NCBI GenBank assembly: GCA_903842575.1
Contig: CAIMMM010000154.1
Location: 1-64,000, forward strand
Direction: 5' to 3'
Length of the DNA stretch: 64,000 nt
Origin: an uncultured Bacteroidota bacterium
Lineage (GTDB): Bacteria > Bacteroidota > Bacteroidia > Flavobacteriales > Flavobacteriaceae
Each line of letters opens with the position of its first letter. Position 1 is the first letter of the stretch. Positions 1-64,000 of this stretch are shown here, piece after piece. Position numbers and translations under genes: made by a program. Under the pieces are notes generated by a model. The model saw only the letters and a list, made by a program, of their open reading frames with translations. It did no database searches and was not told the origin of the DNA.

Positions 1-120
1 CAGAAAAAAAATATTGATTGTTTTTTTTTAAATTCTCTTTTAGAAAGTAGATTTACGCTTTATTTTTCAATAAATCCTAAAATAAATTGCTTTAATTTCA
101 TATAAAATAGTTAATCTACT

Positions 121-128
121 TACTTTTG
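121..128 (+). promoter_or_regulatory. Bacteroidota -7 promoter box for the first gene
   Basis: TACTTTTG matches the Bacteroidota TAnnTTTG box exactly and lies 22 bp before the ATG at 150. No clear -33 TTG at the usual 19-21 bp distance is visible. Confidence 0.5.
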
Positions 129-149
129 TAATTCATTAAAAAATAGATC

Positions 150-650
150 ATGAAAAAAATAAATGTTATCCTTATTGTTTTAGTATTGTTTATAGGAACC
201 AATGGTATTGCACAATCAAAATCAGCAATAAAACCTTTTAATAGTAATGAATACGCATTGTTTGGCGAAAAATTTAAAGTAAATAAAGTTTTGACAAATA
301 AAGAATTACTAAAAAAATATAAAACACTTAAAGCAGGAGATTCTCTTACTGTTCAGTTTCAATCCAACATAAAATCAGTTTGTAAAAAGAAAGGATGTTG
401 GATGAATATGGATTTAACGGGGGATGAGGTTTCTTTCGTGAAATTTAAAGATTATGCTTTTTTTGTTCCATTGAATGCAGACAATAGCGAAGCCATTGTT
501 AGTGGAAAAGCTTTTGTAGATGTTGTTTCGGTTGATGAATTGAAGCACTATGCCAAAGATGGTGGAAAATCTGCAGCAGAAATAGCAAAAATCACAAAAC
601 CAGAAACTACCTATTCCTTCTTGGCTGACGGCGTTTATATCAAAAAGTAA
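150..650 (+). CDS. DUF4920 domain-containing secreted protein
   Basis: This 166-aa protein begins with an N-terminal signal peptide (hydrophobic residues 5-20, ending near IAQ), so it is probably periplasmic. The rest resembles the DUF4920 family common in flavobacteria, including a cysteine pair in a basic segment (VCKKKGCWMNM) that could bind metal or form a disulfide. The biochemical function is unknown. The next gene, a haem-binding lipoprotein, starts 9 bp downstream, so the two are probably co-transcribed and may work together in the envelope. The start follows a good -7 box. Family assignment is from recognition, not a search. Confidence 0.75.
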   Translation: MKKINVILIVLVLFIGTNGIAQSKSAIKPFNSNEYALFGEKFKVNKVLTNKELLKKYKTLKAGDSLTVQFQSNIKSVCKKKGCWMNMDLTGDEVSFVKFKDYAFFVPLNADNSEAIVSGKAFVDVVSVDELKHYAKDGGKSAAEIAKITKPETTYSFLADGVYIKK

Positions 651-659
651 TATTAAAAA

Positions 660-1124
660 ATGAAAAAAGTAATTTTGCTTGTACTTCTTTTAGGTTTATT
701 TTGTTTCGCCAGTTCGCTTTTTCTCTTGTCTTGTCAAAAAAAAGAAGAACCCAAAGAAGAGAAATGTACTTCAGGTAAAGAAAAGAAATTAGTAATGTAT
801 AAAATGTCAGAAATGGCAGCTTTAATGGAACAAATGTATGTGGATAATTTGCGTGTAAAAAAGCAAATCATAAATGGAGAGGCTATTGGACAATTTCCAA
901 AACATTTCTTAAAAATACATACTGCTAAATTTACGGATGAATTCGATAATGATGCTTTTTTTAAATCAAATGCTTTGCTTTATATAAATGCTCAAAAATT
1001 AATTTATAGTGATCCGAAAAATGTAAAACAACATTTTAATGAAGGTGTTAATACTTGTTTGAATTGTCATAAAAACAAATGTGGTGGGCCCATTCCTAGA
1101 ATTAAAAAGTTATATATTAAATAA
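660..1124 (+). CDS. Lipoprotein with one c-type haem motif (CLNCH)
   Basis: This 154-aa protein has a long hydrophobic N-terminus ending in a lipobox (FLLSC, Cys25), so it is predicted to be a lipoprotein. Near the C-terminus it carries CLNCH (residues 133-137), a CxxCH motif for covalent haem c attachment, with a further Cys four residues later (KNKC). The middle is helical and charged, as in small soluble c-type cytochromes. It may be an electron carrier or haem sensor; no redox partner is adjacent. It sits between the DUF4920 gene and mnmD with gaps of 9 and 2 bp. Haem attachment would rely on the cytochrome c assembly protein encoded at 47.1 kb. Confidence 0.7.
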   Translation: MKKVILLVLLLGLFCFASSLFLLSCQKKEEPKEEKCTSGKEKKLVMYKMSEMAALMEQMYVDNLRVKKQIINGEAIGQFPKHFLKIHTAKFTDEFDNDAFFKSNALLYINAQKLIYSDPKNVKQHFNEGVNTCLNCHKNKCGGPIPRIKKLYIK

Positions 1125-1126
1125 TT

Positions 1127-1789
1127 TTGAAGCGGGAAATTATTCAAACTGCCGATGGTTCTACAACCATTCATTTACCTGAATGGAACGAAAGTTACCA
1201 TTCCAAAAATGGCGCCATCCAAGAGGCATATCATGTATTTATAAAAAGTGGGCTTTCTTTATTCGAAGGAAAACCCATTTCTATTTTAGAAATAGGTTTC
1301 GGAACAGGATTGAATGCCTTTATAACTCATTTAGAAGCTAAAAAAAGAAACCAAACCATTGATTATGTTGGAGTAGAAGCTCATCCCGTTATTTTGGAAG
1401 AAGTTTTGCAAATGAATTACGTTACCGAATTAGCAGCAGAAATGGAATTGTCCTTTTTCGAAAAAATGCATGCGTGTATTTGGGGAAACAAAATAATGAT
1501 TTCACCTACTTTTTCTTTGATAAAAAGAAAACAGTTTTTTGAAGATATTGATGATGAGGATGCATTTGATTTAATTTATTTTGATGCTTTTGGATTTAGA
1601 GTTCAACCTGAATTATGGTCAATTGAAATATTTAAAAAAATGTATAAAGCAATGAAATCAGGAGGAATATTGGTTACTTATGCCTGTAGAACATCAATTA
1701 AAAATGCCATGTTAGAGGCAGGTTTTTCTATAGAAAAATTACCTGGCGCACCTGGAAAAAGAGAAATGCTTCGTGCTAAAAAAAAATAG
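1127..1789 (+). CDS. mnmD: tRNA 5-methylaminomethyl-2-thiouridine methyltransferase MnmD
   Basis: This is a SAM-dependent methyltransferase that completes the mnm5 group on U34 of certain tRNAs, equivalent to the methyltransferase half of E. coli MnmC without the oxidase half. The 220-aa length fits stand-alone MnmD. A SAM-binding segment ILEIGFGTGLNAF is at about residues 50-62, the acidic LIYFDAFGF motif is near residue 150, and a GAPGKREMLRA tail is typical of the family. The start is TTG at 1127, only 2 bp after the upstream stop; no in-frame ATG occurs before the conserved N-terminus, so the TTG looks genuine. Confidence 0.88.
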   Translation: MKREIIQTADGSTTIHLPEWNESYHSKNGAIQEAYHVFIKSGLSLFEGKPISILEIGFGTGLNAFITHLEAKKRNQTIDYVGVEAHPVILEEVLQMNYVTELAAEMELSFFEKMHACIWGNKIMISPTFSLIKRKQFFEDIDDEDAFDLIYFDAFGFRVQPELWSIEIFKKMYKAMKSGGILVTYACRTSIKNAMLEAGFSIEKLPGAPGKREMLRAKKK

Positions 1790-1830
1790 GGAAGCCTTTT
1801 TTTGGAGGAATATTTATATTTAACGTTTAA

Positions 1831-1864
1831 TTTTGGTGTAGGTATTTTTTTTTCTTTAAATTTG
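1831..1864 (+). promoter_or_regulatory. Promoter of small-protein gene copy A
   Basis: A -33 element TTTTGG (1831-1836) and a perfect -7 box TAAATTTG (1857-1864) are 20 bp apart, the usual Bacteroidota spacing. Transcription would start near 1871, about 40 nt before the ATG at 1912. An AACGTTTAA sequence sits just upstream at 1822-1830. Confidence 0.6.
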
Positions 1865-1911
1865 AATTACCATTTACGTTCATACAAATACCAACTTTTA
1901 ATTATTGTTAC

Positions 1912-2112
1912 ATGTCAAGAGGAATGTTTGACTACACTAAATCTGTACTTGAAAGAGTTAGCTTTGATGTTAAACTTTTTCGTAAAGAATTAGAGAAAGC
2001 AATAAAAGTGCTTTTGCCTTATGAAATAGAGGAATTATTAGAGTGGCTTTTATTATTTACTCAAGAAAAGCCAGAATTAAGGCAATGTTTGATTACAATT
2101 AAAAACACATAA
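1912..2112 (+). CDS. Small conserved protein, copy A of a three-copy family
   Basis: This 66-aa protein has no signal peptide or membrane segment. It is closely related to the ORFs at 2319 and 54873 and shares the block YTKSVLERVSF near the N-terminus, then a charged helix, LLPYEIE, a W and a KPEL..CL ending. It is rich in Leu, Glu and Lys and probably folds as two or three helices. I recognise it as a recurring flavobacterial hypothetical but know no function. It has its own promoter and terminator, so it is an independent unit. The overlapping track ORF at 1802-1993 is in another frame and is not supported. Confidence 0.75.
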   Translation: MSRGMFDYTKSVLERVSFDVKLFRKELEKAIKVLLPYEIEELLEWLLLFTQEKPELRQCLITIKNT

Positions 2113-2118
2113 AACTAG

Positions 2119-2144
2119 AAAGAGCTTAAATGGCTCTTTTTTTT
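2119..2144 (+). terminator. Intrinsic terminator after small-protein copy A
   Basis: The inverted repeat AAAGAGC/GCTCTTT with a 7-nt loop runs into a T tract, 7 bp after the stop codon. Confidence 0.8.
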
Positions 2145-2180
2145 GTTCCCAATAATTTACTATAAGAAAAAACATATATT

Positions 2181-2225
2181 AAACGTTAAATAACGTAGAT
2201 AAACGATATATTTAGTACTTAAACG
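2181..2225. repeat. Helically phased ACG-containing repeats upstream of copy B
   Basis: Four (A)AACG elements occur with ACG at 2183, 2193, 2203 and 2223, that is at 10, 10 and 20 bp spacing, on one face of the helix. They lie 58-100 bp upstream of the predicted start of transcription of the second small-protein gene. The first is embedded in the palindrome AACGTT. They may be a phased protein-binding array; no binding protein is known. Confidence 0.45.
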
Positions 2226-2245
2226 GATATTTTAATCAAATTTAT

Positions 2246-2276
2246 TTTGTGGTAACATAAAAATGCTGTACATTTA
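2246..2276 (+). promoter_or_regulatory. Promoter of small-protein gene copy B
   Basis: The -33 element TTTG (2246-2249) and the near-consensus -7 box TACATTTA (2269-2276, 7 of 8 positions) are 19 bp apart. Transcription would start near 2283. Another AACGTT sequence overlaps the predicted start site (2279-2284). Confidence 0.45.
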
Positions 2277-2318
2277 CTTAACGTTTTTAAAATAAGATAA
2301 CCCCTAATCTTACCAATT

Positions 2319-2513
2319 ATGCCTAGAATGATATATGATTACACAAAATCTGTACTCGAGAGAGTGAGTTTTGATCCAGTTCTTTTTATTAGAGAATTGA
2401 GAAAGGCAGTGAAAACTTTATTGCCTTACGAAATTGAGCAATTAAAAAAATGGCTGCAATTCTACACCCAAGAAAAACCTGAATTAAAGCAGTGTTTATC
2501 AATTGTAAATTAA
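2319..2513 (+). CDS. Small conserved protein, copy B of a three-copy family
   Basis: This 64-aa protein is a tandem paralogue of the 1912 ORF. It shares DYTKSVLERVSFD, the LF.rELrKA.K.LLPYEIE helix, a WL pair and TQEKPEL.QCL. Its predicted promoter is separate from copy A, and a terminator lies between the two genes, so the copies can be regulated independently. Its tail is shorter than that of copy A. There is no signal sequence and no recognised domain. The function is unknown; strong conservation of the N-terminal DYTKSVLE block across copies suggests a binding surface rather than simple structural filler. Confidence 0.75.
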   Translation: MPRMIYDYTKSVLERVSFDPVLFIRELRKAVKTLLPYEIEQLKKWLQFYTQEKPELKQCLSIVN

Positions 2514-2540
2514 TTTTTTTGTTTAGTTAGTTTTATTAAT

Positions 2541-2575
2541 ATAAGGAGTTTTGTGCAAAGCTCCTTATTTTTTTT
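2541..2575. terminator. Bidirectional terminator between copy B and oxyR
   Basis: The 8-bp arms ATAAGGAG/CTCCTTAT flank a 12-nt loop and are followed by a T run on the plus strand. The oxyR stop codon (2565-2567) lies inside the right arm, so the element serves convergent genes. Confidence 0.75.
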
Positions 2576-3506
2576 GCAACGGACTTATTATTTCTACATT
2601 TTGAAATGTAATTGCACCTCTTACAATGCCAGAAATAGTGCTTCTTAATGCATCTACAATTTGAAATTTTAATTCTGTTTTCGGAAATATTAAACTCACT
2701 TCTCTCGCTGGTATTGGTGCTACAAAGTGTTTTAATTTTGCTTTATCTTTGTCTTTTATATCAAGAGTATGTAAATAGGGAAGAAGTGTAATACCTAATC
2801 CTTCATCAGCTAATTTGATCAAGGTTTCAAAACTTCCACTTTCTATTTGAAAATGATTAATTTCACTTTTACTTACATTTTTACATAAATTTAAAATGCC
2901 GTCTCTAAAACAGTGCCCATCTTGTAAAAGTAAAATTTCTTCCAAATTTAAATCGGAAACTTCAATTTCTTTTTTATGATAATTCTTGTTGTTTTCGGGG
3001 ATATAGGCTACAAAAGGTTCAAAATACAAAACAATTTCTTTTATTTTTTCTTCCATCAGAGGTGTTGCAGCAATAGCAGCATCCAAGTGCCCATTCTTCA
3101 ATTTAGTAATAATTTCATCTGTATTTAATTCCTCAATGATTAGTTTTACTTTGGGATATTTTTTAATAAAATTATTGAGAAACATAGGTAAAAGTGTAGG
3201 CATAATTGTTGGAATAATGCCCAAACGAAATTCGCCTCCAATAAAACCTTTTTGTTGGTCAACAATATCTTGAATTCTATCTGCTTCGTTAACAATATTT
3301 TTGGCTTGATTGACGATTTTTTGCCCAATATCAGTTAATTGAATTGGTTTTTTTGTTCTGTCAAAGATTTGAATCCCTAGTTCTTCTTCGATTTTTTGAA
3401 TTTGCATACTCAATGTGGGTTGGGTAACAAAACATTTTTCGGCAGCAAAGGTGAAATTTTTGTGTTCAGCAACTGCAAGAACATATTTTAGTTGTGTGAT
3501 AGTCAT
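2565..3506 (-). CDS. oxyR: LysR-family peroxide sensor OxyR
   Basis: OxyR is a transcription factor that senses hydrogen peroxide through a reversible disulfide. The 313-aa protein has an N-terminal LysR winged helix-turn-helix (residues 1-60, with AAEKCFVTQPTLSMQIQKIE) and a periplasmic-binding-like effector domain. GHCFRDGILNLC places Cys199 and Cys208 exactly at the E. coli OxyR redox positions. I moved the start from the track's 3545 to the ATG at 3506 because family members begin with MTITQLKY. No catalase or peroxiredoxin is adjacent, so its targets lie elsewhere or in the stress genes scattered in this window. Confidence 0.92.
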   Translation of the reverse strand: MTITQLKYVLAVAEHKNFTFAAEKCFVTQPTLSMQIQKIEEELGIQIFDRTKKPIQLTDIGQKIVNQAKNIVNEADRIQDIVDQQKGFIGGEFRLGIIPTIMPTLLPMFLNNFIKKYPKVKLIIEELNTDEIITKLKNGHLDAAIAATPLMEEKIKEIVLYFEPFVAYIPENNKNYHKKEIEVSDLNLEEILLLQDGHCFRDGILNLCKNVSKSEINHFQIESGSFETLIKLADEGLGITLLPYLHTLDIKDKDKAKLKHFVAPIPAREVSLIFPKTELKFQIVDALRSTISGIVRGAITFQNVEIISPLQKK

Positions 3507-3637
3507 GTAATAGTAATTTTTGATGCAAATATAAAACCAAATCAATTTAAGTTATAATAAGTAGTCGTTAAATTTTACAATTGTTAAAAATAAATTAAAA
3601 AGTAATATTTACATATTGCATTATCTATTTTCGCCAA

Positions 3638-3934
3638 ATGAAATTTTTAGCGAGTACTTTTCTAGTTCTTTTTATTACTTTTCTTTCAGTACCTTCTTTG
3701 GTTACATTGATTGAGAAGCGTGCTGACATTTCTTTAATTTATGACTTGTCTGAAGAAGATAATCAAAAGGACAGTGAAGTGATTAAAGAATTTAAATTGG
3801 ATTATGCTTTTAAAAATCAATTTGAGTTTGTTGTTTTTAAATCCTTCCATTCTAAAAAAATAAATTCAGAAAATATTTCTAAACATGATAATGTTTCTTT
3901 AGAAATTTTTATTCCTCCACCAGAAGTAATTTAA
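3638..3934 (+). CDS. Small secreted or membrane-anchored hypothetical protein
   Basis: This 98-aa ORF has a hydrophobic N-terminal segment (residues 3-24, signal peptide or anchor) followed by an acidic stretch (EEDNQKDSEV) and a C-terminus ending in PPPEVI. Similar short proteins occur in flavobacteria in front of transporter genes, but I know of no assigned function. It lies 60 bp before the SulP transporter gene, which has its own promoter, so co-transcription is possible but not required. It is divergent from oxyR with 131 bp between starts, so OxyR control is conceivable but not shown. Confidence 0.6.
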   Translation: MKFLASTFLVLFITFLSVPSLVTLIEKRADISLIYDLSEEDNQKDSEVIKEFKLDYAFKNQFEFVVFKSFHSKKINSENISKHDNVSLEIFIPPPEVI

Positions 3935-3967
3935 TACATTTTTTAGGCATTCGCTCTCGCGAAATAA

Positions 3968-3975
3968 TATATTTG
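3968..3975 (+). promoter_or_regulatory. -7 promoter box for sulP
   Basis: TATATTTG matches TAnnTTTG exactly, 19 bp before the ATG at 3995. A small inverted repeat TTCGC-tctc-GCGAA lies just upstream at about 3950-3963 and could be an operator. Confidence 0.55.
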
Positions 3976-3994
3976 TATAAATTTAATTTAGGTT

Positions 3995-5569
3995 ATGACA
4001 AAAAAAATCAATCTTTTTGAAAACCTTAAATCCGATTTTTCATCAGGTTTAGTGGTTTTTTTGGTGGCATTGCCACTATGTTTAGGAATAGCACTTGCAA
4101 GTGGTGCTCCATTATTTTCAGGTATTATTTCAGGAATTGTTGGTGGTATTATTGTTGGATTTTTAAGTAAATCTCACATAAGCGTAACAGGTCCAGCTGC
4201 TGGATTAACAGCTATAGTTTTAACAGCAATTACCGATTTAGGTGCTTTTGATATTTTCTTAACTGCCGTTCTTTTGGCTGGTTTAATTCAACTAGCGTTG
4301 GGTTTTCTTAAAGCAGGAAGTATTTCAAACTATTTTCCAACCAATGTTATTGAAGGGATGCTCGCAGGAATTGGAGCTATCATCTTATTAAAGCAAATTC
4401 CAAAGGCTTTAGGTTCTGACGTGACTGTTGGTTCAGGATTGCAGATATTCTCCGATATTGCGGCCTCCTTTGGAGATGCAAAAATGGGCGTTATTATCGT
4501 AACTTTAATTTCATTAGGAATCATCTTAGCTTGGAATAAAATCCCAGTCCTCAATTCTATTAAATTGCTCCCGGCGGCTTTAATTGCTGTGACAGCTGGC
4601 GTTGTAATTAATGAATTTATTTTTAAAGGAACATCTTATGAGATTACTAGTAAATATTTAGTTTCATTGCCAGTTCCTTCAACTTTGGAGGAATTTAAAG
4701 CAATATTGCTAACGCCAAATTTTTCAGCTATTAGTGATTCTAAAGTATGGATTGTAGCTATTACTATTGCTGTTGTTGCTTCTATTGAAACCTTGCTTTG
4801 CATTGAAGCTGCGGATAGAATGGATGCGCATAAACGTTATACGGATACGAATGTTGAATTAAAAGCGCAAGGTATTGGAAATGTAATAAGCGCACTACTT
4901 GGTGGTTTGCCAATGACATCAGTAGTTGTGAGAACTTCGGCAAACAATAACGCTGGCGCAAAATCAAAAATGGCAACTATAATTCATGGTATTCTATTAT
5001 TGATAAGTGTTTTAACAATTCCTATAGTTTTGAATAAAATTCCTTTTGCAACTTTGGCAGCAATTTTATTGTTAATTGGCTACAAACTAGCTAAACCTTC
5101 TGTTTTTAAGCGTTTTTGGCAACAAGGAAAATATCAATTTGTGCCATTTATTGCAACCTTTGGAGCTGTTATATTTACAGATTTACTTAAAGGGGTAGCT
5201 TTAGGAATGACAATCAGTATTGTTATAATATTAAAAGGAAACATGAAAAGAGCTTATAGTTTTAGAAAAGAAGAATATAAGGAAGGTGATGTAATTCATA
5301 TTGATTTAGCACAAGAAGTTTCATTCCTAAACAAAGCGGCGATAAAGTCAACATTGGCATCTATCCCTGAAAATTCGCAAGTGGTTATTAATGCCACTGA
5401 TTCTGTGTACATTGCTCATGATGTTTTGGACATCATCAAAGAATTTAACAACATTAAATCGAAAGAAGACAATATAAATGTTCAACTCGTTGGATTCAAG
5501 GAAGAATATGATTTAGAAAATTCCGGAGAAAATGAAAAACATGTTTTTGTTGAACACATTAAAAAATAA
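3995..5569 (+). CDS. SulP-family inorganic anion transporter, probably bicarbonate
   Basis: This 524-aa protein has about twelve membrane segments in its first ~420 residues (for example VVFLVALPLCLGIALASGAPL and HISVTGPAAGLTAIV, a SulP signature) and a cytoplasmic STAS-like region at the C-terminus. SulP proteins move sulfate, bicarbonate or related anions. A beta-carbonic anhydrase gene starts 7 bp downstream, which argues for bicarbonate by analogy with other SulP-carbonic anhydrase pairs and with BicA. Substrate is therefore an inference. The STAS part appears short and variable, as in many Bacteroidota members. Confidence 0.88.
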   Translation: MTKKINLFENLKSDFSSGLVVFLVALPLCLGIALASGAPLFSGIISGIVGGIIVGFLSKSHISVTGPAAGLTAIVLTAITDLGAFDIFLTAVLLAGLIQLALGFLKAGSISNYFPTNVIEGMLAGIGAIILLKQIPKALGSDVTVGSGLQIFSDIAASFGDAKMGVIIVTLISLGIILAWNKIPVLNSIKLLPAALIAVTAGVVINEFIFKGTSYEITSKYLVSLPVPSTLEEFKAILLTPNFSAISDSKVWIVAITIAVVASIETLLCIEAADRMDAHKRYTDTNVELKAQGIGNVISALLGGLPMTSVVVRTSANNNAGAKSKMATIIHGILLLISVLTIPIVLNKIPFATLAAILLLIGYKLAKPSVFKRFWQQGKYQFVPFIATFGAVIFTDLLKGVALGMTISIVIILKGNMKRAYSFRKEEYKEGDVIHIDLAQEVSFLNKAAIKSTLASIPENSQVVINATDSVYIAHDVLDIIKEFNNIKSKEDNINVQLVGFKEEYDLENSGENEKHVFVEHIKK

Positions 5570-5576
5570 AAGTACA

Positions 5577-6260
5577 ATGAAAGCACATAATAAAGATAGC
5601 CAATCACAAATGACTCCTCGTAAGGCTTTAGAGTTTTTGCAAGAGGGTAATAATAGATTTATTAAAAATTTAAAGACAAATAGAAATTTATTAGAACAAG
5701 TAAATGACACTAGTGAAGGCCAATGGCCATTTGCTACTATATTAAGTTGTATTGATAGTAGAACTTCGGCTGAATTGATTTTTGACCAAGGGTTAGGAGA
5801 TGTTTTTTCTGTTAGAATTGCTGGAAATATAGTTAATACTGATATTTTGGGAAGTATGGAATTTGCCTGTAAAGTTGCCGGTTCTAAATTGGTTGTTGTC
5901 TTAGGACATAGTAAATGTGGTGCAGTAAAAGGAGCCTGTGATCATATTGAAATGGGTAACCTTACTGAATTATTATCTAAATTGCAGCCTGCTGTTTATC
6001 AAGAAAAAACAACCAAAGAGGATAGAACTTCTAACAATGTTACTTTTGTTGAAAATGTTGCCAAAATAAATGTAAAACGCAGCGTAAAAAACATAATTGA
6101 ACGGAGTTTTATTTTAGAACAAATGGTGGAACATGGTGAAATTGGAGTAGTAGGAGCCATGCACAATATAGAAACAGGTAAAGTAACTTTTTATACAGAT
6201 GTAATGTACATAAGAGATGATAAAAACCCTAAATTTTCTGTTGCTAATTTAAGGCATTAA
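5577..6260 (+). CDS. Beta-class carbonic anhydrase
   Basis: The enzyme interconverts CO2 and bicarbonate. The 227-aa product contains the beta-class zinc motif CxDSR (SCIDSRTS) and HxxC (GHSKCGAVKG), giving the Cys-Asp-His-Cys set expected. No signal peptide is seen, so it is probably cytoplasmic. The start is set at the ATG at 5577, just after the sulP stop, rather than the track's 5532 start, which would overlap sulP by 38 bp. Coupling to SulP suggests bicarbonate uptake for anaplerotic carboxylation or pH control. Confidence 0.9.
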   Translation: MKAHNKDSQSQMTPRKALEFLQEGNNRFIKNLKTNRNLLEQVNDTSEGQWPFATILSCIDSRTSAELIFDQGLGDVFSVRIAGNIVNTDILGSMEFACKVAGSKLVVVLGHSKCGAVKGACDHIEMGNLTELLSKLQPAVYQEKTTKEDRTSNNVTFVENVAKINVKRSVKNIIERSFILEQMVEHGEIGVVGAMHNIETGKVTFYTDVMYIRDDKNPKFSVANLRH

Positions 6261-6299
6261 GTTGTTGACAAGAAAATAGGTAAATTTATTATCAGAACT

Positions 6300-6348
6300 A
6301 AAAAGCTATCATTCAAAATAATTTATATTGAATGGTAGCTTTTGATTT
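6300..6348. terminator. Strong bidirectional terminator
   Basis: The long inverted repeat AAAAGCTATCATTCAA / TTGAATGGTAGCTTTT (one internal wobble) lies between the convergent carbonic anhydrase and LETM1-related genes. Confidence 0.85.
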
Positions 6349-7548
6349 TTATTCATCCTCCAAGTTTTCATTAAATGACGAGGGTAATAATTGGGGGATA
6401 AACTTTATTAATATTGGCAATAATAAACTGCCACCAGGAATTAAGAAAATTGTTAAGGAAGGTATCGTTTTGCAAATATCCAATAATTGTTTTTTGACTT
6501 TCTTTTTTTCATCTTTATCTAAATCTCTTTTCGTTGAATTGGCCAACAGTACCATCAATTCTTTGCTTTCGGATATTTCTTTAGACAAACGTTTCTTGTT
6601 ACGATTTATTAGCACTACCACACTCTCGTGAGTTTGCTCATAAAAATGTTTTACAGGATTGGAATAATTAAAATAAGGAATATCCTGTTTGTATTTTGCG
6701 ATAAAACTATTGATAAAATTTATGCTATTTTCTACAAAATTAGTAGGTGTGTTTAGTTGTTCGCCTAGTTTGTATAAAAAGTACCGTTCTTCATTTTCTA
6801 CTTTTTCATCACTCCACAAACTGATACCTGCTACATCAATTACATAAAACTTTTCCAAGTCATTTTGCAAATAGCTTAAATTTAAATCGTCAATAGTAGT
6901 AATAGTTGTGGCTGAGGATTTATTATAGCGCACGGATGAATCAAATAATTTTAGTAATAAATCATCATGTGGCGATATGATTGTCTTGGTTTTTAGTGAC
7001 AACGAAACAACGCTAACAATAATGCTTTCTATATTATTTAAATATTTATCGGGAACACTTCCTTTTTCTAAGTGTTGTTTGAATGCTAAAACATCTACAA
7101 AAAGCAGCGCATTGGTAATCACATGGGAGAAGTTTTTACTAAACAAATCTTCATTCGTTTGCACCCTTTCATGAATTATTTTTTCTAGCTTACTTGATGG
7201 TGAACTGGTTGGCAACATTTTTTGTAAAGGATTAAATCCTTTGGGAGTCATAGCATTATAAAACGCTACTGCCTCGGTAATGAATTCTCCAATATCATTG
7301 GTTTGCTTAGTCAAACGAAACATTTGAAAAAGTGTATTAAGCATTCCCAATTTGGAGATTTCTTGGGGAAGTCTGTTTTTTGTTTCTATTGGATTGGGAA
7401 CATCAAAACTGATGATGTGCCCAAAAATAAATCCAGTAGCTCTTGTTCGGGTATAAAAAGCTACATCATCCTTAATAAAAGGTTGACTTTTAAGATTTTG
7501 ATCTGTAAAAAATTTATCTATCCAGCCGTGAACAGAAGGGTTAATCAT
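6349..7548 (-). CDS. LETM1-related protein
   Basis: This 399-aa protein resembles the flavobacterial family named LETM1-related biofilm-associated protein. The C-terminal region (about residues 320-390) carries the LETM1-like stretch with a charged KRDLDKDEKKKVKKQL segment followed by a hydrophobic, proline- and glycine-containing hairpin (FLIPGGSLLLPILIKFIPQLLP). Upstream is a long helical region without recognisable motifs. LETM1 proteins in mitochondria affect cation exchange, but a transport role here is unproven. It lies 9 bp downstream of the SOD gene on the same strand, so the two probably form one transcript. Confidence 0.75.
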   Translation of the reverse strand: MINPSVHGWIDKFFTDQNLKSQPFIKDDVAFYTRTRATGFIFGHIISFDVPNPIETKNRLPQEISKLGMLNTLFQMFRLTKQTNDIGEFITEAVAFYNAMTPKGFNPLQKMLPTSSPSSKLEKIIHERVQTNEDLFSKNFSHVITNALLFVDVLAFKQHLEKGSVPDKYLNNIESIIVSVVSLSLKTKTIISPHDDLLLKLFDSSVRYNKSSATTITTIDDLNLSYLQNDLEKFYVIDVAGISLWSDEKVENEERYFLYKLGEQLNTPTNFVENSINFINSFIAKYKQDIPYFNYSNPVKHFYEQTHESVVVLINRNKKRLSKEISESKELMVLLANSTKRDLDKDEKKKVKKQLLDICKTIPSLTIFLIPGGSLLLPILIKFIPQLLPSSFNENLEDE

Positions 7549-7557
7549 TCGAGAAAA

Positions 7558-8085
7558 TTATTTTATAATAGCTGAACATGCCACTCTAGCACCAGCATTT
7601 CCTGTTGGTTGCGTAACAAAATCATCCGGTTTGTCATGAACGATTAATCCTTTACCAACAATATTTTTTGTTGGGTCAGCACAGTCAATACACCATTCGT
7701 TGGTTTTGAAAAGTACAGTAGCTTGGCCAAATTCATCGGTAGTGAAGTTACCTATATCGCCTTTATGACATTCACCTTTTCCCCATTGCCCATGCTTTTT
7801 AAACGTTGGATTCCAGTGTCCACCGGCAGAAATTCCATCAGCAGCAGAACAATCTGCTTTTTCGTGTATATGAATGGCGTGAACACCAGGTTTTAGCCCT
7901 GAAAGTTTTGCAATGAGCGTAACCTCCCCATTTATTTCTTTAAAAACGGCAGTTCCAGTTACACCACTGTTGCTTTTGCTTTCAAAAACAAGACTTATTT
8001 TTTTATTGGTATCTCCCGAAGAGGAACTTTTACAACTGAATATTAATAGTCCAATAACGGCAATGGCTAGAATTGATCTTTTCAT
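7558..8085 (-). CDS. sodC: Cu/Zn superoxide dismutase family lipoprotein
   Basis: The enzyme dismutates superoxide in the cell envelope. The 175-aa precursor has a lipobox (LLIFSC, Cys18). The Cu/Zn SOD blocks are present: HAIHIHEKADC with the first copper histidines, GGHWNP, GDIGN, GKGLIVHDKPDD, and the C-terminal GNAGARVAC with the disulfide cysteine. There is an extra CIDC pair in a loop (EWCIDCADP), unusual for the family and possibly metal-binding. It precedes the LETM1-related gene by 9 bp. Regulation by OxyR is not evident from sequence. Confidence 0.88.
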   Translation of the reverse strand: MKRSILAIAVIGLLIFSCKSSSSGDTNKKISLVFESKSNSGVTGTAVFKEINGEVTLIAKLSGLKPGVHAIHIHEKADCSAADGISAGGHWNPTFKKHGQWGKGECHKGDIGNFTTDEFGQATVLFKTNEWCIDCADPTKNIVGKGLIVHDKPDDFVTQPTGNAGARVACSAIIK

Positions 8086-8154
8086 GATTAGTATAATTTA
8101 GTGCTATAAAAGTACTAATTTAATAAATGATATATAATTTTAACACGTTAAATT

Positions 8155-8679
8155 TTACTTTGATTTTTCCCCTACAAAATAATCGGTTGTTGATTTAAAC
8201 AATACATTAAAAGTTGTCAAACTTCCATAAATTCGTGTAATGTATTGTTGCAATTCAACTTTTTCAATTTCTTCGATGCTACTGGTGTTTATTTTTTGCT
8301 CCATTACTCTAAGTCGGTCGCGAAGCATAACAATTTTGTGAAAAAACACATCAATCGGAACTTCTTTACTTGCCAAACCTGCTTGTCCAGGATCTAAAAT
8401 CATTTTTCCTCCTTTCCATTTGTCGCCTATGGCAACTGGTTCACCTAGTCCATTCCATTTTTTAAGAATGGAAAGTAGACTTTGTTCTACATCATAAAAG
8501 CTCACGGTGTCTAATTCGTTTTCGGTTAGTTCAATGACTTCAAAAGTGCTATCAATATCAATAGTTTCCAACCCGTTTTCAATAAAGGTTACCCAATATT
8601 CTTTTTGAGAAACATTCGTAACAACTCCTTTTCCAAATTCGGGATGATTAATTCTTGACCCTATTCCTAATATTTTCAT
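8155..8679 (-). CDS. Conserved hypothetical protein with N-terminal SH3/tudor-like segment
   Basis: This 174-aa protein begins with GIGSRINHPEFGKGVV, a pattern resembling the small beta-barrel segments at the ends of helicases such as UvrD. The rest is predicted helical, with a conserved GDKWKGGKMILDPG in the middle. No catalytic motif is visible and there is no signal peptide. I recognise it only as a widespread Bacteroidota hypothetical. It stands alone between the SOD gene and the fad genes on the same strand, with about 70-100 bp gaps on each side. Confidence 0.65.
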   Translation of the reverse strand: MKILGIGSRINHPEFGKGVVTNVSQKEYWVTFIENGLETIDIDSTFEVIELTENELDTVSFYDVEQSLLSILKKWNGLGEPVAIGDKWKGGKMILDPGQAGLASKEVPIDVFFHKIVMLRDRLRVMEQKINTSSIEEIEKVELQQYITRIYGSLTTFNVLFKSTTDYFVGEKSK

Positions 8680-8720
8680 GGTTTAAAATTTTTACTAAAA
8701 TAGAATTTTTTATGAAATAA

Positions 8721-8757
8721 AAAAAACCGTCATGTAATTAAACATTAACGGATTTTT
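8721..8757 (-). terminator. Terminator of the fad operon
   Basis: Read on the minus strand, CCGTtaATG and CATgACGG arms close an 8-nt loop and are followed by eight T residues, 24 bp after the acyl-CoA dehydrogenase stop codon. Confidence 0.7.
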
Positions 8758-8780
8758 AATAATTAACTTAATTAAAATTT

Positions 8781-10571
8781 TTAAAAGCAATAGGCATTTT
8801 CCGCAACTAATTTTGTAGTAATCGTTTCTCTCAATCCTACAATGTTGGGCATATTGGTATATTTCGTAAAACGGCGTAATCCCATTAACATCATGCGTTG
8901 TTCGTCGCCTTCGGCAAAAGAAATAATACTTTCTTTTCCTTTTTGGGTTACCACATCAACTGCTTTGTATAAGTACAATTTAGCCATGGCAATTTGTTCT
9001 TTTACTTTCTCTTCTCCTTCTTTTTTAGCTAACTTTTCAGTACGTAGAATAGTACTTTCAGCAAGGTATATTTCAATCAACATATCTGCTGCTGCCATTA
9101 ATAATTGTTGATGTGCATCTAAGTCGGGACCATATTTTTGTACGGCACCACCAGCAACCATTAAGAATGCTTTTTTCAATTTGCCAATTAGTTCTTTTTC
9201 TTCGGCAAATAATTCGGAATAGTCAGGTGTATCAAAAGAGGGAATTCCCATTAATTCTTCTTGTACTTTAGACGCAGGACCTAATAAATCAACATGGCCT
9301 TTCATGGCTTTTTTTATTAGCATTCCAACCGAAAGCATTCGATTAATCTCATTGGTTCCTTCATAAATTCGAGCAATACGAGCATCACGCCAAGCACTTT
9401 CCATGGGTGTGTCTTCCGAAAATCCCATCCCTCCATAAATTTGAATTCCTTCATCAGCGCAGTTTTGTACATCTTCTGAAACGGCCACTTTTAAAATAGA
9501 ACATTCAATAGCAAATTCTTCCACACCTTTTAATTCCGCTTCTTGATGCGAAGTGCCTTCAGCTTCACGCAATTGAATTCGGTTTTCAATGTCTTTGGCT
9601 GCTCTGTAGGTGGCGCTTTCGCCTGCGTAAGCAGAAGTTGCCATTTCAGCTAATTTATATCGAATGGCACCAAAACTTGAAATTGGAGTGTTAAATTGTA
9701 TTCTTTCATTGGCATAATTCACAGCATTGGTAGTTACACGACGTTGTGCGTCTAAGCAGGCTGCCGCCAATTTAATTCGGCCAACATTCAATGCGTTCAT
9801 GGCAATCTTAAAACCTTCACCACGACCCGCTAACATATTTTCAACTGGAACTTTTGTGTCTGCAAAGAAAACCTGACGTGTAGAAGAAGCACGAATTCCG
9901 AGTTTGTGTTCCTCTTCGTTCATTGTAATTCCGTTGCTAGGATCATTTTCTATAATGAAACCGGTTATGTTTTTATCATTTTCAATTCGAGCAAATACGA
10001 TAAATAACGAACAGAAACCTGCATTGGAAATCCACATTTTCCCCCCAGTAACGCTATAGTTTTTTCCATCTGCCGAAAGTACCGCTTTTGTTTTTCCAGA
10101 ATTGGCGTCAGAACCAGCGCCAGGTTCAGTTAAACAATAGGCACCAAACCATTCTCCAGAAGCTAATTTGGGAACGTATTTTTGTTTTTGTGTTTCAGTT
10201 CCATACAAAGTAATTGGCATTGTTCCAATTCCGGTATGCGCTCCAAAAGCGGTAGAAAACGAACCTGTAGCTCCCGAAATATAATCGCAAACCAAGCATG
10301 TATCCACGAATCCCATTCCCATTCCACCATAAGCTTCAGGAACGGCAACGCTTAGGAATCCCATATCACCAGCTTTGCGCATGACTTCTTCGGTAAACTT
10401 GTAATCTTTAGCTTCAAATCTATTTTTGTTAGGCCAAATTTCTTTATCCACAAATTCTTTTACGCTTTCGCGCATCATGATTTGTTCTTCCGAGAAATCT
10501 TCGGGTGTGAAAACGTCTTCACATTTTGTTTCTTTTACGAGGAATTGACCACCTCTAGTTATATCGTCCAT
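8781..10571 (-). CDS. Acyl-CoA dehydrogenase, long form
   Basis: This flavoenzyme oxidises acyl-CoA to 2-enoyl-CoA, the first step of beta-oxidation. The 596-aa length matches the long (VLCAD/ACAD9-like) form with an extra C-terminal helical domain of about 170 residues. The family signatures are present: YCLTEPGAGSDANSG in the flavin-binding region, QIYGGMGFSEDTPMES, and IYEGTNEINR carrying the expected catalytic glutamate. It is the last gene of a three-gene set after the FadN-type enzyme and thiolase, 25 bp from the thiolase. Electron transfer flavoprotein genes are not in the window. Confidence 0.92.
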   Translation of the reverse strand: MDDITRGGQFLVKETKCEDVFTPEDFSEEQIMMRESVKEFVDKEIWPNKNRFEAKDYKFTEEVMRKAGDMGFLSVAVPEAYGGMGMGFVDTCLVCDYISGATGSFSTAFGAHTGIGTMPITLYGTETQKQKYVPKLASGEWFGAYCLTEPGAGSDANSGKTKAVLSADGKNYSVTGGKMWISNAGFCSLFIVFARIENDKNITGFIIENDPSNGITMNEEEHKLGIRASSTRQVFFADTKVPVENMLAGRGEGFKIAMNALNVGRIKLAAACLDAQRRVTTNAVNYANERIQFNTPISSFGAIRYKLAEMATSAYAGESATYRAAKDIENRIQLREAEGTSHQEAELKGVEEFAIECSILKVAVSEDVQNCADEGIQIYGGMGFSEDTPMESAWRDARIARIYEGTNEINRMLSVGMLIKKAMKGHVDLLGPASKVQEELMGIPSFDTPDYSELFAEEKELIGKLKKAFLMVAGGAVQKYGPDLDAHQQLLMAAADMLIEIYLAESTILRTEKLAKKEGEEKVKEQIAMAKLYLYKAVDVVTQKGKESIISFAEGDEQRMMLMGLRRFTKYTNMPNIVGLRETITTKLVAENAYCF

Positions 10572-10596
10572 TTTTTAATTTTTTATAGTTGGTTGA

Positions 10597-11778
10597 TTAT
10601 AATAATTCGAAAACTCCTGCACTTCCTTGTCCTGTTCCAACACACATAGAAACAATTCCGTATTTATCGCCACGGCGTTTCATTTCGTCAAATAATTGTA
10701 CCGATAGTTTTGCTCCTGTACAACCTAGTGGATGGCCTAATGCAATAGCACCGCCATTCACATTGATGATATCTGGATTCAGTCCTAACTCACGTGTAAC
10801 GGCTAATGCTTGTGAGGCAAAGGCTTCGTTTAATTCAATTAATCCAATGTCGTTTAAAGTTAAGCCAGCTTGTTTCAAGGCTTTTGGAATGGCTTTCACT
10901 GGACCTATTCCCATGATTCTTGGTTCCACTCCTGCGGATGCAAAATTTACCAATCGAGCAATAGGAGTGAGGTTTAATTCTTTTACTAATGCTTCACTCA
11001 TGATTAAAACAAAAGCGGCTCCATCACTCATTTGTGATGAGTTTCCAGCAGTTACACTTCCATCTGCAGCAAAAACAGGTTTAAGATTTCCTAAAGCTGC
11101 CGTATTGGTATCTGCTCTAGGACCTTCATCTTTAGTAACCGTATAGGATTTTGTTTCCTTTTTACCATTTTCGTTGATGAACGTTTGCTCTACAGTAATC
11201 GGAACAATTTGCTTGTCAAATTTACCTTCAGCTTGTGCTTTTAATGCTTTTTGATGGGAGTTGAATGCGAAGGCATCTTGATCTTCACGAGAGATATTAT
11301 ATTGTTTGGCAACGGCTTCAGCCGTTAAGCCCATTCCCCAATAATAATCTTCGTTTCCAGCTGCAGCAACAGCATAATCGGGAGTGGGTTTGTAACCACC
11401 CATTGGAATAAAACTCATGCTTTCGGCGCCACCTGCAATAATGCAATCGGCCATGCCACTTTGGATTTTAGCCGTAGCCATTCCAATAGTTTCCAATCCG
11501 GAAGCGCAATATCGATTAACCGTTACCCCAGGAACATCGGTGACTTTTAATCCCATTAAGGAAATTAAACGACCAACATTTAAACCTTGTTCTGCTTCGG
11601 GCATGGCATTACCTACCATTACATCATCAATTCTTTTCTTGTCGAAATCAGGCAATTCATTCATCATGAACTGAATGGTTTCTGCCGCTAATTCATCAGG
11701 ACGTTTGAATCTGAATACTCCTTTTGGAGCTTTCCCTACCGCAGTGCGATAGGCTTTAACAATATATGCAGTCTTCAT
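10597..11778 (-). CDS. fadA: Acetyl-CoA C-acyltransferase (3-ketoacyl-CoA thiolase)
   Basis: The enzyme cleaves 3-ketoacyl-CoA to acetyl-CoA and a shortened acyl-CoA. The 393-aa length is normal for the family. Catalytic residues are visible: Cys91 in NRYCASGLET, the His in GGAIALGHPLGCTGAKL and the second Cys in CVGTGQGSAG. It lies 3 bp downstream of the multifunctional hydroxyacyl-CoA dehydrogenase gene, so translation may be coupled. The long antisense track ORF at 10589-11146 is a shadow of this gene. Confidence 0.93.
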   Translation of the reverse strand: MKTAYIVKAYRTAVGKAPKGVFRFKRPDELAAETIQFMMNELPDFDKKRIDDVMVGNAMPEAEQGLNVGRLISLMGLKVTDVPGVTVNRYCASGLETIGMATAKIQSGMADCIIAGGAESMSFIPMGGYKPTPDYAVAAAGNEDYYWGMGLTAEAVAKQYNISREDQDAFAFNSHQKALKAQAEGKFDKQIVPITVEQTFINENGKKETKSYTVTKDEGPRADTNTAALGNLKPVFAADGSVTAGNSSQMSDGAAFVLIMSEALVKELNLTPIARLVNFASAGVEPRIMGIGPVKAIPKALKQAGLTLNDIGLIELNEAFASQALAVTRELGLNPDIINVNGGAIALGHPLGCTGAKLSVQLFDEMKRRGDKYGIVSMCVGTGQGSAGVFELL

Positions 11779-11781
11779 AGT

Positions 11782-14172
11782 TTAGTTTCTTAATGGTTTA
11801 CCTTTAGTAAGCATGAATTGAATTCTTTCCAACGTTTTTCTTTCGGTACAAAGTGATAAAAACGCTTCCCTTTCAATATCCAACAAGTATTGTTCGCTTA
11901 CTAAAGTTGGTTCGGATAAATCACCACCAGCCATCACATAAGCTAGTTTGTTCGCGATTTTTTTATCGTGTTCCGAGATGTATTTGCCAGCTTCCATTTG
12001 GTCGGTTCCTACCAAGAACATTCCAAGTGCTTGTTTTCCTAATACTTTTACATCAGTTCTACGAATAGGTTGGGTGTAACCTTGTTCTGCCATTTGCAAG
12101 GCGATTTGTTTGGCTACAGCAATTTGTCGGTCTTTATTCACCACAACAATGTCTTTTCCTTTTTGTAAAATACCGGTATCAAAAGCTTCATAGGCTGAAG
12201 TTGATACTTTTGCCATCGCAACAGCTAAGAAATATTCCTGTAATACATTCAATTCCACGTCATTTTTATGGAACAAATCCGAAGCACGAAGTGCCATCTC
12301 TTTGGAGCCTCCACCACCTGGAATGACACCTACTCCAAATTCTACCAATCCAATATAACTTTCGGTAGCAGCCACAACTCTATCAGCATGTAGCGTCATT
12401 TCGCAACCACCACCCAATGTCATTCCGTGAGGAGCAACTATGACTGGAGTAGTGGAGTAGCGCACCCGCATCATGGTATCTTGAAAATATTTGATAGCCA
12501 TGTTGAGTTCCTCATATTCTTGTTCGACAGCCATCATAAAAATCATTCCGATATTTGCACCAACACTAAAATTGGCCGCTTGGTTTCCAATGACCAATCC
12601 GTTATAGGTTGTTTCAGCCAAATCAATTCCTTTATTAATGGCAGCCAAAACATCGCCACCAATCGTATTCATTTTGGATTGGAATTCTAAGTTTAAAATG
12701 CCATCTCCTAAATTGGTAATTACCGCACCACTATTACTCCATACTTTTTTGCTCTCGCGAATGTTGTTTAATATGATAAAGCTATCTTGACCTGGGATTT
12801 TTTCTTGTACTTTAGTTGGAATGTTATAATAATAGGTAGCACCTTCTTTTATTGTATAGAAACTCTTAGTTCCAGAAGCCAACATGTCGATAACCCAAGC
12901 TGCAGGCTCGTAGCCTTCCGATTTCATTAACTCAATTCCTTTTTCAACTCCAATAGCATCCCAAATTTCAAATGGACCGTTTTCCCAACCAAATCCTGCT
13001 TTCATAGCATCGTCAATTTTATAAAACTCATCTGATATTTCAGGAATTCTGTTGGAGCAATAAGCAAACATGGCAGTGAAGTTCTTTCTGTAAAAATCAC
13101 CCGCTTTGTCTTTTCCTTTTACAAGAACTTTGAATCTATCAATAGGTTTGTCAATAGTTTTGGTTAATTCTAATGTTGCAAATGAGGCGCGTTTAGCTGC
13201 TCTGTATTCAAGAGAATCTAAATCTAAGGATAGAATTTCTTTGCCTTCTTTTTTATAAAAACCTTGTCCTGTTTTACTTCCAAGCCATTTGTTTTCCATC
13301 ATTTTATTGATAAAATCAGGGAGTTTGAAAAGTTTGTGTGCTTCGTCATTGGGGCAGTTGTCATAAATTCCATTGGCTACATGAACTAGGGTATCCAAGC
13401 CAACCACATCAACCGTTCTGAAGGTTGCCGATTTTGGTCGACCAATAACAGGACCTGTCAATTTATCCACTTCTTCAATAGTCAATCCCATTTCTTTTAC
13501 CAAATGAAACAAACTCTGGATTCCAAAGATCCCTATTCGGTTTCCAATAAAAGCAGGTGTATCTTTGGCAACGACCGAAGTTTTACCTAAATATTTTGAA
13601 CCGTAATCAAAAAGGAAATATAAAACTTCCTTACTTGTTTTTGGACCTGGAATAATTTCGAATAACTTTAAATAACGGGCAGGATTGAAGAAATGCGTTC
13701 CGCAAAAATGCGCTTGAAAGTCATCGCTTCTGCCTTCGCTCATAAACTTAATTGGAATGCCAGAAGTATTAGAAGTCACTAATGTTCCCGGTTTACGGAA
13801 TTTATCAATTTGTTCGAACACCAGTTTTTTGATATCTAGTCTTTCCACCACAACTTCTATAATCCAATCGTAGTTGGAAATTTTAGCCATATCATCTGTA
13901 GTATTTCCAGTTGTAATTCTACTTGCGAATTTCTGACTATAAATGGGAGATGGATTTGACTTTAACGCATGGGTTAAGTGTTCGTTTACAATGCGATTTC
14001 GAACGACTTTGCTTTCCAGCGTCAATCCTTTTTTTTCTTCGATTTCGTTTAGTGCGTTGGGTACAATATCCAATAGCAAAACCTCCAAACCAATGTTTGC
14101 AAAATGGCAAGCAATACCTGAGCCCATGATTCCTGAGCCAACTACTGCCACTTTTTTGATGGTACGTTTCAT
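11782..14172 (-). CDS. fadN: 3-hydroxyacyl-CoA dehydrogenase / enoyl-CoA hydratase (FadN type)
   Basis: This bifunctional enzyme performs hydration of enoyl-CoA and oxidation of 3-hydroxyacyl-CoA. The 796-aa protein has the NAD-binding Rossmann motif VAVVGSGIMGSGIA at the N-terminus, then the C-terminal dehydrogenase domain, then an enoyl-CoA hydratase domain at about residues 480-720 with GMTLGGGCEM and VGVIPGGGGSKE. This order (dehydrogenase first) is that of Bacillus FadN, not E. coli FadB, which is reversed. It is followed immediately by thiolase and acyl-CoA dehydrogenase genes and preceded by a MarR regulator. Confidence 0.92.
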   Translation of the reverse strand: MKRTIKKVAVVGSGIMGSGIACHFANIGLEVLLLDIVPNALNEIEEKKGLTLESKVVRNRIVNEHLTHALKSNPSPIYSQKFASRITTGNTTDDMAKISNYDWIIEVVVERLDIKKLVFEQIDKFRKPGTLVTSNTSGIPIKFMSEGRSDDFQAHFCGTHFFNPARYLKLFEIIPGPKTSKEVLYFLFDYGSKYLGKTSVVAKDTPAFIGNRIGIFGIQSLFHLVKEMGLTIEEVDKLTGPVIGRPKSATFRTVDVVGLDTLVHVANGIYDNCPNDEAHKLFKLPDFINKMMENKWLGSKTGQGFYKKEGKEILSLDLDSLEYRAAKRASFATLELTKTIDKPIDRFKVLVKGKDKAGDFYRKNFTAMFAYCSNRIPEISDEFYKIDDAMKAGFGWENGPFEIWDAIGVEKGIELMKSEGYEPAAWVIDMLASGTKSFYTIKEGATYYYNIPTKVQEKIPGQDSFIILNNIRESKKVWSNSGAVITNLGDGILNLEFQSKMNTIGGDVLAAINKGIDLAETTYNGLVIGNQAANFSVGANIGMIFMMAVEQEYEELNMAIKYFQDTMMRVRYSTTPVIVAPHGMTLGGGCEMTLHADRVVAATESYIGLVEFGVGVIPGGGGSKEMALRASDLFHKNDVELNVLQEYFLAVAMAKVSTSAYEAFDTGILQKGKDIVVVNKDRQIAVAKQIALQMAEQGYTQPIRRTDVKVLGKQALGMFLVGTDQMEAGKYISEHDKKIANKLAYVMAGGDLSEPTLVSEQYLLDIEREAFLSLCTERKTLERIQFMLTKGKPLRN

Positions 14173-14192
14173 TTTTTTGTTATGTTTTATTT

Positions 14193-14220
14193 GTTGTCAG
14201 TTGTCAGTTATCTGTTAGAC
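14193..14220. repeat. Heptamer tandem repeat between marR and fadN
   Basis: Four 7-bp units run in tandem: GTTGTCA, GTTGTCA, GTTATCT, GTTAGAC. Only the first three bases are constant throughout. It fills part of the 74-bp marR-fadN gap. Confidence 0.5.
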
Positions 14221-14246
14221 TGAAAAACAGACAGCTGAAAACTTTT

Positions 14247-14678
14247 TTAAAAAATCTTCTTCTCTGCAATTAAATCATTAATAATTTCTGAAACCTCGAT
14301 AAAGTTTTTAAGTTTTTCTTCTGAAATATTTTTACGGATGGTTTCATTGAATTTCAGCACTGTTTCTTTAGATTGTTCTCTTTTCTCTTTTCCAAAATCA
14401 GTTAAGTAAATTAATACACCTCTACCATCATTAGGATTTGGTTTTCTAATAATTAAACCTTTTTCTTCTAAAGTTTTTAAAGTTCTTGTTAATGAAGTAG
14501 CTTCCATTCCCATTCGAGCACTGATTTTTGAGGAAGGTGTCCCTTCTTCTTTATCGATACTTAAAAGTGCAAAACCAATAGCCATAGATCCATCAAACTT
14601 TGATGCCTCTTCGTTGTACATCCTGGAAACGGCTTGCCATGTGGCTCTAAGGATATAATCTATCGTTTTTTCTTTCAT
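14247..14678 (-). CDS. MarR-family transcriptional regulator
   Basis: This 143-aa protein has a winged helix-turn-helix typical of MarR: SKISARMGMEATSLTRTLKTLEEKG as the recognition region and DGRGVLIYLTDFGKE as the wing. MarR proteins commonly repress and respond to small ligands. Being first in a run with fadN-fadA-acyl-CoA dehydrogenase, it probably controls fatty acid degradation and may sense an acyl-CoA, which is an inference. The start is placed at the ATG at 14678 instead of the track's 14723 because the longer form would extend upstream of the predicted promoter box at 14697-14704. A palindrome overlaps the promoter region. Confidence 0.85.
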   Translation of the reverse strand: MKEKTIDYILRATWQAVSRMYNEEASKFDGSMAIGFALLSIDKEEGTPSSKISARMGMEATSLTRTLKTLEEKGLIIRKPNPNDGRGVLIYLTDFGKEKREQSKETVLKFNETIRKNISEEKLKNFIEVSEIINDLIAEKKIF

Positions 14679-14696
14679 ACATTTTAAATAGAAAAC

Positions 14697-14728
14697 CAAA
14701 GATAATAAAAACTTATTATGCACGCATA
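14697..14728 (-). promoter_or_regulatory. marR promoter with candidate operator palindrome
   Basis: On the minus strand a perfect -7 box TATCTTTG (14697-14704) lies 18 bp before the ATG. The palindrome TATGC-AC-GCATA (14717-14728) lies 12 bp further upstream, where the -33 element would be. Its position fits autorepression by the MarR protein. Confidence 0.5.
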
Positions 14729-14924
14729 GTATTTATGTTAAATTTATTTTAAGAATTTAGGGTTTTACAGATTATAGTTGGAAGTTATACAAAAGTGTAT
14801 AATGGGTATTATTTAATAATCGGTTGCCTGAAGGGAATGTTAGGAGTGGAATGCTTGCACTTGTTGAATTGGATGTGTTATATTAATTACACTTAAAGGG
14901 GGTTATGCAATACAATTCATTAAT

Positions 14925-15227
14925 TTAGTTTGAGTGTTGATTGATAATTTGTTGAAGGTCATTTGCAGATACAACTCCTGATTGTCGCCATTTTATTTCC
15001 CCTTTTTTGAAAAGTATGAGTGTAGGTACTCCTTGTATTCTATAAGTGCTTGCTACTTGAGGATTTTTGTCTACATCTATTTTTAAAATTTTTGCTTTGT
15101 CACCAATTTTGGATTTAAGTTCTTCTAAAACCGGCTTCATCGCTTTGCACGGTCCGCACCATTCGGCAAAAAAATCTACTAATGTTGGAGTATCACTTTT
15201 GACTATTTCAGAAAATGTGTTTAACAT
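14925..15227 (-). CDS. trxA: Thioredoxin
   Basis: This 100-aa thioredoxin has the active site WCGPC (residues 23-27), the DFFAEW strand, and the cis-proline in GVPTLILF. It has no signal peptide, so it should be a cytoplasmic disulfide or persulfide reductase. It is the last gene of a tightly packed operon with two rhodaneses and an OsmC protein, suggesting that it reduces protein or small-molecule persulfides formed by those enzymes. It is unlikely to be the sole housekeeping thioredoxin, given this specialised setting. Confidence 0.9.
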
Positions 15228-15242
15228 TTGTATTTAACTTTT

Positions 15243-15467
15243 TTAAAGATCCTTATCTTGAATTGAGTTGTTCGTTTTTTGCTTTATTTCTGTAGTACAA
15301 TTTCCCGCTGCACATCCAAAAGCAAACAAACCCATTGCGGCAAAATAGACGCCAATAGCTATTGCATACCATTGTTGGCCCATTACGGATTGTATTATAA
15401 TGATAATTCCTAATACAAGATATAATGCTCGCGAAAAGGTCCAGTTAGTTAAAATTCTTGTTTTCAT
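15243..15467 (-). CDS. Small membrane protein of the thiol/sulfur operon
   Basis: This 74-aa protein has two predicted transmembrane helices (about residues 12-27 and 32-50) followed by AFGCAAGNCTTE, a C-x4-C pair just after the second helix, and a short polar tail. The paired cysteines resemble those in the DUF6132 protein of the same operon (GCASGTC), suggesting that both display a similar thiol motif at the membrane. No named function is known to me. It abuts the OsmC gene with no intervening base and precedes trxA by 15 bp. Confidence 0.7.
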   Translation of the reverse strand: MKTRILTNWTFSRALYLVLGIIIIIQSVMGQQWYAIAIGVYFAAMGLFAFGCAAGNCTTEIKQKTNNSIQDKDL

Positions 15468-15914
15468 TTATCCTATTAAAATTTTTGAAGTCATTGTGAC
15501 TTTTGATTTTATTGAATTGGAAATCAAACAGGCTGCTTCCGATTTTTGTAATACTCTTTCAGCTCTTTCACGGTCTTTTTCATCAGAAATAGTGACAGTA
15601 GGTTCAAGTATAATTTCACTTATCATAAACTTACCTTCAATTTGTTCTAACTTACCTTTTGATTTACAATTGAAATGGGTAAAGTTTAATTTTGAATTTT
15701 CAGCTATGGATAAAAAGGTTGTCATTAAACAACTGCTAACTGCAGCGGTGAACAAATGCTCTGGTGACCAAATTCCAGGAATTCCTTTTGGAAATTCGGG
15801 AGGCGTTGCTACTTCGATACAAGTTCCGGCTGCTTCATTTAATTCAGGAGAACACATCACACCTTTGCGATCAGTGTTCCAATTGATATCAACATTATAA
15901 TAGTGTGGTTCCAT
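15468..15914 (-). CDS. OsmC/Ohr-family protein
   Basis: Members of this family reduce organic peroxides or persulfides through a reactive cysteine pair. The 148-aa protein has the first Cys (62) in AAVSSCLMTTF and the second Cys (129) in SEAACLISNSIK, the usual OsmC/Ohr arrangement. PEHLFTAAV is also characteristic. Its start overlaps the upstream rhodanese gene by 20 bp, indicating translational coupling. In this operon a role on sulfane sulfur or lipid hydroperoxides is plausible, but the physiological substrate cannot be read from sequence. Confidence 0.87.
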   Translation of the reverse strand: MEPHYYNVDINWNTDRKGVMCSPELNEAAGTCIEVATPPEFPKGIPGIWSPEHLFTAAVSSCLMTTFLSIAENSKLNFTHFNCKSKGKLEQIEGKFMISEIILEPTVTISDEKDRERAERVLQKSEAACLISNSIKSKVTMTSKILIG

Positions 15915-16230
15915 GGGATTCTATTTTGTTTTGTAAGCTTGCCCATCCGCCACCATTGTGAACTTCGGGGAAGCCATTGGATTTTAAAATACTTTTTGCC
16001 GATGCACTTCTTATTCCGCTTGCGCAACAAGTAATAATTGGCTTATCTTTTTTTAGTTTACTTATATTATTACTAAGTGTGTCTACTGAGATGTTTATTG
16101 AACCTTTTATGTGTCCGCTTTGATATTCTCCTTTGCTGCGAACATCCAAAATGACTGCCCCTTGTTTTACCAATTCGACATAGTTCGCTTTTGGACTAAA
16201 ACCGAAAAGCTGTTTAATTGTATTTATCAT
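15895..16230 (-). CDS. Single-domain rhodanese-like protein (second)
   Basis: Rhodaneses carry sulfane sulfur as a cysteine persulfide. This 111-aa single-domain protein has the N-terminal ILDVRSKGEYQSGHIKGSINI motif and the active-site loop CCASGIRSA, with catalytic Cys69 and Arg74. A short basic N-terminal extension precedes the domain. It differs from the adjacent rhodanese by only partial similarity, so the pair are old duplicates or independent recruits. It starts 4 bp after the first rhodanese and overlaps the OsmC gene by 20 bp. Confidence 0.88.
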   Translation of the reverse strand: MINTIKQLFGFSPKANYVELVKQGAVILDVRSKGEYQSGHIKGSINISVDTLSNNISKLKKDKPIITCCASGIRSASAKSILKSNGFPEVHNGGGWASLQNKIESHGTTLL

Positions 16231-16234
16231 TGAT

Positions 16235-16519
16235 TTAAAGTGTTTGAGAACGATGATAATTCACCTCTAACCAAGAACCCGCATTGTAGCATTCAATGCC
16301 AAATTGAGAAAGATATTGAGTGGCTTGACCACTTCGTCCGCCGCTTGCACAACATAATAACAATGGTTGTTTCATGTTTTTTAATTCCTCTATTCTTCTT
16401 TCAATTTCTTGTAAAGGAATGTTAATAGAACCGGCTACATGACCACCTCTAAATTCATCAATTGTCCTCACATCTAAAATAGTACCTTGTTTTTCTTTTA
16501 TGATTTTTTCTATATTCAT
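16235..16519 (-). CDS. Single-domain rhodanese-like protein (first)
   Basis: This 94-aa rhodanese domain has TILDVRTIDEFRGGHVAGSINIP and the loop LCCASGGRSG with catalytic Cys57. It is cytoplasmic by absence of a signal sequence. The active loop CASGGRS resembles that of YgaP- or PspE-like proteins. It lies 1 bp after the DUF6132 gene and 4 bp before a second rhodanese. In related organisms such rhodaneses are placed near DUF2892 membrane proteins, and E. coli YgaP fuses the two, so a membrane-linked persulfide relay is likely. Confidence 0.88.
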   Translation of the reverse strand: MNIEKIIKEKQGTILDVRTIDEFRGGHVAGSINIPLQEIERRIEELKNMKQPLLLCCASGGRSGQATQYLSQFGIECYNAGSWLEVNYHRSQTL

Positions 16520-16520
16520 T

Positions 16521-16724
16521 TTATCTTTTTTTTACTTTCTTTTTCTTAAACATGTTGAACAACAAACCTCCCATTAAAGCCCCATATAAAGTGCTATTCA
16601 TTGGTTTTGAGGTTATAGCACAAGTGCCACTTGCACAACCAATAAAATAAAAATAGCCATAGCCACAAATTGCTCCAACGATTACACCAATAATAGTAAG
16701 TTTGTTGTTGACAATAAAACTCAT
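16521..16724 (-). CDS. DUF6132 small membrane protein
   Basis: This 67-aa protein has two hydrophobic helices; the first (IIGVIVGAICGYGYFYFIG) runs into GCASGTCAI, a C-x4-C motif at the membrane boundary, and the C-terminus is very basic (KKKKVKKR), favouring a cytoplasmic tail. I chose the ATG at 16724, since the track's 16814 start would run through the upstream gene. It is separated from the DUF2892 gene by one base. Function is unknown; the cysteine pair and operon suggest sulfur handling at the membrane. Confidence 0.78.
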   Translation of the reverse strand: MSFIVNNKLTIIGVIVGAICGYGYFYFIGCASGTCAITSKPMNSTLYGALMGGLLFNMFKKKKVKKR

Positions 16725-16725
16725 T

Positions 16726-16935
16726 TTATAATTCTTTTTTTCTAGTTGAAATTCCGAAAGGATAATAAAGTGGGCAAAAACTAATAAAACTTGTGAGGAT
16801 AAAAACTCCTGCAAAAATTAATAGAACAATTGCTACTGTTCCTGATAGAATATTTGCAAAATACAAACCTGCAATTACCATTGCAATAAGTATTCTGACT
16901 ACTTTGTCGGCTGTGCCCATGTTTGGTTTCATCAT
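16726..16935 (-). CDS. DUF2892 (YgaP transmembrane-like) protein
   Basis: This 69-aa protein matches the DUF2892 pattern: MKPNMGTADKVVRILIA at the N-terminus, two transmembrane helices, then FISFCPLYYPFGI. In E. coli YgaP such a membrane module is fused to a rhodanese domain; here the rhodaneses are separate downstream genes. It heads the seven-gene operon. Translation may start at the second Met rather than the first. The conserved cysteine in SFCPLY may face the rhodanese active site. Confidence 0.82.
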   Translation of the reverse strand: MMKPNMGTADKVVRILIAMVIAGLYFANILSGTVAIVLLIFAGVFILTSFISFCPLYYPFGISTRKKEL

Positions 16936-16985
16936 TTTTTCTTAAAGTGAATAATTAATTATACCACAAAGGTCTATTATTACAA

Positions 16986-17010
16986 TAAATGTACAGCTAC
17001 TTTTGTTACA
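16986..17010 (-). promoter_or_regulatory. Promoter and possible Crp/Fnr-type operator of the thiol operon
   Basis: On the minus strand TACATTTA (16986-16993) is a 7-of-8 match to the -7 box. Overlapping and just upstream, the ends TGTA and TACA of a 21-bp segment (16990-17010) form an imperfect dyad of the size bound by Crp/Fnr-type regulators. Assignment is tentative. Confidence 0.3.
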
Positions 17011-17030
17011 TAAGGAAAATTAAATAAAGA

Positions 17031-17064
17031 ATAAAAAAAAACTCCTCAAGAAATTGAGGAGTTT
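17031..17064. terminator. Terminator after the 17085 membrane protein
   Basis: The arms ACTCCTCAA/TTGAGGAGT enclose a 4-nt GAAA loop. Read on the minus strand the stem is followed by a long T run. Confidence 0.8.
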
Positions 17065-17084
17065 TAGAATGATAAAGTAAATGA

Positions 17085-17477
17085 TTATTTCATTTTTCCA
17101 TTAACAACAGCAACAACAGCACCTACAAATGAAGCCAATACCATTGAAGCAACAACATCAATGCCCATTAATTTAAAATCGATAGTTTCTTTTGTCATGT
17201 TTTGAAAAAAGTTAACAGACAAAGTCATAAATAAAGCAATACCAGCAGCTAGTTTAATTCCATTAACACATTTAGAAATTCCTTCACCTTGAGAAAAGAC
17301 ATAGGATATCATAAATCCAAATGCCAAACATCCCATGAAAATAAAGGTCATGTTTTCTGTGGCTCCCTCTTCCGTTGGGAAAGTGTCTTTTAATAATATT
17401 CCGTAAATTAGCCATCCTAGAAGGAAATCAACAATTCCGCCGACAATTCCTCCAACAATAAAGTTTTTTACATTCAT
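17085..17477 (-). CDS. Four-helix integral membrane protein
   Basis: This 130-aa protein has about four hydrophobic helices: residues 5-28 with GGIVGGIVDFLLGWLIYG, 46-62, 76-92 and 108-126. The overall pattern resembles small DUF1761-like membrane proteins, but I cannot be certain of the family. No catalytic or metal motif is seen. It is a monocistronic unit, with a terminator downstream and a 127-bp gap before the next gene. A near-consensus -7 box (TACTTTTA on the minus strand, about 17504-17511) may drive it. Confidence 0.65.
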   Translation of the reverse strand: MNVKNFIVGGIVGGIVDFLLGWLIYGILLKDTFPTEEGATENMTFIFMGCLAFGFMISYVFSQGEGISKCVNGIKLAAGIALFMTLSVNFFQNMTKETIDFKLMGIDVVASMVLASFVGAVVAVVNGKMK

Positions 17478-17604
17478 AATTAATAGTTTATTGGTTAATG
17501 AGTTAAAAGTATTAAAATATTAAGAATGTGATAGTTTATTAAGTATTTAATTGTTAACTTTTTAAAAGAATGAATTGTTAATAAAGTAATCAATAATTTT
17601 GGAG

Positions 17605-18657
17605 TTATTTCTTCTTGAAATTACCTGTGTCTACATCTTTTAAAAATTGGATGACCCCTGGGAAATAATGCTCTTGGTCGTCATATTGAGAACAATGACT
17701 TCCATTGGGACAAAATAGAAAACGACCGTTTTGCACTTCTTTAGAAATCCATTCCATGTGTTTTGGATCCATAGTGTCGTATTTGGCTCCAATAACTAAG
17801 GTTGGGATGGTTATTGTTTTGAGTCGTGCAGTCACATCCCAATTCTTCAAAGTAGCATCTCCGGTAATGCCAAACTCACTTGGTCCTTGCATGTATACAT
17901 AGATGTTCGGGTTTAAATGTTTGAATGCTCTAGTAATGGACTCCGGCCATTTCTCAACTGGGAATCGTATGAGGTGTTCGGTATAATAGTATTTGAAAAG
18001 GAGTTCAGTGTATTTTGGATTGGTGTAATCTTTGTTTTTTTCGAATGTTTTAATTTGGTCTAACACGTCCTTGGGAAGTTTTGGACCTAGGACGTCTTCG
18101 GCATATTTGTTATAGGCCGGTGCGCTTGCCATCATATTGGCAATAATCAAACCTTTCAAGTTTTTTTGATATTTCAAAGCATATTCCATGGCCAGTATAC
18201 CTCCCCAGGATTGTCCCATTAAATAGAAATTGGTATTGTCTAAACCCAATGCGATACGAACTTGTTCTACTTCTTCTACAAAACGCTCATTGGTCCACAA
18301 GCTTTTGTCGTTGGGTTGGTCGCTATAATACGAATCCAACTGATCATAATAAATGTATTCGATACTTTCTTGAGGAAAAAAGCCATCAAAACATTCAAAA
18401 AATTCATGGGTGCCGCCCGGACCTCCATGGAGTAGAAGTACTTTTATCTTTGGATTATTCCCTACGGTTTTGGTCCATACATTAAATTTACCTTTAGGTG
18501 TCGTAATGGGAATCATTTTGATACCACCCGTAAATTGGTCATCTCGTTTTGAAAAATCAAGATAATGTTCTTTTATAGAATTGTCTTTTGTTTTTTCTTG
18601 GCAATTGGAGAATAACAAAATACTAAACAATAGAATAATTAAACTTTTTAGTTTCAT
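17605..18657 (-). CDS. Proline iminopeptidase-family alpha/beta hydrolase, lipoprotein
   Basis: This 350-aa protein is predicted to be a lipoprotein (LLFSNC, Cys19). It has the oxyanion motif LLHGGPGG typical of proline iminopeptidases and the nucleophile elbow GQSWGG, with an aspartate in the GAKYDTMDP region and a histidine in NGSHCSQ completing a plausible triad. Substrate could be N-terminal prolyl peptides or other small amides; the lipoprotein location suggests action on peptides in the envelope. Neighbours give little help: a membrane protein and an acyl-CoA synthetase on the same strand. Confidence 0.85.
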   Translation of the reverse strand: MKLKSLIILLFSILLFSNCQEKTKDNSIKEHYLDFSKRDDQFTGGIKMIPITTPKGKFNVWTKTVGNNPKIKVLLLHGGPGGTHEFFECFDGFFPQESIEYIYYDQLDSYYSDQPNDKSLWTNERFVEEVEQVRIALGLDNTNFYLMGQSWGGILAMEYALKYQKNLKGLIIANMMASAPAYNKYAEDVLGPKLPKDVLDQIKTFEKNKDYTNPKYTELLFKYYYTEHLIRFPVEKWPESITRAFKHLNPNIYVYMQGPSEFGITGDATLKNWDVTARLKTITIPTLVIGAKYDTMDPKHMEWISKEVQNGRFLFCPNGSHCSQYDDQEHYFPGVIQFLKDVDTGNFKKK

Positions 18658-18724
18658 GGTTTTAGATTTAAGGTTGAATATGTTATTTTAAATTGTCTTT
18701 GTGATGTATAGTGATATTGAAAGG

Positions 18725-20497
18725 TTACCCATATATTTTTTGAAACAAATCTTTGTATTTTTCCATGACAATTTTTCGTTTTAGTTTCATAGTAGGTGTA
18801 AGGTGCCCACTTTCTATACACCAAACATCGGGTGTGAGTTCAAAGCGTTTTATTTGTTCCCAACTTCCAAACTTTTTATTGATTTCATTTAGTTCTTCTT
18901 GAATTCGTTCAATGAGTTTTGGATTTGAAACAATTTCTTCATTGGTATTGCCTATATTAATAGCATGTATTTTTGCCCAATCTTTGATGAATTCAAAATT
19001 AGGTTGGATAAAAGCAGCGGGCATTTTTTGTCCATCACCAATGACCATGATTTGTTCAATAAATCGAGATTGTTTCATGGCGTTTTCTATCAATTGTGGT
19101 GAAATGTATTTCCCTCCTGAGGTTTTAAACATTTCTTTTTTACGGTCGGTAATTTTTAGGAAACCTTCACTATCAATTTCGCCTATATCACCAGTATGAA
19201 AATACCCGTCTATGATAACTTCCTTGGTTTGCACTTCATCTTTGTAATAGCCCATCATTATATTGGGTCCTTTGCAAAGAATTTCTCCGTCTTCGGCAAT
19301 TTTTATTTCTACTTTATCAATGACTTTCCCAACAGTTCCTATTTTAAAACCTCTGTTTCGCATATCATTGATAGCCACCAAAGGGGAAGTTTCTGTAAGA
19401 CCGTAACCTTCCATAATAGTAATTTGAGCAGCTGCAAATATTCTAGCCAATCGAGGTTGCAAAGCCGCACTACCACAAGCAATAAGTTCTAAATTACCTC
19501 CCAATGCTTCTTTCCATTTTTTAAAGATAAGTTTTCGGGCAATTTTGAGTTGTAATTCATACCACCAACCGTTGACTCCATAAGGTTCATACTGTGTGCC
19601 GATAGCAACAGCCCAAAAGAAAAGTTTCTTTTTAATTCCTGTTAGCTCTAAACCTTTAGCGTATATTTTGTCATAGACTTTTTCTAAAACACGAGGTACT
19701 CCTGTCATTAAGTTGGGTTTCACTTCTCGGAGATTTTCACCAATTTTGTCAAATGACTCCCCAAAATAGATGGATATACCATAATATTGGCATAGATATA
19801 AATAAAATCTTTCGAGTATATGGCAAACGGGAAGATAACTTAAGGTTCTATTATTTCCAACTTCGTTTGGGATTCTTAACACACCCGCAAAAACATTGGA
19901 AACGATATTTTGGTGGGAAAGCATGACGCCTTTGGGTTGTCCAGTGGTTCCCGATGTGTAAATTATAGTAGCTAATTCTTCTGGTTTTACATTGTTTTTC
20001 CGATTGTCTACCTCTTTTTGATTACTTAGGTCCTCTCCCAAAATTAAAAGCTCCTTCCAATTTTTGCAGCCTTCAATTTCATTAAAGGAATAAACTTCTT
20101 TTAGTGTTGGAATATTTTGTTTTATCAAATTCACTTTTCGCAATACTTCTGCATCAGAAACAAAACAGTAAACGGATTCACTATGATTGAGAATGTATTC
20201 ATAATCAGTTTCAGAAATCGTTGGGTAAATGGGCACATTCTGAGCTCCGGTTTGCAAAATCCCAATATCGATAATATTCCATTCGGTTCTATTGGTTGAG
20301 GTAATAACAGCAATTTTGTCATTCTTTTGAACACCAAGTCGAAGCAAGGCTCTCGAAATTGCATTGGCTTTATCGATGTATTCTTGGGTGGATGTTTTTT
20401 CCCAATTGCCATCATATTTGGTAACCAAACAGTCTGGGATGTTTTTGTTTTCTAATTGATAATATGGAAATTCGAAGAGACGTGTGATGTTCACCAT
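18725..20497 (-). CDS. Long-chain acyl-CoA synthetase (AMP-forming)
   Basis: The enzyme activates fatty acids to acyl-CoA through an acyl-adenylate. The 590-aa protein has the ATP-binding P-loop IIYTSGTTGQPKGV, the YGLTETSPL motif, YFHTGDIG and DRKKEMFKTSGGKYISP, all characteristic of the adenylate-forming superfamily in order. Length and lack of a signal peptide agree with the cytoplasmic FadD-like long-chain group in Bacteroidota. It would supply substrate to the beta-oxidation genes at 8.8-14.2 kb but is not in the same operon. Confidence 0.9.
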   Translation of the reverse strand: MVNITRLFEFPYYQLENKNIPDCLVTKYDGNWEKTSTQEYIDKANAISRALLRLGVQKNDKIAVITSTNRTEWNIIDIGILQTGAQNVPIYPTISETDYEYILNHSESVYCFVSDAEVLRKVNLIKQNIPTLKEVYSFNEIEGCKNWKELLILGEDLSNQKEVDNRKNNVKPEELATIIYTSGTTGQPKGVMLSHQNIVSNVFAGVLRIPNEVGNNRTLSYLPVCHILERFYLYLCQYYGISIYFGESFDKIGENLREVKPNLMTGVPRVLEKVYDKIYAKGLELTGIKKKLFFWAVAIGTQYEPYGVNGWWYELQLKIARKLIFKKWKEALGGNLELIACGSAALQPRLARIFAAAQITIMEGYGLTETSPLVAINDMRNRGFKIGTVGKVIDKVEIKIAEDGEILCKGPNIMMGYYKDEVQTKEVIIDGYFHTGDIGEIDSEGFLKITDRKKEMFKTSGGKYISPQLIENAMKQSRFIEQIMVIGDGQKMPAAFIQPNFEFIKDWAKIHAINIGNTNEEIVSNPKLIERIQEELNEINKKFGSWEQIKRFELTPDVWCIESGHLTPTMKLKRKIVMEKYKDLFQKIYG

Positions 20498-20583
20498 GTA
20501 ACGTAATTTTGATGCAAATTAATTATTATTAGCTTCATCTACAATAATAAATTAAAATATAAAATTATTTATAGTGAAATATG

Positions 20584-20591
20584 TAGTTTTG
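20584..20591 (+). promoter_or_regulatory. -7 promoter box for the LTA-synthase-like gene
   Basis: TAGTTTTG fits TAnnTTTG and is 24 bp before the ATG at 20615. Confidence 0.45.
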
Positions 20592-20614
20592 CAAGAATAA
20601 ATAGTTGTTTATCT

Positions 20615-22534
20615 ATGCAAAAAATCCCTAGGTTCAATGAATATAAAGTTTTGGCATACAGAATTTTTTTGGCGTATATCTTTTATTTTCTAGCCCGACT
20701 TTTATTCGTGATTTATAATATTGAATTGATAAAAGTAGATTCAACCGCTGAATTTATTGGTTTATTTTATCACGGTTTGGTATTCGACACGACTTCAATT
20801 TTATATGTCAATGCTTTATTTATACTTTTCTCCATCATCCCGATAGTAGGAAACACTAAGAAAGAGTATAAAAAATTTCTCTTTTACGTTTATTTCATAC
20901 CTAATTTATTTGCGTATGCTACCAATTTCATTGATTTTATTTATTACCGTTTTAATTTTGGTAGAAGTACTAGGGCATCGTTGGATGTTTTGGAACATGA
21001 AAGAAATATTGGGGCTTTATTATTAAATTTCTTAATTAATTATTGGCATGTTTTTTTACTGTTTTTTATCTTCGCATATATTTGGATGCAATTTTATAAA
21101 AGAGTAAAAATTCATCATGAAAAACCCATTGTAAATTTTAAGTATTTTGCTTACTCAACGGTGAGTTTTTTACTTATTGCTACATTATGTATAGGAGGAA
21201 TTCGCGGTGATTTTAAAAAGAGTACTCGACCTATAAATCTTTTAGATGCAAGTCGTTACGTAAAAAATGCTTCTCAAGCCGATGTCGTTTTAAACACTCC
21301 TTTTGCCATCATCAGAACTTGGAGTACAAACAGTTTTAAGAAAGAAAATTTTGTAACGCAAGCTCAAATAGATACCTTGTTGGTACCAATAAAACAATAC
21401 AAAAACAACATATCTACAAAACCAAATATTGTAATTTTCTTAATTGAAAGTTTTGCTAGAGAATACAATGGAAGTTGTAATAAAAACACTAAAATACCCA
21501 ACTATATCAGTTATACACCTTTTGTAGACTCGTTGGCACAACACAGTTTATTTTTTTCTAATGCTTATGCCAATGGTTGGAAATCCATTCATGGTGTTTC
21601 TTCTGTTATTGCAGGGATTCCTTCTTTTAAAGATGCTTTCACATCGTCTCCCTACCCGAAACAAAAAATAGAATCCTTGGTTTCTACTCTTAAAAGCGAA
21701 GGGTATGATACTTCTTTCTTTCACGGAGCACCCAATGGTTCAATGGGATTTTTAGGGTTTGGAAACATCTTGGGTTACAACCATTATTACGGTAAAACAG
21801 AATACAACAACGATGCTGATTTTGATGGTGTTTGGGGAATTTGGGACGAACCTTTTTTTCAGTATTTCAGCAAAACCTTGACTCAAAAGAAACAACCTTT
21901 TATGGCAACTTTATTTACCGTGTCTTCTCACGAACCTTATAAAGTTCCCGAAAAATATCAAGGAAAATTTCCAAAAGGCACTATTAATATTCACGAATGT
22001 ATTGGTTATACTGATTATGCTTTGAGACAATTTTTCAAAGAAGCAAAGAAGCAACCTTGGTATAAAAACACCATTTTTGTTATGGTTGCCGACCATGGGA
22101 ATACCATAAAATATGATGAATACAGAAAAGAGTTCAACAGAAATACGGTTCCGATTTTATTCTTTTCTCCCAATGAAAAATATGTTGGTGAGAATAAGGA
22201 TTTTGCACAGCAAATAGATATTTATCCAACCTTATTGGACATGATTGGCTATCAAAAACCATTTAGAAGTTGGGGGAGAAGTTTAATAAATGATAAGCAA
22301 GTAGCGCCTTTCGTAATTAAGTACAGTGCAAATGTATATCAGTTTATGAGTGGGAATTACATTTGTACTTTTGACGGGAAAAAAGCTGTAGGCTTTTATG
22401 ATAAAAACGATAAAGCGATGGATAAAAATCTAATCAAGAATCGAACTGCTGAAATGGATTTACTGGAGTTGCGTTGTGAAGCCTTTATTCAAGATTATAT
22501 GGAGCGCGTTATTGATAAACGATTGGATAAATAA
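20615..22534 (+). CDS. LTA synthase-family sulfatase-fold membrane protein
   Basis: This 639-aa protein has about five N-terminal transmembrane helices (residues 10-190) and then an extracytoplasmic alkaline-phosphatase/sulfatase domain. Metal and catalytic segments visible are VIFLIESFAREYNG, the SIHGVSSVIAG region (nucleophile position occupied by Ser/Thr), FTVSSHEPYKVP and VMVADHGN. LtaS enzymes transfer glycerol phosphate from phosphatidylglycerol in Gram-positives; in this Gram-negative group the acceptor is unknown and could be a periplasmic glycan or lipid head group. It is monocistronic. Confidence 0.85.
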   Translation: MQKIPRFNEYKVLAYRIFLAYIFYFLARLLFVIYNIELIKVDSTAEFIGLFYHGLVFDTTSILYVNALFILFSIIPIVGNTKKEYKKFLFYVYFIPNLFAYATNFIDFIYYRFNFGRSTRASLDVLEHERNIGALLLNFLINYWHVFLLFFIFAYIWMQFYKRVKIHHEKPIVNFKYFAYSTVSFLLIATLCIGGIRGDFKKSTRPINLLDASRYVKNASQADVVLNTPFAIIRTWSTNSFKKENFVTQAQIDTLLVPIKQYKNNISTKPNIVIFLIESFAREYNGSCNKNTKIPNYISYTPFVDSLAQHSLFFSNAYANGWKSIHGVSSVIAGIPSFKDAFTSSPYPKQKIESLVSTLKSEGYDTSFFHGAPNGSMGFLGFGNILGYNHYYGKTEYNNDADFDGVWGIWDEPFFQYFSKTLTQKKQPFMATLFTVSSHEPYKVPEKYQGKFPKGTINIHECIGYTDYALRQFFKEAKKQPWYKNTIFVMVADHGNTIKYDEYRKEFNRNTVPILFFSPNEKYVGENKDFAQQIDIYPTLLDMIGYQKPFRSWGRSLINDKQVAPFVIKYSANVYQFMSGNYICTFDGKKAVGFYDKNDKAMDKNLIKNRTAEMDLLELRCEAFIQDYMERVIDKRLDK

Positions 22535-22563
22535 CGCATGAAAAATTATGAGTTATTGCATTT

Positions 22564-23010
22564 CTATTTTCCTATGGGTTCGGTGTAATCTTTAACACGT
22601 TCTCCTTGTATATACATTTTCAAGGTATTAAAATGAATGGAAAATTCCGCAACATTCCAATCCTCATTAGTGTCAGATTCTGAGCCTACTGTATATCGAT
22701 ACCACAAAGTATAGGCAGCACTATCAAAACCTTTTTTAAATTTTGGACTTCCTGTTTCATTACATTCTATTCCCCAAATTATGGTTCTTTTCGGAAGCTC
22801 ATGTAATTGGTAAATTCCTGTCCCATTAGCATTTAATTCAACAATGGGTTCAACACCTTGAAATAGGTAGGTTCCTGTTATGGGAAAATCTGTAGTGGTT
22901 GTGATATAATGGACGCTACTTTTTGTCGTGATTTCAGTAACGGAATTTTGGGCTAAACTGTTCATTACAAACAGAAAAAATGCAATTGGGAGTAAATTTT
23001 TTACTTTCAT
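22564..23010 (-). CDS. Secreted hypothetical protein
   Basis: This 148-aa protein has a clean signal peptide (FFLFVMNSLAQ, cleavage near residue 21) and a predicted beta-rich mature part of about 127 residues. It contains TGTYLFQG..PIVELNANGTGIYQ, reminiscent of short lipocalin-like or beta-sandwich proteins in Bacteroidota, but no assigned domain can be claimed. It starts 21 bp after the purL stop on the same strand and may be co-transcribed. Function unknown. Confidence 0.6.
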   Translation of the reverse strand: MKVKNLLPIAFFLFVMNSLAQNSVTEITTKSSVHYITTTTDFPITGTYLFQGVEPIVELNANGTGIYQLHELPKRTIIWGIECNETGSPKFKKGFDSAAYTLWYRYTVGSESDTNEDWNVAEFSIHFNTLKMYIQGERVKDYTEPIGK

Positions 23011-23031
23011 TATTTTAAAATTTAAATATTT

Positions 23032-26000
23032 TTATACTTTTTCAATCCACAATCTTGCATTAATAAAGGCTTCAAGCCATGGGGAAACTTCGTCTTTTTT
23101 ATCTGTTGGATAATACGCCCAATTCCATGGAAAAGTAGAACGCTCAATATGTGGCATCATTACCAAATGCCTTCCTGTTTTGTCACACATCATTGCTGTG
23201 TTATAATCAGATCCATTTGGATTGGAAGGATAACTGTCATAACCATATTTGGCTACAATGTTGTACTGATTTTCCTCGTAGGGTAAATGAAACTTCCCTT
23301 CACCATGCGAAACCCAAACGCCAAGGGTTGTTCCTGCTAAGGTTTTAAGCATCACCGAATTATTCTCTTGTACTTTAACCGAAGTAAAAATACTTTCGTG
23401 TTTATGGGAATCGTTAAAATGCATTTTTCCATGAACCTCATGTTCCGGATTGACCAATTCTAACTCCATAAATAACTGGCAGCCATTACATATTCCAACC
23501 GACAAAGTATCTTCTCTTTTAAAGAAATTCTGCAAAGCGGTTTTGGCTTTTTCATTATATAAAAAAGCTCCTGCCCAACCTTTGGCACTTCCCAATACAT
23601 CCGAATTGGAGAACCCTCCAACTGCTCCAATAAACTGAATATCTTCAAGTTTTTCTCTTCCCGAAATCAAATCGGTCATATGAACATCTTTTACATCAAA
23701 ACCAGCTAAATACATGGCGTTTGCCATTTCGCGTTCGGAATTGCTTCCTTTTTCACGGATGATGGCAGCTTTTGGTCTGTTGGTGTTAGGAATCGAAGCA
23801 AGTTTTCCAGTAAAATGACTTGGGAATTGGTATGTTAACGCTTGATGTTTGTAATTGTCAAAACGTTCTTTCGCTTTGTTATTTTTGGATTGTTTTTGAT
23901 CGAGTAGGAAAGAGGTTTCGAACCAAACGTCTCTATAATGTTGAATGTTGAATTTTAAATTAGCTTCGCTCAGTTCGCCTTTGGCTCGGGTTTGAATGAT
24001 AAGATTTTCAGAACTTTCAACGTTTCCTATTTTGAAGTATTCAATTCCGTTCATTTCACTTTCAAAAGCCGCATCGTCTTTGGCCTGAAGCACTAAACCA
24101 ATATTTTCTGAGAATAGAATCTTTACCAAATCTTTTTCTTCAAATGAAGATAAATCAATTGTGGCACCCAAATTCACATCGGCGAAACACATTTCTAACA
24201 ATGTGGTAATCAAACCACCGCTTCCAATATCATGACCTGCAATAATTTGACGGTCTTTAATTAAATCTTGAATGGCATTAAAAGCACGTTTGAAGAAAGC
24301 TGCATCTTTAATTGTTGGTGCTTCAGAACCAATCTTGTTTTGTGTCTGAGCAAAGGAACTACCACCCAGTTTGAATTCATCTTGCGATAAATTAATATAA
24401 TAAATGGAACTACCTTTTTTCTGCAAAACAGGTTCTACAACCTTCGTAATATTGGAGCAATTTCCAGCTGCTGAAATAATAACTGTTCCTGGTGAAATCA
24501 CTTCATCGTTTGGATATTTTTGTTTCATTGACAGCGAATCTTTTCCTGTTGGAATATTGATTCCTAACTCGATAGCAAAATCGGAACAGGCTTGAACGGC
24601 TTCGTATAAACGAGCATCTTCACCTTCGTTTTTGCAAGGCCACATCCAGTTAGCAGAAAGGGAAACGCTTTTTAAATTTTCTTTTAAAGGTGCAAAAACC
24701 AAATTAGATAAGGCTTCCCCAATGGCATTACGGCTTCCGGAAGTTGGATCAATCAAAGCGGTTATGGAAGAATGACCAATGGAAGTGGCAACACCTTCTT
24801 TACCTAAATAATCCAAAGCCATTACCCCGCAATTATTCAAAGGCAATTGCAAAGGCCCAACGCATTGTTGCTTTGCTACTTTACCACCTACACAGCGGTC
24901 GACTTTATTGGTTAGCCAATCTTTACAAGCAACTGCTTCCAATTGTAAAACTTGATTTAAGTAAGTTTTTATATTTTCTTGACTATAAGTAAGTTCTGTA
25001 TAATTTATGATGATCGTTTTATCGTTCATTATCACTTTTGGAGAACTCCCAAACATGTCTTCCAAAGCAAAATCCATTGGTTTGGTACCAGTCGATTTAC
25101 TTTGAAAAGTAAACCTGTGATTGTTGGTCACATCTCCAACTTGATACATGGGTGAACGTTCTCTATCGGCAATTCGTTGCAAGTAATCAATGTTTTCTTG
25201 ACCAATAACTAATCCCATTCGTTCTTGGCTTTCATTTCCAATAATCTCTTTGGCAGAAAGTGTTGGGTCACCAATGGGTAATTTGTCTAAATCTATCAAA
25301 CCACCAGTTTCTTCTACCAATTCGGAAAGGCAATTTAGATGTCCACCAGCTCCATGATCGTGAATGGAAACGATTGGATTTTGATTACTTTCCACCAAAC
25401 CACGTATGGCATTGGCAGCTCGTTTTTGCATCTCAGGATTGGAACGTTGGATAGCATTTAATTCAATTCCGGAACCAAAAGCACCAGTATCTGCAGAGGA
25501 AACGGCAGCACCACCCATTCCAATTCGATAATTTTCACCACCAAGAATTACAATTTTATCTCCAGTAGTTGGTTTCTTTTTAATCGCTTGGTCTAATTTT
25601 CCATAGCCAATGCCACCTGCTTGCATAATGACTTTATCGTAACCAAGCTTTCTACTTGTCCCACTGAGCTTGTCGAAGTGCTCGTGTTCGAAGGTTAAAA
25701 CAGATCCTGTAATTAACGGCTGCCCAAATTTATTTCCGAAATCGGAAGCGCCATTGGATGCTTTAATTAAAATATCCATTGGCGTTTGATACAACCAAGG
25801 TCTTTCTTTCATTCCTTTTTCCCAATCTCTATTTTCGGTTAAACGAGAATAGGAAGTCATATAAACGGCAGTTCCTGCCAAAGGCAACGAACCTTGGCCT
25901 CCAGCCAAACGATCTCTAATTTCCCCTCCAGAACCTGTAGCAGCGCCATTGAAGGGCTCTACGGTTGTTGGGAAATTATGGGTTTCGGCTTTTAGGGAGA

Positions 26001-26739
26001 TTACCGATTCAAAATCGGAGACTTCGTAAAAGTCAGGTTTGTCAGGAGTTTTGGGTGCAAATTGCTGCACTTTTGGACCTTTCACAAATGCTACATTGTC
26101 TTTATAAGCAGAAACAATATCGTTGGGATTTTCTGCCGATGTTTTTTTAATCAACTTGAAAAGGGAAGAAGGTTGCTCCACACCATCAATAACAAAAGTG
26201 CCATTGAAAATCTTGTGGCGACAATGTTCCGAATTTACTTGTGAGAAACCAAACACTTCGGAATCGGTAAGTTTTCTGTTTAATTTTTGGGATAGACTAT
26301 TCAGGTAATCCACTTCTTCCTGGCTCAAAGCCAAACCTTCCTGTTTATTGTAAGCAGCAATATCTTCAATCTCCAAAATCGGTTCAGGTTGGCTATTTAC
26401 GGTGAAAACATATTGATTGAGTTCGCTGTATTTTTGCGAAAGCATTGGGTCAAAATCTGTGAAGGTTGAAGAAACTTTTTCAAATTCTTCAATTCGAATG
26501 ATGCCTTCAATGCCCATGTTTTGAGTAATCTCTACAGCATTGGTACTCCAAGGCGTAACCATTGCGGCACGTGGGCCAATAAAAAAATCCGTCAGGACGG
26601 ATTTTTCTAGTTTATGAGCGTCGGCAAAAAGCCAGTTAAGTTTAGAGATTGTTTCTGCCGACATCTCGTCTGCGCTAGATGTTTTTTGCGTGTGTACGGC
26701 AAAAACAGTGGTACTTTCGTTTCCGAAGAAATGAATCAT
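23032..26739 (-). CDS. purL: Phosphoribosylformylglycinamidine synthase (PurL, single-chain)
   Basis: This enzyme converts FGAR and glutamine to FGAM in purine synthesis. The 1235-aa one-chain form contains an N-terminal PurS-like region, two AIRS-type ATP-binding halves (VSLKAETHNFP.. TVEPFNGAATGSGGEIRDR; GGAAVSSADTGAFGSG), and a C-terminal glutamine amidotransferase with catalytic Cys in GICNGCQLF and His/Glu in MMPHIERS. Residues 354-362 (HFDKLSGTS) are encoded by a sequence that matches a widespread REP-like repeat and may be an in-frame insertion. The long antisense track ORFs are shadows. Confidence 0.94.
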   Translation of the reverse strand: MIHFFGNESTTVFAVHTQKTSSADEMSAETISKLNWLFADAHKLEKSVLTDFFIGPRAAMVTPWSTNAVEITQNMGIEGIIRIEEFEKVSSTFTDFDPMLSQKYSELNQYVFTVNSQPEPILEIEDIAAYNKQEGLALSQEEVDYLNSLSQKLNRKLTDSEVFGFSQVNSEHCRHKIFNGTFVIDGVEQPSSLFKLIKKTSAENPNDIVSAYKDNVAFVKGPKVQQFAPKTPDKPDFYEVSDFESVISLKAETHNFPTTVEPFNGAATGSGGEIRDRLAGGQGSLPLAGTAVYMTSYSRLTENRDWEKGMKERPWLYQTPMDILIKASNGASDFGNKFGQPLITGSVLTFEHEHFDKLSGTSRKLGYDKVIMQAGGIGYGKLDQAIKKKPTTGDKIVILGGENYRIGMGGAAVSSADTGAFGSGIELNAIQRSNPEMQKRAANAIRGLVESNQNPIVSIHDHGAGGHLNCLSELVEETGGLIDLDKLPIGDPTLSAKEIIGNESQERMGLVIGQENIDYLQRIADRERSPMYQVGDVTNNHRFTFQSKSTGTKPMDFALEDMFGSSPKVIMNDKTIIINYTELTYSQENIKTYLNQVLQLEAVACKDWLTNKVDRCVGGKVAKQQCVGPLQLPLNNCGVMALDYLGKEGVATSIGHSSITALIDPTSGSRNAIGEALSNLVFAPLKENLKSVSLSANWMWPCKNEGEDARLYEAVQACSDFAIELGINIPTGKDSLSMKQKYPNDEVISPGTVIISAAGNCSNITKVVEPVLQKKGSSIYYINLSQDEFKLGGSSFAQTQNKIGSEAPTIKDAAFFKRAFNAIQDLIKDRQIIAGHDIGSGGLITTLLEMCFADVNLGATIDLSSFEEKDLVKILFSENIGLVLQAKDDAAFESEMNGIEYFKIGNVESSENLIIQTRAKGELSEANLKFNIQHYRDVWFETSFLLDQKQSKNNKAKERFDNYKHQALTYQFPSHFTGKLASIPNTNRPKAAIIREKGSNSEREMANAMYLAGFDVKDVHMTDLISGREKLEDIQFIGAVGGFSNSDVLGSAKGWAGAFLYNEKAKTALQNFFKREDTLSVGICNGCQLFMELELVNPEHEVHGKMHFNDSHKHESIFTSVKVQENNSVMLKTLAGTTLGVWVSHGEGKFHLPYEENQYNIVAKYGYDSYPSNPNGSDYNTAMMCDKTGRHLVMMPHIERSTFPWNWAYYPTDKKDEVSPWLEAFINARLWIEKV
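25655..25680 (-). repeat. REP-like repeat embedded in the purL coding sequence
   Basis: On the minus strand the segment CACTTCGACAAGCTCAGTG followed by GGACAAG resembles an intergenic repeat I know from several bacterial phyla. Its ends CACT/AGTG are inverted. It is read in frame as HFDKLSGTS between conserved PurL blocks. Only one copy is seen in this window. Confidence 0.5.
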
Positions 26740-26770
26740 TTTTTTTTGTAGTTAGTTGTTGTTGTAGTTG

Positions 26771-26778
26771 CAAATCTA
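26771..26778 (-). promoter_or_regulatory. -7 promoter box for purL
   Basis: On the minus strand TAGATTTG fits TAnnTTTG and lies 31 bp upstream of the purL ATG. Confidence 0.45.
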
Positions 26779-26826
26779 GGTTAAAAAAATTGAAACCTAA
26801 AATTGCAAATTATATAATTTAAAAAA

Positions 26827-28386
26827 TTAATTAGGAAAAACGATATGCTGATAAGCACCAATATCTACTTTACCACTTGTCACTATTCGAGTTGCACCAG
26901 TTACATCCAAATTGATACCCAAATCATCACCAAAATCTTTAACATCAGAATGATCACCAATCATTAACTTATTGGTATAGACATCAAGGAAATCCGGGTT
27001 TTGATTTTTGATGATTTCAGCAGTGTTGATAAACGCATAAAGAGGATCATTGGTAAACTGATTGTTGGAGTTATTGAATCGGATTTGGCATTTATTGAAA
27101 CTATAATTGAATTGTTTAGAGGTGTCCGTGCCTTTGTCCAATATTAATTCCACTTGGTTGGACCCAAAAATGATACAATTCTTAAAATCGGCCTGTTCTA
27201 AATCGAAGGTTACTTGTTGATTACTATTATCTTTATAATAATTATCAACTAAAACTGCTAATTGTTTAGAACTTGACCAATTATTGTTGAAAGTACATTG
27301 TTTAAACTCATAGGACCCACCAAGCGTACAAGCTAAAGCATATTGCCCCGCGTAATTGATTACTATATTTTCGCCTCTAATTTTCGCGGTCTTGGCATAA
27401 ATACCCATATTAGTAGCATTATATATTTGGGTGTTTTTTATCGTCATATAATTGCCGTCATTGTGGTCAATCAGCAAACCGATAATAGCATTTTTAATAG
27501 TTAGATGGTCAATTTCATTGTCCGTACTTCCGTCGGTTAACCAAATGGTACCCCATTGTCCGGGGATATCTGAAAAATCGGGCTCCAACCGGTCGCCTTC
27601 AAAAATCACTTCATTTTCTAAGGCTTCGGTTGAAGAAATGCCACCTAGAACTTTGAGCGAACCCCCACTGCCAATAATTAAACCCGAATCGGCATGAAAA
27701 TGGACTCGTGCTCCGGCTTGGACTGTTAATGTTTTTCCCGAGGGTACAGCACCATATCCATAGATAACATAAGGTTTATCATTCCCCCAGACATATTCAT
27801 TTCCGTTAACTGGGTCGTTATCATCGAGGTAAAAGCCATAAGCATTTTCATCACCAATTGGTATAGTTTCCGTAGTGCCATCACTAAAACGTTTTGGATA
27901 TAAAAAATAGGCATCCTGAATTAAAGTAACCAATTCTACTTTTTGTTGATTAGCACCAATATCAAATAAAATTTGGTCAGTATAAAGGAAATCAGTTGGA
28001 TTGGCAGTAGCTACATCTGCGGTTACTTCAATAAAAACATACATACTGTCTTTAGCTAAAAGCTCTACATCATTAAATATCTGACCATCTCCAACGCCAC
28101 TATTGTCATTGTCTTCACCGGTCATTCCATCAACAGTCATTCTGTATTTAGACTGCAGTCCTTTTTCCAATTGAATTTTTGGAATTTTAATGTCTGTATT
28201 ACTTTTATTATATACTTTCAATGTATAGGTACTTGATCCGATATTGGTAAAAACGGTATCTAAATAAACGGTGTCTCTAGAAAAGGTTAAATCTCCTGTG
28301 CTTGCTTCAAACACAAAGTCTTCACGGCATGAAGTTAAAGAAATGGAGATTCCAATAAAGAATAAAATATAAAAAATAGTACGCAT
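26827..28386 (-). CDS. Lipoprotein with parallel beta-helix-like region
   Basis: This 519-aa protein starts with a lipoprotein signal (SLTSCRED, Cys20). An N-terminal part (about 30-180) resembles a beta-sandwich found at the start of many Bacteroidota surface proteins, with YLDTVFTNIGSSTYTLKVYN. The remainder has repeated short beta-strand patterns rich in Asn, Gly and Ile, for example NEIDHLTIKNAIIGLLIDHN, as in right-handed parallel beta-helices. Such proteins often bind or cut polysaccharides, but no catalytic residues can be named. It is expressed away from purL by a separate unit. Confidence 0.7.
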   Translation of the reverse strand: MRTIFYILFFIGISISLTSCREDFVFEASTGDLTFSRDTVYLDTVFTNIGSSTYTLKVYNKSNTDIKIPKIQLEKGLQSKYRMTVDGMTGEDNDNSGVGDGQIFNDVELLAKDSMYVFIEVTADVATANPTDFLYTDQILFDIGANQQKVELVTLIQDAYFLYPKRFSDGTTETIPIGDENAYGFYLDDNDPVNGNEYVWGNDKPYVIYGYGAVPSGKTLTVQAGARVHFHADSGLIIGSGGSLKVLGGISSTEALENEVIFEGDRLEPDFSDIPGQWGTIWLTDGSTDNEIDHLTIKNAIIGLLIDHNDGNYMTIKNTQIYNATNMGIYAKTAKIRGENIVINYAGQYALACTLGGSYEFKQCTFNNNWSSSKQLAVLVDNYYKDNSNQQVTFDLEQADFKNCIIFGSNQVELILDKGTDTSKQFNYSFNKCQIRFNNSNNQFTNDPLYAFINTAEIIKNQNPDFLDVYTNKLMIGDHSDVKDFGDDLGINLDVTGATRIVTSGKVDIGAYQHIVFPN

Positions 28387-28563
28387 CTGTTTTCTGAATT
28401 TTGGTAAATATATGTATTAATTTGAAAATTTGAAAATGTGTTTTTTAAAGAATTATAATGATTAAACGAAGAAAATGATTTTTTATTCTGTAAAAGTAAC
28501 AATCCAAACTGAATTTACTTTTTTCAAATCCTAAATAATTTGGTATTTTTACAAAAAATAATA

Positions 28564-29625
28564 ATGAGTAATTTATTCCAAAAAGTACAATCCCATCAAA
28601 AGCTACAATTGCCTTTTGTGTTGTTTTGTAAACCCAATTCGGATAAAATTATTGGCTTATTTCAAAACGATAACAGCAACTATTTTATAGAAAATTTTAA
28701 AGAAAAAGGCTTTATTTTTGCACCTTTCTCGGGTCCAAAAATTCCTTATATCCCTGTAGATGCGTCTCATGTTTATGTTGAAAAAGTTTCGGTTTCTGAT
28801 TTTTATGTTGCAAGTAATACAAAGTTTTTTACAAATGATAAAGACCAATCTGATTTTGAAAAATTAGTTCAAAAAGGAATTGACGCAATACAATTGGGCG
28901 CAATTCAAAAAGTAGTTTTATCTAGAAAAGAAACGGCAGAAATCCCTCATTTTGATTTAGAATCTACTTTCAAAAAACTTCTCGCCAATTATCCAGCAGC
29001 GTTTAAGTATTGCTTTTTTCATCCAAAAACAGGTTTATGGCTTGGTGCCACACCAGAGCAGTTTTTGAAAATAGACAATCAAGAAATTCAAACGGTAGCT
29101 CTAGCGGGAACACAGGTTTTTGAAGATAAAGAGGAGGTGATTTGGGAAGTAAAAGAAAAAAAGGAACAGGAATTTGTCACTGATTTCATTGTAGACAGTT
29201 TACAAGATTATGTTTCCGAAGTGACTGTTTCTAATCCATATACAGTAAGAGCAGGCAACATAATGCACATTAAAACCAATATTTCCGGAAAATTAAATAG
29301 AGAGCAAGGTCTGAAACAAGTTATTGAAGTATTGCATCCAACTCCAGCTGTTTGTGGTTTGTCAAAAGTAAAAGCTAAAGATTTTATACTTCAAAATGAA
29401 GGGTATAATCGGGAATATTATTCTGGGTTTTTGGGAGAACTAAATATTAATTTGGCAACATTTAAAACGGAACAGTCCGATTTATTTGTTAATTTGCGAT
29501 GCATGAAAATAGTTGACAATGTTGCGGAATTATTCATAGGTTGTGGTATCACAAAGGATAGTGAACCAAACAAGGAATATGTTGAAACGGTAAATAAGGC
29601 CATGACGATGAAACGGGTATTTTAA
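28564..29625 (+). CDS. menF: Isochorismate synthase (menaquinone pathway)
   Basis: The enzyme converts chorismate to isochorismate, the entry to menaquinone. The 353-aa protein has the chorismate-binding signatures GATPEQFLKI, TVALAGTQ, PTPAVCGLSK and REYYSGFLGELN, and the basic/acidic residues that bind Mg2+ and chorismate. The partner MenD is 23 kb away at 52375, so the pathway is dispersed in this genome. I prefer the ATG at 28564 to the track's 28540 start. It precedes bshB1 by 32 bp; the two may be transcribed together. Isochorismate for a siderophore is an alternative role. Confidence 0.87.
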   Translation: MSNLFQKVQSHQKLQLPFVLFCKPNSDKIIGLFQNDNSNYFIENFKEKGFIFAPFSGPKIPYIPVDASHVYVEKVSVSDFYVASNTKFFTNDKDQSDFEKLVQKGIDAIQLGAIQKVVLSRKETAEIPHFDLESTFKKLLANYPAAFKYCFFHPKTGLWLGATPEQFLKIDNQEIQTVALAGTQVFEDKEEVIWEVKEKKEQEFVTDFIVDSLQDYVSEVTVSNPYTVRAGNIMHIKTNISGKLNREQGLKQVIEVLHPTPAVCGLSKVKAKDFILQNEGYNREYYSGFLGELNINLATFKTEQSDLFVNLRCMKIVDNVAELFIGCGITKDSEPNKEYVETVNKAMTMKRVF

Positions 29626-29657
29626 AAAAATCAATTTGAATTAAATATATCAATTAA

Positions 29658-30374
29658 ATGAAACTAGATATTTTAGCTTTCGGAGCACATCCAGACGATG
29701 TGGAATTAGGTTGTAGTGGTACTATTGCCAAAGAAATTTCAATTGGCAAGAAAGTTGGAATTGTTGATTTGACGCGAGGCGAATTGGGTACAAGAGGCTC
29801 GATTGAAATTCGTAACGAAGAAACTCAAAAAGCATCAAAACTATTAGGAATTACTGTTAGAGAGAATCTGGATATGTGTGACGGTTTTTTTGTAAATGAT
29901 GAAAAGCATCAATTGGAAGTCATTAAAATGATTCGGAAATACCGCCCAGAAATAGTCCTTTGTAATGCCATTGAGGATAGGCATATTGATCATGGCAAAG
30001 GAAGTAAACTCGTTTCGGATGCTTGTTTCTTATCGGGTTTACAAAAAATTGAAACGACTGTTGATGGAAAATTACAAGAATCTTGGCGACCAAAAATAGT
30101 GTACCATTATATTCAATGGATGAATGTAGAGCCTGATTTTGTTGTGGATATATCTGCATTTATAAAAGTTAAAACGGCTACTATTTTGTCCTATAGTTCC
30201 CAGTTTTATAATCCCAATTCCAACGAACCCGAAACTCCAATTGCCACTAAAAATTTCTTGGAAAGTATTCACTATCGCTCACAGGATTTGGGGAGATTGA
30301 TAGGCGTGGAGTACGCCGAAGGTTTCACTGTGGAAAGGTATTTGGCTGTCAATAGCTTAAGTGATTTGATTTAA
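29658..30374 (+). CDS. bshB1: Bacillithiol biosynthesis deacetylase BshB1
   Basis: BshB1 removes the acetyl group from N-acetylglucosaminyl-malate, the second step of bacillithiol synthesis. The 238-aa protein is a LmbE/PIG-L fold enzyme with the zinc motif AHPDDVE (residues 10-16) and a second metal-site motif RHIDHGKG, plus an EYAEGF signature near the C-terminus. Bacillithiol is the low-molecular-weight thiol of many flavobacteria, which fits the thiol-rich gene content of this window. BshA and BshC are not in the window. Confidence 0.9.
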   Translation: MKLDILAFGAHPDDVELGCSGTIAKEISIGKKVGIVDLTRGELGTRGSIEIRNEETQKASKLLGITVRENLDMCDGFFVNDEKHQLEVIKMIRKYRPEIVLCNAIEDRHIDHGKGSKLVSDACFLSGLQKIETTVDGKLQESWRPKIVYHYIQWMNVEPDFVVDISAFIKVKTATILSYSSQFYNPNSNEPETPIATKNFLESIHYRSQDLGRLIGVEYAEGFTVERYLAVNSLSDLI

Positions 30375-30389
30375 TTTTTATTTTTTTTC

Positions 30390-30420
30390 TTGGCAAAAGA
30401 AAACTTTTATATTATATTTG
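30390..30420 (+). promoter_or_regulatory. Promoter of tRNA-His
   Basis: TTGG (30390-30393) and a perfect -7 box TATATTTG (30413-30420) are 19 bp apart, 15 bp before the tRNA 5' end. Confidence 0.65.
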
Positions 30421-30434
30421 CACACGTTAAAAAT

Positions 30435-30509
30435 GGTGGTTGTAGCTCAGCTGGTTAGAGCGCTGGTTTGTGGTGCCGGAAGTCGCCGGTTCGAACCCGG
30501 TCATCCACC
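30435..30509 (+). tRNA. tRNA-His (anticodon GTG)
   Basis: A cloverleaf can be drawn: acceptor GTGGTTG/CATCCAC with one T-T mismatch, D arm GCTC/GAGC, anticodon stem CTGGT/GCCGG, T arm GCCGG/CCGGT with loop TTCGAAC. The anticodon GTG is at 30470-30472. The extra 5' G at 30435 pairs with C73, the histidine identity feature. CCA is not encoded. A terminator follows 14 bp downstream. Confidence 0.97.
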
Positions 30510-30522
30510 CAAGAATGCAAAA

Positions 30523-30549
30523 CCTCACGCTATAGCGTGAGGTTTTTTT
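30523..30549 (+). terminator. Terminator of tRNA-His
   Basis: The perfect palindrome CCTCACGCTATAGCGTGAGG is followed by seven T residues. Confidence 0.9.
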
Positions 30550-30568
30550 GTTACTCAAACTTTTGGAG

Positions 30569-31048
30569 ATGAAAAAAATATTATTTTTACTATTATTTCC
30601 CTCATTAATACTAGCACAATCTGATGCTGATATTGATAAGACTATAAAATTGAAAGTTGCCATCATGCAAAATTTTGTAGCCAAAGGCGCAGAAGGAGAA
30701 ACGCTATTTTGGCAAACGAAAGGCAAAGTTACCTATGCCATTGTTAATTATACCGAAGAACAAAATCCTCAATTCAAAGCTTTATTTATTGCCCAATACC
30801 AAGAACTGCAGACGATTTATAAAAAAATGATTGTTTCTGAAGATGAAAAGGATACGGCTTTGTATGTAAAAACACTTATTCATCAAGAAGAAGATTACCG
30901 CAATTTACTAACGCCAGCTCAATTAAAACTGTATTTGGATAAATTAGCCGATTTTGAAAAGAACAATCCCGAAGCCAACAATTCCTATTCCTCTTTGTTC
31001 TTCTCTGAGAATTTATTAAAAGAATATAAATCAAGATTTACATTATAA
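30569..31048 (+). CDS. Secreted hypothetical protein
   Basis: This 159-aa protein has a signal peptide (ILFLLLFPSLILAQ) and a mature part that is predicted all-helical and acidic. The region TLFWQTKGKVTYAIVNY is the most distinctive. Family resemblance to any named domain is not evident to me. I start it at the ATG at 30569 rather than the track's 30548, because the earlier position lies in the tRNA terminator's T run; a GGAG precedes this ATG. A terminator follows immediately, so it is a monocistronic gene. It could be a chaperone-like or sensor protein of the periplasm, but this is guesswork. Confidence 0.65.
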   Translation: MKKILFLLLFPSLILAQSDADIDKTIKLKVAIMQNFVAKGAEGETLFWQTKGKVTYAIVNYTEEQNPQFKALFIAQYQELQTIYKKMIVSEDEKDTALYVKTLIHQEEDYRNLLTPAQLKLYLDKLADFEKNNPEANNSYSSLFFSENLLKEYKSRFTL

Positions 31049-31079
31049 AAAAAGCGCCGAGTGATTGGCGCTTTTTTTA
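31048..31079. terminator. Bidirectional terminator
   Basis: The stem AAAAGCGCC/GGCGCTTTT with an 8-nt loop follows the hypothetical gene and faces the convergent M28 peptidase gene. Confidence 0.85.
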
Positions 31080-31101
31080 TTTAATAATCTTCGATTATCA
31101 T

Positions 31102-32127
31102 TTATTTCCCATCCTTATCCACAACCAAACGGTTTTCACGATTGGCTATTTCCCATGCAATTGTAAATGCCAGTTGGGTTCTTTTGGCTAAAGCATCAAA
31201 CTCAATTTTATCCACTTCATCCGAAACTTTGTGATAATCGGCATGAACGCCATTGAATAAAAACACAGATGGAATACCATTTTTTGCAAAATTATAATGG
31301 TCGGAACGATAGTAAAAACGGTTTCTGTCGTTTCTGTCATTGTATTTATAATCAATATTGATGTTGATGTATTTTTTATTTACAGCTTCACAAATGTTGT
31401 ACAAATCGGTAGATAAATAGTCAGAGCCAATAAGATAAATGTAATTGTTATTCTCTGTGTGTGCTTCATCTCTTCGGCCAATCATGTCAATGTTTACATC
31501 GGCTACGGTATTGGCTAATGGAAATAGTGGGTTTTCGGAATAATATCTTGAACCATGTAAACCGTGCTCTTCACCCGTAACATGTAATATTAAAATGGAA
31601 CGTTTTGGACCATGACCTTCGTTTTTTGCTTTTTGAAAAGCTTTCGCAATTTCCACTAAAGCTACCGTTCCCGAGCCATCATCATCGGCACCGTTATACA
31701 CTTCATCTTTTGTCTTTCCTAAATGGTCATAATGTGCAGAAATTACAATAATTTCATCGGGTTTTTCAGAACCTTCAATGAATGCCCAAATATTTTCGGA
31801 GTCCCCCAAATTCTCATTTCTTTTTGCATTTAAGTAATCAGCTGGTATGGGTTGATAATAACTAGTAGCTCCTTTTGGAAATGGAATGCCTGCTTTTTTA
31901 TATTGTTCAATTAAATAATTCCCTGCTTTTTTTTGACCTGGACTTCCTGTATCTCTTCCTTCCATTTCGTCAGAAGCAACTATTGTTAAATGTTTTTTTA
32001 ATACAGTAGCAGTAATGTTGTTGATGTATTTTTGTTCGTCTAAGGGTGTTTTTTTAGTAGCTACATTTTGGCTTGAACAACTTGTGAATAATAATGTAAA
32101 CAGGGATAGGTAAATAATTTTTTTCAT
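31102..32127 (-). CDS. M28-family zinc aminopeptidase, lipoprotein
   Basis: The protein is a secreted metallopeptidase. The 341-aa precursor has a lipobox (LLFTSC). The M28 co-catalytic zinc ligands are visible in order: HYDHLG, the bridging Asp in GADDDGSG, Glu in TGEEHGLHGS, Asp in NIDMIGRRD and His in DYHKVSDE. M28 enzymes cleave N-terminal amino acids from peptides; specificity is not predictable here. The gene after it (lower coordinates) is convergent, and the DUF3667 gene upstream is separated by only 4 bp, so the two probably form one transcript. Confidence 0.88.
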   Translation of the reverse strand: MKKIIYLSLFTLLFTSCSSQNVATKKTPLDEQKYINNITATVLKKHLTIVASDEMEGRDTGSPGQKKAGNYLIEQYKKAGIPFPKGATSYYQPIPADYLNAKRNENLGDSENIWAFIEGSEKPDEIIVISAHYDHLGKTKDEVYNGADDDGSGTVALVEIAKAFQKAKNEGHGPKRSILILHVTGEEHGLHGSRYYSENPLFPLANTVADVNIDMIGRRDEAHTENNNYIYLIGSDYLSTDLYNICEAVNKKYININIDYKYNDRNDRNRFYYRSDHYNFAKNGIPSVFLFNGVHADYHKVSDEVDKIEFDALAKRTQLAFTIAWEIANRENRLVVDKDGK

Positions 32128-32131
32128 TGAT

Positions 32132-33205
32132 TTAATGGATGTTTATTAGGGTGTATAGGAAAAATAAAATGAGTATAATAGATATAAAAAACATATTGAT
32201 AAAAAACAGAAAAATACTTTTGATAAACGAAATCCATTTTGTTTCTCCATAGAATCTGTGATGTGCCGGATAGAAATAGTAAAACATCCAAACATAACCA
32301 ACAAATTTAGAAATGCTATTGAGGGAATCAATTATGGAAGAATTTCCAAAAAGTGATATTGACCTAGAAAAAATAAAAACAATTAAATAGATGAGCAATA
32401 AAAATGAAAAATAATGTAATGTAAATATACCATGATCAAAATAATACCATCTTTTTTTACTGTGAAATAACCATAGGAAAAAGGCAAATAATGGCATGTA
32501 TAAAATTAATACTTTCGGGAAGTTATGAATAGCAGATTCATATCCTTTTTCAATAATTTCCGATTTGGTGTTGTTATCTCTAACATATTGAACTTTCCTA
32601 GTAATCCAATATTCAAAATCCCCCATTTTTTCATTCGCTTTCCCAAATTTTTGGATGGAGTCTATTTGATTCACCGATTTATAATCAGTATTAAAAAAAC
32701 TATCTTCTTTATCTTCAACTTTCTTTTTTTGAATAGTATCTTTTACTTGTTTAGAAACATAATTAGATTTTAAAAAATGTTTTTGTTCTATTTTCTTTTG
32801 TGAAATAGTATCTATTTTAATTTTATTATTTATGGTAGAGGATGAAGTTTTCGTTTGTTTCATGTTCAACAAATCACTCTCAACCTCTTTATCAGGAAAA
32901 ACAGCAATCAAAAAAAAAGTAACAAAACTGATAAAAATATATAATCTAACGGGTGCTAAATAAGAAAGCCGTTTCCCAGAAAGATATTCTTTGGTTAAGG
33001 AGGCGGGCTTTAATAATAAGTTCTTTATTGTTTTCCAAAAAGCATTTTCATAGTGGGTTAAATCTTCAAAAAAGTGTATGAAGAGGTGATGAAATGTTTT
33101 TCGGGTATCGCTATTTTCCTGCCCGCAATTGGGGCAAAATCTATTCTCTACAACATAGTTGCAATTCAGACAGGTTTTGTCTTTTCTAAGAGGGTTTCTA
33201 GACAT
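32132..33205 (-). CDS. DUF3667 membrane protein with N-terminal zinc ribbon
   Basis: This 357-aa protein begins with a zinc-ribbon-like motif CLNCNYVVENRFCPNCG (two CxxC pairs), followed by FHHLFIHFFEDLTHYENAFWKTIKNLL, the DUF3667 hallmark. A membrane helix near residue 90 is followed by a long, charged Lys/Ser/Thr-rich loop and then several C-terminal helices. I use the ATG at 33205; the track's start is a TTG five residues earlier. Function is unknown. It is 4 bp upstream of the M28 peptidase gene. A membrane-assembly or lipid-related role is a guess only. Confidence 0.8.
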   Translation of the reverse strand: MSRNPLRKDKTCLNCNYVVENRFCPNCGQENSDTRKTFHHLFIHFFEDLTHYENAFWKTIKNLLLKPASLTKEYLSGKRLSYLAPVRLYIFISFVTFFLIAVFPDKEVESDLLNMKQTKTSSSTINNKIKIDTISQKKIEQKHFLKSNYVSKQVKDTIQKKKVEDKEDSFFNTDYKSVNQIDSIQKFGKANEKMGDFEYWITRKVQYVRDNNTKSEIIEKGYESAIHNFPKVLILYMPLFAFFLWLFHSKKRWYYFDHGIFTLHYFSFLLLIYLIVFIFSRSISLFGNSSIIDSLNSISKFVGYVWMFYYFYPAHHRFYGETKWISFIKSIFLFFINMFFISIILILFFLYTLINIH

Positions 33206-33279
33206 ACAAACTTCATTCAATAATCAGACGTAAAACTATTAAAATTATTTCTATTTTCGTACACTAATAATTAGTAATC

Positions 33280-33738
33280 ATGCATTCACAAGCAAAAACA
33301 CCTGAGCTGTATTTGGAAGAACTTCCCGAGGAGAGAAAGATTACCTTTGGTAAACTGCGAAAAGCTATTTTAGAAAACCTCCCTGCCGGATTTGAAGAAG
33401 AGATGTCTTATGGGATGATTGGCTATGTTGTGCCTTTTTCTATTTATCCAAAAGGATATCATTGCAATACAAAACTTCCTTTACCTTATATTAATATTGG
33501 TTCCCAAAAAAACTTTATAGCCATGCATCACATGGGAATTTATGGTAGTGAAAATTTGCTAAATTGGTTTGTATCAGAATACCCAAAACATTGCAAAACC
33601 AAATTGGATATGGGAAAAGGCTGCATCCGATTTAAAAAAATGGATGACATCCCTTATGATTTAATAGCCGAATTGGTTGGTAAAATTTCGGTTCAAGGAT
33701 ATATTTCAACGTATGAAAGTCTTTTAAAAAGCAGATAG
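33280..33738 (+). CDS. DUF1801 domain-containing protein
   Basis: This 152-aa cytoplasmic protein matches the DUF1801 (YdhG-like) pattern: YLEELPEERKITFGKLRKAI at the N-terminus, EEMSYGMIGYVVP and a conserved GKGCIRFKKMDDIPYDLI near the end. The fold is related to small alpha-beta domains with no established enzymatic activity. It begins a run of four plus-strand genes and abuts the GNAT gene by one base, so translational coupling is likely. Confidence 0.78.
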   Translation: MHSQAKTPELYLEELPEERKITFGKLRKAILENLPAGFEEEMSYGMIGYVVPFSIYPKGYHCNTKLPLPYINIGSQKNFIAMHHMGIYGSENLLNWFVSEYPKHCKTKLDMGKGCIRFKKMDDIPYDLIAELVGKISVQGYISTYESLLKSR

Positions 33739-33739
33739 C

Positions 33740-34249
33740 ATGATTGAAATAGAAAAGGTTGCTGCAACGGATTTAGTAAAATTTGAAGTTATCAGAACCA
33801 TCGCGCAAGAAACTTGGCCAATAGCATATGGAGCAATACTTTCTTCCTCCCAATTGGAATATATGTTTACTATGATGTATAGCACCTCAAGTTTATTGGA
33901 ACAAGCTGCCAAGAAAAATTCGCAATTTATCTTAGCCAAAGAAGGTAACGATGATTTAGGTTTTGCTTCTTATGAAATTGATATACATCAAACAAACAAA
34001 ACCAAAATTCATAAAATTTACATCTTACCTGAAACGCAAGGAAAAGGCATTGGTAAAAAGCTGATAGATTATATAGCTGCCCAAGCGAAAAATCAAAAGG
34101 ATATTGCCCTAATTTTAAATGTTAATAAATACAACAAAGCGTTACATTTCTATTTGAAACTGGGATTTTCTAATGTAAAAGAGGAAGTAATCGATATTGG
34201 AAATGGTTATATAATGGACGATTATGTGATGGAGAAAATGTTGGAATAA
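33740..34249 (+). CDS. GNAT-family N-acetyltransferase
   Basis: This 169-aa protein has the GNAT acetyl-CoA-binding motif A in YILPETQGKGIGKKLIDYI and a motif B region KYNKALHFYLKLGFSNVKE. Such proteins acetylate small amines, amino acids, antibiotics or protein N-termini; the substrate is not predictable. It starts one base after the DUF1801 stop and precedes tcdA by 49 bp. Confidence 0.83.
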   Translation: MIEIEKVAATDLVKFEVIRTIAQETWPIAYGAILSSSQLEYMFTMMYSTSSLLEQAAKKNSQFILAKEGNDDLGFASYEIDIHQTNKTKIHKIYILPETQGKGIGKKLIDYIAAQAKNQKDIALILNVNKYNKALHFYLKLGFSNVKEEVIDIGNGYIMDDYVMEKMLE

Positions 34250-34298
34250 TTCCTGTTTTTTTGCTTATTTTTGCCAACGAAAATCAATAATTACAGGC

Positions 34299-35012
34299 AT
34301 GGCTAAGTGGCAAGAAAGAGCAGAACTTCTATTTAAAAAAGAAGGATTGGAGAATTTGAAGAAGTCTAATGTACTAGTAGTTGGACTTGGTGGAGTAGGT
34401 TCGTTTGCCGCCGAGTTTTTGGTTCGAGCAGGAGTGGGAAAAATGACCATTGTGGATGGCGACATAGTCGATATTACTAACGTTAATAGACAATTGCCTG
34501 CATTACACTCTACAGTTGGTAAGTTAAAAGTGGATATAGTAGGTGATAGGTTGATGGATATTAATCCCGAGTTACAACTCACTAAAGTACAAGAATTTCT
34601 TTCCCCAGAACGTGCTTTTGAAATTGTTACTACTGATTTTGATTATGTACTGGATTGTATCGATAGTATCACGCCAAAACTCAATTTAATTATAGCTGCC
34701 AAGCGAAAACGCGTGAAAATTATTTCGAGCATGGGAGCAGGCGGAAAAATGGAAGCTTCAAAAGTAAAAGTTTCGTGCATTAGTAATTCAACTAATTGTC
34801 TTTTGGCAAAAACGATTAGAAAGCGATTGAAAGAACATAAAATCGACAAACTAAAAGTGGTATTCTCTTCTGAAATTCAAGATGAAACGAGTTTAAAAAT
34901 GACTGACGGTTCCAATTACAAAAGATCTTTTTACGGAACCAATAGTTACATGCCGGGACTTTTCGGTTTGTATGCTGCAGAAACAGTAATCAGATATCTA
35001 CTAAAAAAATGA
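34299..35012 (+). CDS. tcdA: tRNA threonylcarbamoyladenosine dehydratase TcdA
   Basis: TcdA uses ATP to cyclise t6A37 in tRNAs to ct6A. The 237-aa protein is an E1-like ThiF-fold enzyme: VLVVGLGGVGSFAAEFLVRAGVGK is the nucleotide-binding motif, DGDIVDITNVNRQ the adenylation loop, and DCIDSITPKLNLI a conserved segment. It has the typical length for the family. It is in a plus-strand run with a GNAT gene and a HAD gene but no evident functional link. Confidence 0.9.
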   Translation: MAKWQERAELLFKKEGLENLKKSNVLVVGLGGVGSFAAEFLVRAGVGKMTIVDGDIVDITNVNRQLPALHSTVGKLKVDIVGDRLMDINPELQLTKVQEFLSPERAFEIVTTDFDYVLDCIDSITPKLNLIIAAKRKRVKIISSMGAGGKMEASKVKVSCISNSTNCLLAKTIRKRLKEHKIDKLKVVFSSEIQDETSLKMTDGSNYKRSFYGTNSYMPGLFGLYAAETVIRYLLKK

Positions 35013-35044
35013 TTAGATTACGGAACTTCGGGAGTATTTTGCAG

Positions 35045-35072
35045 ATAATTTATAACTCATAATTCATAACTC
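35045..35072. repeat. Heptamer tandem repeat upstream of the HAD gene
   Basis: Four 7-bp units run in tandem: ATAATTT, ATAACTC, ATAATTC, ATAACTC. They end 5 bp before the HAD start codon. Two similar units occur on the other strand at about 22543-22557. Confidence 0.5.
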
Positions 35073-35077
35073 TTTTA

Positions 35078-35734
35078 ATGATACAAACAGTAATTTTTGA
35101 TATGGATGGTGTTATTGTGGATACAGAGCCGGTACATCATTATGCTTATAATGAACATTTTAAGCAATTGAATATTGCAATTACCCCAGAGATTTATGCT
35201 TCCTTTACCGGAAATTCTACAAAAAATATTTTCGAAAAGCTAAAAGCACAATTCCATTTAGAAGAAGATATTCAAACGTTGGTCGAAACCAAACGAAACC
35301 TTTTTAATGATGCTTTTGATAGCAAAGAAGACTTGTATTTGTTGGATGGAGTGGAAGTGTTAATTAAAGATTTATTTTCAAATGGAATGCAATTGGTTTT
35401 GGCATCTTCGTCAGCAAAAGTGACAATTAACAGGATTTTCAAAAGGTTTGACTTGCATAAATACTTCACGCATATCGTTTCGGGAGAAGATTTCCCAAAA
35501 TCTAAACCACATCCCGCTATTTTTCAGCATGCTGCTTTTTTAGCACAAACACCTGTTAAAAACTGTATTGTGATTGAAGATAGCACTAATGGAATATTGG
35601 CTGCAAAATCGGCTGGAATATATTGTCTTGGTTATGATAGTATAAATTCTAAAATGCAGGATTACTCCAAAGCTGATAAAGTAATTAGCCATTTTCAGGA
35701 GTTAAATTTTAAAAAAATAAAAAACATTTTTTAG
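35078..35734 (+). CDS. HAD-superfamily phosphatase, beta-phosphoglucomutase-like
   Basis: This 218-aa protein has all HAD motifs: motif I FDMDGVIVDTEP (residues 7-18), motif II LASSSAKVT, the motif III lysine in FPKSKPHPAIF and motif IV VIEDSTNGILAA. A four-helix cap of subclass I lies between motifs I and II. Members hydrolyse sugar phosphates or isomerise beta-glucose-1-phosphate; the substrate is not predictable. Its stop codon overlaps the convergent photolyase stop by 4 bp (TTAG). Confidence 0.87.
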   Translation: MIQTVIFDMDGVIVDTEPVHHYAYNEHFKQLNIAITPEIYASFTGNSTKNIFEKLKAQFHLEEDIQTLVETKRNLFNDAFDSKEDLYLLDGVEVLIKDLFSNGMQLVLASSSAKVTINRIFKRFDLHKYFTHIVSGEDFPKSKPHPAIFQHAAFLAQTPVKNCIVIEDSTNGILAAKSAGIYCLGYDSINSKMQDYSKADKVISHFQELNFKKIKNIF

Positions 35735-37017
35735 CCAACTGCTTCTTTATATACCCTTAAACATCTTTCTCTGGCAAATTTGTGATCTATAATAGGTTCA
35801 GGATAATCTAAAGTGCCTAATTCTGGAATCCATTTTTTTATATACTGTAAGTCCTTGTCAAATTTTTTAATTTGCTCAGCAGGATTGAAAATTCTAAAGT
35901 ATGGAGCAGCATCTACGCCACTTCCAGCTGCCCATTGCCAATTCCCCACATTGCTTGCTTGTTCGTAATCCAATAGTTTCGTGGCAAAATAGGTTTCGCC
36001 CCAGCGCCAATCAATTAGTAAATGTTTACAAAGAAAACTTGCAACAATCATTCGCACTCTATTGTGCATGTGTCCTGTTGCATTTAGTTCCCTCATTCCT
36101 GCATCTACAAAAGGATACCCTGTTTTTCCGTCACACCATCTTTGGAACAAGTCCTCATTATTATCCCATTGAATGGCATCATATTTTGGGCGGAAGCTTG
36201 CATTCACCGTATGTGGAAAATGCCAAAGAATTTGCATGAAGAATTCCCTCCAAATTAACTCTTTAAAAAAAGTTTCGTTATTACTTTCTATAGATTTAGC
36301 TACTGCTTTTCTAATAGAAACGACTCCAAATCTTAGATATATCCCTAAATAGGATGTTTTATTTACTGCCGGAAAATTGCGTGTGGCTTCATAATTATCT
36401 ATTAACGATTCAGAAATGTCATAGGGTGTCACTTTGGTAGATGATGACTCAAATCCAATTTCATTTAAACTCAAAAAAGGGTAGGTGTGGGTTGTGATTT
36501 TATCTAATAAATCTTCGGAATTATAATGAATTTGTTGTGTTATTTTGAATTTTTCTTTCCACTTATTGGCATACGGTGTATATACTACATAAGGTAAACC
36601 ATCGTCTTTTGTAACTTCGTTTTTTTCGAATATAACTTGATCTTTACAGGTTTTGAATGCGATGTTGTGCTCTTTTAAAAAGGAGAATAATGTTAAATCT
36701 CGTTTCCGTGCATAGGGCTCATAATCGTGATTTGTGTAAATAGTTTTGATGTTGTTTTCTAAAATTATTTTTTCAAAAACATCTAGAGGCTTTCCATGAA
36801 AAATGGCTAATGATTTCCCTATACTTTGCAATTGATTTTGAATATTCTCTAATTGATGATGGATGAAAGTCACACGAGCATCATTTTTTGGTAATTGAGA
36901 AAGGATGAAATCGTCAAAAATAAAAATAGGCAATACGTTTTCACCACTATGTAAAGCGTGAAAAAGGCCAACATTATCCTCCAATCGCAAATCGCGTCGA
37001 AACCAGAATAGGTTCAT
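35731..37017 (-). CDS. phrB: Deoxyribodipyrimidine photolyase
   Basis: The enzyme repairs UV-induced pyrimidine dimers with light. The 428-aa length fits class I photolyases with an N-terminal antenna-binding Rossmann domain starting NLFWFRRDLRLEDN and a C-terminal FAD-binding helical domain containing NVGNWQWAAGSGVDAAPYFRIFNP and GETYFATKLLDYE. Start placed at the ATG at 37017 because the longer track start overlaps the upstream SRPBCC gene. The pair SRPBCC-photolyase is a recurrent bacterial arrangement. Confidence 0.92.
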   Translation of the reverse strand: MNLFWFRRDLRLEDNVGLFHALHSGENVLPIFIFDDFILSQLPKNDARVTFIHHQLENIQNQLQSIGKSLAIFHGKPLDVFEKIILENNIKTIYTNHDYEPYARKRDLTLFSFLKEHNIAFKTCKDQVIFEKNEVTKDDGLPYVVYTPYANKWKEKFKITQQIHYNSEDLLDKITTHTYPFLSLNEIGFESSSTKVTPYDISESLIDNYEATRNFPAVNKTSYLGIYLRFGVVSIRKAVAKSIESNNETFFKELIWREFFMQILWHFPHTVNASFRPKYDAIQWDNNEDLFQRWCDGKTGYPFVDAGMRELNATGHMHNRVRMIVASFLCKHLLIDWRWGETYFATKLLDYEQASNVGNWQWAAGSGVDAAPYFRIFNPAEQIKKFDKDLQYIKKWIPELGTLDYPEPIIDHKFARERCLRVYKEAVG

Positions 37018-37018
37018 T

Positions 37019-37489
37019 TTAATCCTTTTTAAATTCTCCAAACATTTCTATTAACTTAGCTCTTCGAAATTCAAAAATTTCCTCCAATTTTGGTTTTACT
37101 AAAAAGGGATGAACTAATTCCCCCAAAATTCCCATAGGAACTTTATAATCAACAATATCTTCCATTTCAACACCACCCGGAATTTCTTTTAAAAAATGTT
37201 TATGATGCCAAAGTGCGTAAGGTCCAAATCGTTGCTCATCAACAAAATATTTTTTATCTACTACATGTGTGATTTCAGTTACCCATTTTGTTGGAATTCC
37301 TAGTAAGGGTGTTACACTGTATTGGATTATTTGCCCAGGATACATTGCTCTATCAGCACCAGAAAGGATTTTGAATCCCATGTATGCGGGTGTTATTTTT
37401 TGTAAATTTTTTGGATCTGAAAGTAAATCCCATGCTTGATCTATGGGTATTGGTAGATTCTGTTTGGTATGTAATCTGTATATTTTCAT
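37019..37489 (-). CDS. SRPBCC (START-like) family protein
   Basis: This 156-aa protein has the START/Bet v1-like pattern YRLHTKQNLPIPIDQAWDLL at the N-terminus and hydrophobic beta-strands forming a ligand cavity. It ends one base before the photolyase ATG. Paired SRPBCC-photolyase genes are common in bacteria; the SRPBCC protein may bind a pigment, chromophore or lipid, but no function is established. It is a cytoplasmic protein with no signal sequence. Confidence 0.82.
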   Translation of the reverse strand: MKIYRLHTKQNLPIPIDQAWDLLSDPKNLQKITPAYMGFKILSGADRAMYPGQIIQYSVTPLLGIPTKWVTEITHVVDKKYFVDEQRFGPYALWHHKHFLKEIPGGVEMEDIVDYKVPMGILGELVHPFLVKPKLEEIFEFRRAKLIEMFGEFKKD

Positions 37490-37621
37490 AAAAAAATTAT
37501 TGTTTGTAAAGATACGTAATGTTCAATTATTTTTAATAAAGATTAAACAATGAATAACATCAAACAGTATATAATATTTTCTATTTAAGGTATTATTAAC
37601 ATTTTAAATAAATACTATTTG

Positions 37622-37629
37622 TAAATTTG
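37622..37629 (+). promoter_or_regulatory. -7 promoter box for the DUF2911 gene
   Basis: TAAATTTG fits TAnnTTTG, 22 bp before the ATG at 37651, and overlaps the track's proposed start at 37627, so that longer start is unlikely. Confidence 0.45.
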
Positions 37630-37650
37630 GGCAAATCTAAACTCAAAACT

Positions 37651-38505
37651 ATGAAAAAAATTATTTTTGTTTTAGCAATGTTAATTGCAAATTATGCTAT
37701 AAAAGCACAAGTAAAAATGCCTCAACCAAGCCCAAAAGCTGTTGTGCAACAAACTGTTGGATTGACTGATGTTGAAATTGAGTACAGTCGTCCAAGTGCA
37801 AAGGGAAGAATTATTTTTGGGGACTTAGTACCTTTTGGAAAACTTTGGAGAACGGGTGCTAATGAAAACACAACGATATCCTTTAGTGATGATGTTGTAA
37901 TAAAAGGAGCTACACTTAAAAAAGGAAAGTATGCATTATATACAACTCCTAAAGCTGATATGTGGGAAGTGATTTTCTATTCTACAACAGATAATTGGGG
38001 AAATCCTGAAAAATGGGACGTAAATAAAGTGACTCTTTTAACAAATGTAGATCCTATCGCATTAGGAAATTCAGTTGAAACTTTTACAATTGCTGTAAAT
38101 AATTTAACAAATGACAGTGCTACTTTGGATATTGCTTGGGAGAAAACCATGGTTTCGGTAAAATTTGAAGTGCCGACACAAAAAACAGCCATGGCAAGTA
38201 TTGAAAAAGCGCTTGCTGGTCCAACGGCTGGTGATTATTTTTCATCTGCACAATATTATTTTCAATCTAATGGAGATTTGAATAAGGCTTTGGAGTATGT
38301 TAATAAAGCAATTAGTATGGCAAAATCGGTTAGTGATGTTCCTTTTTGGCAGCTAAGACAAAAATCATTAATTCAAGCTAAATTAGGAGACAAAATCGGT
38401 GCTATTGCAACGGCAAAATTATCCTTGGAGGCAGCCGAAAAAGCAAATAATAGTGACTATGTCAAAATGAATAATGATAGTATAAAAGAATGGAGTAAAA
38501 AATAA
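37651..38505 (+). CDS. DUF2911 secreted protein
   Basis: This 284-aa protein has a signal peptide ending near AIKAQ and a DUF2911 domain: PSPKAVVQQTVGLTDVEIEYSRPSAKGR, FGDLVPFGKLWRTGANE and KKGKYALYTTP. The last ~100 residues are helical and TPR-like. It may be a periplasmic protein of unknown role; DUF2911 proteins are widespread in Bacteroidota. It has its own promoter and terminator. Start at 37651 was chosen over 37627 because the signal peptide begins at MKKIIFV. Confidence 0.85.
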   Translation: MKKIIFVLAMLIANYAIKAQVKMPQPSPKAVVQQTVGLTDVEIEYSRPSAKGRIIFGDLVPFGKLWRTGANENTTISFSDDVVIKGATLKKGKYALYTTPKADMWEVIFYSTTDNWGNPEKWDVNKVTLLTNVDPIALGNSVETFTIAVNNLTNDSATLDIAWEKTMVSVKFEVPTQKTAMASIEKALAGPTAGDYFSSAQYYFQSNGDLNKALEYVNKAISMAKSVSDVPFWQLRQKSLIQAKLGDKIGAIATAKLSLEAAEKANNSDYVKMNNDSIKEWSKK

Positions 38506-38520
38506 TTTTCAAACTTTTTT

Positions 38521-38564
38521 AAAACCACGAATACAAAATAAATATTTGTATTCGTGGTTTTTTT
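38521..38564. terminator. Bidirectional terminator
   Basis: The long stem AAACCACGAATACAAA / TTTGTATTCGTGGTTT with a short loop separates the DUF2911 gene from the convergent symporter gene. Confidence 0.88.
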
Positions 38565-40281
38565 ATGCCTTTATTTTTTTGTCTTTGAATAATATTTGGA
38601 AGAGTAAACCAAGAATAATCGTTAATGAAGCTCCTATAAAATTCAACCAAAGATAACCTAGTTTTTCTTGCCCTGTTGGATAAATATGAATGGTGTAATA
38701 ATAGATAAAGAATATGGTAGTTTGGCTAATAACAGCACTAAAAAAAACGGCGTTGGCTTTTATGTATTGTATGTAAAAACCAACTAAGAAAACACCCAAG
38801 ACGGTTCCGTAAAAAATGGATCCTACAATATTTACTAATTGGATTAAGTTTTCAAAGAGTGTTCCAACACATGCAAATAGTATGGCTATTATACCCCATA
38901 GAATTGTAAAATAACGAGTTGCATTTACATAATGCTTCTCTGATTTTTCCTCTTTTAAATTTCTTTTATAAATATCAATAGCTGTTGTAGAGGCTAATGC
39001 TGTTAATCCAGACGCGGAAGATGACATAGCTGCCGAAAGAATTACGGCTAATAAAAGGCCAATTAATCCTGTAGGTAAATAATGTAAAATGAAATAAATA
39101 AATACATAATCTTTATCATTAGTCTCTGCTTTTTCATCCACTTTTGTGATTATTTCCTTGGCTTGATCATGTAAATCGTTTTCTTTTTCTGAGAGTGAAA
39201 TCAATTTTTTTCGAAGAATTGGATTGTCATAATTTTGATTTAAATGGTCAATATAAAGCAAATTAAATTCTTTTTTTTCTTCGGATAAATCCATCAATTG
39301 CTTTTCCAATGCATTGTAATCTTTGGCATAGATGGATTTTTCTATTGCATTTTTATTAACGGGATTGAAATTTAATGGAACGGGATTAAATTGGAAAAAT
39401 ACAAAAACCATCACTCCGGTTAATAGTATAAAAAACTGCATGGGTACTTTTAAAAAACCATTCATGATTAAACCCATTTGGCTTTCTCTATCGGACTTCC
39501 CAGATAAATAGCGGCCAACTTGGGATTGATCGGTTCCGAAATAAGAAAGCATCAAGAAAAATCCACCCGTAATACCACTCCAAAATGTATAACGATTATT
39601 TAGATCGAAAGAGAAATCTAAAATATTCAATTTGTCATTAGCTCCAGCAATATGCATAGCATTGGAGAAAGTCATATCGTTTGGAAGCAAATGTAAAATA
39701 AGGAAAAACGTAATAAACATCCCGCTCATGATGACAAACATTTGTTGTTTTTGGGTAACATTTACTGCTTTTGTTCCACCCACAAAGGTGTAAATCATTA
39801 CCAAAATTCCAATGATAACATTAAGCAAAGTTAAATTCCAACCAAGTATGGATGACAAGATAATGGCTGGAGCATAAATAGTAATACCAGTTCCTAATCC
39901 ACGTTGTATTAAAAATAATATAGCAGTAAAAGAACGCGTTTTTAGGTCAAAACGTTGTTCCAGGTATTCGTATGCAGTAAACACTTTTAGACGATGATAT
40001 ATGGGAATAAAAGTCATGGAAATCACCACCATCGCAATAGGAAGTCCAAAATAAAATTGTACAAACCCCATGCCGTCATGGTAGGCTTGTCCCGGGGTTG
40101 ATAAAAAAGTAATAGCGCTTGCTTGGGTTGCCATTACCGAAAGCCCAACTGTCCACCAAGGTGTTTCTTTATTTCCTAGAATATATTCTTCAACATTTTT
40201 GCTTCCTTTGGTTTTATAAACACCATAGAAAACAATGAAAAGTAAAGTTACTATTAATACAATCCAGTCGAGTTGTTGCAT
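38563..40281 (-). CDS. Sodium:solute symporter (SSS family)
   Basis: This 572-aa integral membrane protein resembles Na+/solute symporters, with about 13 helices, the sodium-site region ATQASAITFLSTPGQAY near residue 55 and SAAMSSSASGLTALASTTAIDIYKRN later. A roughly 90-residue charged segment at about 298-390 (rich in Glu and Lys, likely coiled-coil) interrupts the helices, an unusual insertion. Its start is 1 bp after a 35-aa membrane peptide, and a PIG-L deacetylase gene precedes it, suggesting that the transported solute is an acetylated sugar or derivative. Substrate is unknown. Confidence 0.87.
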   Translation of the reverse strand: MQQLDWIVLIVTLLFIVFYGVYKTKGSKNVEEYILGNKETPWWTVGLSVMATQASAITFLSTPGQAYHDGMGFVQFYFGLPIAMVVISMTFIPIYHRLKVFTAYEYLEQRFDLKTRSFTAILFLIQRGLGTGITIYAPAIILSSILGWNLTLLNVIIGILVMIYTFVGGTKAVNVTQKQQMFVIMSGMFITFFLILHLLPNDMTFSNAMHIAGANDKLNILDFSFDLNNRYTFWSGITGGFFLMLSYFGTDQSQVGRYLSGKSDRESQMGLIMNGFLKVPMQFFILLTGVMVFVFFQFNPVPLNFNPVNKNAIEKSIYAKDYNALEKQLMDLSEEKKEFNLLYIDHLNQNYDNPILRKKLISLSEKENDLHDQAKEIITKVDEKAETNDKDYVFIYFILHYLPTGLIGLLLAVILSAAMSSSASGLTALASTTAIDIYKRNLKEEKSEKHYVNATRYFTILWGIIAILFACVGTLFENLIQLVNIVGSIFYGTVLGVFLVGFYIQYIKANAVFFSAVISQTTIFFIYYYTIHIYPTGQEKLGYLWLNFIGASLTIILGLLFQILFKDKKIKA

Positions 40282-40282
40282 A

Positions 40283-40390
40283 CTAAAAGAATATTTGCAT
40301 TAGAATAAAAAATATAGCAATATATATGAAGTTCACAACCAAAACCCAAGTATAACTATTTTTCCAAGTTGATTTGTTTTCTGTTCCCAT
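40283..40390 (-). CDS. 35-aa membrane peptide between PIG-L and the symporter
   Basis: This ORF is too short for the track. On the minus strand ATG at 40390 to TAG at 40283 gives 35 aa: a polar N-terminus (MGTENKSTWKNSYTW) and one hydrophobic helix (VLVVNFIYIAIFFILMQIFF). It sits with a 1-bp gap from the deacetylase stop and a 1-bp gap before the symporter ATG, so it is likely translated in the operon. Small hydrophobic partners are known for other SSS transporters (YjcH for ActP, YhdT for PanF), which suggests an accessory subunit. Confirmation needs conservation in relatives. Confidence 0.65.
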   Translation of the reverse strand: MGTENKSTWKNSYTWVLVVNFIYIAIFFILMQIFF

Positions 40391-40391
40391 A

Positions 40392-42890
40392 TTATTTCCC
40401 AATTGCTATCATATTTGCCAATAATCGAAAGGCACCAGGAACGCCTTGGGGCAATTCTCTAAAAAAGCTCAAACCCGTGTAAATATAATTTCCTTTCCCG
40501 TATTTTGCTACTAACAATGCACCATTTTTTGGTGTTTCTCCTTTGTCGTTGGCCGATAGAATAGGAGTGAAGTTAGCATCCCATTCGTTAGGATAATACA
40601 AACCTTGTTCTTGTTTCCAATTTTTAAAATCGTCAATAGTAATTTTATTTGGATAGTTTAAAATGGAATGATCTGGGTTTAGAAAACGAACTTCCACATT
40701 TTCTTCGGTAACTCTATCTCTAGAAATTTTTAATGGAAACGGCGCAATATTTGGCGTTACTAAATCGTCAGTTGTGTTGTATTGAACAATCATTGTTTTT
40801 CCGTTTTTTACAAAATCTAAAAGTATATTTTGTTTGAAAGCAAGTGCATTAACAACATTATAGGCACGAATTCCAGTCATTACAACGTCATAATCAAGGA
40901 GTTTTTCGTTTGTAATTTCTTCTGGTTTTAGGACGGTAACTTCATAACCCATTTGAGTCAAACTCTTAGGAACTTCATCACCAGCTCCCATAATGTAGGC
41001 GATTTTTTCATTCTTGGTTTTAATTTTCAAGCGAATAGCTTTGGCTTCAGCTGTTTTTAAAACCATTTGTTTGTAAATGTGTGGATAATTTATGTCAATT
41101 TTTTCTTTGTCATACGTTTTTCCATCAACAGTTACGATGCTTTTAATATTGATTTCGCTAGCTTCTTTTGATGGAAAAACTGTAAAAACCGCAATAATTT
41201 CTTCCCCTTTTTTAGCTAAAGTAAATGGAATTTCATTAGGTGAAACTTTCCAGCTTTCTGGAATATCAAGTTTTACATTACCTTGAACATTCTCTTTTCC
41301 AGCTTTTACTTTTGCAGTAATTGTTTTACTTCTGTCATTATTGAAAATATAAACTTTTTCAGGAATTGAGGAAGTAACAATAGGAACAATATCTAGCGGT
41401 TGATAAACTTCTCCTTTCACATCATCGGTGTATTTATAAACCACATTTTTTTCAAAAGAAATTTCAATCCCGTTAATTTCAATCCAAAACCCCACTTTTA
41501 CTTGACGTAAAACATCAGGAGTTCCAATTTTTTGTTGGTCATCAACATGATACATTCCAACAGTTCCTTTTTGATTCAGCCAATATGGATTTGTATATTC
41601 AAGTTCATTTGGAAGTTCCAAAGTATTGTTTTCCGTATAGAGAATGTTATTTTTAAGCTCAACTATTTTTTGCTCAGCTTTATAAACAGGAACAGCACCA
41701 ATGCCTTTTAATTTCATAGGTATGTTACTTCTGTTAATCACTTCAATTTTTACTTTTAAAGAACTTCCAGGCGTAGTTTCTTGATTTTCGGCAACAGCTT
41801 CAAGATATAAACCAGCACAAGAACCAATGATTTTTGTGATTTCTTCCGATTTAATATTTTTCCAATGTTCGTCTTCTAGTTTCTGAATTAAATCATAGGC
41901 TTTTACTAATTCTGGAATACTGACGGAAGGATTTTTAAAATCGAAGTTTTTCTCTACATTGTATAAGATATCGCCAATTGCTTTTCCTCCATTTATTCTA
42001 TTCCAAGTGGTATCAATGCCTTCAAAAATATTGGATTTATCGGTAGGCGTTACTCCTTTTAATAATTCTAAATATTCATCTTCTTCTCCTCGAGTACCAG
42101 TAGAACCAAAACCTTGTGATTGGTGACGACTTCTACTCAATGCCGCAATTTCTTGATTTGATTTTCCAACAGATTGATAGTAAACGCCCGTTTTTAAATT
42201 AATTAAGTTGGTTTTATCGGCTTTGTCAAATTTTTCTTTGCTTCCATAAAACCACCAAGATGTATTGAAAAATAAGCGTTTGGGTTGCCAAGTTTTTACT
42301 AATTTTAATTGATTTGGGAATATTGTTACGTCGTTTACTTTGTCGAAAGCTTCTACGCTCAACATGGCTGATGCGGTGTGATGCCCATGTGTTGTTCCGG
42401 GTGAACGATGATCAAATCGATTGATGATAACATCGGGTTGGAATTTTCTAATGGTCCAAATAATATCGCTTAATACTTGATCTTTATCCCAAATATTTAA
42501 TGTTTCATCAGGATTTTTTGAATAACCAAAATCATTGGCTCTAGAAAAAAATTGTTCTCCACCATCAATTTTTCTAGCTTCCATTAGTTCTTGAGTTCTA
42601 ATTAATCCTAGAAGTTCACGCAATTCTGGACCTATAAGATTTTGCCCTCCATCGCCTCTAGTTAATGATAAATAGCCAGTTCTAGCTTTCTTTTCATTAG
42701 ACAAATATGAAATTAACCTCGTATTTTCATCATCGGGATGTGCAGCAATATAAAGGACAGAACCTAAGAAATTGAGTTTTTGTATTTGATTGTAAATTTC
42801 AACAGCATTTGGTTTTTGAGGTTGCTGTGATACTACAATTTGAAAGGATAGAAGAAAAATAATGAAAGGACAATAGAAAAGCTTTTGCAT
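40392..42890 (-). CDS. PIG-L/LmbE-family deacetylase, large secreted form
   Basis: This 832-aa protein has a signal peptide (IIFLLSFQIVVSQ) and an N-terminal LmbE domain with the zinc motif AHPDDE (residues 56-61) and a HRSPGTTHGHHTA site near residue 165. The following region (about 360-600) is beta-rich, NPCBM/NEW3-like. The last ~200 residues resemble a ThuA- or glutamine-amidotransferase-like fold (IAYIMGAGDEVP, VMTGIRAYNV), without an evident catalytic Cys. PIG-L enzymes deacetylate N-acetyl sugars. With the adjacent symporter it may process an amino sugar derivative outside the cytoplasm. Confidence 0.85.
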   Translation of the reverse strand: MQKLFYCPFIIFLLSFQIVVSQQPQKPNAVEIYNQIQKLNFLGSVLYIAAHPDDENTRLISYLSNEKKARTGYLSLTRGDGGQNLIGPELRELLGLIRTQELMEARKIDGGEQFFSRANDFGYSKNPDETLNIWDKDQVLSDIIWTIRKFQPDVIINRFDHRSPGTTHGHHTASAMLSVEAFDKVNDVTIFPNQLKLVKTWQPKRLFFNTSWWFYGSKEKFDKADKTNLINLKTGVYYQSVGKSNQEIAALSRSRHQSQGFGSTGTRGEEDEYLELLKGVTPTDKSNIFEGIDTTWNRINGGKAIGDILYNVEKNFDFKNPSVSIPELVKAYDLIQKLEDEHWKNIKSEEITKIIGSCAGLYLEAVAENQETTPGSSLKVKIEVINRSNIPMKLKGIGAVPVYKAEQKIVELKNNILYTENNTLELPNELEYTNPYWLNQKGTVGMYHVDDQQKIGTPDVLRQVKVGFWIEINGIEISFEKNVVYKYTDDVKGEVYQPLDIVPIVTSSIPEKVYIFNNDRSKTITAKVKAGKENVQGNVKLDIPESWKVSPNEIPFTLAKKGEEIIAVFTVFPSKEASEINIKSIVTVDGKTYDKEKIDINYPHIYKQMVLKTAEAKAIRLKIKTKNEKIAYIMGAGDEVPKSLTQMGYEVTVLKPEEITNEKLLDYDVVMTGIRAYNVVNALAFKQNILLDFVKNGKTMIVQYNTTDDLVTPNIAPFPLKISRDRVTEENVEVRFLNPDHSILNYPNKITIDDFKNWKQEQGLYYPNEWDANFTPILSANDKGETPKNGALLVAKYGKGNYIYTGLSFFRELPQGVPGAFRLLANMIAIGK

Positions 42891-43001
42891 AATAAATTCT
42901 TTGAATTAGCAATAGCTTCAAATGTAGCAATTAAATAAAAGGGGTAGTTTTATTTAATTTGAATTTAACAAAATTTTTGGCGAGATATAAAATTAAGACA
43001 A

Positions 43002-43391
43002 TCATTCTGTAGCTGCTGTTTGGTTCATAAATCGGCCTTTTGAATTATAAGGATATAATTTTTTGTGAATTTTTAGAAACTGTTGTGGATTTTCTTCCTC
43101 ATAATTTGTAATAGCAACTCGTGCTTTATTAAATAAAGAGTAGCCTCCATAATTTTGAGGAAGTTCAGCAGCAGTTTGCCATTTACCACTCATCTGGTAA
43201 TAATATACATTTTTCAAATTATCATAGTAGGCAAATAAATTTGGAAAATAGGAATAGCGAAGTTGACAATTTGTTTTTGGATCAATTGGCAATGAGGGTT
43301 TATCATAGCCTGGTGGCGGTGGTGCTTGCGCAATAGATGAATAGCAAGCTAATAGTAGTATCAGTAGGAATACAATTTTAGTTATTTTCAT
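43002..43391 (-). CDS. Secreted proline-rich hypothetical protein
   Basis: This 129-aa protein has a signal peptide (LLILLLACYSSIAQ), then a PPPPGYDKP proline-rich linker, and a compact aromatic-rich domain with a single Cys (KTNCQLRYSY). The sequence YYQMSGKWQTAAELPQNYGGYSLFNKARV suggests a small beta domain. I do not recognise a family. It may be an envelope protein. It is separate from its neighbours with 111 and 184 bp gaps. Confidence 0.6.
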   Translation of the reverse strand: MKITKIVFLLILLLACYSSIAQAPPPPGYDKPSLPIDPKTNCQLRYSYFPNLFAYYDNLKNVYYYQMSGKWQTAAELPQNYGGYSLFNKARVAITNYEEENPQQFLKIHKKLYPYNSKGRFMNQTAATE

Positions 43392-43483
43392 GATTTACAA
43401 GTTTTGTTTTTTTTGAATTTTTGGGGAATCAAAAAGGGTTAAAATATATTTAGCTATAAAGCATGGTGTAAAAGTAAGGATAA

Positions 43484-43519
43484 AATTTTAAAAAAATCGA
43501 TTAAAAACATAATTAATCG
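43484..43519 (-). terminator. Terminator of the MscS-Maf-UbiA-KdsC-DUF2520 run
   Basis: On the minus strand CGATTAA/TTAATCG arms with an 8-nt loop are followed by seven T residues, about 57 bp after the MscS stop. Confidence 0.6.
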
Positions 43520-43575
43520 TTAAAATACATATTTTTTAATTTTATTAGGGTAAAATTCTTAAAAAAATATAATTT

Positions 43576-44103
43576 TTAATCCGTGAATTCCTGGTCGTCG
43601 AAAGGTTGTTTGATAATCGAAATTCCTTTTTGAAGTAAAAGATTATTTGGATAGGTAATTAGTTCCCCGTTTTTTGTTTGAAGTAGTGTGTGAAAAGCAT
43701 TAATATCAATAATTTCAGCTTCAATTGGGAAATCTCTATCATGTACTTTTATTACATCACCAATTTTAAATGGAAATGAAAAAAATAAAATTATTCCAGA
43801 TGTAATATTACTAAGAATGGACCATTGGGCGAACATAGCAACACCAACAACAGTAGCAATAGAGGAAAGGGTTAAGAATATATCATCTGTTTTAACTCCC
43901 CAAATTACAATCAAAGCAATTGTAGCTAAAATATTTATCAATAAGTGAATATATTTTATCACTAAATTGGTTCTATATTCGATGATAGCACTAGATTTTG
44001 CATACCTTCTCACCAATCGCGCAATGATAAGTCGCAAAATAATTATTAAAATAAGTATTACTCCGGTTGCAATAATTTCTTTAGTAAAATTGGTAAAAAA
44101 CAT
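43576..44103 (-). CDS. Small mechanosensitive channel (MscS family)
   Basis: This 175-aa protein is a minimal MscS type: two or three N-terminal helices, a Gly/Ala-rich pore helix region (SIATVVGVAMFAQWSILSNITSGIILFF) and a short beta domain with GDVIKVHDRDFPIEAEIIDI. Such channels release solutes on hypo-osmotic shock. It is 10 bp downstream of the Maf gene at the end of a five-gene run. Most MscS proteins are longer; the truncated C-terminus is common in flavobacteria. Confidence 0.82.
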   Translation of the reverse strand: MFFTNFTKEIIATGVILILIIILRLIIARLVRRYAKSSAIIEYRTNLVIKYIHLLINILATIALIVIWGVKTDDIFLTLSSIATVVGVAMFAQWSILSNITSGIILFFSFPFKIGDVIKVHDRDFPIEAEIIDINAFHTLLQTKNGELITYPNNLLLQKGISIIKQPFDDQEFTD

Positions 44104-44113
44104 AATTTTAAGT

Positions 44114-44695
44114 TTAAATATTATTTAAATGGTCGTAAACCAAATGCGTTGGTAAACCAACAACATTAGTGTAGGATCCTTCAATTTTTGAGATACCAAC
44201 AAGTCCAATCCAATCCTGAATACCATAAGCGCCCGCTTTATCAAAGGGTTTGTAGTTGTCAAGGTAATAACAAATTTCGTCTTCGGTTAATGTATTGAAT
44301 GTTACTTTTGTAATATCAAAAACGGTTTCTGTTTTAGTAATTGTTTTGAAACATACCGAAGTGATGACTTCATGTGTTTCGTTAGATAAAGATTTTAAAA
44401 TTTGAACGGCATCCTCATAATCCTTAGGTTTTCCTAATGCTTTTCCGTTTAACCAAACAATGGTGTCACTTGTAATTAAAATGTCTTTGGGTTGTAACTC
44501 CCCTTCAAATGCTTGAGATTTTAGAACTGCTAAATAGTCAGTGATTTCAACCCCTTTTAAATTATCGGGATAAATTTCTTCAATTTCTTTTAATCGAATT
44601 TCAAAATCAAGGTCCATATCTTTAAAAAACTGCTGTCTTCTTGGAGAACCTGATGCTAAAATGATTTTATAGTTTTTTAATTTTTCACTAAGCAT
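44114..44695 (-). CDS. Maf-like nucleotide pyrophosphatase
   Basis: Maf proteins hydrolyse noncanonical or ordinary nucleoside triphosphates and affect septum formation. The 193-aa protein has the signature LASGSPRRQQ (residues 14-23), SDTIVWLNGKALGKP and KAGAYGIQ. Its gene overlaps the upstream UbiA gene by 8 bp. Subgroup specificity (dTTP/UTP or m7GTP/CTP) is not resolvable by eye. Confidence 0.9.
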   Translation of the reverse strand: MLSEKLKNYKIILASGSPRRQQFFKDMDLDFEIRLKEIEEIYPDNLKGVEITDYLAVLKSQAFEGELQPKDILITSDTIVWLNGKALGKPKDYEDAVQILKSLSNETHEVITSVCFKTITKTETVFDITKVTFNTLTEDEICYYLDNYKPFDKAGAYGIQDWIGLVGISKIEGSYTNVVGLPTHLVYDHLNNI

Positions 44696-45614
44696 TATAT
44701 CTAATGTTTAAATTGATAATCAAAATGGAAAGGATACCAAAGAAAATGACTAATTTTAATACATTACTTATTAATTTAAAATCTTCTTGTATTTTGGCCG
44801 ACCACATTTTTATTAAGCAAAAAAACATTGGTCCAACAACTAAAATCAAAGCATAAAGTGTTGCGAAATATAATTTGAAAGCCATCAAATTACTATTGAT
44901 ATAAAAGAGTAAAACGGCTATTGAAATTGCCAATAATCCAAAAGTAATCTTCGAGGTTCTTTCTATTCCAAGTGCAATTGGCAAAGTGCTCATTCCTTGA
45001 TTGTAATCGCCATTTACGTCTTCCATATCTTTTGCTATTTCACGTATAAAATTTACTATAAAAGCAAAAATTGCATAGTCTAAAAGTATTTTAAACATAA
45101 TGCTCATTATGGCTTGATTTCCTTCATAGGTTGCAGGAAGTAAATCAAAAACACCAATGATAACCACACTTATGGAAAGGAGTAAAGCCACAATAATATT
45201 ACCTACTAAAAGCATTTGTTTCAAACTGGTGGCATAAAGGTATAAAGTGGCTGCAATCAATATAAAAATGGCGGCAAAGCTTGGTTTTTGGATTACATTG
45301 GATAAATAAAATCCAATACCAACGCCCATTACATTTAATGCTACATAGATATTATAAGCCATGGTTTCGGAAATGCTTTTCCCAATAATCACTTCGTTTG
45401 GGTTGTTGTCATTATCGGTTTCTTGATCCATAATGTCATTAATAACATAACCTGCGGCTGCAATTAATACTGTAGATAAAACTAATAATCCATATTGCCA
45501 ATCCGCCAAGGATAAATAAATGTTTTGCAATTTTAAAAATCCATAACGGAAAATTAACTGCATAAATACTAGTAATAATAGATTTTGGTAACGAACGAGT
45601 TTTAAGTATTTCAT
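44688..45614 (-). CDS. UbiA-family prenyltransferase
   Basis: This 308-aa membrane enzyme of about nine helices transfers prenyl groups. The first Asp-rich motif is NDIMDQETDND and the second is DVNGDYNQGMSTLP. In flavobacteria this family is usually annotated as geranylgeranylglycerol-phosphate geranylgeranyltransferase, but other acceptors are possible; it is not obviously MenA. Its neighbours KdsC and Maf give no clear pathway. It overlaps maf by 8 bp, arguing for translational coupling. Confidence 0.8.
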   Translation of the reverse strand: MKYLKLVRYQNLLLLVFMQLIFRYGFLKLQNIYLSLADWQYGLLVLSTVLIAAAGYVINDIMDQETDNDNNPNEVIIGKSISETMAYNIYVALNVMGVGIGFYLSNVIQKPSFAAIFILIAATLYLYATSLKQMLLVGNIIVALLLSISVVIIGVFDLLPATYEGNQAIMSIMFKILLDYAIFAFIVNFIREIAKDMEDVNGDYNQGMSTLPIALGIERTSKITFGLLAISIAVLLFYINSNLMAFKLYFATLYALILVVGPMFFCLIKMWSAKIQEDFKLISNVLKLVIFFGILSILIINLNIRYNA

Positions 45615-45657
45615 TTATTGTTGATTCGGTAATTTTAAGGTTTGTTAATAGGTAATC

Positions 45658-46191
45658 TTAATCGTGTTTTCCATTATAATACAAATGCCATTTGCCTTGT
45701 ACTTTCATGACTTGTTCCACAACTTCCCGAACAGCTCCTTTTCCTCCATTTTTATGTGAGATATATTTAGAGATAGCTTTAATTTCTGGGCTTGCATCTT
45801 GAGGACAAGTAGGTAAACCTACCAATTGCATTACATGGTAATCGGGAATATCATCACCCATATACAGTACGTTTTCGGGTTTTATATTGTACAATTCTAC
45901 ATATTCTTTAAAGGTTGCTACTTTATCTGGTGATGCCAAATGAATATCGGTAATGCCCAAATTTTTCAATCTTATTCTCACGCCATCATTGTTTCCTCCT
46001 GAGATAATGCAAACATTGTAGCCACTTTCAATTGCCGCTTTCATGGCAAAACCATCACGAATATTCATTACTCTAAGCATTTCTCCAGTTTGTGTGACAT
46101 GGACTGAATTGTCGGTTAAAACACCATCTACATCAAAAATGAAGGTTGTGATGTTATTCAAAATTTCTTTATAGCTTTTTGTCATTTTCAA
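45658..46191 (-). CDS. kdsC: KdsC-type HAD phosphatase (KDO 8-phosphate phosphatase)
   Basis: The enzyme removes phosphate from KDO-8-P in lipopolysaccharide synthesis. The 177-aa single-domain HAD protein has FIFDVDGVLTDN (motif I), CIISGGNNDGV (motif II) and LYMGDDIPDYHVM (motif IV), characteristic of the C0 cap-less KdsC group. The gene overlaps the upstream DUF2520 gene by 23 bp. Start may be at the third residue Met instead of the first. Confidence 0.88.
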   Translation of the reverse strand: MKMTKSYKEILNNITTFIFDVDGVLTDNSVHVTQTGEMLRVMNIRDGFAMKAAIESGYNVCIISGGNNDGVRIRLKNLGITDIHLASPDKVATFKEYVELYNIKPENVLYMGDDIPDYHVMQLVGLPTCPQDASPEIKAISKYISHKNGGKGAVREVVEQVMKVQGKWHLYYNGKHD

Positions 46192-46930
46192 TAATAGCTT
46201 TTGTTAGTATTTTATAAATTTCTTTTTGATTTTCATTGGTTAAAAAATTCAAATGCGAATTTATAGTTTGTGTGTCTTTTCTTTTAGCTGGTCCAGTTTG
46301 AGCCTCATTGGGTGATAAACTTATAATTTTATTTGCAGTTTCTTGTATTAAAGGCTTTAATATATCAAAAGGCAAATTATTTTCATTGCAAATTTCATTA
46401 CCGATTAGGTACAAATGATTGACAAAATTATTCGCAAAAACTGCCGCTACATGCAATGCTTTTCGCTGTTCGGAATTGATGTTGTAGACCTTATCGGATA
46501 TTGATTTTGCTACTATTTCAAGAATTGTTAAATCTTCAGTATTCGTGGCTTCCAAACAAATTGGTATTGTTTTAAAATCTACTTCTTTTGATTTTGAAAA
46601 AGTTTGCAACGGATAAAAACCTGCTTTTCTGTTTTTATCATCTAAATCATTCATCGCTACGCTTCCTGAGGAATGCGCTACTAATTTATTTTTGAAAGGG
46701 ATTTTACTAGATACAGATTTTATTGCATCGTCAGAAACAGCTATAATAAATAAGTCAGCTGCTTTTAAATCAGCATAATTACTTGTAATTTTATCCTTGG
46801 ATATCAAATGAGATACAGCTTCTTTATTTCTAGAAAACACTTGAACCAACTCAATTTCAGTCGTTTTAGTAAACGCTTTAATAAGATGTTGGGCTACATT
46901 TCCAGAACCAATAATAGATACTTGAATCAT
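46169..46930 (-). CDS. DUF2520 / Rossmann-like dehydrogenase-family protein
   Basis: This 253-aa protein has an N-terminal Rossmann fold IIGSGNVAQHLIKAF and a C-terminal helical DUF2520 domain (RKALHVAAVFANNFVNHLY). Similar proteins resemble NADP-dependent pyrroline-5-carboxylate or F420 reductases, but no reaction is established. It starts the five-gene run with kdsC. The conserved context in flavobacteria suggests an envelope or lipid role. Confidence 0.83.
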   Translation of the reverse strand: MIQVSIIGSGNVAQHLIKAFTKTTEIELVQVFSRNKEAVSHLISKDKITSNYADLKAADLFIIAVSDDAIKSVSSKIPFKNKLVAHSSGSVAMNDLDDKNRKAGFYPLQTFSKSKEVDFKTIPICLEATNTEDLTILEIVAKSISDKVYNINSEQRKALHVAAVFANNFVNHLYLIGNEICNENNLPFDILKPLIQETANKIISLSPNEAQTGPAKRKDTQTINSHLNFLTNENQKEIYKILTKAIIENDKKL

Positions 46931-47044
46931 GTGGCAAAATTATCAAAATTAATTTGACTTTTTATTTAATTTTCAAGTTTTAAAAATAGGTTAAAAAACT
47001 CTTAAAACCTTTTGAGAATAAATAATAAATAGACTTTTTTAAAC

Positions 47045-47052
47045 TATTTTTG
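47045..47052 (+). promoter_or_regulatory. -7 promoter box for the ResB-CcsA gene
   Basis: TATTTTTG fits TAnnTTTG, 34 bp before the ATG at 47087. Confidence 0.4.
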
Positions 47053-47086
47053 TACAACTTTTAAAAAAATAGTTAACTCCCTTCTC

Positions 47087-50000
47087 ATGGAAAAAAAGAT
47101 ATTCTCAATTTTGTTCTCTACACGTTTAATGGCAATATTGTTTCTAACCTATGCTGCAGCAATGGCTACAGGAACATTTATTGAAAGTGCCTATAATACA
47201 GATACGGCAAGGATAATTATCTATAATTCATGGTGGTTTGAAGCCATACATTTATTTTTTATAATTAACTTCATTGGTAATATTAAGCGTTATCAGTTAT
47301 TAAAAAAGGAAAAATGGGCAACGTTACTATTGCATCTATCTTTTATTTTTATTATTAGCGGAGCAATAATTACGCGTTACATCAGCTTTGAAGGGATGAT
47401 GCCCATTAGAGAAGGTGCAACTTCCAGCCAGTTTTTTTCTGATAAAAATTTTCTAACTGTTTTTGTTGATGGTGATTATAAAGGACAATTAAAACGTCGC
47501 ATCTTCGAAAAACCTTTATTACTTTCTCAAGTAACTAATAACAATTTTTCTATTGATGAAAAGTTTGACGAAACACCATTCGAAATCAATTATAAGAATT
47601 TTGTAATGGATGCCAAAGAGTTCATACTTCCCAAAAATGACGGAAATGTTTATTTAAAATTAGTTGAATCTAGTGATGGTTCCCGACATGAGCATATGTT
47701 AAAATCGGGGGAAATGCAAAATATTCATAATTTGCTTTTTGCGGTAGATATTCCAACAAAAGGTGCGATAAATATCAACACCAAAACCAATACCATCTAT
47801 GCTCCGTTTGAAGGTCAATTTATGAGAATGGCAGATAAACTTCAAGGAAAAGTTGCTAAAGATTCTGTTCAACCTTTAATGTATCGCTCTTTGTATAATC
47901 TTGGAGGAGCACAATTTGTATTACCTGATGCTCCAGTGAAAGGAGTAAAATCTTTTAAATCAAGTGGTGATTATAAAAATAAAAAAGGAGATGATGCTTT
48001 AACGTTGACTCTTGAATCGGAAGGGCAGAAAAAGGAAATCACACTTATTGGTTCAAAAGGGAGAATTGGCGAGCCGCAGATTGTGAAACTGGGAAAATTA
48101 GATTTTACGGTATTTTACGGAAGTAAAGTTTACAAATTGCCTTTTAAAGTTAAGTTGAATGATTTTATAGCTTCAAAATACCCAGGAACCACGAGAAGTT
48201 ATTCATCCTATGAAAGTAAAGTTACTGTTATGGATTCCACTACAAAATTTGATGCACGTATTTATATGAACCATATTTTAGACTACCAAGGGTTTCGTTT
48301 GTTTCAAGCATCCTTTGATCCCGATGAAAAAGGAACTGTGCTTTCTGTGAACCATGATTATTGGGGAACTTTGATAACCTATATTGGTTATTTTATGTTG
48401 TTTTTTGCATTGATGTCTATCTTGTTTACTAAACATTCTCGTTTTGCTGATTTGAAAAGAAAGTTGGAAAACGTGAAATCCAAAAAAGCAAAATTGGTTT
48501 CTATTATGATTTTATTAATGTCTTTCAATGGTTTTTCGCAAAATCATTCCATGCACAATACTAAAATTAATTATTTAGATTCAATACAAAAATATAAGGT
48601 TCCCGAATTGCAAGCCGAGAAATTTGGTCGTTTAATCATTCAGGATGATGGAGGAAGAATGAAGCCCGTCAATACTTTTTCATCGGAATTGTTACGAAAA
48701 GTAAGCAAAAAAGACAATTATAATGGAATGAATTCGGACCAAGTTTTCTTGTCAATGAAGCAGTTTCCATTTGCATGGATCGAATTCCCTTTGATTTACA
48801 TTAAAAATGGTAATGACAGCATTCGAAAAATAATAGGAGCAAGGGCAGAAGATAAATATGTTCCTTTTAAAAGTTTTTTTGATGACAAAGGAAATTATAA
48901 ATTATCGACTTATTTGGATGAAGCCTACAAAGCAGTAATTCCAAATCAATTTCAAAAAGACTTTATTGAAACCGATAAGAAAGTGAATCTTTTAAATTCG
49001 GCATTATTTGGAAGTATTGTAAAAATATATCCAGTTCCTGGTGATAAAAACAACAAATGGGTTTCCAATTTAGAGTTAAATCAACCAACGGGAACCACAT
49101 TGGACACCATAAAGTCGGCTTTTCCATTGTATTTAGAAGCATTAGCAAATGCTGTCAAAACCAAAGATTACACTATGGCAAATACCATGATTTTAGGAAT
49201 AGAAAAATTTCAGAAGAAATATGGTAGCGCCGTCAGACCAAGCGAAGAAAAAATTACTGCCGAAATTACCTATAACAAATATGATATTTTTAAAAACCTG
49301 TTTTGGTTGTATATGACCATTGGCTGTATCATGTTATTATTCGTAATTGTCAATATCTTCTTTGAGAGTAAAGGATTAAGAATAGTAATCAATGGATTTC
49401 ACATTCTGATTGCTTTACTTTTTGTATTGCATACTTTAGGATTAGTAGCCCGTTGGTATATATCGGGACACGCTCCTTGGAGTGATGCTTATGAAAGTAT
49501 GATTTATGTAGCTTGGGCAACCATGTTTTTTACTTTAGTATTCGATAGAAAATCAAAACTAACCGTTGCCTCAGGAACCTTTGTTGCTTCCATGATTTTG
49601 ATGATTGCGCATTGGAATTGGATGGATCCGGCAATTGCTAATTTGCAACCGGTTTTAAATTCCTATTGGTTGATGATACACGTTGCCGTAATTGTAGCGA
49701 GTTATGGACCGTTTACTTTGGCTATGGTATTAGGTTTGGTCTCTCTAATTTTGATGCTTTTCGTCAATGAAAAAAATAAGGTTAAAATGAAATTGCACAT
49801 TGAAGAGATTACCTATATCAATGAAATGGCTTTGACTATTGGATTGGTGATGCTTACCATTGGAAACTTCCTTGGCGGACAATGGGCCAATGAAAGTTGG
49901 GGAAGATATTGGGGTTGGGATCCAAAAGAAACCTGGGCTTTAATTAGTATTATGATTTATGCTTTTGTGATTCATGCACGATTTGTTCCGGCTTTGCGAG

Positions 50001-50209
50001 GAAAATGGGTTTATAACTTGATGAGTGTTTTGGCATTCTATTCGATACTGATGACCTATTTTGGAGTGAATTTTTACCTAACAGGATTGCATTCTTATGC
50101 TAGTGGAGATAAAGTGGTAACACCAGTTTTTGTTTATTATTCATTAGCATTTGTGGTGGTATTGGCAATTGTAGCTTATTTTAAATATAAAAAATATTTA
50201 AAGAATTAA
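47087..50209 (+). CDS. ccsA: Fused ResB-CcsA cytochrome c biogenesis protein
   Basis: The protein attaches haem to apocytochromes c (system II). The 1040-aa chain begins with a ResB-like portion with four membrane helices enclosing a large periplasmic domain (about 1-450), then a second periplasmic segment (about 480-740), then a CcsA portion (about 745-1040) with the haem-handling tryptophan-rich motif GQWANESWGRYWGWDPKE. Conserved histidines for haem binding are visible in LHTLGLVARW and in the C-terminal helices. Fusion of ResB and CcsA is typical of Bacteroidota and Epsilonproteobacteria. It may mature the lipoprotein at 660. Confidence 0.92.
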   Translation: MEKKIFSILFSTRLMAILFLTYAAAMATGTFIESAYNTDTARIIIYNSWWFEAIHLFFIINFIGNIKRYQLLKKEKWATLLLHLSFIFIISGAIITRYISFEGMMPIREGATSSQFFSDKNFLTVFVDGDYKGQLKRRIFEKPLLLSQVTNNNFSIDEKFDETPFEINYKNFVMDAKEFILPKNDGNVYLKLVESSDGSRHEHMLKSGEMQNIHNLLFAVDIPTKGAININTKTNTIYAPFEGQFMRMADKLQGKVAKDSVQPLMYRSLYNLGGAQFVLPDAPVKGVKSFKSSGDYKNKKGDDALTLTLESEGQKKEITLIGSKGRIGEPQIVKLGKLDFTVFYGSKVYKLPFKVKLNDFIASKYPGTTRSYSSYESKVTVMDSTTKFDARIYMNHILDYQGFRLFQASFDPDEKGTVLSVNHDYWGTLITYIGYFMLFFALMSILFTKHSRFADLKRKLENVKSKKAKLVSIMILLMSFNGFSQNHSMHNTKINYLDSIQKYKVPELQAEKFGRLIIQDDGGRMKPVNTFSSELLRKVSKKDNYNGMNSDQVFLSMKQFPFAWIEFPLIYIKNGNDSIRKIIGARAEDKYVPFKSFFDDKGNYKLSTYLDEAYKAVIPNQFQKDFIETDKKVNLLNSALFGSIVKIYPVPGDKNNKWVSNLELNQPTGTTLDTIKSAFPLYLEALANAVKTKDYTMANTMILGIEKFQKKYGSAVRPSEEKITAEITYNKYDIFKNLFWLYMTIGCIMLLFVIVNIFFESKGLRIVINGFHILIALLFVLHTLGLVARWYISGHAPWSDAYESMIYVAWATMFFTLVFDRKSKLTVASGTFVASMILMIAHWNWMDPAIANLQPVLNSYWLMIHVAVIVASYGPFTLAMVLGLVSLILMLFVNEKNKVKMKLHIEEITYINEMALTIGLVMLTIGNFLGGQWANESWGRYWGWDPKETWALISIMIYAFVIHARFVPALRGKWVYNLMSVLAFYSILMTYFGVNFYLTGLHSYASGDKVVTPVFVYYSLAFVVVLAIVAYFKYKKYLKN

Positions 50210-50228
50210 GTTGTAAAAATTTAATTTT

Positions 50229-50810
50229 ATGAAAAAACTAATCCTATTGTCATTAAGTGTATTTCTATTATGGAATACAAACAGTCAATGTCAAACTTTC
50301 AAAAGTAAAACGAATACAACTATGGAAAAACAAACTATTTATCAGTTCAAAGTTAGAGATTTAGCAGGTAAAGAATTTGATTTTGCGACACTCAAAGAAA
50401 AAAAAATACTTGTTATCAACACAGCTTCAAAGTGTGGATTAACGCCACAATACAAAGATTTGGAGGCGATTTATGAGCAATACAAAGATAAAAGTTTTGT
50501 AATTGTAGGCTTTCCGGCTAATAATTTTGGGAAGCAGGAACCCGGAACCAATGAAGAAATTTCCACTTTTTGTGAAAGAAATTATGGTGTAACGTTTCCA
50601 ATGATGAGTAAAATTTCGGTAAAAGGAGCTGACATGGATGCGGTATATCAGTTTTTAACTCAAAAAAGTAAAAACGGTTTACAGGATAGTGAAGTGGAAT
50701 GGAATTTTCAAAAATACTTAATCAATGAAAAAGGAGAACTGGAAAAAGTAATCGCTCCCCAAATTTTACCAACAGATGAATCGATAGTAGGTTGGATAAA
50801 AGGGAAGTAA
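50229..50810 (+). CDS. Cysteine-type glutathione peroxidase with signal peptide
   Basis: The enzyme reduces hydroperoxides, probably using thioredoxin rather than glutathione. The 193-aa protein has the catalytic Cys69 in NTASKCGLTPQY, the Gln/Gly-rich FPANNFGKQEPGTN and the Trp/Asn in WNFQKYLI. The N-terminus LILLSLSVFLLW resembles a signal peptide, placing it in the periplasm; an internal Met at residue 32 could give a cytoplasmic form. It follows the ccsA gene by 19 bp, likely in the same transcript. Confidence 0.9.
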   Translation: MKKLILLSLSVFLLWNTNSQCQTFKSKTNTTMEKQTIYQFKVRDLAGKEFDFATLKEKKILVINTASKCGLTPQYKDLEAIYEQYKDKSFVIVGFPANNFGKQEPGTNEEISTFCERNYGVTFPMMSKISVKGADMDAVYQFLTQKSKNGLQDSEVEWNFQKYLINEKGELEKVIAPQILPTDESIVGWIKGK

Positions 50811-50830
50811 TTTCTAGTATCGTGATATAT

Positions 50831-50862
50831 AAAAAACCTGATGAATTTCATCAGGTTTTTTT
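50831..50862. terminator. Terminator after the glutathione peroxidase gene
   Basis: The stem AAAAAACCTGATGAA / TTCATCAGGTTTTTT is almost perfect and has T runs both ways. A near-identical stem recurs at 51769. Confidence 0.85.
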
Positions 50863-50871
50863 ACGCAATAA

Positions 50872-51168
50872 TTATAGATAGCTGAGCCACCATTTTTCTT
50901 TATGATTCATTTTATAAGTATCGAATTTTTTGCACAAAGGATAGGTGCGTGCTATAATTCCAATCCATATTAAAAATACTAAGGATAATCTACAACCGTA
51001 TCCTTTTAATTCTGGAATTTTACCTACCCAAAATGGCAATAACATATTGTGCCATCCGCAGTCGAATAATTGCGCCATTAATATTTCTTCCAAGTGAATG
51101 AAATAAATATGAATGATATAAAAGAAAAAAGGAACAAAATTCGGGAAATTAAACCAAGAAATAATAGG
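50872..51168 (-). pseudogene. C-terminal remnant of a DUF1624 (heparan-glucosaminide acetyltransferase-like) membrane protein
   Basis: The minus-strand frame is open from 51168 to the TAA at 50872, but has no proper start. Its translation ends YPLCKKFDTYKMNHKEKWWLSYL and contains FVPFFFYIIHIYFIHLEE and MLLPFWVGKIPELKGYG, which I recognise as the C-terminal region of DUF1624 acyltransferases. About four fifths of the expected gene is absent; a TAA occurs just upstream and no homologous sequence lies beyond 51171. The track ORF at 50872-51093 is the end of this remnant. It sits directly between a terminator and an unrelated gene. Confidence 0.7.
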
Positions 51169-51239
51169 TTATCTTTTCAAATGCAGCAATTAATAATTAA
51201 ACACCAAATTGCAGATTATAAAGTTTTTCATGTTCGATA

Positions 51240-51274
51240 TCGATAATTTTATCGACAAACGTCACTGCTGACGT
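51240..51274. promoter_or_regulatory. Two adjacent palindromes upstream of a hypothetical gene
   Basis: TCGATAA-tt-TTATCGA (51240-51255) and ACGTCA-ctgc-TGACGT (51259-51274) are separated by 3 bp. They lie between the DUF1624 remnant and the promoter at 51310-51341. They look like paired operator sites or remnants of an insertion boundary. Confidence 0.4.
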
Positions 51275-51309
51275 GATTTAAAGAGTTTTTATCCCTTTAA
51301 ACGATTTTC

Positions 51310-51341
51310 TTGTTATAACACAATTAATGTCATTAGTTTTG
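51310..51341 (+). promoter_or_regulatory. Promoter of the 51372 gene
   Basis: TTG (51310-51312) and TAGTTTTG (51334-51341) are 21 bp apart, a full Bacteroidota promoter. It lies downstream of the track's start at 51327, supporting the later ATG at 51372. Confidence 0.55.
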
Positions 51342-51371
51342 AATTGGATTATTAGATACCACAATACGATT

Positions 51372-51749
51372 ATGATGAAAAATATTTTCAACCCAGTTTA
51401 CAGACAAGACTATTTAGAAGGTTATTCAGTTGGATTAAATCCATATAGTAAAGAAATTGACTATCAAAATGACGCCTATAATTCCGGTTTTTTTCAAGCT
51501 AGATTAGATTACGAAAGCAAGAATGGCAAAATCATTAATGGAATCCCCCAACTAATAGTTACCAATAAAGTTTTGGAAGATTTTCTTTTGGCAGGTATGC
51601 TCGGCATGAGCATCAATGCGGATGGTTATTCTGCTTTTCAAATTGAAGAGATTCTAAAATGGTATCAGAGTGGGGTGGAGAAATATGATCCAAATCAAAG
51701 TCTCTATCTTTTAGACATTTTAGAACAAAACGGAATAGAAATAGTTTAA
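51372..51749 (+). CDS. Conserved hypothetical protein
   Basis: This 125-aa cytoplasmic protein starts at ATG 51372 (or the adjacent 51375) rather than at 51327, which would precede the predicted transcription start. The sequence is mixed alpha/beta with many aromatic residues at the N-terminus (NPVYRQDYLEGYSVGLNPY) and acidic helices at the end. No domain is recognised, and I cannot offer a function. It is a single-gene unit with a promoter, a terminator and paired palindromes upstream. Confidence 0.6.
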   Translation: MMKNIFNPVYRQDYLEGYSVGLNPYSKEIDYQNDAYNSGFFQARLDYESKNGKIINGIPQLIVTNKVLEDFLLAGMLGMSINADGYSAFQIEEILKWYQSGVEKYDPNQSLYLLDILEQNGIEIV

Positions 51750-51768
51750 TAAATTCAATTAAAAAACG

Positions 51769-51801
51769 AAAAACCTGATGAATTAACTCATCAGGTTTTT
51801 T
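51769..51801. terminator. Bidirectional terminator, twin of that at 50831
   Basis: The stem AAACCTGATGA/TCATCAGGTTT with a 6-nt loop separates the hypothetical gene and the convergent GNAT gene. Its arms match those of the terminator at 50831. Confidence 0.82.
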
Positions 51802-52297
51802 ATTTCAAAAATAACTGCATAATAACCGAATGCAGCCAACGGTCAAACTTATATCCCGATTCTTTAATTATACCGACAGTTTTAAAACCAAACTTTTCAT
51901 GAAATGTCACACTGCCTTGATTTTCGGAATCGATAATAGCTATCATAGTGTGTAGTTTTTGTTCTTTGGCTAATGCTATTAGCTTTTCTATCAATAATTT
52001 CCCAATTCCTTTGCCTTGAATATCATTCGCTACATAAACCGAATGTTCTACTGTAAACCGATAAGCATCCCGAAACCTAAATTCACTATAATAGCCAAAA
52101 CCAACAACCGTTTTATCGCATACAGCTACTATGATAGGAAATCCTTTTTTAAGTTTTTCATCAAAAATTGCTGTTTGTTGTTCCAGACTTCTAGGATGAT
52201 AATCATATAATGCCGAAGAGTTGATAATATTATAATTAATAATCTCCAAAATTGGTTGTGAGTCTTCTGTAGTATAAGGTCTAATTTCTATTGTCAT
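51800..52297 (-). CDS. GNAT-family N-acetyltransferase, phosphinothricin-acetyltransferase-like
   Basis: This 165-aa protein matches the Pat/YncA subgroup: IEIRPYTTEDSQPILEIINYNI, HSVYVANDIQGKGIGKLLIEKLI (acetyl-CoA motif) and DSENQGSVTFHEKFGFKTVG. Members acetylate phosphinothricin or methionine derivatives; a detoxifying or housekeeping role is likely. The stop codon overlaps the end of a terminator hairpin. The gene is divergent from menD. Confidence 0.85.
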   Translation of the reverse strand: MTIEIRPYTTEDSQPILEIINYNIINSSALYDYHPRSLEQQTAIFDEKLKKGFPIIVAVCDKTVVGFGYYSEFRFRDAYRFTVEHSVYVANDIQGKGIGKLLIEKLIALAKEQKLHTMIAIIDSENQGSVTFHEKFGFKTVGIIKESGYKFDRWLHSVIMQLFLK

Positions 52298-52345
52298 TAA
52301 AGGATAAATTAAAAGGTAAATGTAAAAAAAACCTATGAACCTTTG

Positions 52346-52353
52346 TATATTTG
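52346..52353 (+). promoter_or_regulatory. -7 promoter box for menD
   Basis: TATATTTG fits TAnnTTTG, 22 bp before the menD ATG. Confidence 0.5.
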
Positions 52354-52374
52354 TTTTTCTGAAATTAAAAATTA

Positions 52375-54036
52375 ATGATTTTTCCCAAAATACCTTTAGC
52401 GCAGAGTATTATTGAAATTTGCAATGCCAAAGGGGTACATAATATCGTTATTTCTCCAGGATCAAGAAATGCTCCCTTGATTATTGGATTTACCAATAAT
52501 CCAAAATTCACATGTTACAGTATTGCCGATGAGCGTTGCGCTGCTTTTTTTGCTTTAGGAATTGCACAACAAATGCAAAAACCTGTGGCTGTGGTTTGTA
52601 CTTCAGGTTCCGCTTTATTAAATTATTATCCTGCTTTTGCTGAAGCTTTTTATAGTCAAATACCATTAATTGTTATTTCAGCGGATCGCCCAATTGATAA
52701 AATTGATATTGGTGATGGGCAAACCATTCGTCAGGAAAATGTATTTGCAAATCACTCCTTATATAATGTCAATTTGCATGAAGATGCATCTGAAGAAAAT
52801 GATGTATATATTAACGAAGCTATTAATGTGGCTATTTTCCGAAAAGGTCCCGTACATATTAACGCTCCTTTTGAAGAACCATTGTATGAAATCGCAAAAA
52901 ATAAGACGGTAGATATTAATATTACTAGTTTGTTTAAAGCTCATAGGATGTTGGATGTAGAGGATTTAATTGCTTTTACAACGCTCTGGAATCATAGTAA
53001 AAAAATATTAATTCTAATTGGTGAAAATAAACCCAATTCAATAGAACAAAGATGGATGGATAAATTAGCAACTTATCCATCAGTGGTTGTTATGACTGAA
53101 TCGACATCCAACTTGCATCATCCAAATTTTATTACTAATATCGACACATTAATTACGCCGTTTTCGCAAAAGGAATTTTTGAAATTGCAACCGAGAATTC
53201 TTATCACTTTTGGTGGAATGATTGTTTCAAAAAGAATCAAAGCATTTCTTCGAAAACACAAACCAAAACACCATTGGCATATTGACGAGCATAGAGCTTA
53301 TGATACTTTTGGCATATTAACCAAACATTTTCATGTAACCCCAAACCAGTTTTTTAAGCAATTTTTGCCTTTTGCTAAAGCTAATCCAAGCGATTATGCT
53401 CCTTATTTTAAATCTGTTATATTATTACGAAAAGAAAAGCATAAACAATATGTGGCAAAGAGTCCTTTTTCCGATTTAAAAGTATTTGAAAAAGTATTGC
53501 CAAGTTTGCCTGAAAATTCCCAACTGCAAATCAGTAATAGTTCCGCCATTCGCTATGCCCAATTATTTGATATCCCTACGTCGATAGAAGTATTTTGTAA
53601 TAGAGGCACTAGCGGTATAGATGGAAGTACATCAACTGCTATTGGTGCAGCAGTAGGTAGTAAAAAGCCAACGGTTTTAATTACAGGTGATATTGGTTTT
53701 TTATACGATAGCAATGCGCTTTGGAATAATTACATTCCCAAAAACTTCAAAATTATTTTGATCAATAATGGCGGCGGCGGTATTTTTAGAATTCTGCCTG
53801 GTCATCAAGAAACTGAGACGTTTAACACCTTTTTTGAAACCTCTCATTGCCTAACAGCCGAACATTTAGCAAAGATGTATCAACTAGATTATTTCACTGC
53901 CAGCGATGAAAAAACATTGGACAAAGGGTTAAAAAGTTTGTACAGTCAGAACGAAAAACCTGTTATTTTGGAAGTGTTCACTCCAACACGGGATAATGAT
54001 AAAATTTTGAATCAGTATTTTAAGGAGTTGGTCTAA
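52375..54036 (+). CDS. menD: 2-succinyl-5-enolpyruvyl-6-hydroxy-3-cyclohexene-1-carboxylate synthase (MenD)
   Basis: MenD joins isochorismate and 2-oxoglutarate in menaquinone synthesis, using thiamine diphosphate. The 553-aa protein has the ThDP-enzyme layout: ISPGSRNAPL at the N-terminus, VAVVCTSGSALLNYYPAF with the ThDP-activating region, and the metal/ThDP motif GDIGFLYDSNALWNN with NNGGGGIFRILPG. It is monocistronic here and 23 kb from the isochorismate synthase gene. Confidence 0.93.
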   Translation: MIFPKIPLAQSIIEICNAKGVHNIVISPGSRNAPLIIGFTNNPKFTCYSIADERCAAFFALGIAQQMQKPVAVVCTSGSALLNYYPAFAEAFYSQIPLIVISADRPIDKIDIGDGQTIRQENVFANHSLYNVNLHEDASEENDVYINEAINVAIFRKGPVHINAPFEEPLYEIAKNKTVDINITSLFKAHRMLDVEDLIAFTTLWNHSKKILILIGENKPNSIEQRWMDKLATYPSVVVMTESTSNLHHPNFITNIDTLITPFSQKEFLKLQPRILITFGGMIVSKRIKAFLRKHKPKHHWHIDEHRAYDTFGILTKHFHVTPNQFFKQFLPFAKANPSDYAPYFKSVILLRKEKHKQYVAKSPFSDLKVFEKVLPSLPENSQLQISNSSAIRYAQLFDIPTSIEVFCNRGTSGIDGSTSTAIGAAVGSKKPTVLITGDIGFLYDSNALWNNYIPKNFKIILINNGGGGIFRILPGHQETETFNTFFETSHCLTAEHLAKMYQLDYFTASDEKTLDKGLKSLYSQNEKPVILEVFTPTRDNDKILNQYFKELV

Positions 54037-54040
54037 AAAC

Positions 54041-54667
54041 TTATTTCGTTTTCAAAATATACACTTTATGCAACAAATCCAGTTTTGGGAACCTCTTTAA
54101 AAAAGCGGCTCTATTGGGAGAAAGTGTATCATAGGGATCCATGGTTTCATTGCTATAGCCGCCATACAAAGATTCGACCACTTCCATACCTTTTATCACT
54201 TTGCCAAAGGCAGGAAAGCCTCTCACTTTATTATAATTTACAGTGTCGAGTCGTTGGTTGTCATTTAAATTAATGAACAAATCATTGCCTCTGGTTTCCT
54301 CACCAGCTCTAGCATAACTCAAAGCGCCTTTCAAATTACTCATTTTTACTTTTTCATCGGCCACTTTAAATTTATCCCATTTGTGCGTTTGGATGGTGTC
54401 GCCATTTCCAAATTGCACTACAAAATTGGGAACCACTCTGTAGAAAATAGTATTGTCATAAAAATGATGCCTCACTAACTGGTAAAAACGATCTGCCGCT
54501 TTTGGTGAACCATCTCTTGTGATTTCAATATCAAAAGTGCCTTTGTTGGTTTCAAATCGGGTGATGAAATTTTCTGGTGCTTTTTCTTCTGTCCATTTGG
54601 TATTAAAAACTTCTTTGGAACACGAAAACAATGCAAGTGAAAGGACAAGTAAAACTATTTTTTTCAT
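54041..54667 (-). CDS. Cyclophilin-type peptidylprolyl isomerase, lipoprotein
   Basis: The enzyme catalyses proline cis-trans isomerisation in the envelope. The 208-aa precursor has a lipobox (LALFSC, Cys16). The cyclophilin core is recognisable: FDIEITRDGSPKAADRFYQLV, IFYRVVPNFVVQFG and GNDLFINLNDN, and AFGKVIKGMEVVESL. Some catalytic positions of the family are altered, so activity could be reduced. I moved the start to the ATG at 54667. It is convergent with menD and separated by 4 bp. Confidence 0.85.
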   Translation of the reverse strand: MKKIVLLVLSLALFSCSKEVFNTKWTEEKAPENFITRFETNKGTFDIEITRDGSPKAADRFYQLVRHHFYDNTIFYRVVPNFVVQFGNGDTIQTHKWDKFKVADEKVKMSNLKGALSYARAGEETRGNDLFINLNDNQRLDTVNYNKVRGFPAFGKVIKGMEVVESLYGGYSNETMDPYDTLSPNRAAFLKRFPKLDLLHKVYILKTK

Positions 54668-54779
54668 GGAAATGTATTTTAGGAGTATCAAATATATCGA
54701 TTATTTTCTTTCTCCTAATCTTTTGATTCAACATTTCATAATACTTTAAGTTGTCAGTATAAAATAGAGTTGTTTAGGC

Positions 54780-54821
54780 TAACCCTAAGAGAAAGTTTCC
54801 AAAATTAGGGTAGGGTTTTTT
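54780..54821 (+). terminator. Terminator-like hairpin in the leader of small-protein copy C
   Basis: The arms ACCCTAA and TTAGGGT (16-nt loop) are followed by AGGG and a run of six T. The structure lies 50 bp upstream of the third small-protein gene on the same strand, with no plus-strand gene end nearby. It could be an attenuator or the end of a small RNA. Confidence 0.4.
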
Positions 54822-54872
54822 GCTTTAAACCTGTATATATAGTATCAACAAAATCTTTAATAATTGTGAATT

Positions 54873-55079
54873 ATGAGCAGATTGATATATGATTACACGA
54901 AAAGCGTTTTAGAAAGCGTTAGTTTTAATGCGCAACTTTTTAAAAAAGAATTACGAAAAGCATTAAAAGCCTTATTGCCTTTTGAAATTGAAATGTTGAA
55001 AAATTGGCTGTCCTATTTTACTAGTAATAAACCGGATCTTAAAAACTGTTTAATAGAGTTAAATATAGTAGCATTTTAA
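54873..55079 (+). CDS. Small conserved protein, copy C of a three-copy family
   Basis: This 68-aa protein is the third member of the family at 1912 and 2319. It has MSRLIYDYTKSVLESVSF, KKELRKALKALLPFEIE, WLSYF and KPDLKNCL, with the same spacing but a longer hydrophobic tail (IELNIVAF). It lacks the AACG-type upstream repeats of the other two and has a hairpin leader instead. No domain is known. It is isolated between the convergent-facing cyclophilin and ABC genes. Confidence 0.72.
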   Translation: MSRLIYDYTKSVLESVSFNAQLFKKELRKALKALLPFEIEMLKNWLSYFTSNKPDLKNCLIELNIVAF

Positions 55080-55159
55080 TATAGATATTAAAATAAAACA
55101 ACCAAAAAAGTTAATAGAGTGCTGTTTCTATTAAAACCCCAATACAATCTTCATATTGA

Positions 55160-56905
55160 TTATTTTCTTTCCCCAATTTGTTGACGCCACATGGCATAAT
55201 ACAAACCTTTTTCCAGCAACAAATCGTCGTGTTTTCCTTGCTCGATTATTTTCCCCTGCTCCAATACATAAATCGTATCCGCATGCATTATCGTTGATAA
55301 ACGATGGGCAATCAAAACGGTAATTCTGTTTTTATCCGAAATATTCCGAATAGTCGTATTAATTTCTTCCTCGGTTATTGAATCCAATGCTGAGGTGGCT
55401 TCATCAAAAATTAAGAGATTTGGATTTCTCAATATGGCACGGGCAATGGACAACAGTTGTTTTTCTCCACCGGAAACTTTTATACCGCCTTCGCCAATCG
55501 TGGAATTTAATCCGTCTGAAGCACGGTGTAATAAGGTTCCGCAACTTGCTCTTTTCAGCACATCATATAATTCTTCGTCAGTAGCATCAGGTTTTACAAA
55601 GAGTAAATTCTCTCTAATTGTTCCCGAAAACAACTGCGCATCTTGCGTTACAAATCCCAATTGTTGTCGTAAATCCACCAAATCCACTTCGGTAGAATTA
55701 ATGGAATTGTACAACACTTCACCAATAGCTGGTGGATATAGACCTACTAATAGTTTGACTAAAGTAGTTTTTCCAGAGCCGGAAGGTCCTACGAACGCTA
55801 CGGTTTCTCCTTGTTTGATATAAAAATCTATATTTTCTACAGCTGGAAAACTGGCACTTTTATGTTTGAAACTGACATTGACGAAATGCAGGGAAGATAT
55901 GGTTCCAATATGTTTTGGACTCGTTGGACGAAATTCTGATTTGGCATTCAACAATGCTTCAAAATTTTCCATGGAAACTTTGGTTTCATTGCGAACGATG
56001 ATAAACGAACTCAATTCCTGTAGCGGTCCAAAAATAAAGAAGGTAAAAAACACCATGGTTAATAAATCGCCAACCAAAATTTTGTCACCAAATAAAAAAT
56101 AATACAAAGCAAAAACGACACATGTTCTTAAAAAATGAACCGTCGTTCCCTGAATAAAACTTAAACTACGAATGAATCGAATTTTTTGTAATTCGAGACT
56201 CAATATTTTTTGCGTATTGCTGTTGAGTCGTCCTTCTTCCTGTTGGGTTAAACCCAAACTTTTTACCAATTCAATATTTCGTAAACTTTCGGTAGTAGAA
56301 CCTGCCAATGCATTGGTTTGTGTGACAATACTTCTGGAAATCACTTTAATTCGTTTGCCTAAAAATGAACTCAATACAGCAATGATGGGAGCAGAAATTA
56401 AAAAGATTAAGGCAATGCGATAATCAATTCGGGAGATGTAGGCAATTACAAAGATAAACCCAACGATGGTTTGAAATACCAAGGATATGGAAAGTGTAAT
56501 CAACTTTTCGGAATCGGTGCGCACTTTTTGTAATCGGCTCAAGGTTTCGCCACTGCGTTGGTCTTCAAAATCTTCATAAGGCAAATCCAATGATTTTTTG
56601 ATGCCATCTGTATACATATCGGCACCCGTTCTTTGAATGACAATATTGGTAAAATAATCCTGAAAATTTTTGGTTAATCTCGAAACCATTGAAGCGCCCA
56701 AAGAAAGCACCAGCCAAAAGCCAAGTGATTTTATAAATTCGGTTTCATGGCCTTTGTATTTGGCAATGCCAACACCACAATCTTGCATTAATTTACCAGT
56801 TATAACCGAATCCGAAAGGCTAAAACAAATGTTTATGGCTGCCATTATCAAGGCAATTAATAATAAAAATTTGTGTTTTTTTAAATAGAAATAAAGTAGT
56901 TTCAT
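55160..56905 (-). CDS. ABC exporter half-transporter (MsbA-like)
   Basis: This 581-aa protein has six N-terminal helices (residues 1-310) followed by an ATPase domain with Walker A GPSGSGKTTLVKL, Q-loop VTQDAQLFSG, signature VSGGEKQLLS, Walker B LLIFDEATSALDS and H-loop IAHRLSTI. Such half-transporters dimerise and export lipids, peptides or drugs. No substrate gene is adjacent, so the solute is unknown. It has a -7 promoter box at 56958-56965 (minus). Confidence 0.88.
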   Translation of the reverse strand: MKLLYFYLKKHKFLLLIALIMAAINICFSLSDSVITGKLMQDCGVGIAKYKGHETEFIKSLGFWLVLSLGASMVSRLTKNFQDYFTNIVIQRTGADMYTDGIKKSLDLPYEDFEDQRSGETLSRLQKVRTDSEKLITLSISLVFQTIVGFIFVIAYISRIDYRIALIFLISAPIIAVLSSFLGKRIKVISRSIVTQTNALAGSTTESLRNIELVKSLGLTQQEEGRLNSNTQKILSLELQKIRFIRSLSFIQGTTVHFLRTCVVFALYYFLFGDKILVGDLLTMVFFTFFIFGPLQELSSFIIVRNETKVSMENFEALLNAKSEFRPTSPKHIGTISSLHFVNVSFKHKSASFPAVENIDFYIKQGETVAFVGPSGSGKTTLVKLLVGLYPPAIGEVLYNSINSTEVDLVDLRQQLGFVTQDAQLFSGTIRENLLFVKPDATDEELYDVLKRASCGTLLHRASDGLNSTIGEGGIKVSGGEKQLLSIARAILRNPNLLIFDEATSALDSITEEEINTTIRNISDKNRITVLIAHRLSTIMHADTIYVLEQGKIIEQGKHDDLLLEKGLYYAMWRQQIGERK

Positions 56906-56957
56906 AGAAAAAATTGGCGGACTAGTTGTTAAGTTTTTCTAGTCTTACTTTGATCTA

Positions 56958-56965
56958 CAAAAATA
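56958..56965 (-). promoter_or_regulatory. -7 promoter box for the ABC transporter gene
   Basis: On the minus strand TATTTTTG fits TAnnTTTG, 52 bp upstream of the ATG. Confidence 0.4.
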
Positions 56966-57045
56966 AGAATATAATAACTTAACTGAATGACAAGAGTGAT
57001 TAGATTTTTAGTAACTGTTATAGTAAATAGTTATGATGCTTCAAA

Positions 57046-58338
57046 TTATTCTTCCAGAAAAGTTTTTAAATCCTCATAGGTTTTAATCTTAACACTCACT
57101 TTCTCTTTGTTCATAACACTTTCAATTTGTGTTGGAATGGGAAGTCGTATGTTTAAAGCAGGTTCAACGGAGTCTAAAAATTTAATGGGATGTGCTGTTT
57201 CTAGAAAAATTCCAATGCAGTTTTCCTGCTTTTGCATTTCTTTTTTCAACCCTAAATAACCCACAGCGCCATGAGGTTCGGCGATGTATTTTGTAGTATT
57301 GTAAATTGTTTTGATAGCATCAAAAGTTTGAGCATCGGTGAAACTGTAAGAAGAAAAATCTTTTTTAAATTCCGTCAAATCATTGTTGTACATTTCCTGA
57401 ATACGGATAAAATTACTCGGATTTCCAACATCCATCGCGTTGGAAATAGTGGCAATGGAAGGTTTTGGATTGTATTTCCCTTCCACTAAAAACTGAGGAA
57501 CGGTATCGTTTACATTGGTGGCAGCTACAAAATGCTTTATGGGTAAACCCAATTTTTTAGCTAAAATTCCAGCGCAAATATTCCCGAAATTACCACTAGG
57601 GCAAGAGAAAATTAAAGGTTTGTCGAGTGATTTCAATTGTTTGTAGGCAAAAAAGAAATAAAACATTTGTGGCAACCATCGTGCAATATTGATGGAATTG
57701 GCAGAAGTTAGATTCTTATGTTGTAAATCTGGATCTAAAAATGCTTTTTTCACCATGTCTTGACAATCATCAAAAACACCATCCACTTCTAGCGCCTTGA
57801 TGTTTTGTCCCAAAGTAGTTAGTTGACGTTCTTGAATATCACTTACTTTTCCCGAAGGATATAATATAACTACATCAACACCAGCAACACCAAGGAATCC
57901 GCTTGCCACCGCACCACCTGTATCTCCAGAGGTTGCAACGAGTACTGTGTTTTTACTGTCCTTGTTGTCTTTGTTAAAATAAGCCAAACAACGCGACATA
58001 AATCGGCCCCCGACATCTTTAAAAGCCATGGTGGGTCCGTGATATAATTCTAATGCATAGATGTTTTCTTCCACTTTAATGGTTGGAAAATCAAAACACA
58101 GGGTTTCGGCAATGATTTGTTTTAAAGCTGATTTTTCAATTTCGTCACCAACAAATTGTTGAATTACTCGAAAAGCAATTTCCTCATAGGAGTACTTTTC
58201 AATATGCTGAAAAAAATCAGCGGGAATAGGGGTGATGCACTCCGGAAAATACAAACCTCTGTCAGGTGCTAATCCTTGTATTACCGCTTCCTTAAAAGAA
58301 ACTTTTGGAGCGTTATGGTTTAAACTGTAGTAATTCAT
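57046..58338 (-). CDS. thrC: Threonine synthase
   Basis: ThrC converts O-phosphohomoserine to threonine with PLP. The 430-aa protein has the PLP-lysine motif GPTMAFKDVGGRF and the conserved ATSGDTGGAVASGFL, and is of the shorter (ThrC type 2) class. It is the third gene of thrA-thrB-thrC, 30 bp downstream of thrB on the minus strand. Confidence 0.93.
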   Translation of the reverse strand: MNYYSLNHNAPKVSFKEAVIQGLAPDRGLYFPECITPIPADFFQHIEKYSYEEIAFRVIQQFVGDEIEKSALKQIIAETLCFDFPTIKVEENIYALELYHGPTMAFKDVGGRFMSRCLAYFNKDNKDSKNTVLVATSGDTGGAVASGFLGVAGVDVVILYPSGKVSDIQERQLTTLGQNIKALEVDGVFDDCQDMVKKAFLDPDLQHKNLTSANSINIARWLPQMFYFFFAYKQLKSLDKPLIFSCPSGNFGNICAGILAKKLGLPIKHFVAATNVNDTVPQFLVEGKYNPKPSIATISNAMDVGNPSNFIRIQEMYNNDLTEFKKDFSSYSFTDAQTFDAIKTIYNTTKYIAEPHGAVGYLGLKKEMQKQENCIGIFLETAHPIKFLDSVEPALNIRLPIPTQIESVMNKEKVSVKIKTYEDLKTFLEE

Positions 58339-58368
58339 TTTGTAGTCATTACGAGGCGTGAAGCAATC

Positions 58369-59289
58369 TTAAATCATTTTAACGCCTTCATTATTAATTT
58401 TGGAAACATGAATTTCATAGGGAATTCCAGTTTCGTTATAAATTTCACACATGGCGTTTGCAATCTTTTCAGCAGTTTCAATTCCTTTACTCAAGGCAAA
58501 AATAGAAGGGCCAGAACCCGAAATCCCTGAACCCAAGGCGCCATTTTTCATAGCAGCTTGCTTTACCAACTCGAATTTTGGTATGAACTTTCCGCGTAAA
58601 GGTTCTACAATCTCATCATGCAGACTTCTACCAATCAATTCATAATCGGAAGTGTATAGACCAGCAATTAATCCGCCCACATTTCCCCATTGTGTAATGG
58701 CACTTTTTAGAGTAATCATAGTTTGCAAAACGGCACGCATTTCGGAAGTTTTCAACTCTATTTGAGGATGAATTACTGTAGCATATAAATCTTTTGGACT
58801 TTCAATTTTTATTATGTCTAAAGGTGTACTGCTTCTAACCACCGTAAATCCGCCTAGTAAGCATGGTGCCACATTATCAGCATGTTCGCTTCCGCTTGCT
58901 AAGGCCTCACCTTTCATGGCAAAGGCCACCAATTCTTTTCGGGTAAAAGGCTTGCCCAATAACTCATTAATTCCAAAGACTACTCCAGCGGCACTTGCCG
59001 AACTGCTTCCAATACCACTTCCTGCTTTTATTTTTTTATAAATTTCAATATCAAATCCGAAGTCTGAATCAATTGCATTAAGTAAAGCCAATGCTGCCAC
59101 TCCTGCTACATTTTTCTCAATTTCCAAAGGCAAATCCGCACCCACAATTTTGGTAATACGGATTCCTTTAGTATTGGATTTTTTGATAATCATTTCGTCA
59201 CCTACATTTTCCAAACACGTTCCCAGGACATCAAATCCGCAGGACAGATTGGCGATAGTTGCCGGACAAAAGATTTTAATTTCGTTCAT
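58369..59289 (-). CDS. thrB: Homoserine kinase
   Basis: ThrB phosphorylates homoserine. The 306-aa GHMP kinase has the ATP-binding motif GSGIGSSSASAAG (near residue 95), an N-terminal FCPATIANLSCGFD and a GISGSGPSIFAL motif near the C-terminus. It lies 2 bp after thrA and 30 bp before thrC. Confidence 0.93.
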   Translation of the reverse strand: MNEIKIFCPATIANLSCGFDVLGTCLENVGDEMIIKKSNTKGIRITKIVGADLPLEIEKNVAGVAALALLNAIDSDFGFDIEIYKKIKAGSGIGSSSASAAGVVFGINELLGKPFTRKELVAFAMKGEALASGSEHADNVAPCLLGGFTVVRSSTPLDIIKIESPKDLYATVIHPQIELKTSEMRAVLQTMITLKSAITQWGNVGGLIAGLYTSDYELIGRSLHDEIVEPLRGKFIPKFELVKQAAMKNGALGSGISGSGPSIFALSKGIETAEKIANAMCEIYNETGIPYEIHVSKINNEGVKMI

Positions 59290-59291
59290 AA

Positions 59292-61739
59292 TTATACGTT
59301 ACCTATTCGAATTACATCCGCAAAAATTCCCGATGCAGTAACTGCTGCACCAGCACCTGCTCCTTTTATTAATAAGGGTTGATCAATATATCTGTCTGTG
59401 TAAAACTGTACGATATTGTCTTTTCCTTCCAAATTGTAAAACGGACTGTGAGAAGGAATGAATTCTAATCCTACGCTTGCTTTTCCGTTTTCGAAAGTTG
59501 CTACAAACTTTAATCGACTGTCTTTGGCTTTTGCTTGTGCTAAAAGGTTATCAAAATGCACCGCATTTGCTGTTAAAGATTTGAAAAAATCGTCGTTATT
59601 TGTTGTTTTCATGCATTCGGCAGGAAGGAAAGAATTGTTTACAATGTCTTCCATTTCCATTTGGTAACCGCTTTCACGAATAAGAATTAAAATCTTTCGA
59701 GCCACATCAACCCCCGATAAATCTATCTTTGGATCAGGCTCTGTAAATCCTTGAACTCCAGCTTCTTTTACTACGTCGTGAAAGTTATAGGTTTCGCTAA
59801 AATTATTAAAAATAAAGTTCAAACTTCCCGATAAAACGGCTTGTATTTTGTTGACTTTGTCACCAGAAGCAATCAAATGTTTTAGTGTGTCAATGATAGG
59901 TAATCCGGCGCCAACATTGGTTTCAAACAAGAAAGGTGCATTGTATTTTCGAGACAATCGTTTTAGATTACTATAGTTTTCATACACGGAGGAACAGGCA
60001 ATTTTATTACACGTTACGACTGCAACATTTTCTCTCAGATAATGCTCATAGGTTTTAGAAATCTCCTCGTTTGCAGTAATATCAACAAAAATACTGTTAC
60101 GTAAATTAAATTCTTTCACCTTGGCAATAAAGGATTCTTTGTTGGCAGTTTCACCATCTTCCAAATGGATTTGCCAATCTTTTAAAGAAATTCCTTCCTC
60201 ATCAAAATGCATTTTTCTAGAATTGGAAACAGCAATGACACGCAAATTAATTTTCAAATTGTCTTTTAAAAATTTCTTTTGCTGACTTATTTGATCCATG
60301 AATTTTTCACCTACATTTCCAACGCCCATGACAAACAAATTCAATTGTTTGGTATTGTCTTCAAAAAAGCGCTCATGAAGTGTATTCAGTGCTTTTTTAA
60401 CATCACGTTCGTTAATAACAACCGATATGTTTCTTTCGGAAGCACCTTGCGCAATGGCGCGAATGTTCACATTGTTTTTTCCTAAGGTACTAAACATTTT
60501 TCCGCTTAAGCCTTGATGGTTTTTCATGTTTTCGCCAACAAGAGCCACGATGCAAAGATTTTTCTCGACTATGCAATTGTCAATTTTATTTTGAGCAATT
60601 TCCAATTCGAAGGCTTTGTTTATTGCTTTTTGAGCATTATCAGCATCGGTATTCAAAATACCAATACAAATGGAATGTTCCGAAGAAGCTTGTGTTATGA
60701 AAATCACATTGATATTCTCATTCGATAACACTTCAAACAATCGTTTAGATGAACCCGAAACACCTATCATTCCTGGACCTTCTAGTGTTAGTAAAGCAAT
60801 TCCATCAATATGTGAAATTCCTTTAATTGGATTTTCTTTTTCGTTTTTGTTATTGGAAATATAAGTTCCTTCCGCATCGGGTTCAAAAGTATTTTTGATT
60901 AGAATAGGAATATTCTTTTTCAAAACGGGTTGTATAGTTGGGGGATATAAAACCTTCGCACCAAAATGAGATAATTCCATTGCCTCTTGATAGGAAATGG
61001 TTTCGATAGGTTGTGCCTGTTTCACAATTTTTGGATTGGCAGTAAACATACCGTTAACATCGGTCCAAATTTCCAAATGCGACGCATCCAAAGCCGCTGC
61101 TACGATTGCCGCTGTATAATCGGATCCGCCACGACCAAGTGTGGTATTGTTTCCATCTAATGAAGAGGCTATAAAGCCAGGGATGACAGTTACTTGAGCG
61201 TTATTAGAATTAAAATAAGATGCAATTAAATTATTTGAAACCTCAAAATCTACCACCGCTTTTCCGAAATGATTGTTGGTTTTTATAATTTCACGACTGT
61301 CTTTATAGGCAGCTCCTTTAATTTTTTGGTCTAATGCTTTCGCAATAATTTGAGAAGATAATAATTCACCAAAACTCAAAATCGTATCCGATGTTCTATT
61401 GGACAATTCTCCCAATAAATAACAACCATCCAGTAAAGTTTTTAAATGATTAATGTTGGCGTTTATAGTATCAAGTAAATCGCTTTGCTCGGTTTTTGGA
61501 ATTAATTCTTCAATTGCTTCTTTGTGCTTTTTTTCGATTTGATTGACAATTTCTTTATAATTCTTGTCTTTAGCAGCAGCATTGGCAGCCGCAAAAACCA
61601 ACATATCGGTAACACCACTAAAAGCGGAAACCACTACAACTAATTTATCTTTTTTTGATGTCTCTGTAACTATATCAATAACAAGTTTTATATTTTGCGC
61701 ATTGGCAACAGAGGTACCACCGAATTTTAATGTTTTCAT
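59292..61739 (-). CDS. thrA: Bifunctional aspartokinase / homoserine dehydrogenase
   Basis: ThrA carries out the first and third steps of threonine synthesis. The 815-aa fused protein has the aspartokinase domain (KFGGTSVANAQNI; VVSAFSGVTDML), two ACT-like regulatory segments in the middle (EGPGMIGVSGSSKRLFEVLS, VGENMKNHQGLSGKMFSTL), and a homoserine dehydrogenase domain beginning VMGVGNVGEKFM with a late GAGAGAAVTASGIFADVIRI. Feedback inhibition through the ACT part is expected. It heads the thr operon. I searched for a leader peptide in the 234-bp upstream gap and see none. Confidence 0.94.
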   Translation of the reverse strand: MKTLKFGGTSVANAQNIKLVIDIVTETSKKDKLVVVVSAFSGVTDMLVFAAANAAAKDKNYKEIVNQIEKKHKEAIEELIPKTEQSDLLDTINANINHLKTLLDGCYLLGELSNRTSDTILSFGELLSSQIIAKALDQKIKGAAYKDSREIIKTNNHFGKAVVDFEVSNNLIASYFNSNNAQVTVIPGFIASSLDGNNTTLGRGGSDYTAAIVAAALDASHLEIWTDVNGMFTANPKIVKQAQPIETISYQEAMELSHFGAKVLYPPTIQPVLKKNIPILIKNTFEPDAEGTYISNNKNEKENPIKGISHIDGIALLTLEGPGMIGVSGSSKRLFEVLSNENINVIFITQASSEHSICIGILNTDADNAQKAINKAFELEIAQNKIDNCIVEKNLCIVALVGENMKNHQGLSGKMFSTLGKNNVNIRAIAQGASERNISVVINERDVKKALNTLHERFFEDNTKQLNLFVMGVGNVGEKFMDQISQQKKFLKDNLKINLRVIAVSNSRKMHFDEEGISLKDWQIHLEDGETANKESFIAKVKEFNLRNSIFVDITANEEISKTYEHYLRENVAVVTCNKIACSSVYENYSNLKRLSRKYNAPFLFETNVGAGLPIIDTLKHLIASGDKVNKIQAVLSGSLNFIFNNFSETYNFHDVVKEAGVQGFTEPDPKIDLSGVDVARKILILIRESGYQMEMEDIVNNSFLPAECMKTTNNDDFFKSLTANAVHFDNLLAQAKAKDSRLKFVATFENGKASVGLEFIPSHSPFYNLEGKDNIVQFYTDRYIDQPLLIKGAGAGAAVTASGIFADVIRIGNV

Positions 61740-61759
61740 TATAAATTATGATTAATTTT

Positions 61760-61767
61760 CAAAAGTA
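61760..61767 (-). promoter_or_regulatory. -7 promoter box for the thr operon
   Basis: On the minus strand TACTTTTG fits TAnnTTTG, 20 bp upstream of the thrA ATG. This places the start of transcription about 14 nt before the gene, leaving no room for a leader-peptide attenuator. Confidence 0.5.
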
Positions 61768-61973
61768 AGTTATTTGATTTAGTATTAAAAAATTAACAAA
61801 TATTTTTATGGATAATTTACAAATTAAATCGATATGCCGACTTTATTGCAATTTTGATAAGGTAACAGAATTAAATTATTGAAATTCGTAATTTAAAAAG
61901 TGGAATAGTAGCCACAAAACTTGTTTTTTAACAATCGTTTATAGAATTTTGGGGACTTAAACAAAACACCAAA

Positions 61974-63476
61974 ATGGATCATTTTCACTATATAAGTTCT
62001 GAAGTTCTAAATTTAGAAACAGTTTCCGAAATTATTGCGCATCAAAAACCACTTGCTTTATCCGAGGAGGCTATAACAAATATTCAAAAATGCAGAGCCT
62101 ATTTAGATAAAAAAATAGCAACGAATGAAGCTCCAATATATGGTATTAATACAGGTTTTGGTTCTTTATGTAATGTAAAAATATCCAACGAGAATCTTTC
62201 TCAACTTCAAGAAAACCTAGTAAAATCGCATGCTTGTGGTATTGGAGATGAAGTGCCTTTGGAAATTGTAAAATTGATGTTGTTACTTAAAATACAATCG
62301 TTAAGTTACGGACATTCGGGAGTGCAATTGCAAACTGTGGAGCGTTTGATTGAATTTTATAATAATGATATACTTCCAGTAATTTACACACAAGGTTCAC
62401 TTGGTGCTAGTGGTGATTTAGCACCTTTGGCTCATTTGTCATTGCCGATTTTGGGAGAAGGAGAAGTTTATTTTGAAGGCAAAAAAGTACCTGCTTCCGG
62501 AGTGTTGAAACATTTCAATTGGCAACCCATTGTTTTGCAATCCAAAGAAGGCTTGGCATTATTAAACGGAACACAATTCATGAGTGCTTATGGTACTTAT
62601 ATTTTAATAAAAGCAGCTAAGTATTCCTATTTAGCGGATTTAATTGGGACCATTTCCTTGGAAGGATTTGATGGCAGACAAGAGCCGTTTAACGAATTGA
62701 TTCATTTTATTCGACCTCACAAAGGACAAATTGTAACGGCAACTCGTGTAAATGAATTTTTGGAGGGCAGTCAAATCATCAGTCAGAAAAAGGAACATGT
62801 GCAGGATCCTTATTCGTTTCGTTGTATTCCTCAAGTACATGGAGCTAGCAAAGACGCAATTGATTATGTAAAAAAAACTTTTAAAACCGAAATCAATTCG
62901 GTTACGGATAACCCCAATATTTTTATTGAAAGCGATATGATTGTTTCTGGAGGAAATTTTCATGGACAACCATTAGCTATAGCACTGGATTTTTTAGCTA
63001 TTGCACTAGCCGAATTGGGAAGCATTTCCGAAAGAAGAACGTATCAGTTGATTTCGGGAACACGTGGATTACCTGCTTTCTTAGTTGATAATCCTGGATT
63101 GAATTCAGGTTTTATGATTCCTCAATATACTGCGGCAAGTATCGCCAGTCAGAACAAACAATTGGCAACTCCAGCAAGTATAGATAGTATTGTTTCCAGT
63201 AATGGGCAAGAAGATCACGTGAGCATGGGAGCCAATGCCGCTACGAAATGCTTAAAAATCATGGAAAATCTGGAACGCATTTTGGCAATAGAATTAATGA
63301 ATGCTTCGCAAGCTATTGAATTCCGTAGACCTTTAAAATCCAGTGATTTTATAGAGATGTTTTTGAAATCGTACAGAGCAGAAGTGCCATTAGTAAAAGA
63401 AGATCGAATTTTGCATTATGATATTCAGAACTCGGTGACGTTTTTGAATAGCTTTATGATTGAGTTGGAGGATTAA
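61974..63476 (+). CDS. hutH: Histidine ammonia-lyase
   Basis: HutH deaminates histidine to urocanate. The 500-aa protein has the MIO-forming triad ASG (residues 145-147) in GSLGASGDLAPLAHL, the Ser-His pair in VKSHACGIG (typical of histidine rather than tyrosine or phenylalanine lyases), and NGQEDHVSMGANAA with the active-site Glu. Other hut genes (hutU, hutI, hutG) are absent from the window, so urocanate degradation must be encoded elsewhere. It is divergent from the thr operon. Confidence 0.92.
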   Translation: MDHFHYISSEVLNLETVSEIIAHQKPLALSEEAITNIQKCRAYLDKKIATNEAPIYGINTGFGSLCNVKISNENLSQLQENLVKSHACGIGDEVPLEIVKLMLLLKIQSLSYGHSGVQLQTVERLIEFYNNDILPVIYTQGSLGASGDLAPLAHLSLPILGEGEVYFEGKKVPASGVLKHFNWQPIVLQSKEGLALLNGTQFMSAYGTYILIKAAKYSYLADLIGTISLEGFDGRQEPFNELIHFIRPHKGQIVTATRVNEFLEGSQIISQKKEHVQDPYSFRCIPQVHGASKDAIDYVKKTFKTEINSVTDNPNIFIESDMIVSGGNFHGQPLAIALDFLAIALAELGSISERRTYQLISGTRGLPAFLVDNPGLNSGFMIPQYTAASIASQNKQLATPASIDSIVSSNGQEDHVSMGANAATKCLKIMENLERILAIELMNASQAIEFRRPLKSSDFIEMFLKSYRAEVPLVKEDRILHYDIQNSVTFLNSFMIELED

Positions 63477-63514
63477 ATAATCATGTAAACAACCATGATT
63501 ATTTAATGTTTTTA
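63473..63514. terminator. Bidirectional terminator after hutH
   Basis: The arms TTAAATAATCATG / CATGATTATTTAA (13 bp) overlap the hutH stop codon and are followed by a T run; the convergent DUF1304 gene ends just beyond. Confidence 0.8.
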
Positions 63515-63874
63515 TAATAATAACAAACTCAAAAGTCCCAAAATAGCTGGAACACTTTGTACATAAAATATTCTTTTGGAAACGGTCATTGCGCCATACA
63601 ATCCTGCAACTAAAACACATGCCAAGAAAAATAACGCAACATTTCTACTCCAAGTAGCATCACAAATGCACAAAGACCAAACCAAACCAACAGCCAGAAA
63701 TCCGTTATACAATCCTTGATTGGCAGCCATGAGTTTGGTTTTTTCAAATTGGTCTTCGGGAATAGTTTTAAAAACTTTACGGGCACGTGTAGTCCATACA
63801 AACATTTCGAGCCAAAGTATATAAAAATGGATAAAGGCAACCAGTCCAATGATAATTTGAGAAAGTAGTGCCAT
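63512..63874 (-). CDS. DUF1304 membrane protein
   Basis: This 120-aa protein has four hydrophobic segments: QIIIGLVAFIHFYILWLEMF at the N-terminus with conserved WTTRARKVF, NQGLYNGFLAVGLVW, and two more at the C-terminus. These features match DUF1304, a family of small membrane proteins of unknown function. Residues NQGLYNGFLA are the most conserved. It follows the DUF421 gene by 3 bp on the minus strand, suggesting a transcript that includes it. Confidence 0.82.
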   Translation of the reverse strand: MALLSQIIIGLVAFIHFYILWLEMFVWTTRARKVFKTIPEDQFEKTKLMAANQGLYNGFLAVGLVWSLCICDATWSRNVALFFLACVLVAGLYGAMTVSKRIFYVQSVPAILGLLSLLLL

Positions 63875-63877
63875 GAT

Positions 63878-64000
63878 TTAGTTATTAAAATTCCCTAAAG
63901 TTTTATGTATTTTTCGTTTGTGATGCGTTTGAATGAGGTGTTTATCACCCGAAATCACACTAATATTTCCGTCAATTTCGAACATAGCCAATTTCACATC
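63878..64000 (-). CDS. C-terminal end of a DUF421 (YetF-like) membrane protein, partial
   Basis: The gene runs off the window edge and is not in the ORF track. The last 40 codons on the minus strand read DVKLAMFEIDGNISVIS and end KTLGNFNN-stop at 63878. The motif around VKLAMFEIDGNISVI resembles the C-terminal cytoplasmic domain of DUF421/YetF-type proteins. The assignment rests on a short segment. Confidence 0.55.
   Translation of the reverse strand, partial: DVKLAMFEIDGNISVISGDKHLIQTHHKRKIHKTLGNFNN

Follow-up and report, generated by a model that had tools for sequence, protein, structure and literature searches.

Does the very short open reading frame (ORF) that lies between a deacetylase gene and a sodium symporter gene in the window (the whole stretch of 64,000 nucleotides that was analyzed) encode a protein and, if so, which of its neighbors would that protein serve? 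The three genes run on the minus strand in the order PIG-L-type deacetylase (42890–40392), short ORF (40390–40283) and SSS-family sodium:solute symporter (40281–38563), and the intergenic gaps on the two sides of the ORF are 1 bp each. As a preliminary description of the locus had reported, the ORF, which was missing from the ORF list, encodes a polar head and a single hydrophobic helix; it begins with ATG and comprises 35 codons followed by TAG. Its translation is MGTENKSTWKNSYTWVLVVNFIYIAIFFILMQIFF, and it is present as a single copy in its own genome.

Codon-level conservation, the check that had been recommended for this ORF, gave a clear result. Across 32 Flavobacterium-type loci, pN/pS in the peptide frame was 0.25 and no stop codons were found, whereas the other two forward frames of the same loci gave values of about 1 (0.99–1.13) and contained 20–73 stops; the random-placement null for these loci was 0.96 ± 0.07. 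Comparison of the peptide with its nearest relatives yielded pN/pS values of 0.09–0.36, and the mean entropy at codon positions 1, 2 and 3 was 0.63, 0.39 and 1.19, respectively. Because purifying selection is accompanied by an absence of in-frame stops, a chance ORF can be rejected, and the unlisted membrane peptide is, as judged by its codons, a real, conserved protein-coding gene. The members of its family are 29–44 amino acids long, with one helix, and share the motif W-K-x-x-Y-[TS]-x-V-L-x-x-N-x-x-Y-x-x-x-F-Y, in which Y13, N20, Y23 and F27 are kept in at least 90% of members.

The predicted transmembrane helix spans residues 16–34 (40289–40345, minus strand), with a Kyte-Doolittle hydropathy of 2.59. 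Lysine and arginine residues are more numerous before than after the helix in 183 of 186 peptides (mean 3.6 vs 0.34), and by the positive-inside rule this excess leads to a predicted topology with the N-terminus inside and the C-terminus outside. In some relatives the stop codon of the peptide gene is in frame with the SSS gene, and an AlphaFold model of such a read-through product, tethered by reading the stop as Gly, placed the peptide helix at residues 11–33 with moderate confidence (pLDDT about 66).

The symporter encoded downstream (38563–40281, minus strand; 572 amino acids; Pfam SSF, 2.5e-41) scores well above the SSS profile cut-offs (PF00474, 142 bits vs 22.8; TIGR00813, 236 vs 184; family TC 2.A.21). 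Its nearest solved relatives are NIS and SiaT, it is a member of the SiaT/NIS/SGLT group, and the model obtained for a relative (L341) has the LeuT-type SSS fold, matching SiaT with a TM-score of 0.86 and also matching NIS and SGLT. Alignment and comparison with NIS showed that a polar stretch of about 80 residues, predicted to be extracellular, is inserted at about residues 305–389 (39115–39369, minus strand), where the solved SSS proteins do not align; NIS aligns to residues 19–297 and 398–553 only, and the insertion falls between these two blocks. Most of the 21 aligned members of the subfamily carry this probably extracellular insertion, which is shorter in some. The strongest covariation between peptide and symporter pairs N20 and Y23 of the former with L475, L482 and V486 of the latter; because these residues mark the Flavobacteriaceae clade, the signal is dominated by phylogeny.

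In a survey of 121 Flavobacteriaceae genomes, one per genus, an ortholog of this symporter (54–67% identity) was found in 111, and the DNA upstream of it was read in 109. The absence of the ORF, or stop codons within it, in close relatives that share the gene order had been named as the outcome that would speak against a genuine gene; instead, a profile-matching ORF of 29–44 amino acids lies upstream of the symporter gene in 107 of these 109 genera, nearly always directly before it, and the peptide precedes the symporter in all 80 named relatives taken from a genome collection, from Flavobacterium to Tenacibaculum, Maribacter, Polaribacter and Psychroflexus. The gap between the two genes is mostly 0–10 bp. 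There is one peptide copy per genome, though most genomes have many SSS paralogs, and eleven members of the family without the SSS ortholog, one of them in the window's own genus, had no credible peptide (best E value 0.04). The two exceptions are G065, in which the PIG-L gene runs straight into the symporter gene and the peptide is absent, and G080, in which the peptide sits on another contig. Paralogs add two further observations. G078 (L103, contig C1) carries an SSS paralog of 56% identity that follows a response-regulator gene and has neither peptide nor PIG-L, and G113 has three peptide copies (C113, C165 and C258), two of which are just upstream of different SSS paralogs with 54–56% identity to that of the window.

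The association extends to the rest of the phylum. Among 346 genomes of the phylum, which the named relatives indicate to be Bacteroidota, 105 of 116 peptide profile hits lie immediately upstream of an SSS ortholog that was located by a separate search, as do all 55 hits with E ≤ 1e-7, which bears out the suggested tie between peptide and symporter. Both genes occur in 108 genomes, the peptide alone in 2, the symporter alone in 21 and neither in 215 (p = 4e-65, uncorrected for kinship); relatedness among the genomes exaggerates this p-value but leaves the adjacency result unaffected. Elsewhere in the order, the arrangement of PIG-L, peptide and SSS genes is found again in other families, with a shifted motif, and a clade-specific profile added eight genomes with the peptide beside the symporter. 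In some distant clades (families f38 and f51 and genome G458), the symporter is present and the peptide was undetected, with the clade-specific profile as well. One genome, G337 (L209), has PIG-L and an intact peptide gene followed by a truncated SSS remnant. Three others of the same genus (G414, G434 and G441) have PIG-L and SSS genes without the peptide, so that mirror-image losses occur within one genus. The exceptions represented by G065, the G078 paralog, f38, f51 and G458 indicate that the peptide is not strictly indispensable.

A different departure from adjacency is seen in four genomes of genus g236 (G336, G347, G362 and G403), where the peptide gene is 14.6–15.3 kb from the symporter gene; the two share a strand and are separated by a gene cluster. 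At L381–L383 a cluster of about 14 kb lies exactly between the two genes and includes genes for NagB, a secreted PIG-L protein, an ECF sigma factor, FecR and SusC/SusD, along with a sugar MFS transporter, a ROK kinase, a PcRGLX-like protein and a DASS transporter; NagB was unseen in G362.

Taken together, these patterns suggest that the peptide is a dedicated accessory subunit, a membrane microprotein, of one SSS-symporter subfamily, a reading that we regard as likely. Its lack of coverage by curated families aside, the conserved position of its gene before one kind of SSS gene makes it very probably a real small subunit. We propose that the peptide would span the membrane as one helix, its N-terminus, rich in Lys and Arg, facing the cytoplasm and its C-terminus lying outside, and that it would pack against the symporter, to which we infer that it binds physically. 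The N-termini of SSS transporters lie outside (PMC7918813), and that of this symporter would do so too. Once bound, the peptide would most likely stabilize the transporter or help it to fold, or else tune its activity, as MAP17 does with SGLT2.

An operon-wide reading that is compatible with a subunit role concerns the substrate: the secreted PIG-L protein would remove an acyl group, and the symporter with its peptide would import the resulting amino sugar. The upstream gene (40392–42890, minus strand) encodes an 832-amino acid protein (Pfam PIG-L, 1.9e-13) with a PF02585 score of 51.5 bits vs a cut-off of 28.2, visible zinc motifs of the HPDD and HxxH type (AAHPDDEN and HGHHTAS) and, by eye, a signal-peptide-like N-terminus. 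Assignment to Mca or BshB, of the mycothiol and bacillithiol pathways, was rejected, as the scores fell below the equivalog cut-offs (43.5 vs 277 and 28.9 vs 195 bits), and a PDB sequence search with the protein gave no match. Farther upstream on the same strand, a 129-amino acid, secreted-looking ORF (43002–43391) without an NCBIfam match could be part of the same operon.

The preliminary description had put forward the uptake of an amino sugar or thiol conjugate in deacetylated form, and what speaks for the amino-sugar version is genomic context: the gene upstream is usually PIG-L, and in the distant genus g236 the symporter gene adjoins NagB (TIGR00502, over its cut-off) and a second PIG-L, which is secreted, together with a ROK kinase, a sugar transporter of the MFS type and SusC/D. 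A family of NagB/PIG-L fusions is also widespread in the phylum. Conversely, NagB was undetected in the window's genome and in six relatives of its family, the fusion is not generally beside the symporter gene, and the g236 cluster could have landed between the peptide and symporter genes by chance. Amino-sugar import by the putative two-part transporter is thus a possibility that we hold only tentatively.

Several alternatives to a supporting subunit were considered. The peptide might instead be a small regulator that sends the symporter to proteolysis or inhibits it, as MgtR does with MgtA/MgtB and SgrT with PtsG. Enterobacterial single-helix proteins of similar size act in this way, and other proteins of fewer than 50 amino acids regulate bacterial transporters (PMC10710835). 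Negative regulation would fit all of the association data too, but the constant place of the gene before that of the transporter in nearly every genome seems better suited to a stoichiometric subunit, and we consider a regulator of this type unlikely.

The close spacing of the two genes (typically −1 to +8 bp to the symporter start) could also reflect a cis-acting leader or translational coupler, whose translation would open up the symporter mRNA at its start, with little importance for the amino acid sequence. Against this, selection on the amino acids of the peptide is strongly purifying and its residue motif is kept across families. In addition, the peptide has been retained 370 bp from the symporter gene at L019 and about 15 kb from it in the four g236 genomes, distances at which a leader could not survive, and in G337 it persists beside the truncated remnant. 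We therefore judge a leader function to be improbable; its retention far from the symporter gene in four genomes indicates that the peptide probably acts in trans.

A role as membrane anchor or export factor for the PIG-L deacetylase is the least probable of these readings, and a highly implausible one, since, despite a PIG-L gene directly upstream in 72 of the 80 named loci and in nearly all loci of the family, the peptide stays with the symporter where PIG-L is absent (8 named loci, with MscS-type or other genes upstream instead, and L025, L058, L100, L102 and L104) or where a WbqC-like gene, identified by eye, takes its place in one distant clade, and G065 retains PIG-L and the symporter without the peptide. 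Six loci in the family survey lack PIG-L upstream and still have the peptide; at L025, L058, L100 and L102 it is preceded by other genes such as Maf, which was named by eye. The earlier view that the peptide joins deacetylase and symporter must accordingly be revised: it stays with the symporter, and PIG-L is a usual but not constant neighbor, with Maf, MscS, WbqC or another gene in its place at some loci. A literature search on a PIG-L/SSS operon or on the peptide found nothing.

Genes of fewer than 50 codons are often skipped by annotation, and the one described here, although it occurs widely in the phylum, is not covered by any curated Pfam, NCBIfam or PHROG family. Our sequence comparisons indicate that it represents a new, widely conserved family of predicted one-helix proteins tied to one SSS subfamily. 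If the peptide is a subunit, the SSS transporters of this subfamily would be two-component transporters that earlier work has handled as incomplete units, and the peptide may be needed to express these symporters in functional form.

How does the peptide compare with known small partners of transporters? Neither alone nor as a family did it give a significant match in Pfam, NCBIfam, PHROG or PDB; weak hits to SosA (E value 0.11), TIGR03745 (0.002) and DUF2976 (0.0034) were far below cut-off and reflect shared hydrophobic helices. Small membrane proteins associated with SSS symporters are known, among them DUF485, which includes YjcH of the ActP acetate symporter, and DUF4212, which is associated with SSS genes and has an N-terminal W-K motif before its helix. 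DUF485 differs in size and architecture, with an 88-position Pfam model, about 100 amino acids and two hydrophobic segments, and no member of the one-helix, 29–44-amino acid peptide family matches PF04341. DUF4212 is also distinct, at about 87 amino acids with two helices and a conserved FWFAQQGS motif; hmmscan found no match to it by peptide members, and hhalign assigned the pair a probability of only 7.9%. DUF997/YhdT was likewise rejected, with no Pfam or NCBIfam match among 66 peptide members. The suggestion that the peptide forms a different, shorter class than the known SSS partners is consistent with all three comparisons. DUF485 and DUF4212 occur elsewhere in some of the peptide-bearing genomes, the latter at different loci.

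Single-helix partners are also found outside the SSS family. MetS is the single-helix small subunit of MetP, an NSS transporter with the LeuT fold; it serves another transporter family, and an NCBIfam match to the peptide was absent. On the transporter side, the sialic acid symporter SiaT (5nv9) is the closest PDB profile match to the SSS subfamily and the best fold match to the modeled relative, but the polar insertion, about 80 residues long, that follows residue 304 in the window's symporter has no counterpart in it. We know of no small subunit for SiaT.

The greatest resemblance is to MAP17 (PDZK1IP1), the single-helix accessory subunit of the human SSS/SLC5 transporters SGLT1 and SGLT2, which have the same fold; its helix attaches to SGLT2 at TM13, and SGLT2 requires MAP17 for its function (PMC10803289). 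Like MAP17, the peptide has a single predicted transmembrane helix, and its gene is kept together with that of an SSS transporter; the peptide differs in being bacterial, about 35 amino acids long without extra domains, and encoded beside its transporter. A search of the peptide profile against PDB chains, MAP17 included, gave no match. By analogy, MAP17 is the closest functional analogue of the proposed subunit, and is not homologous to it by the tests made. On balance, we favor the idea that this unnamed, phylum-wide single-helix family provides a stoichiometric, trans-acting SSS subunit, a bacterial counterpart of MAP17 that would have evolved independently. The peptide would also offer a small and genetically tractable model with which to ask why an extra helix is recruited by SLC5 transporters, as MAP17 is by SGLT2.
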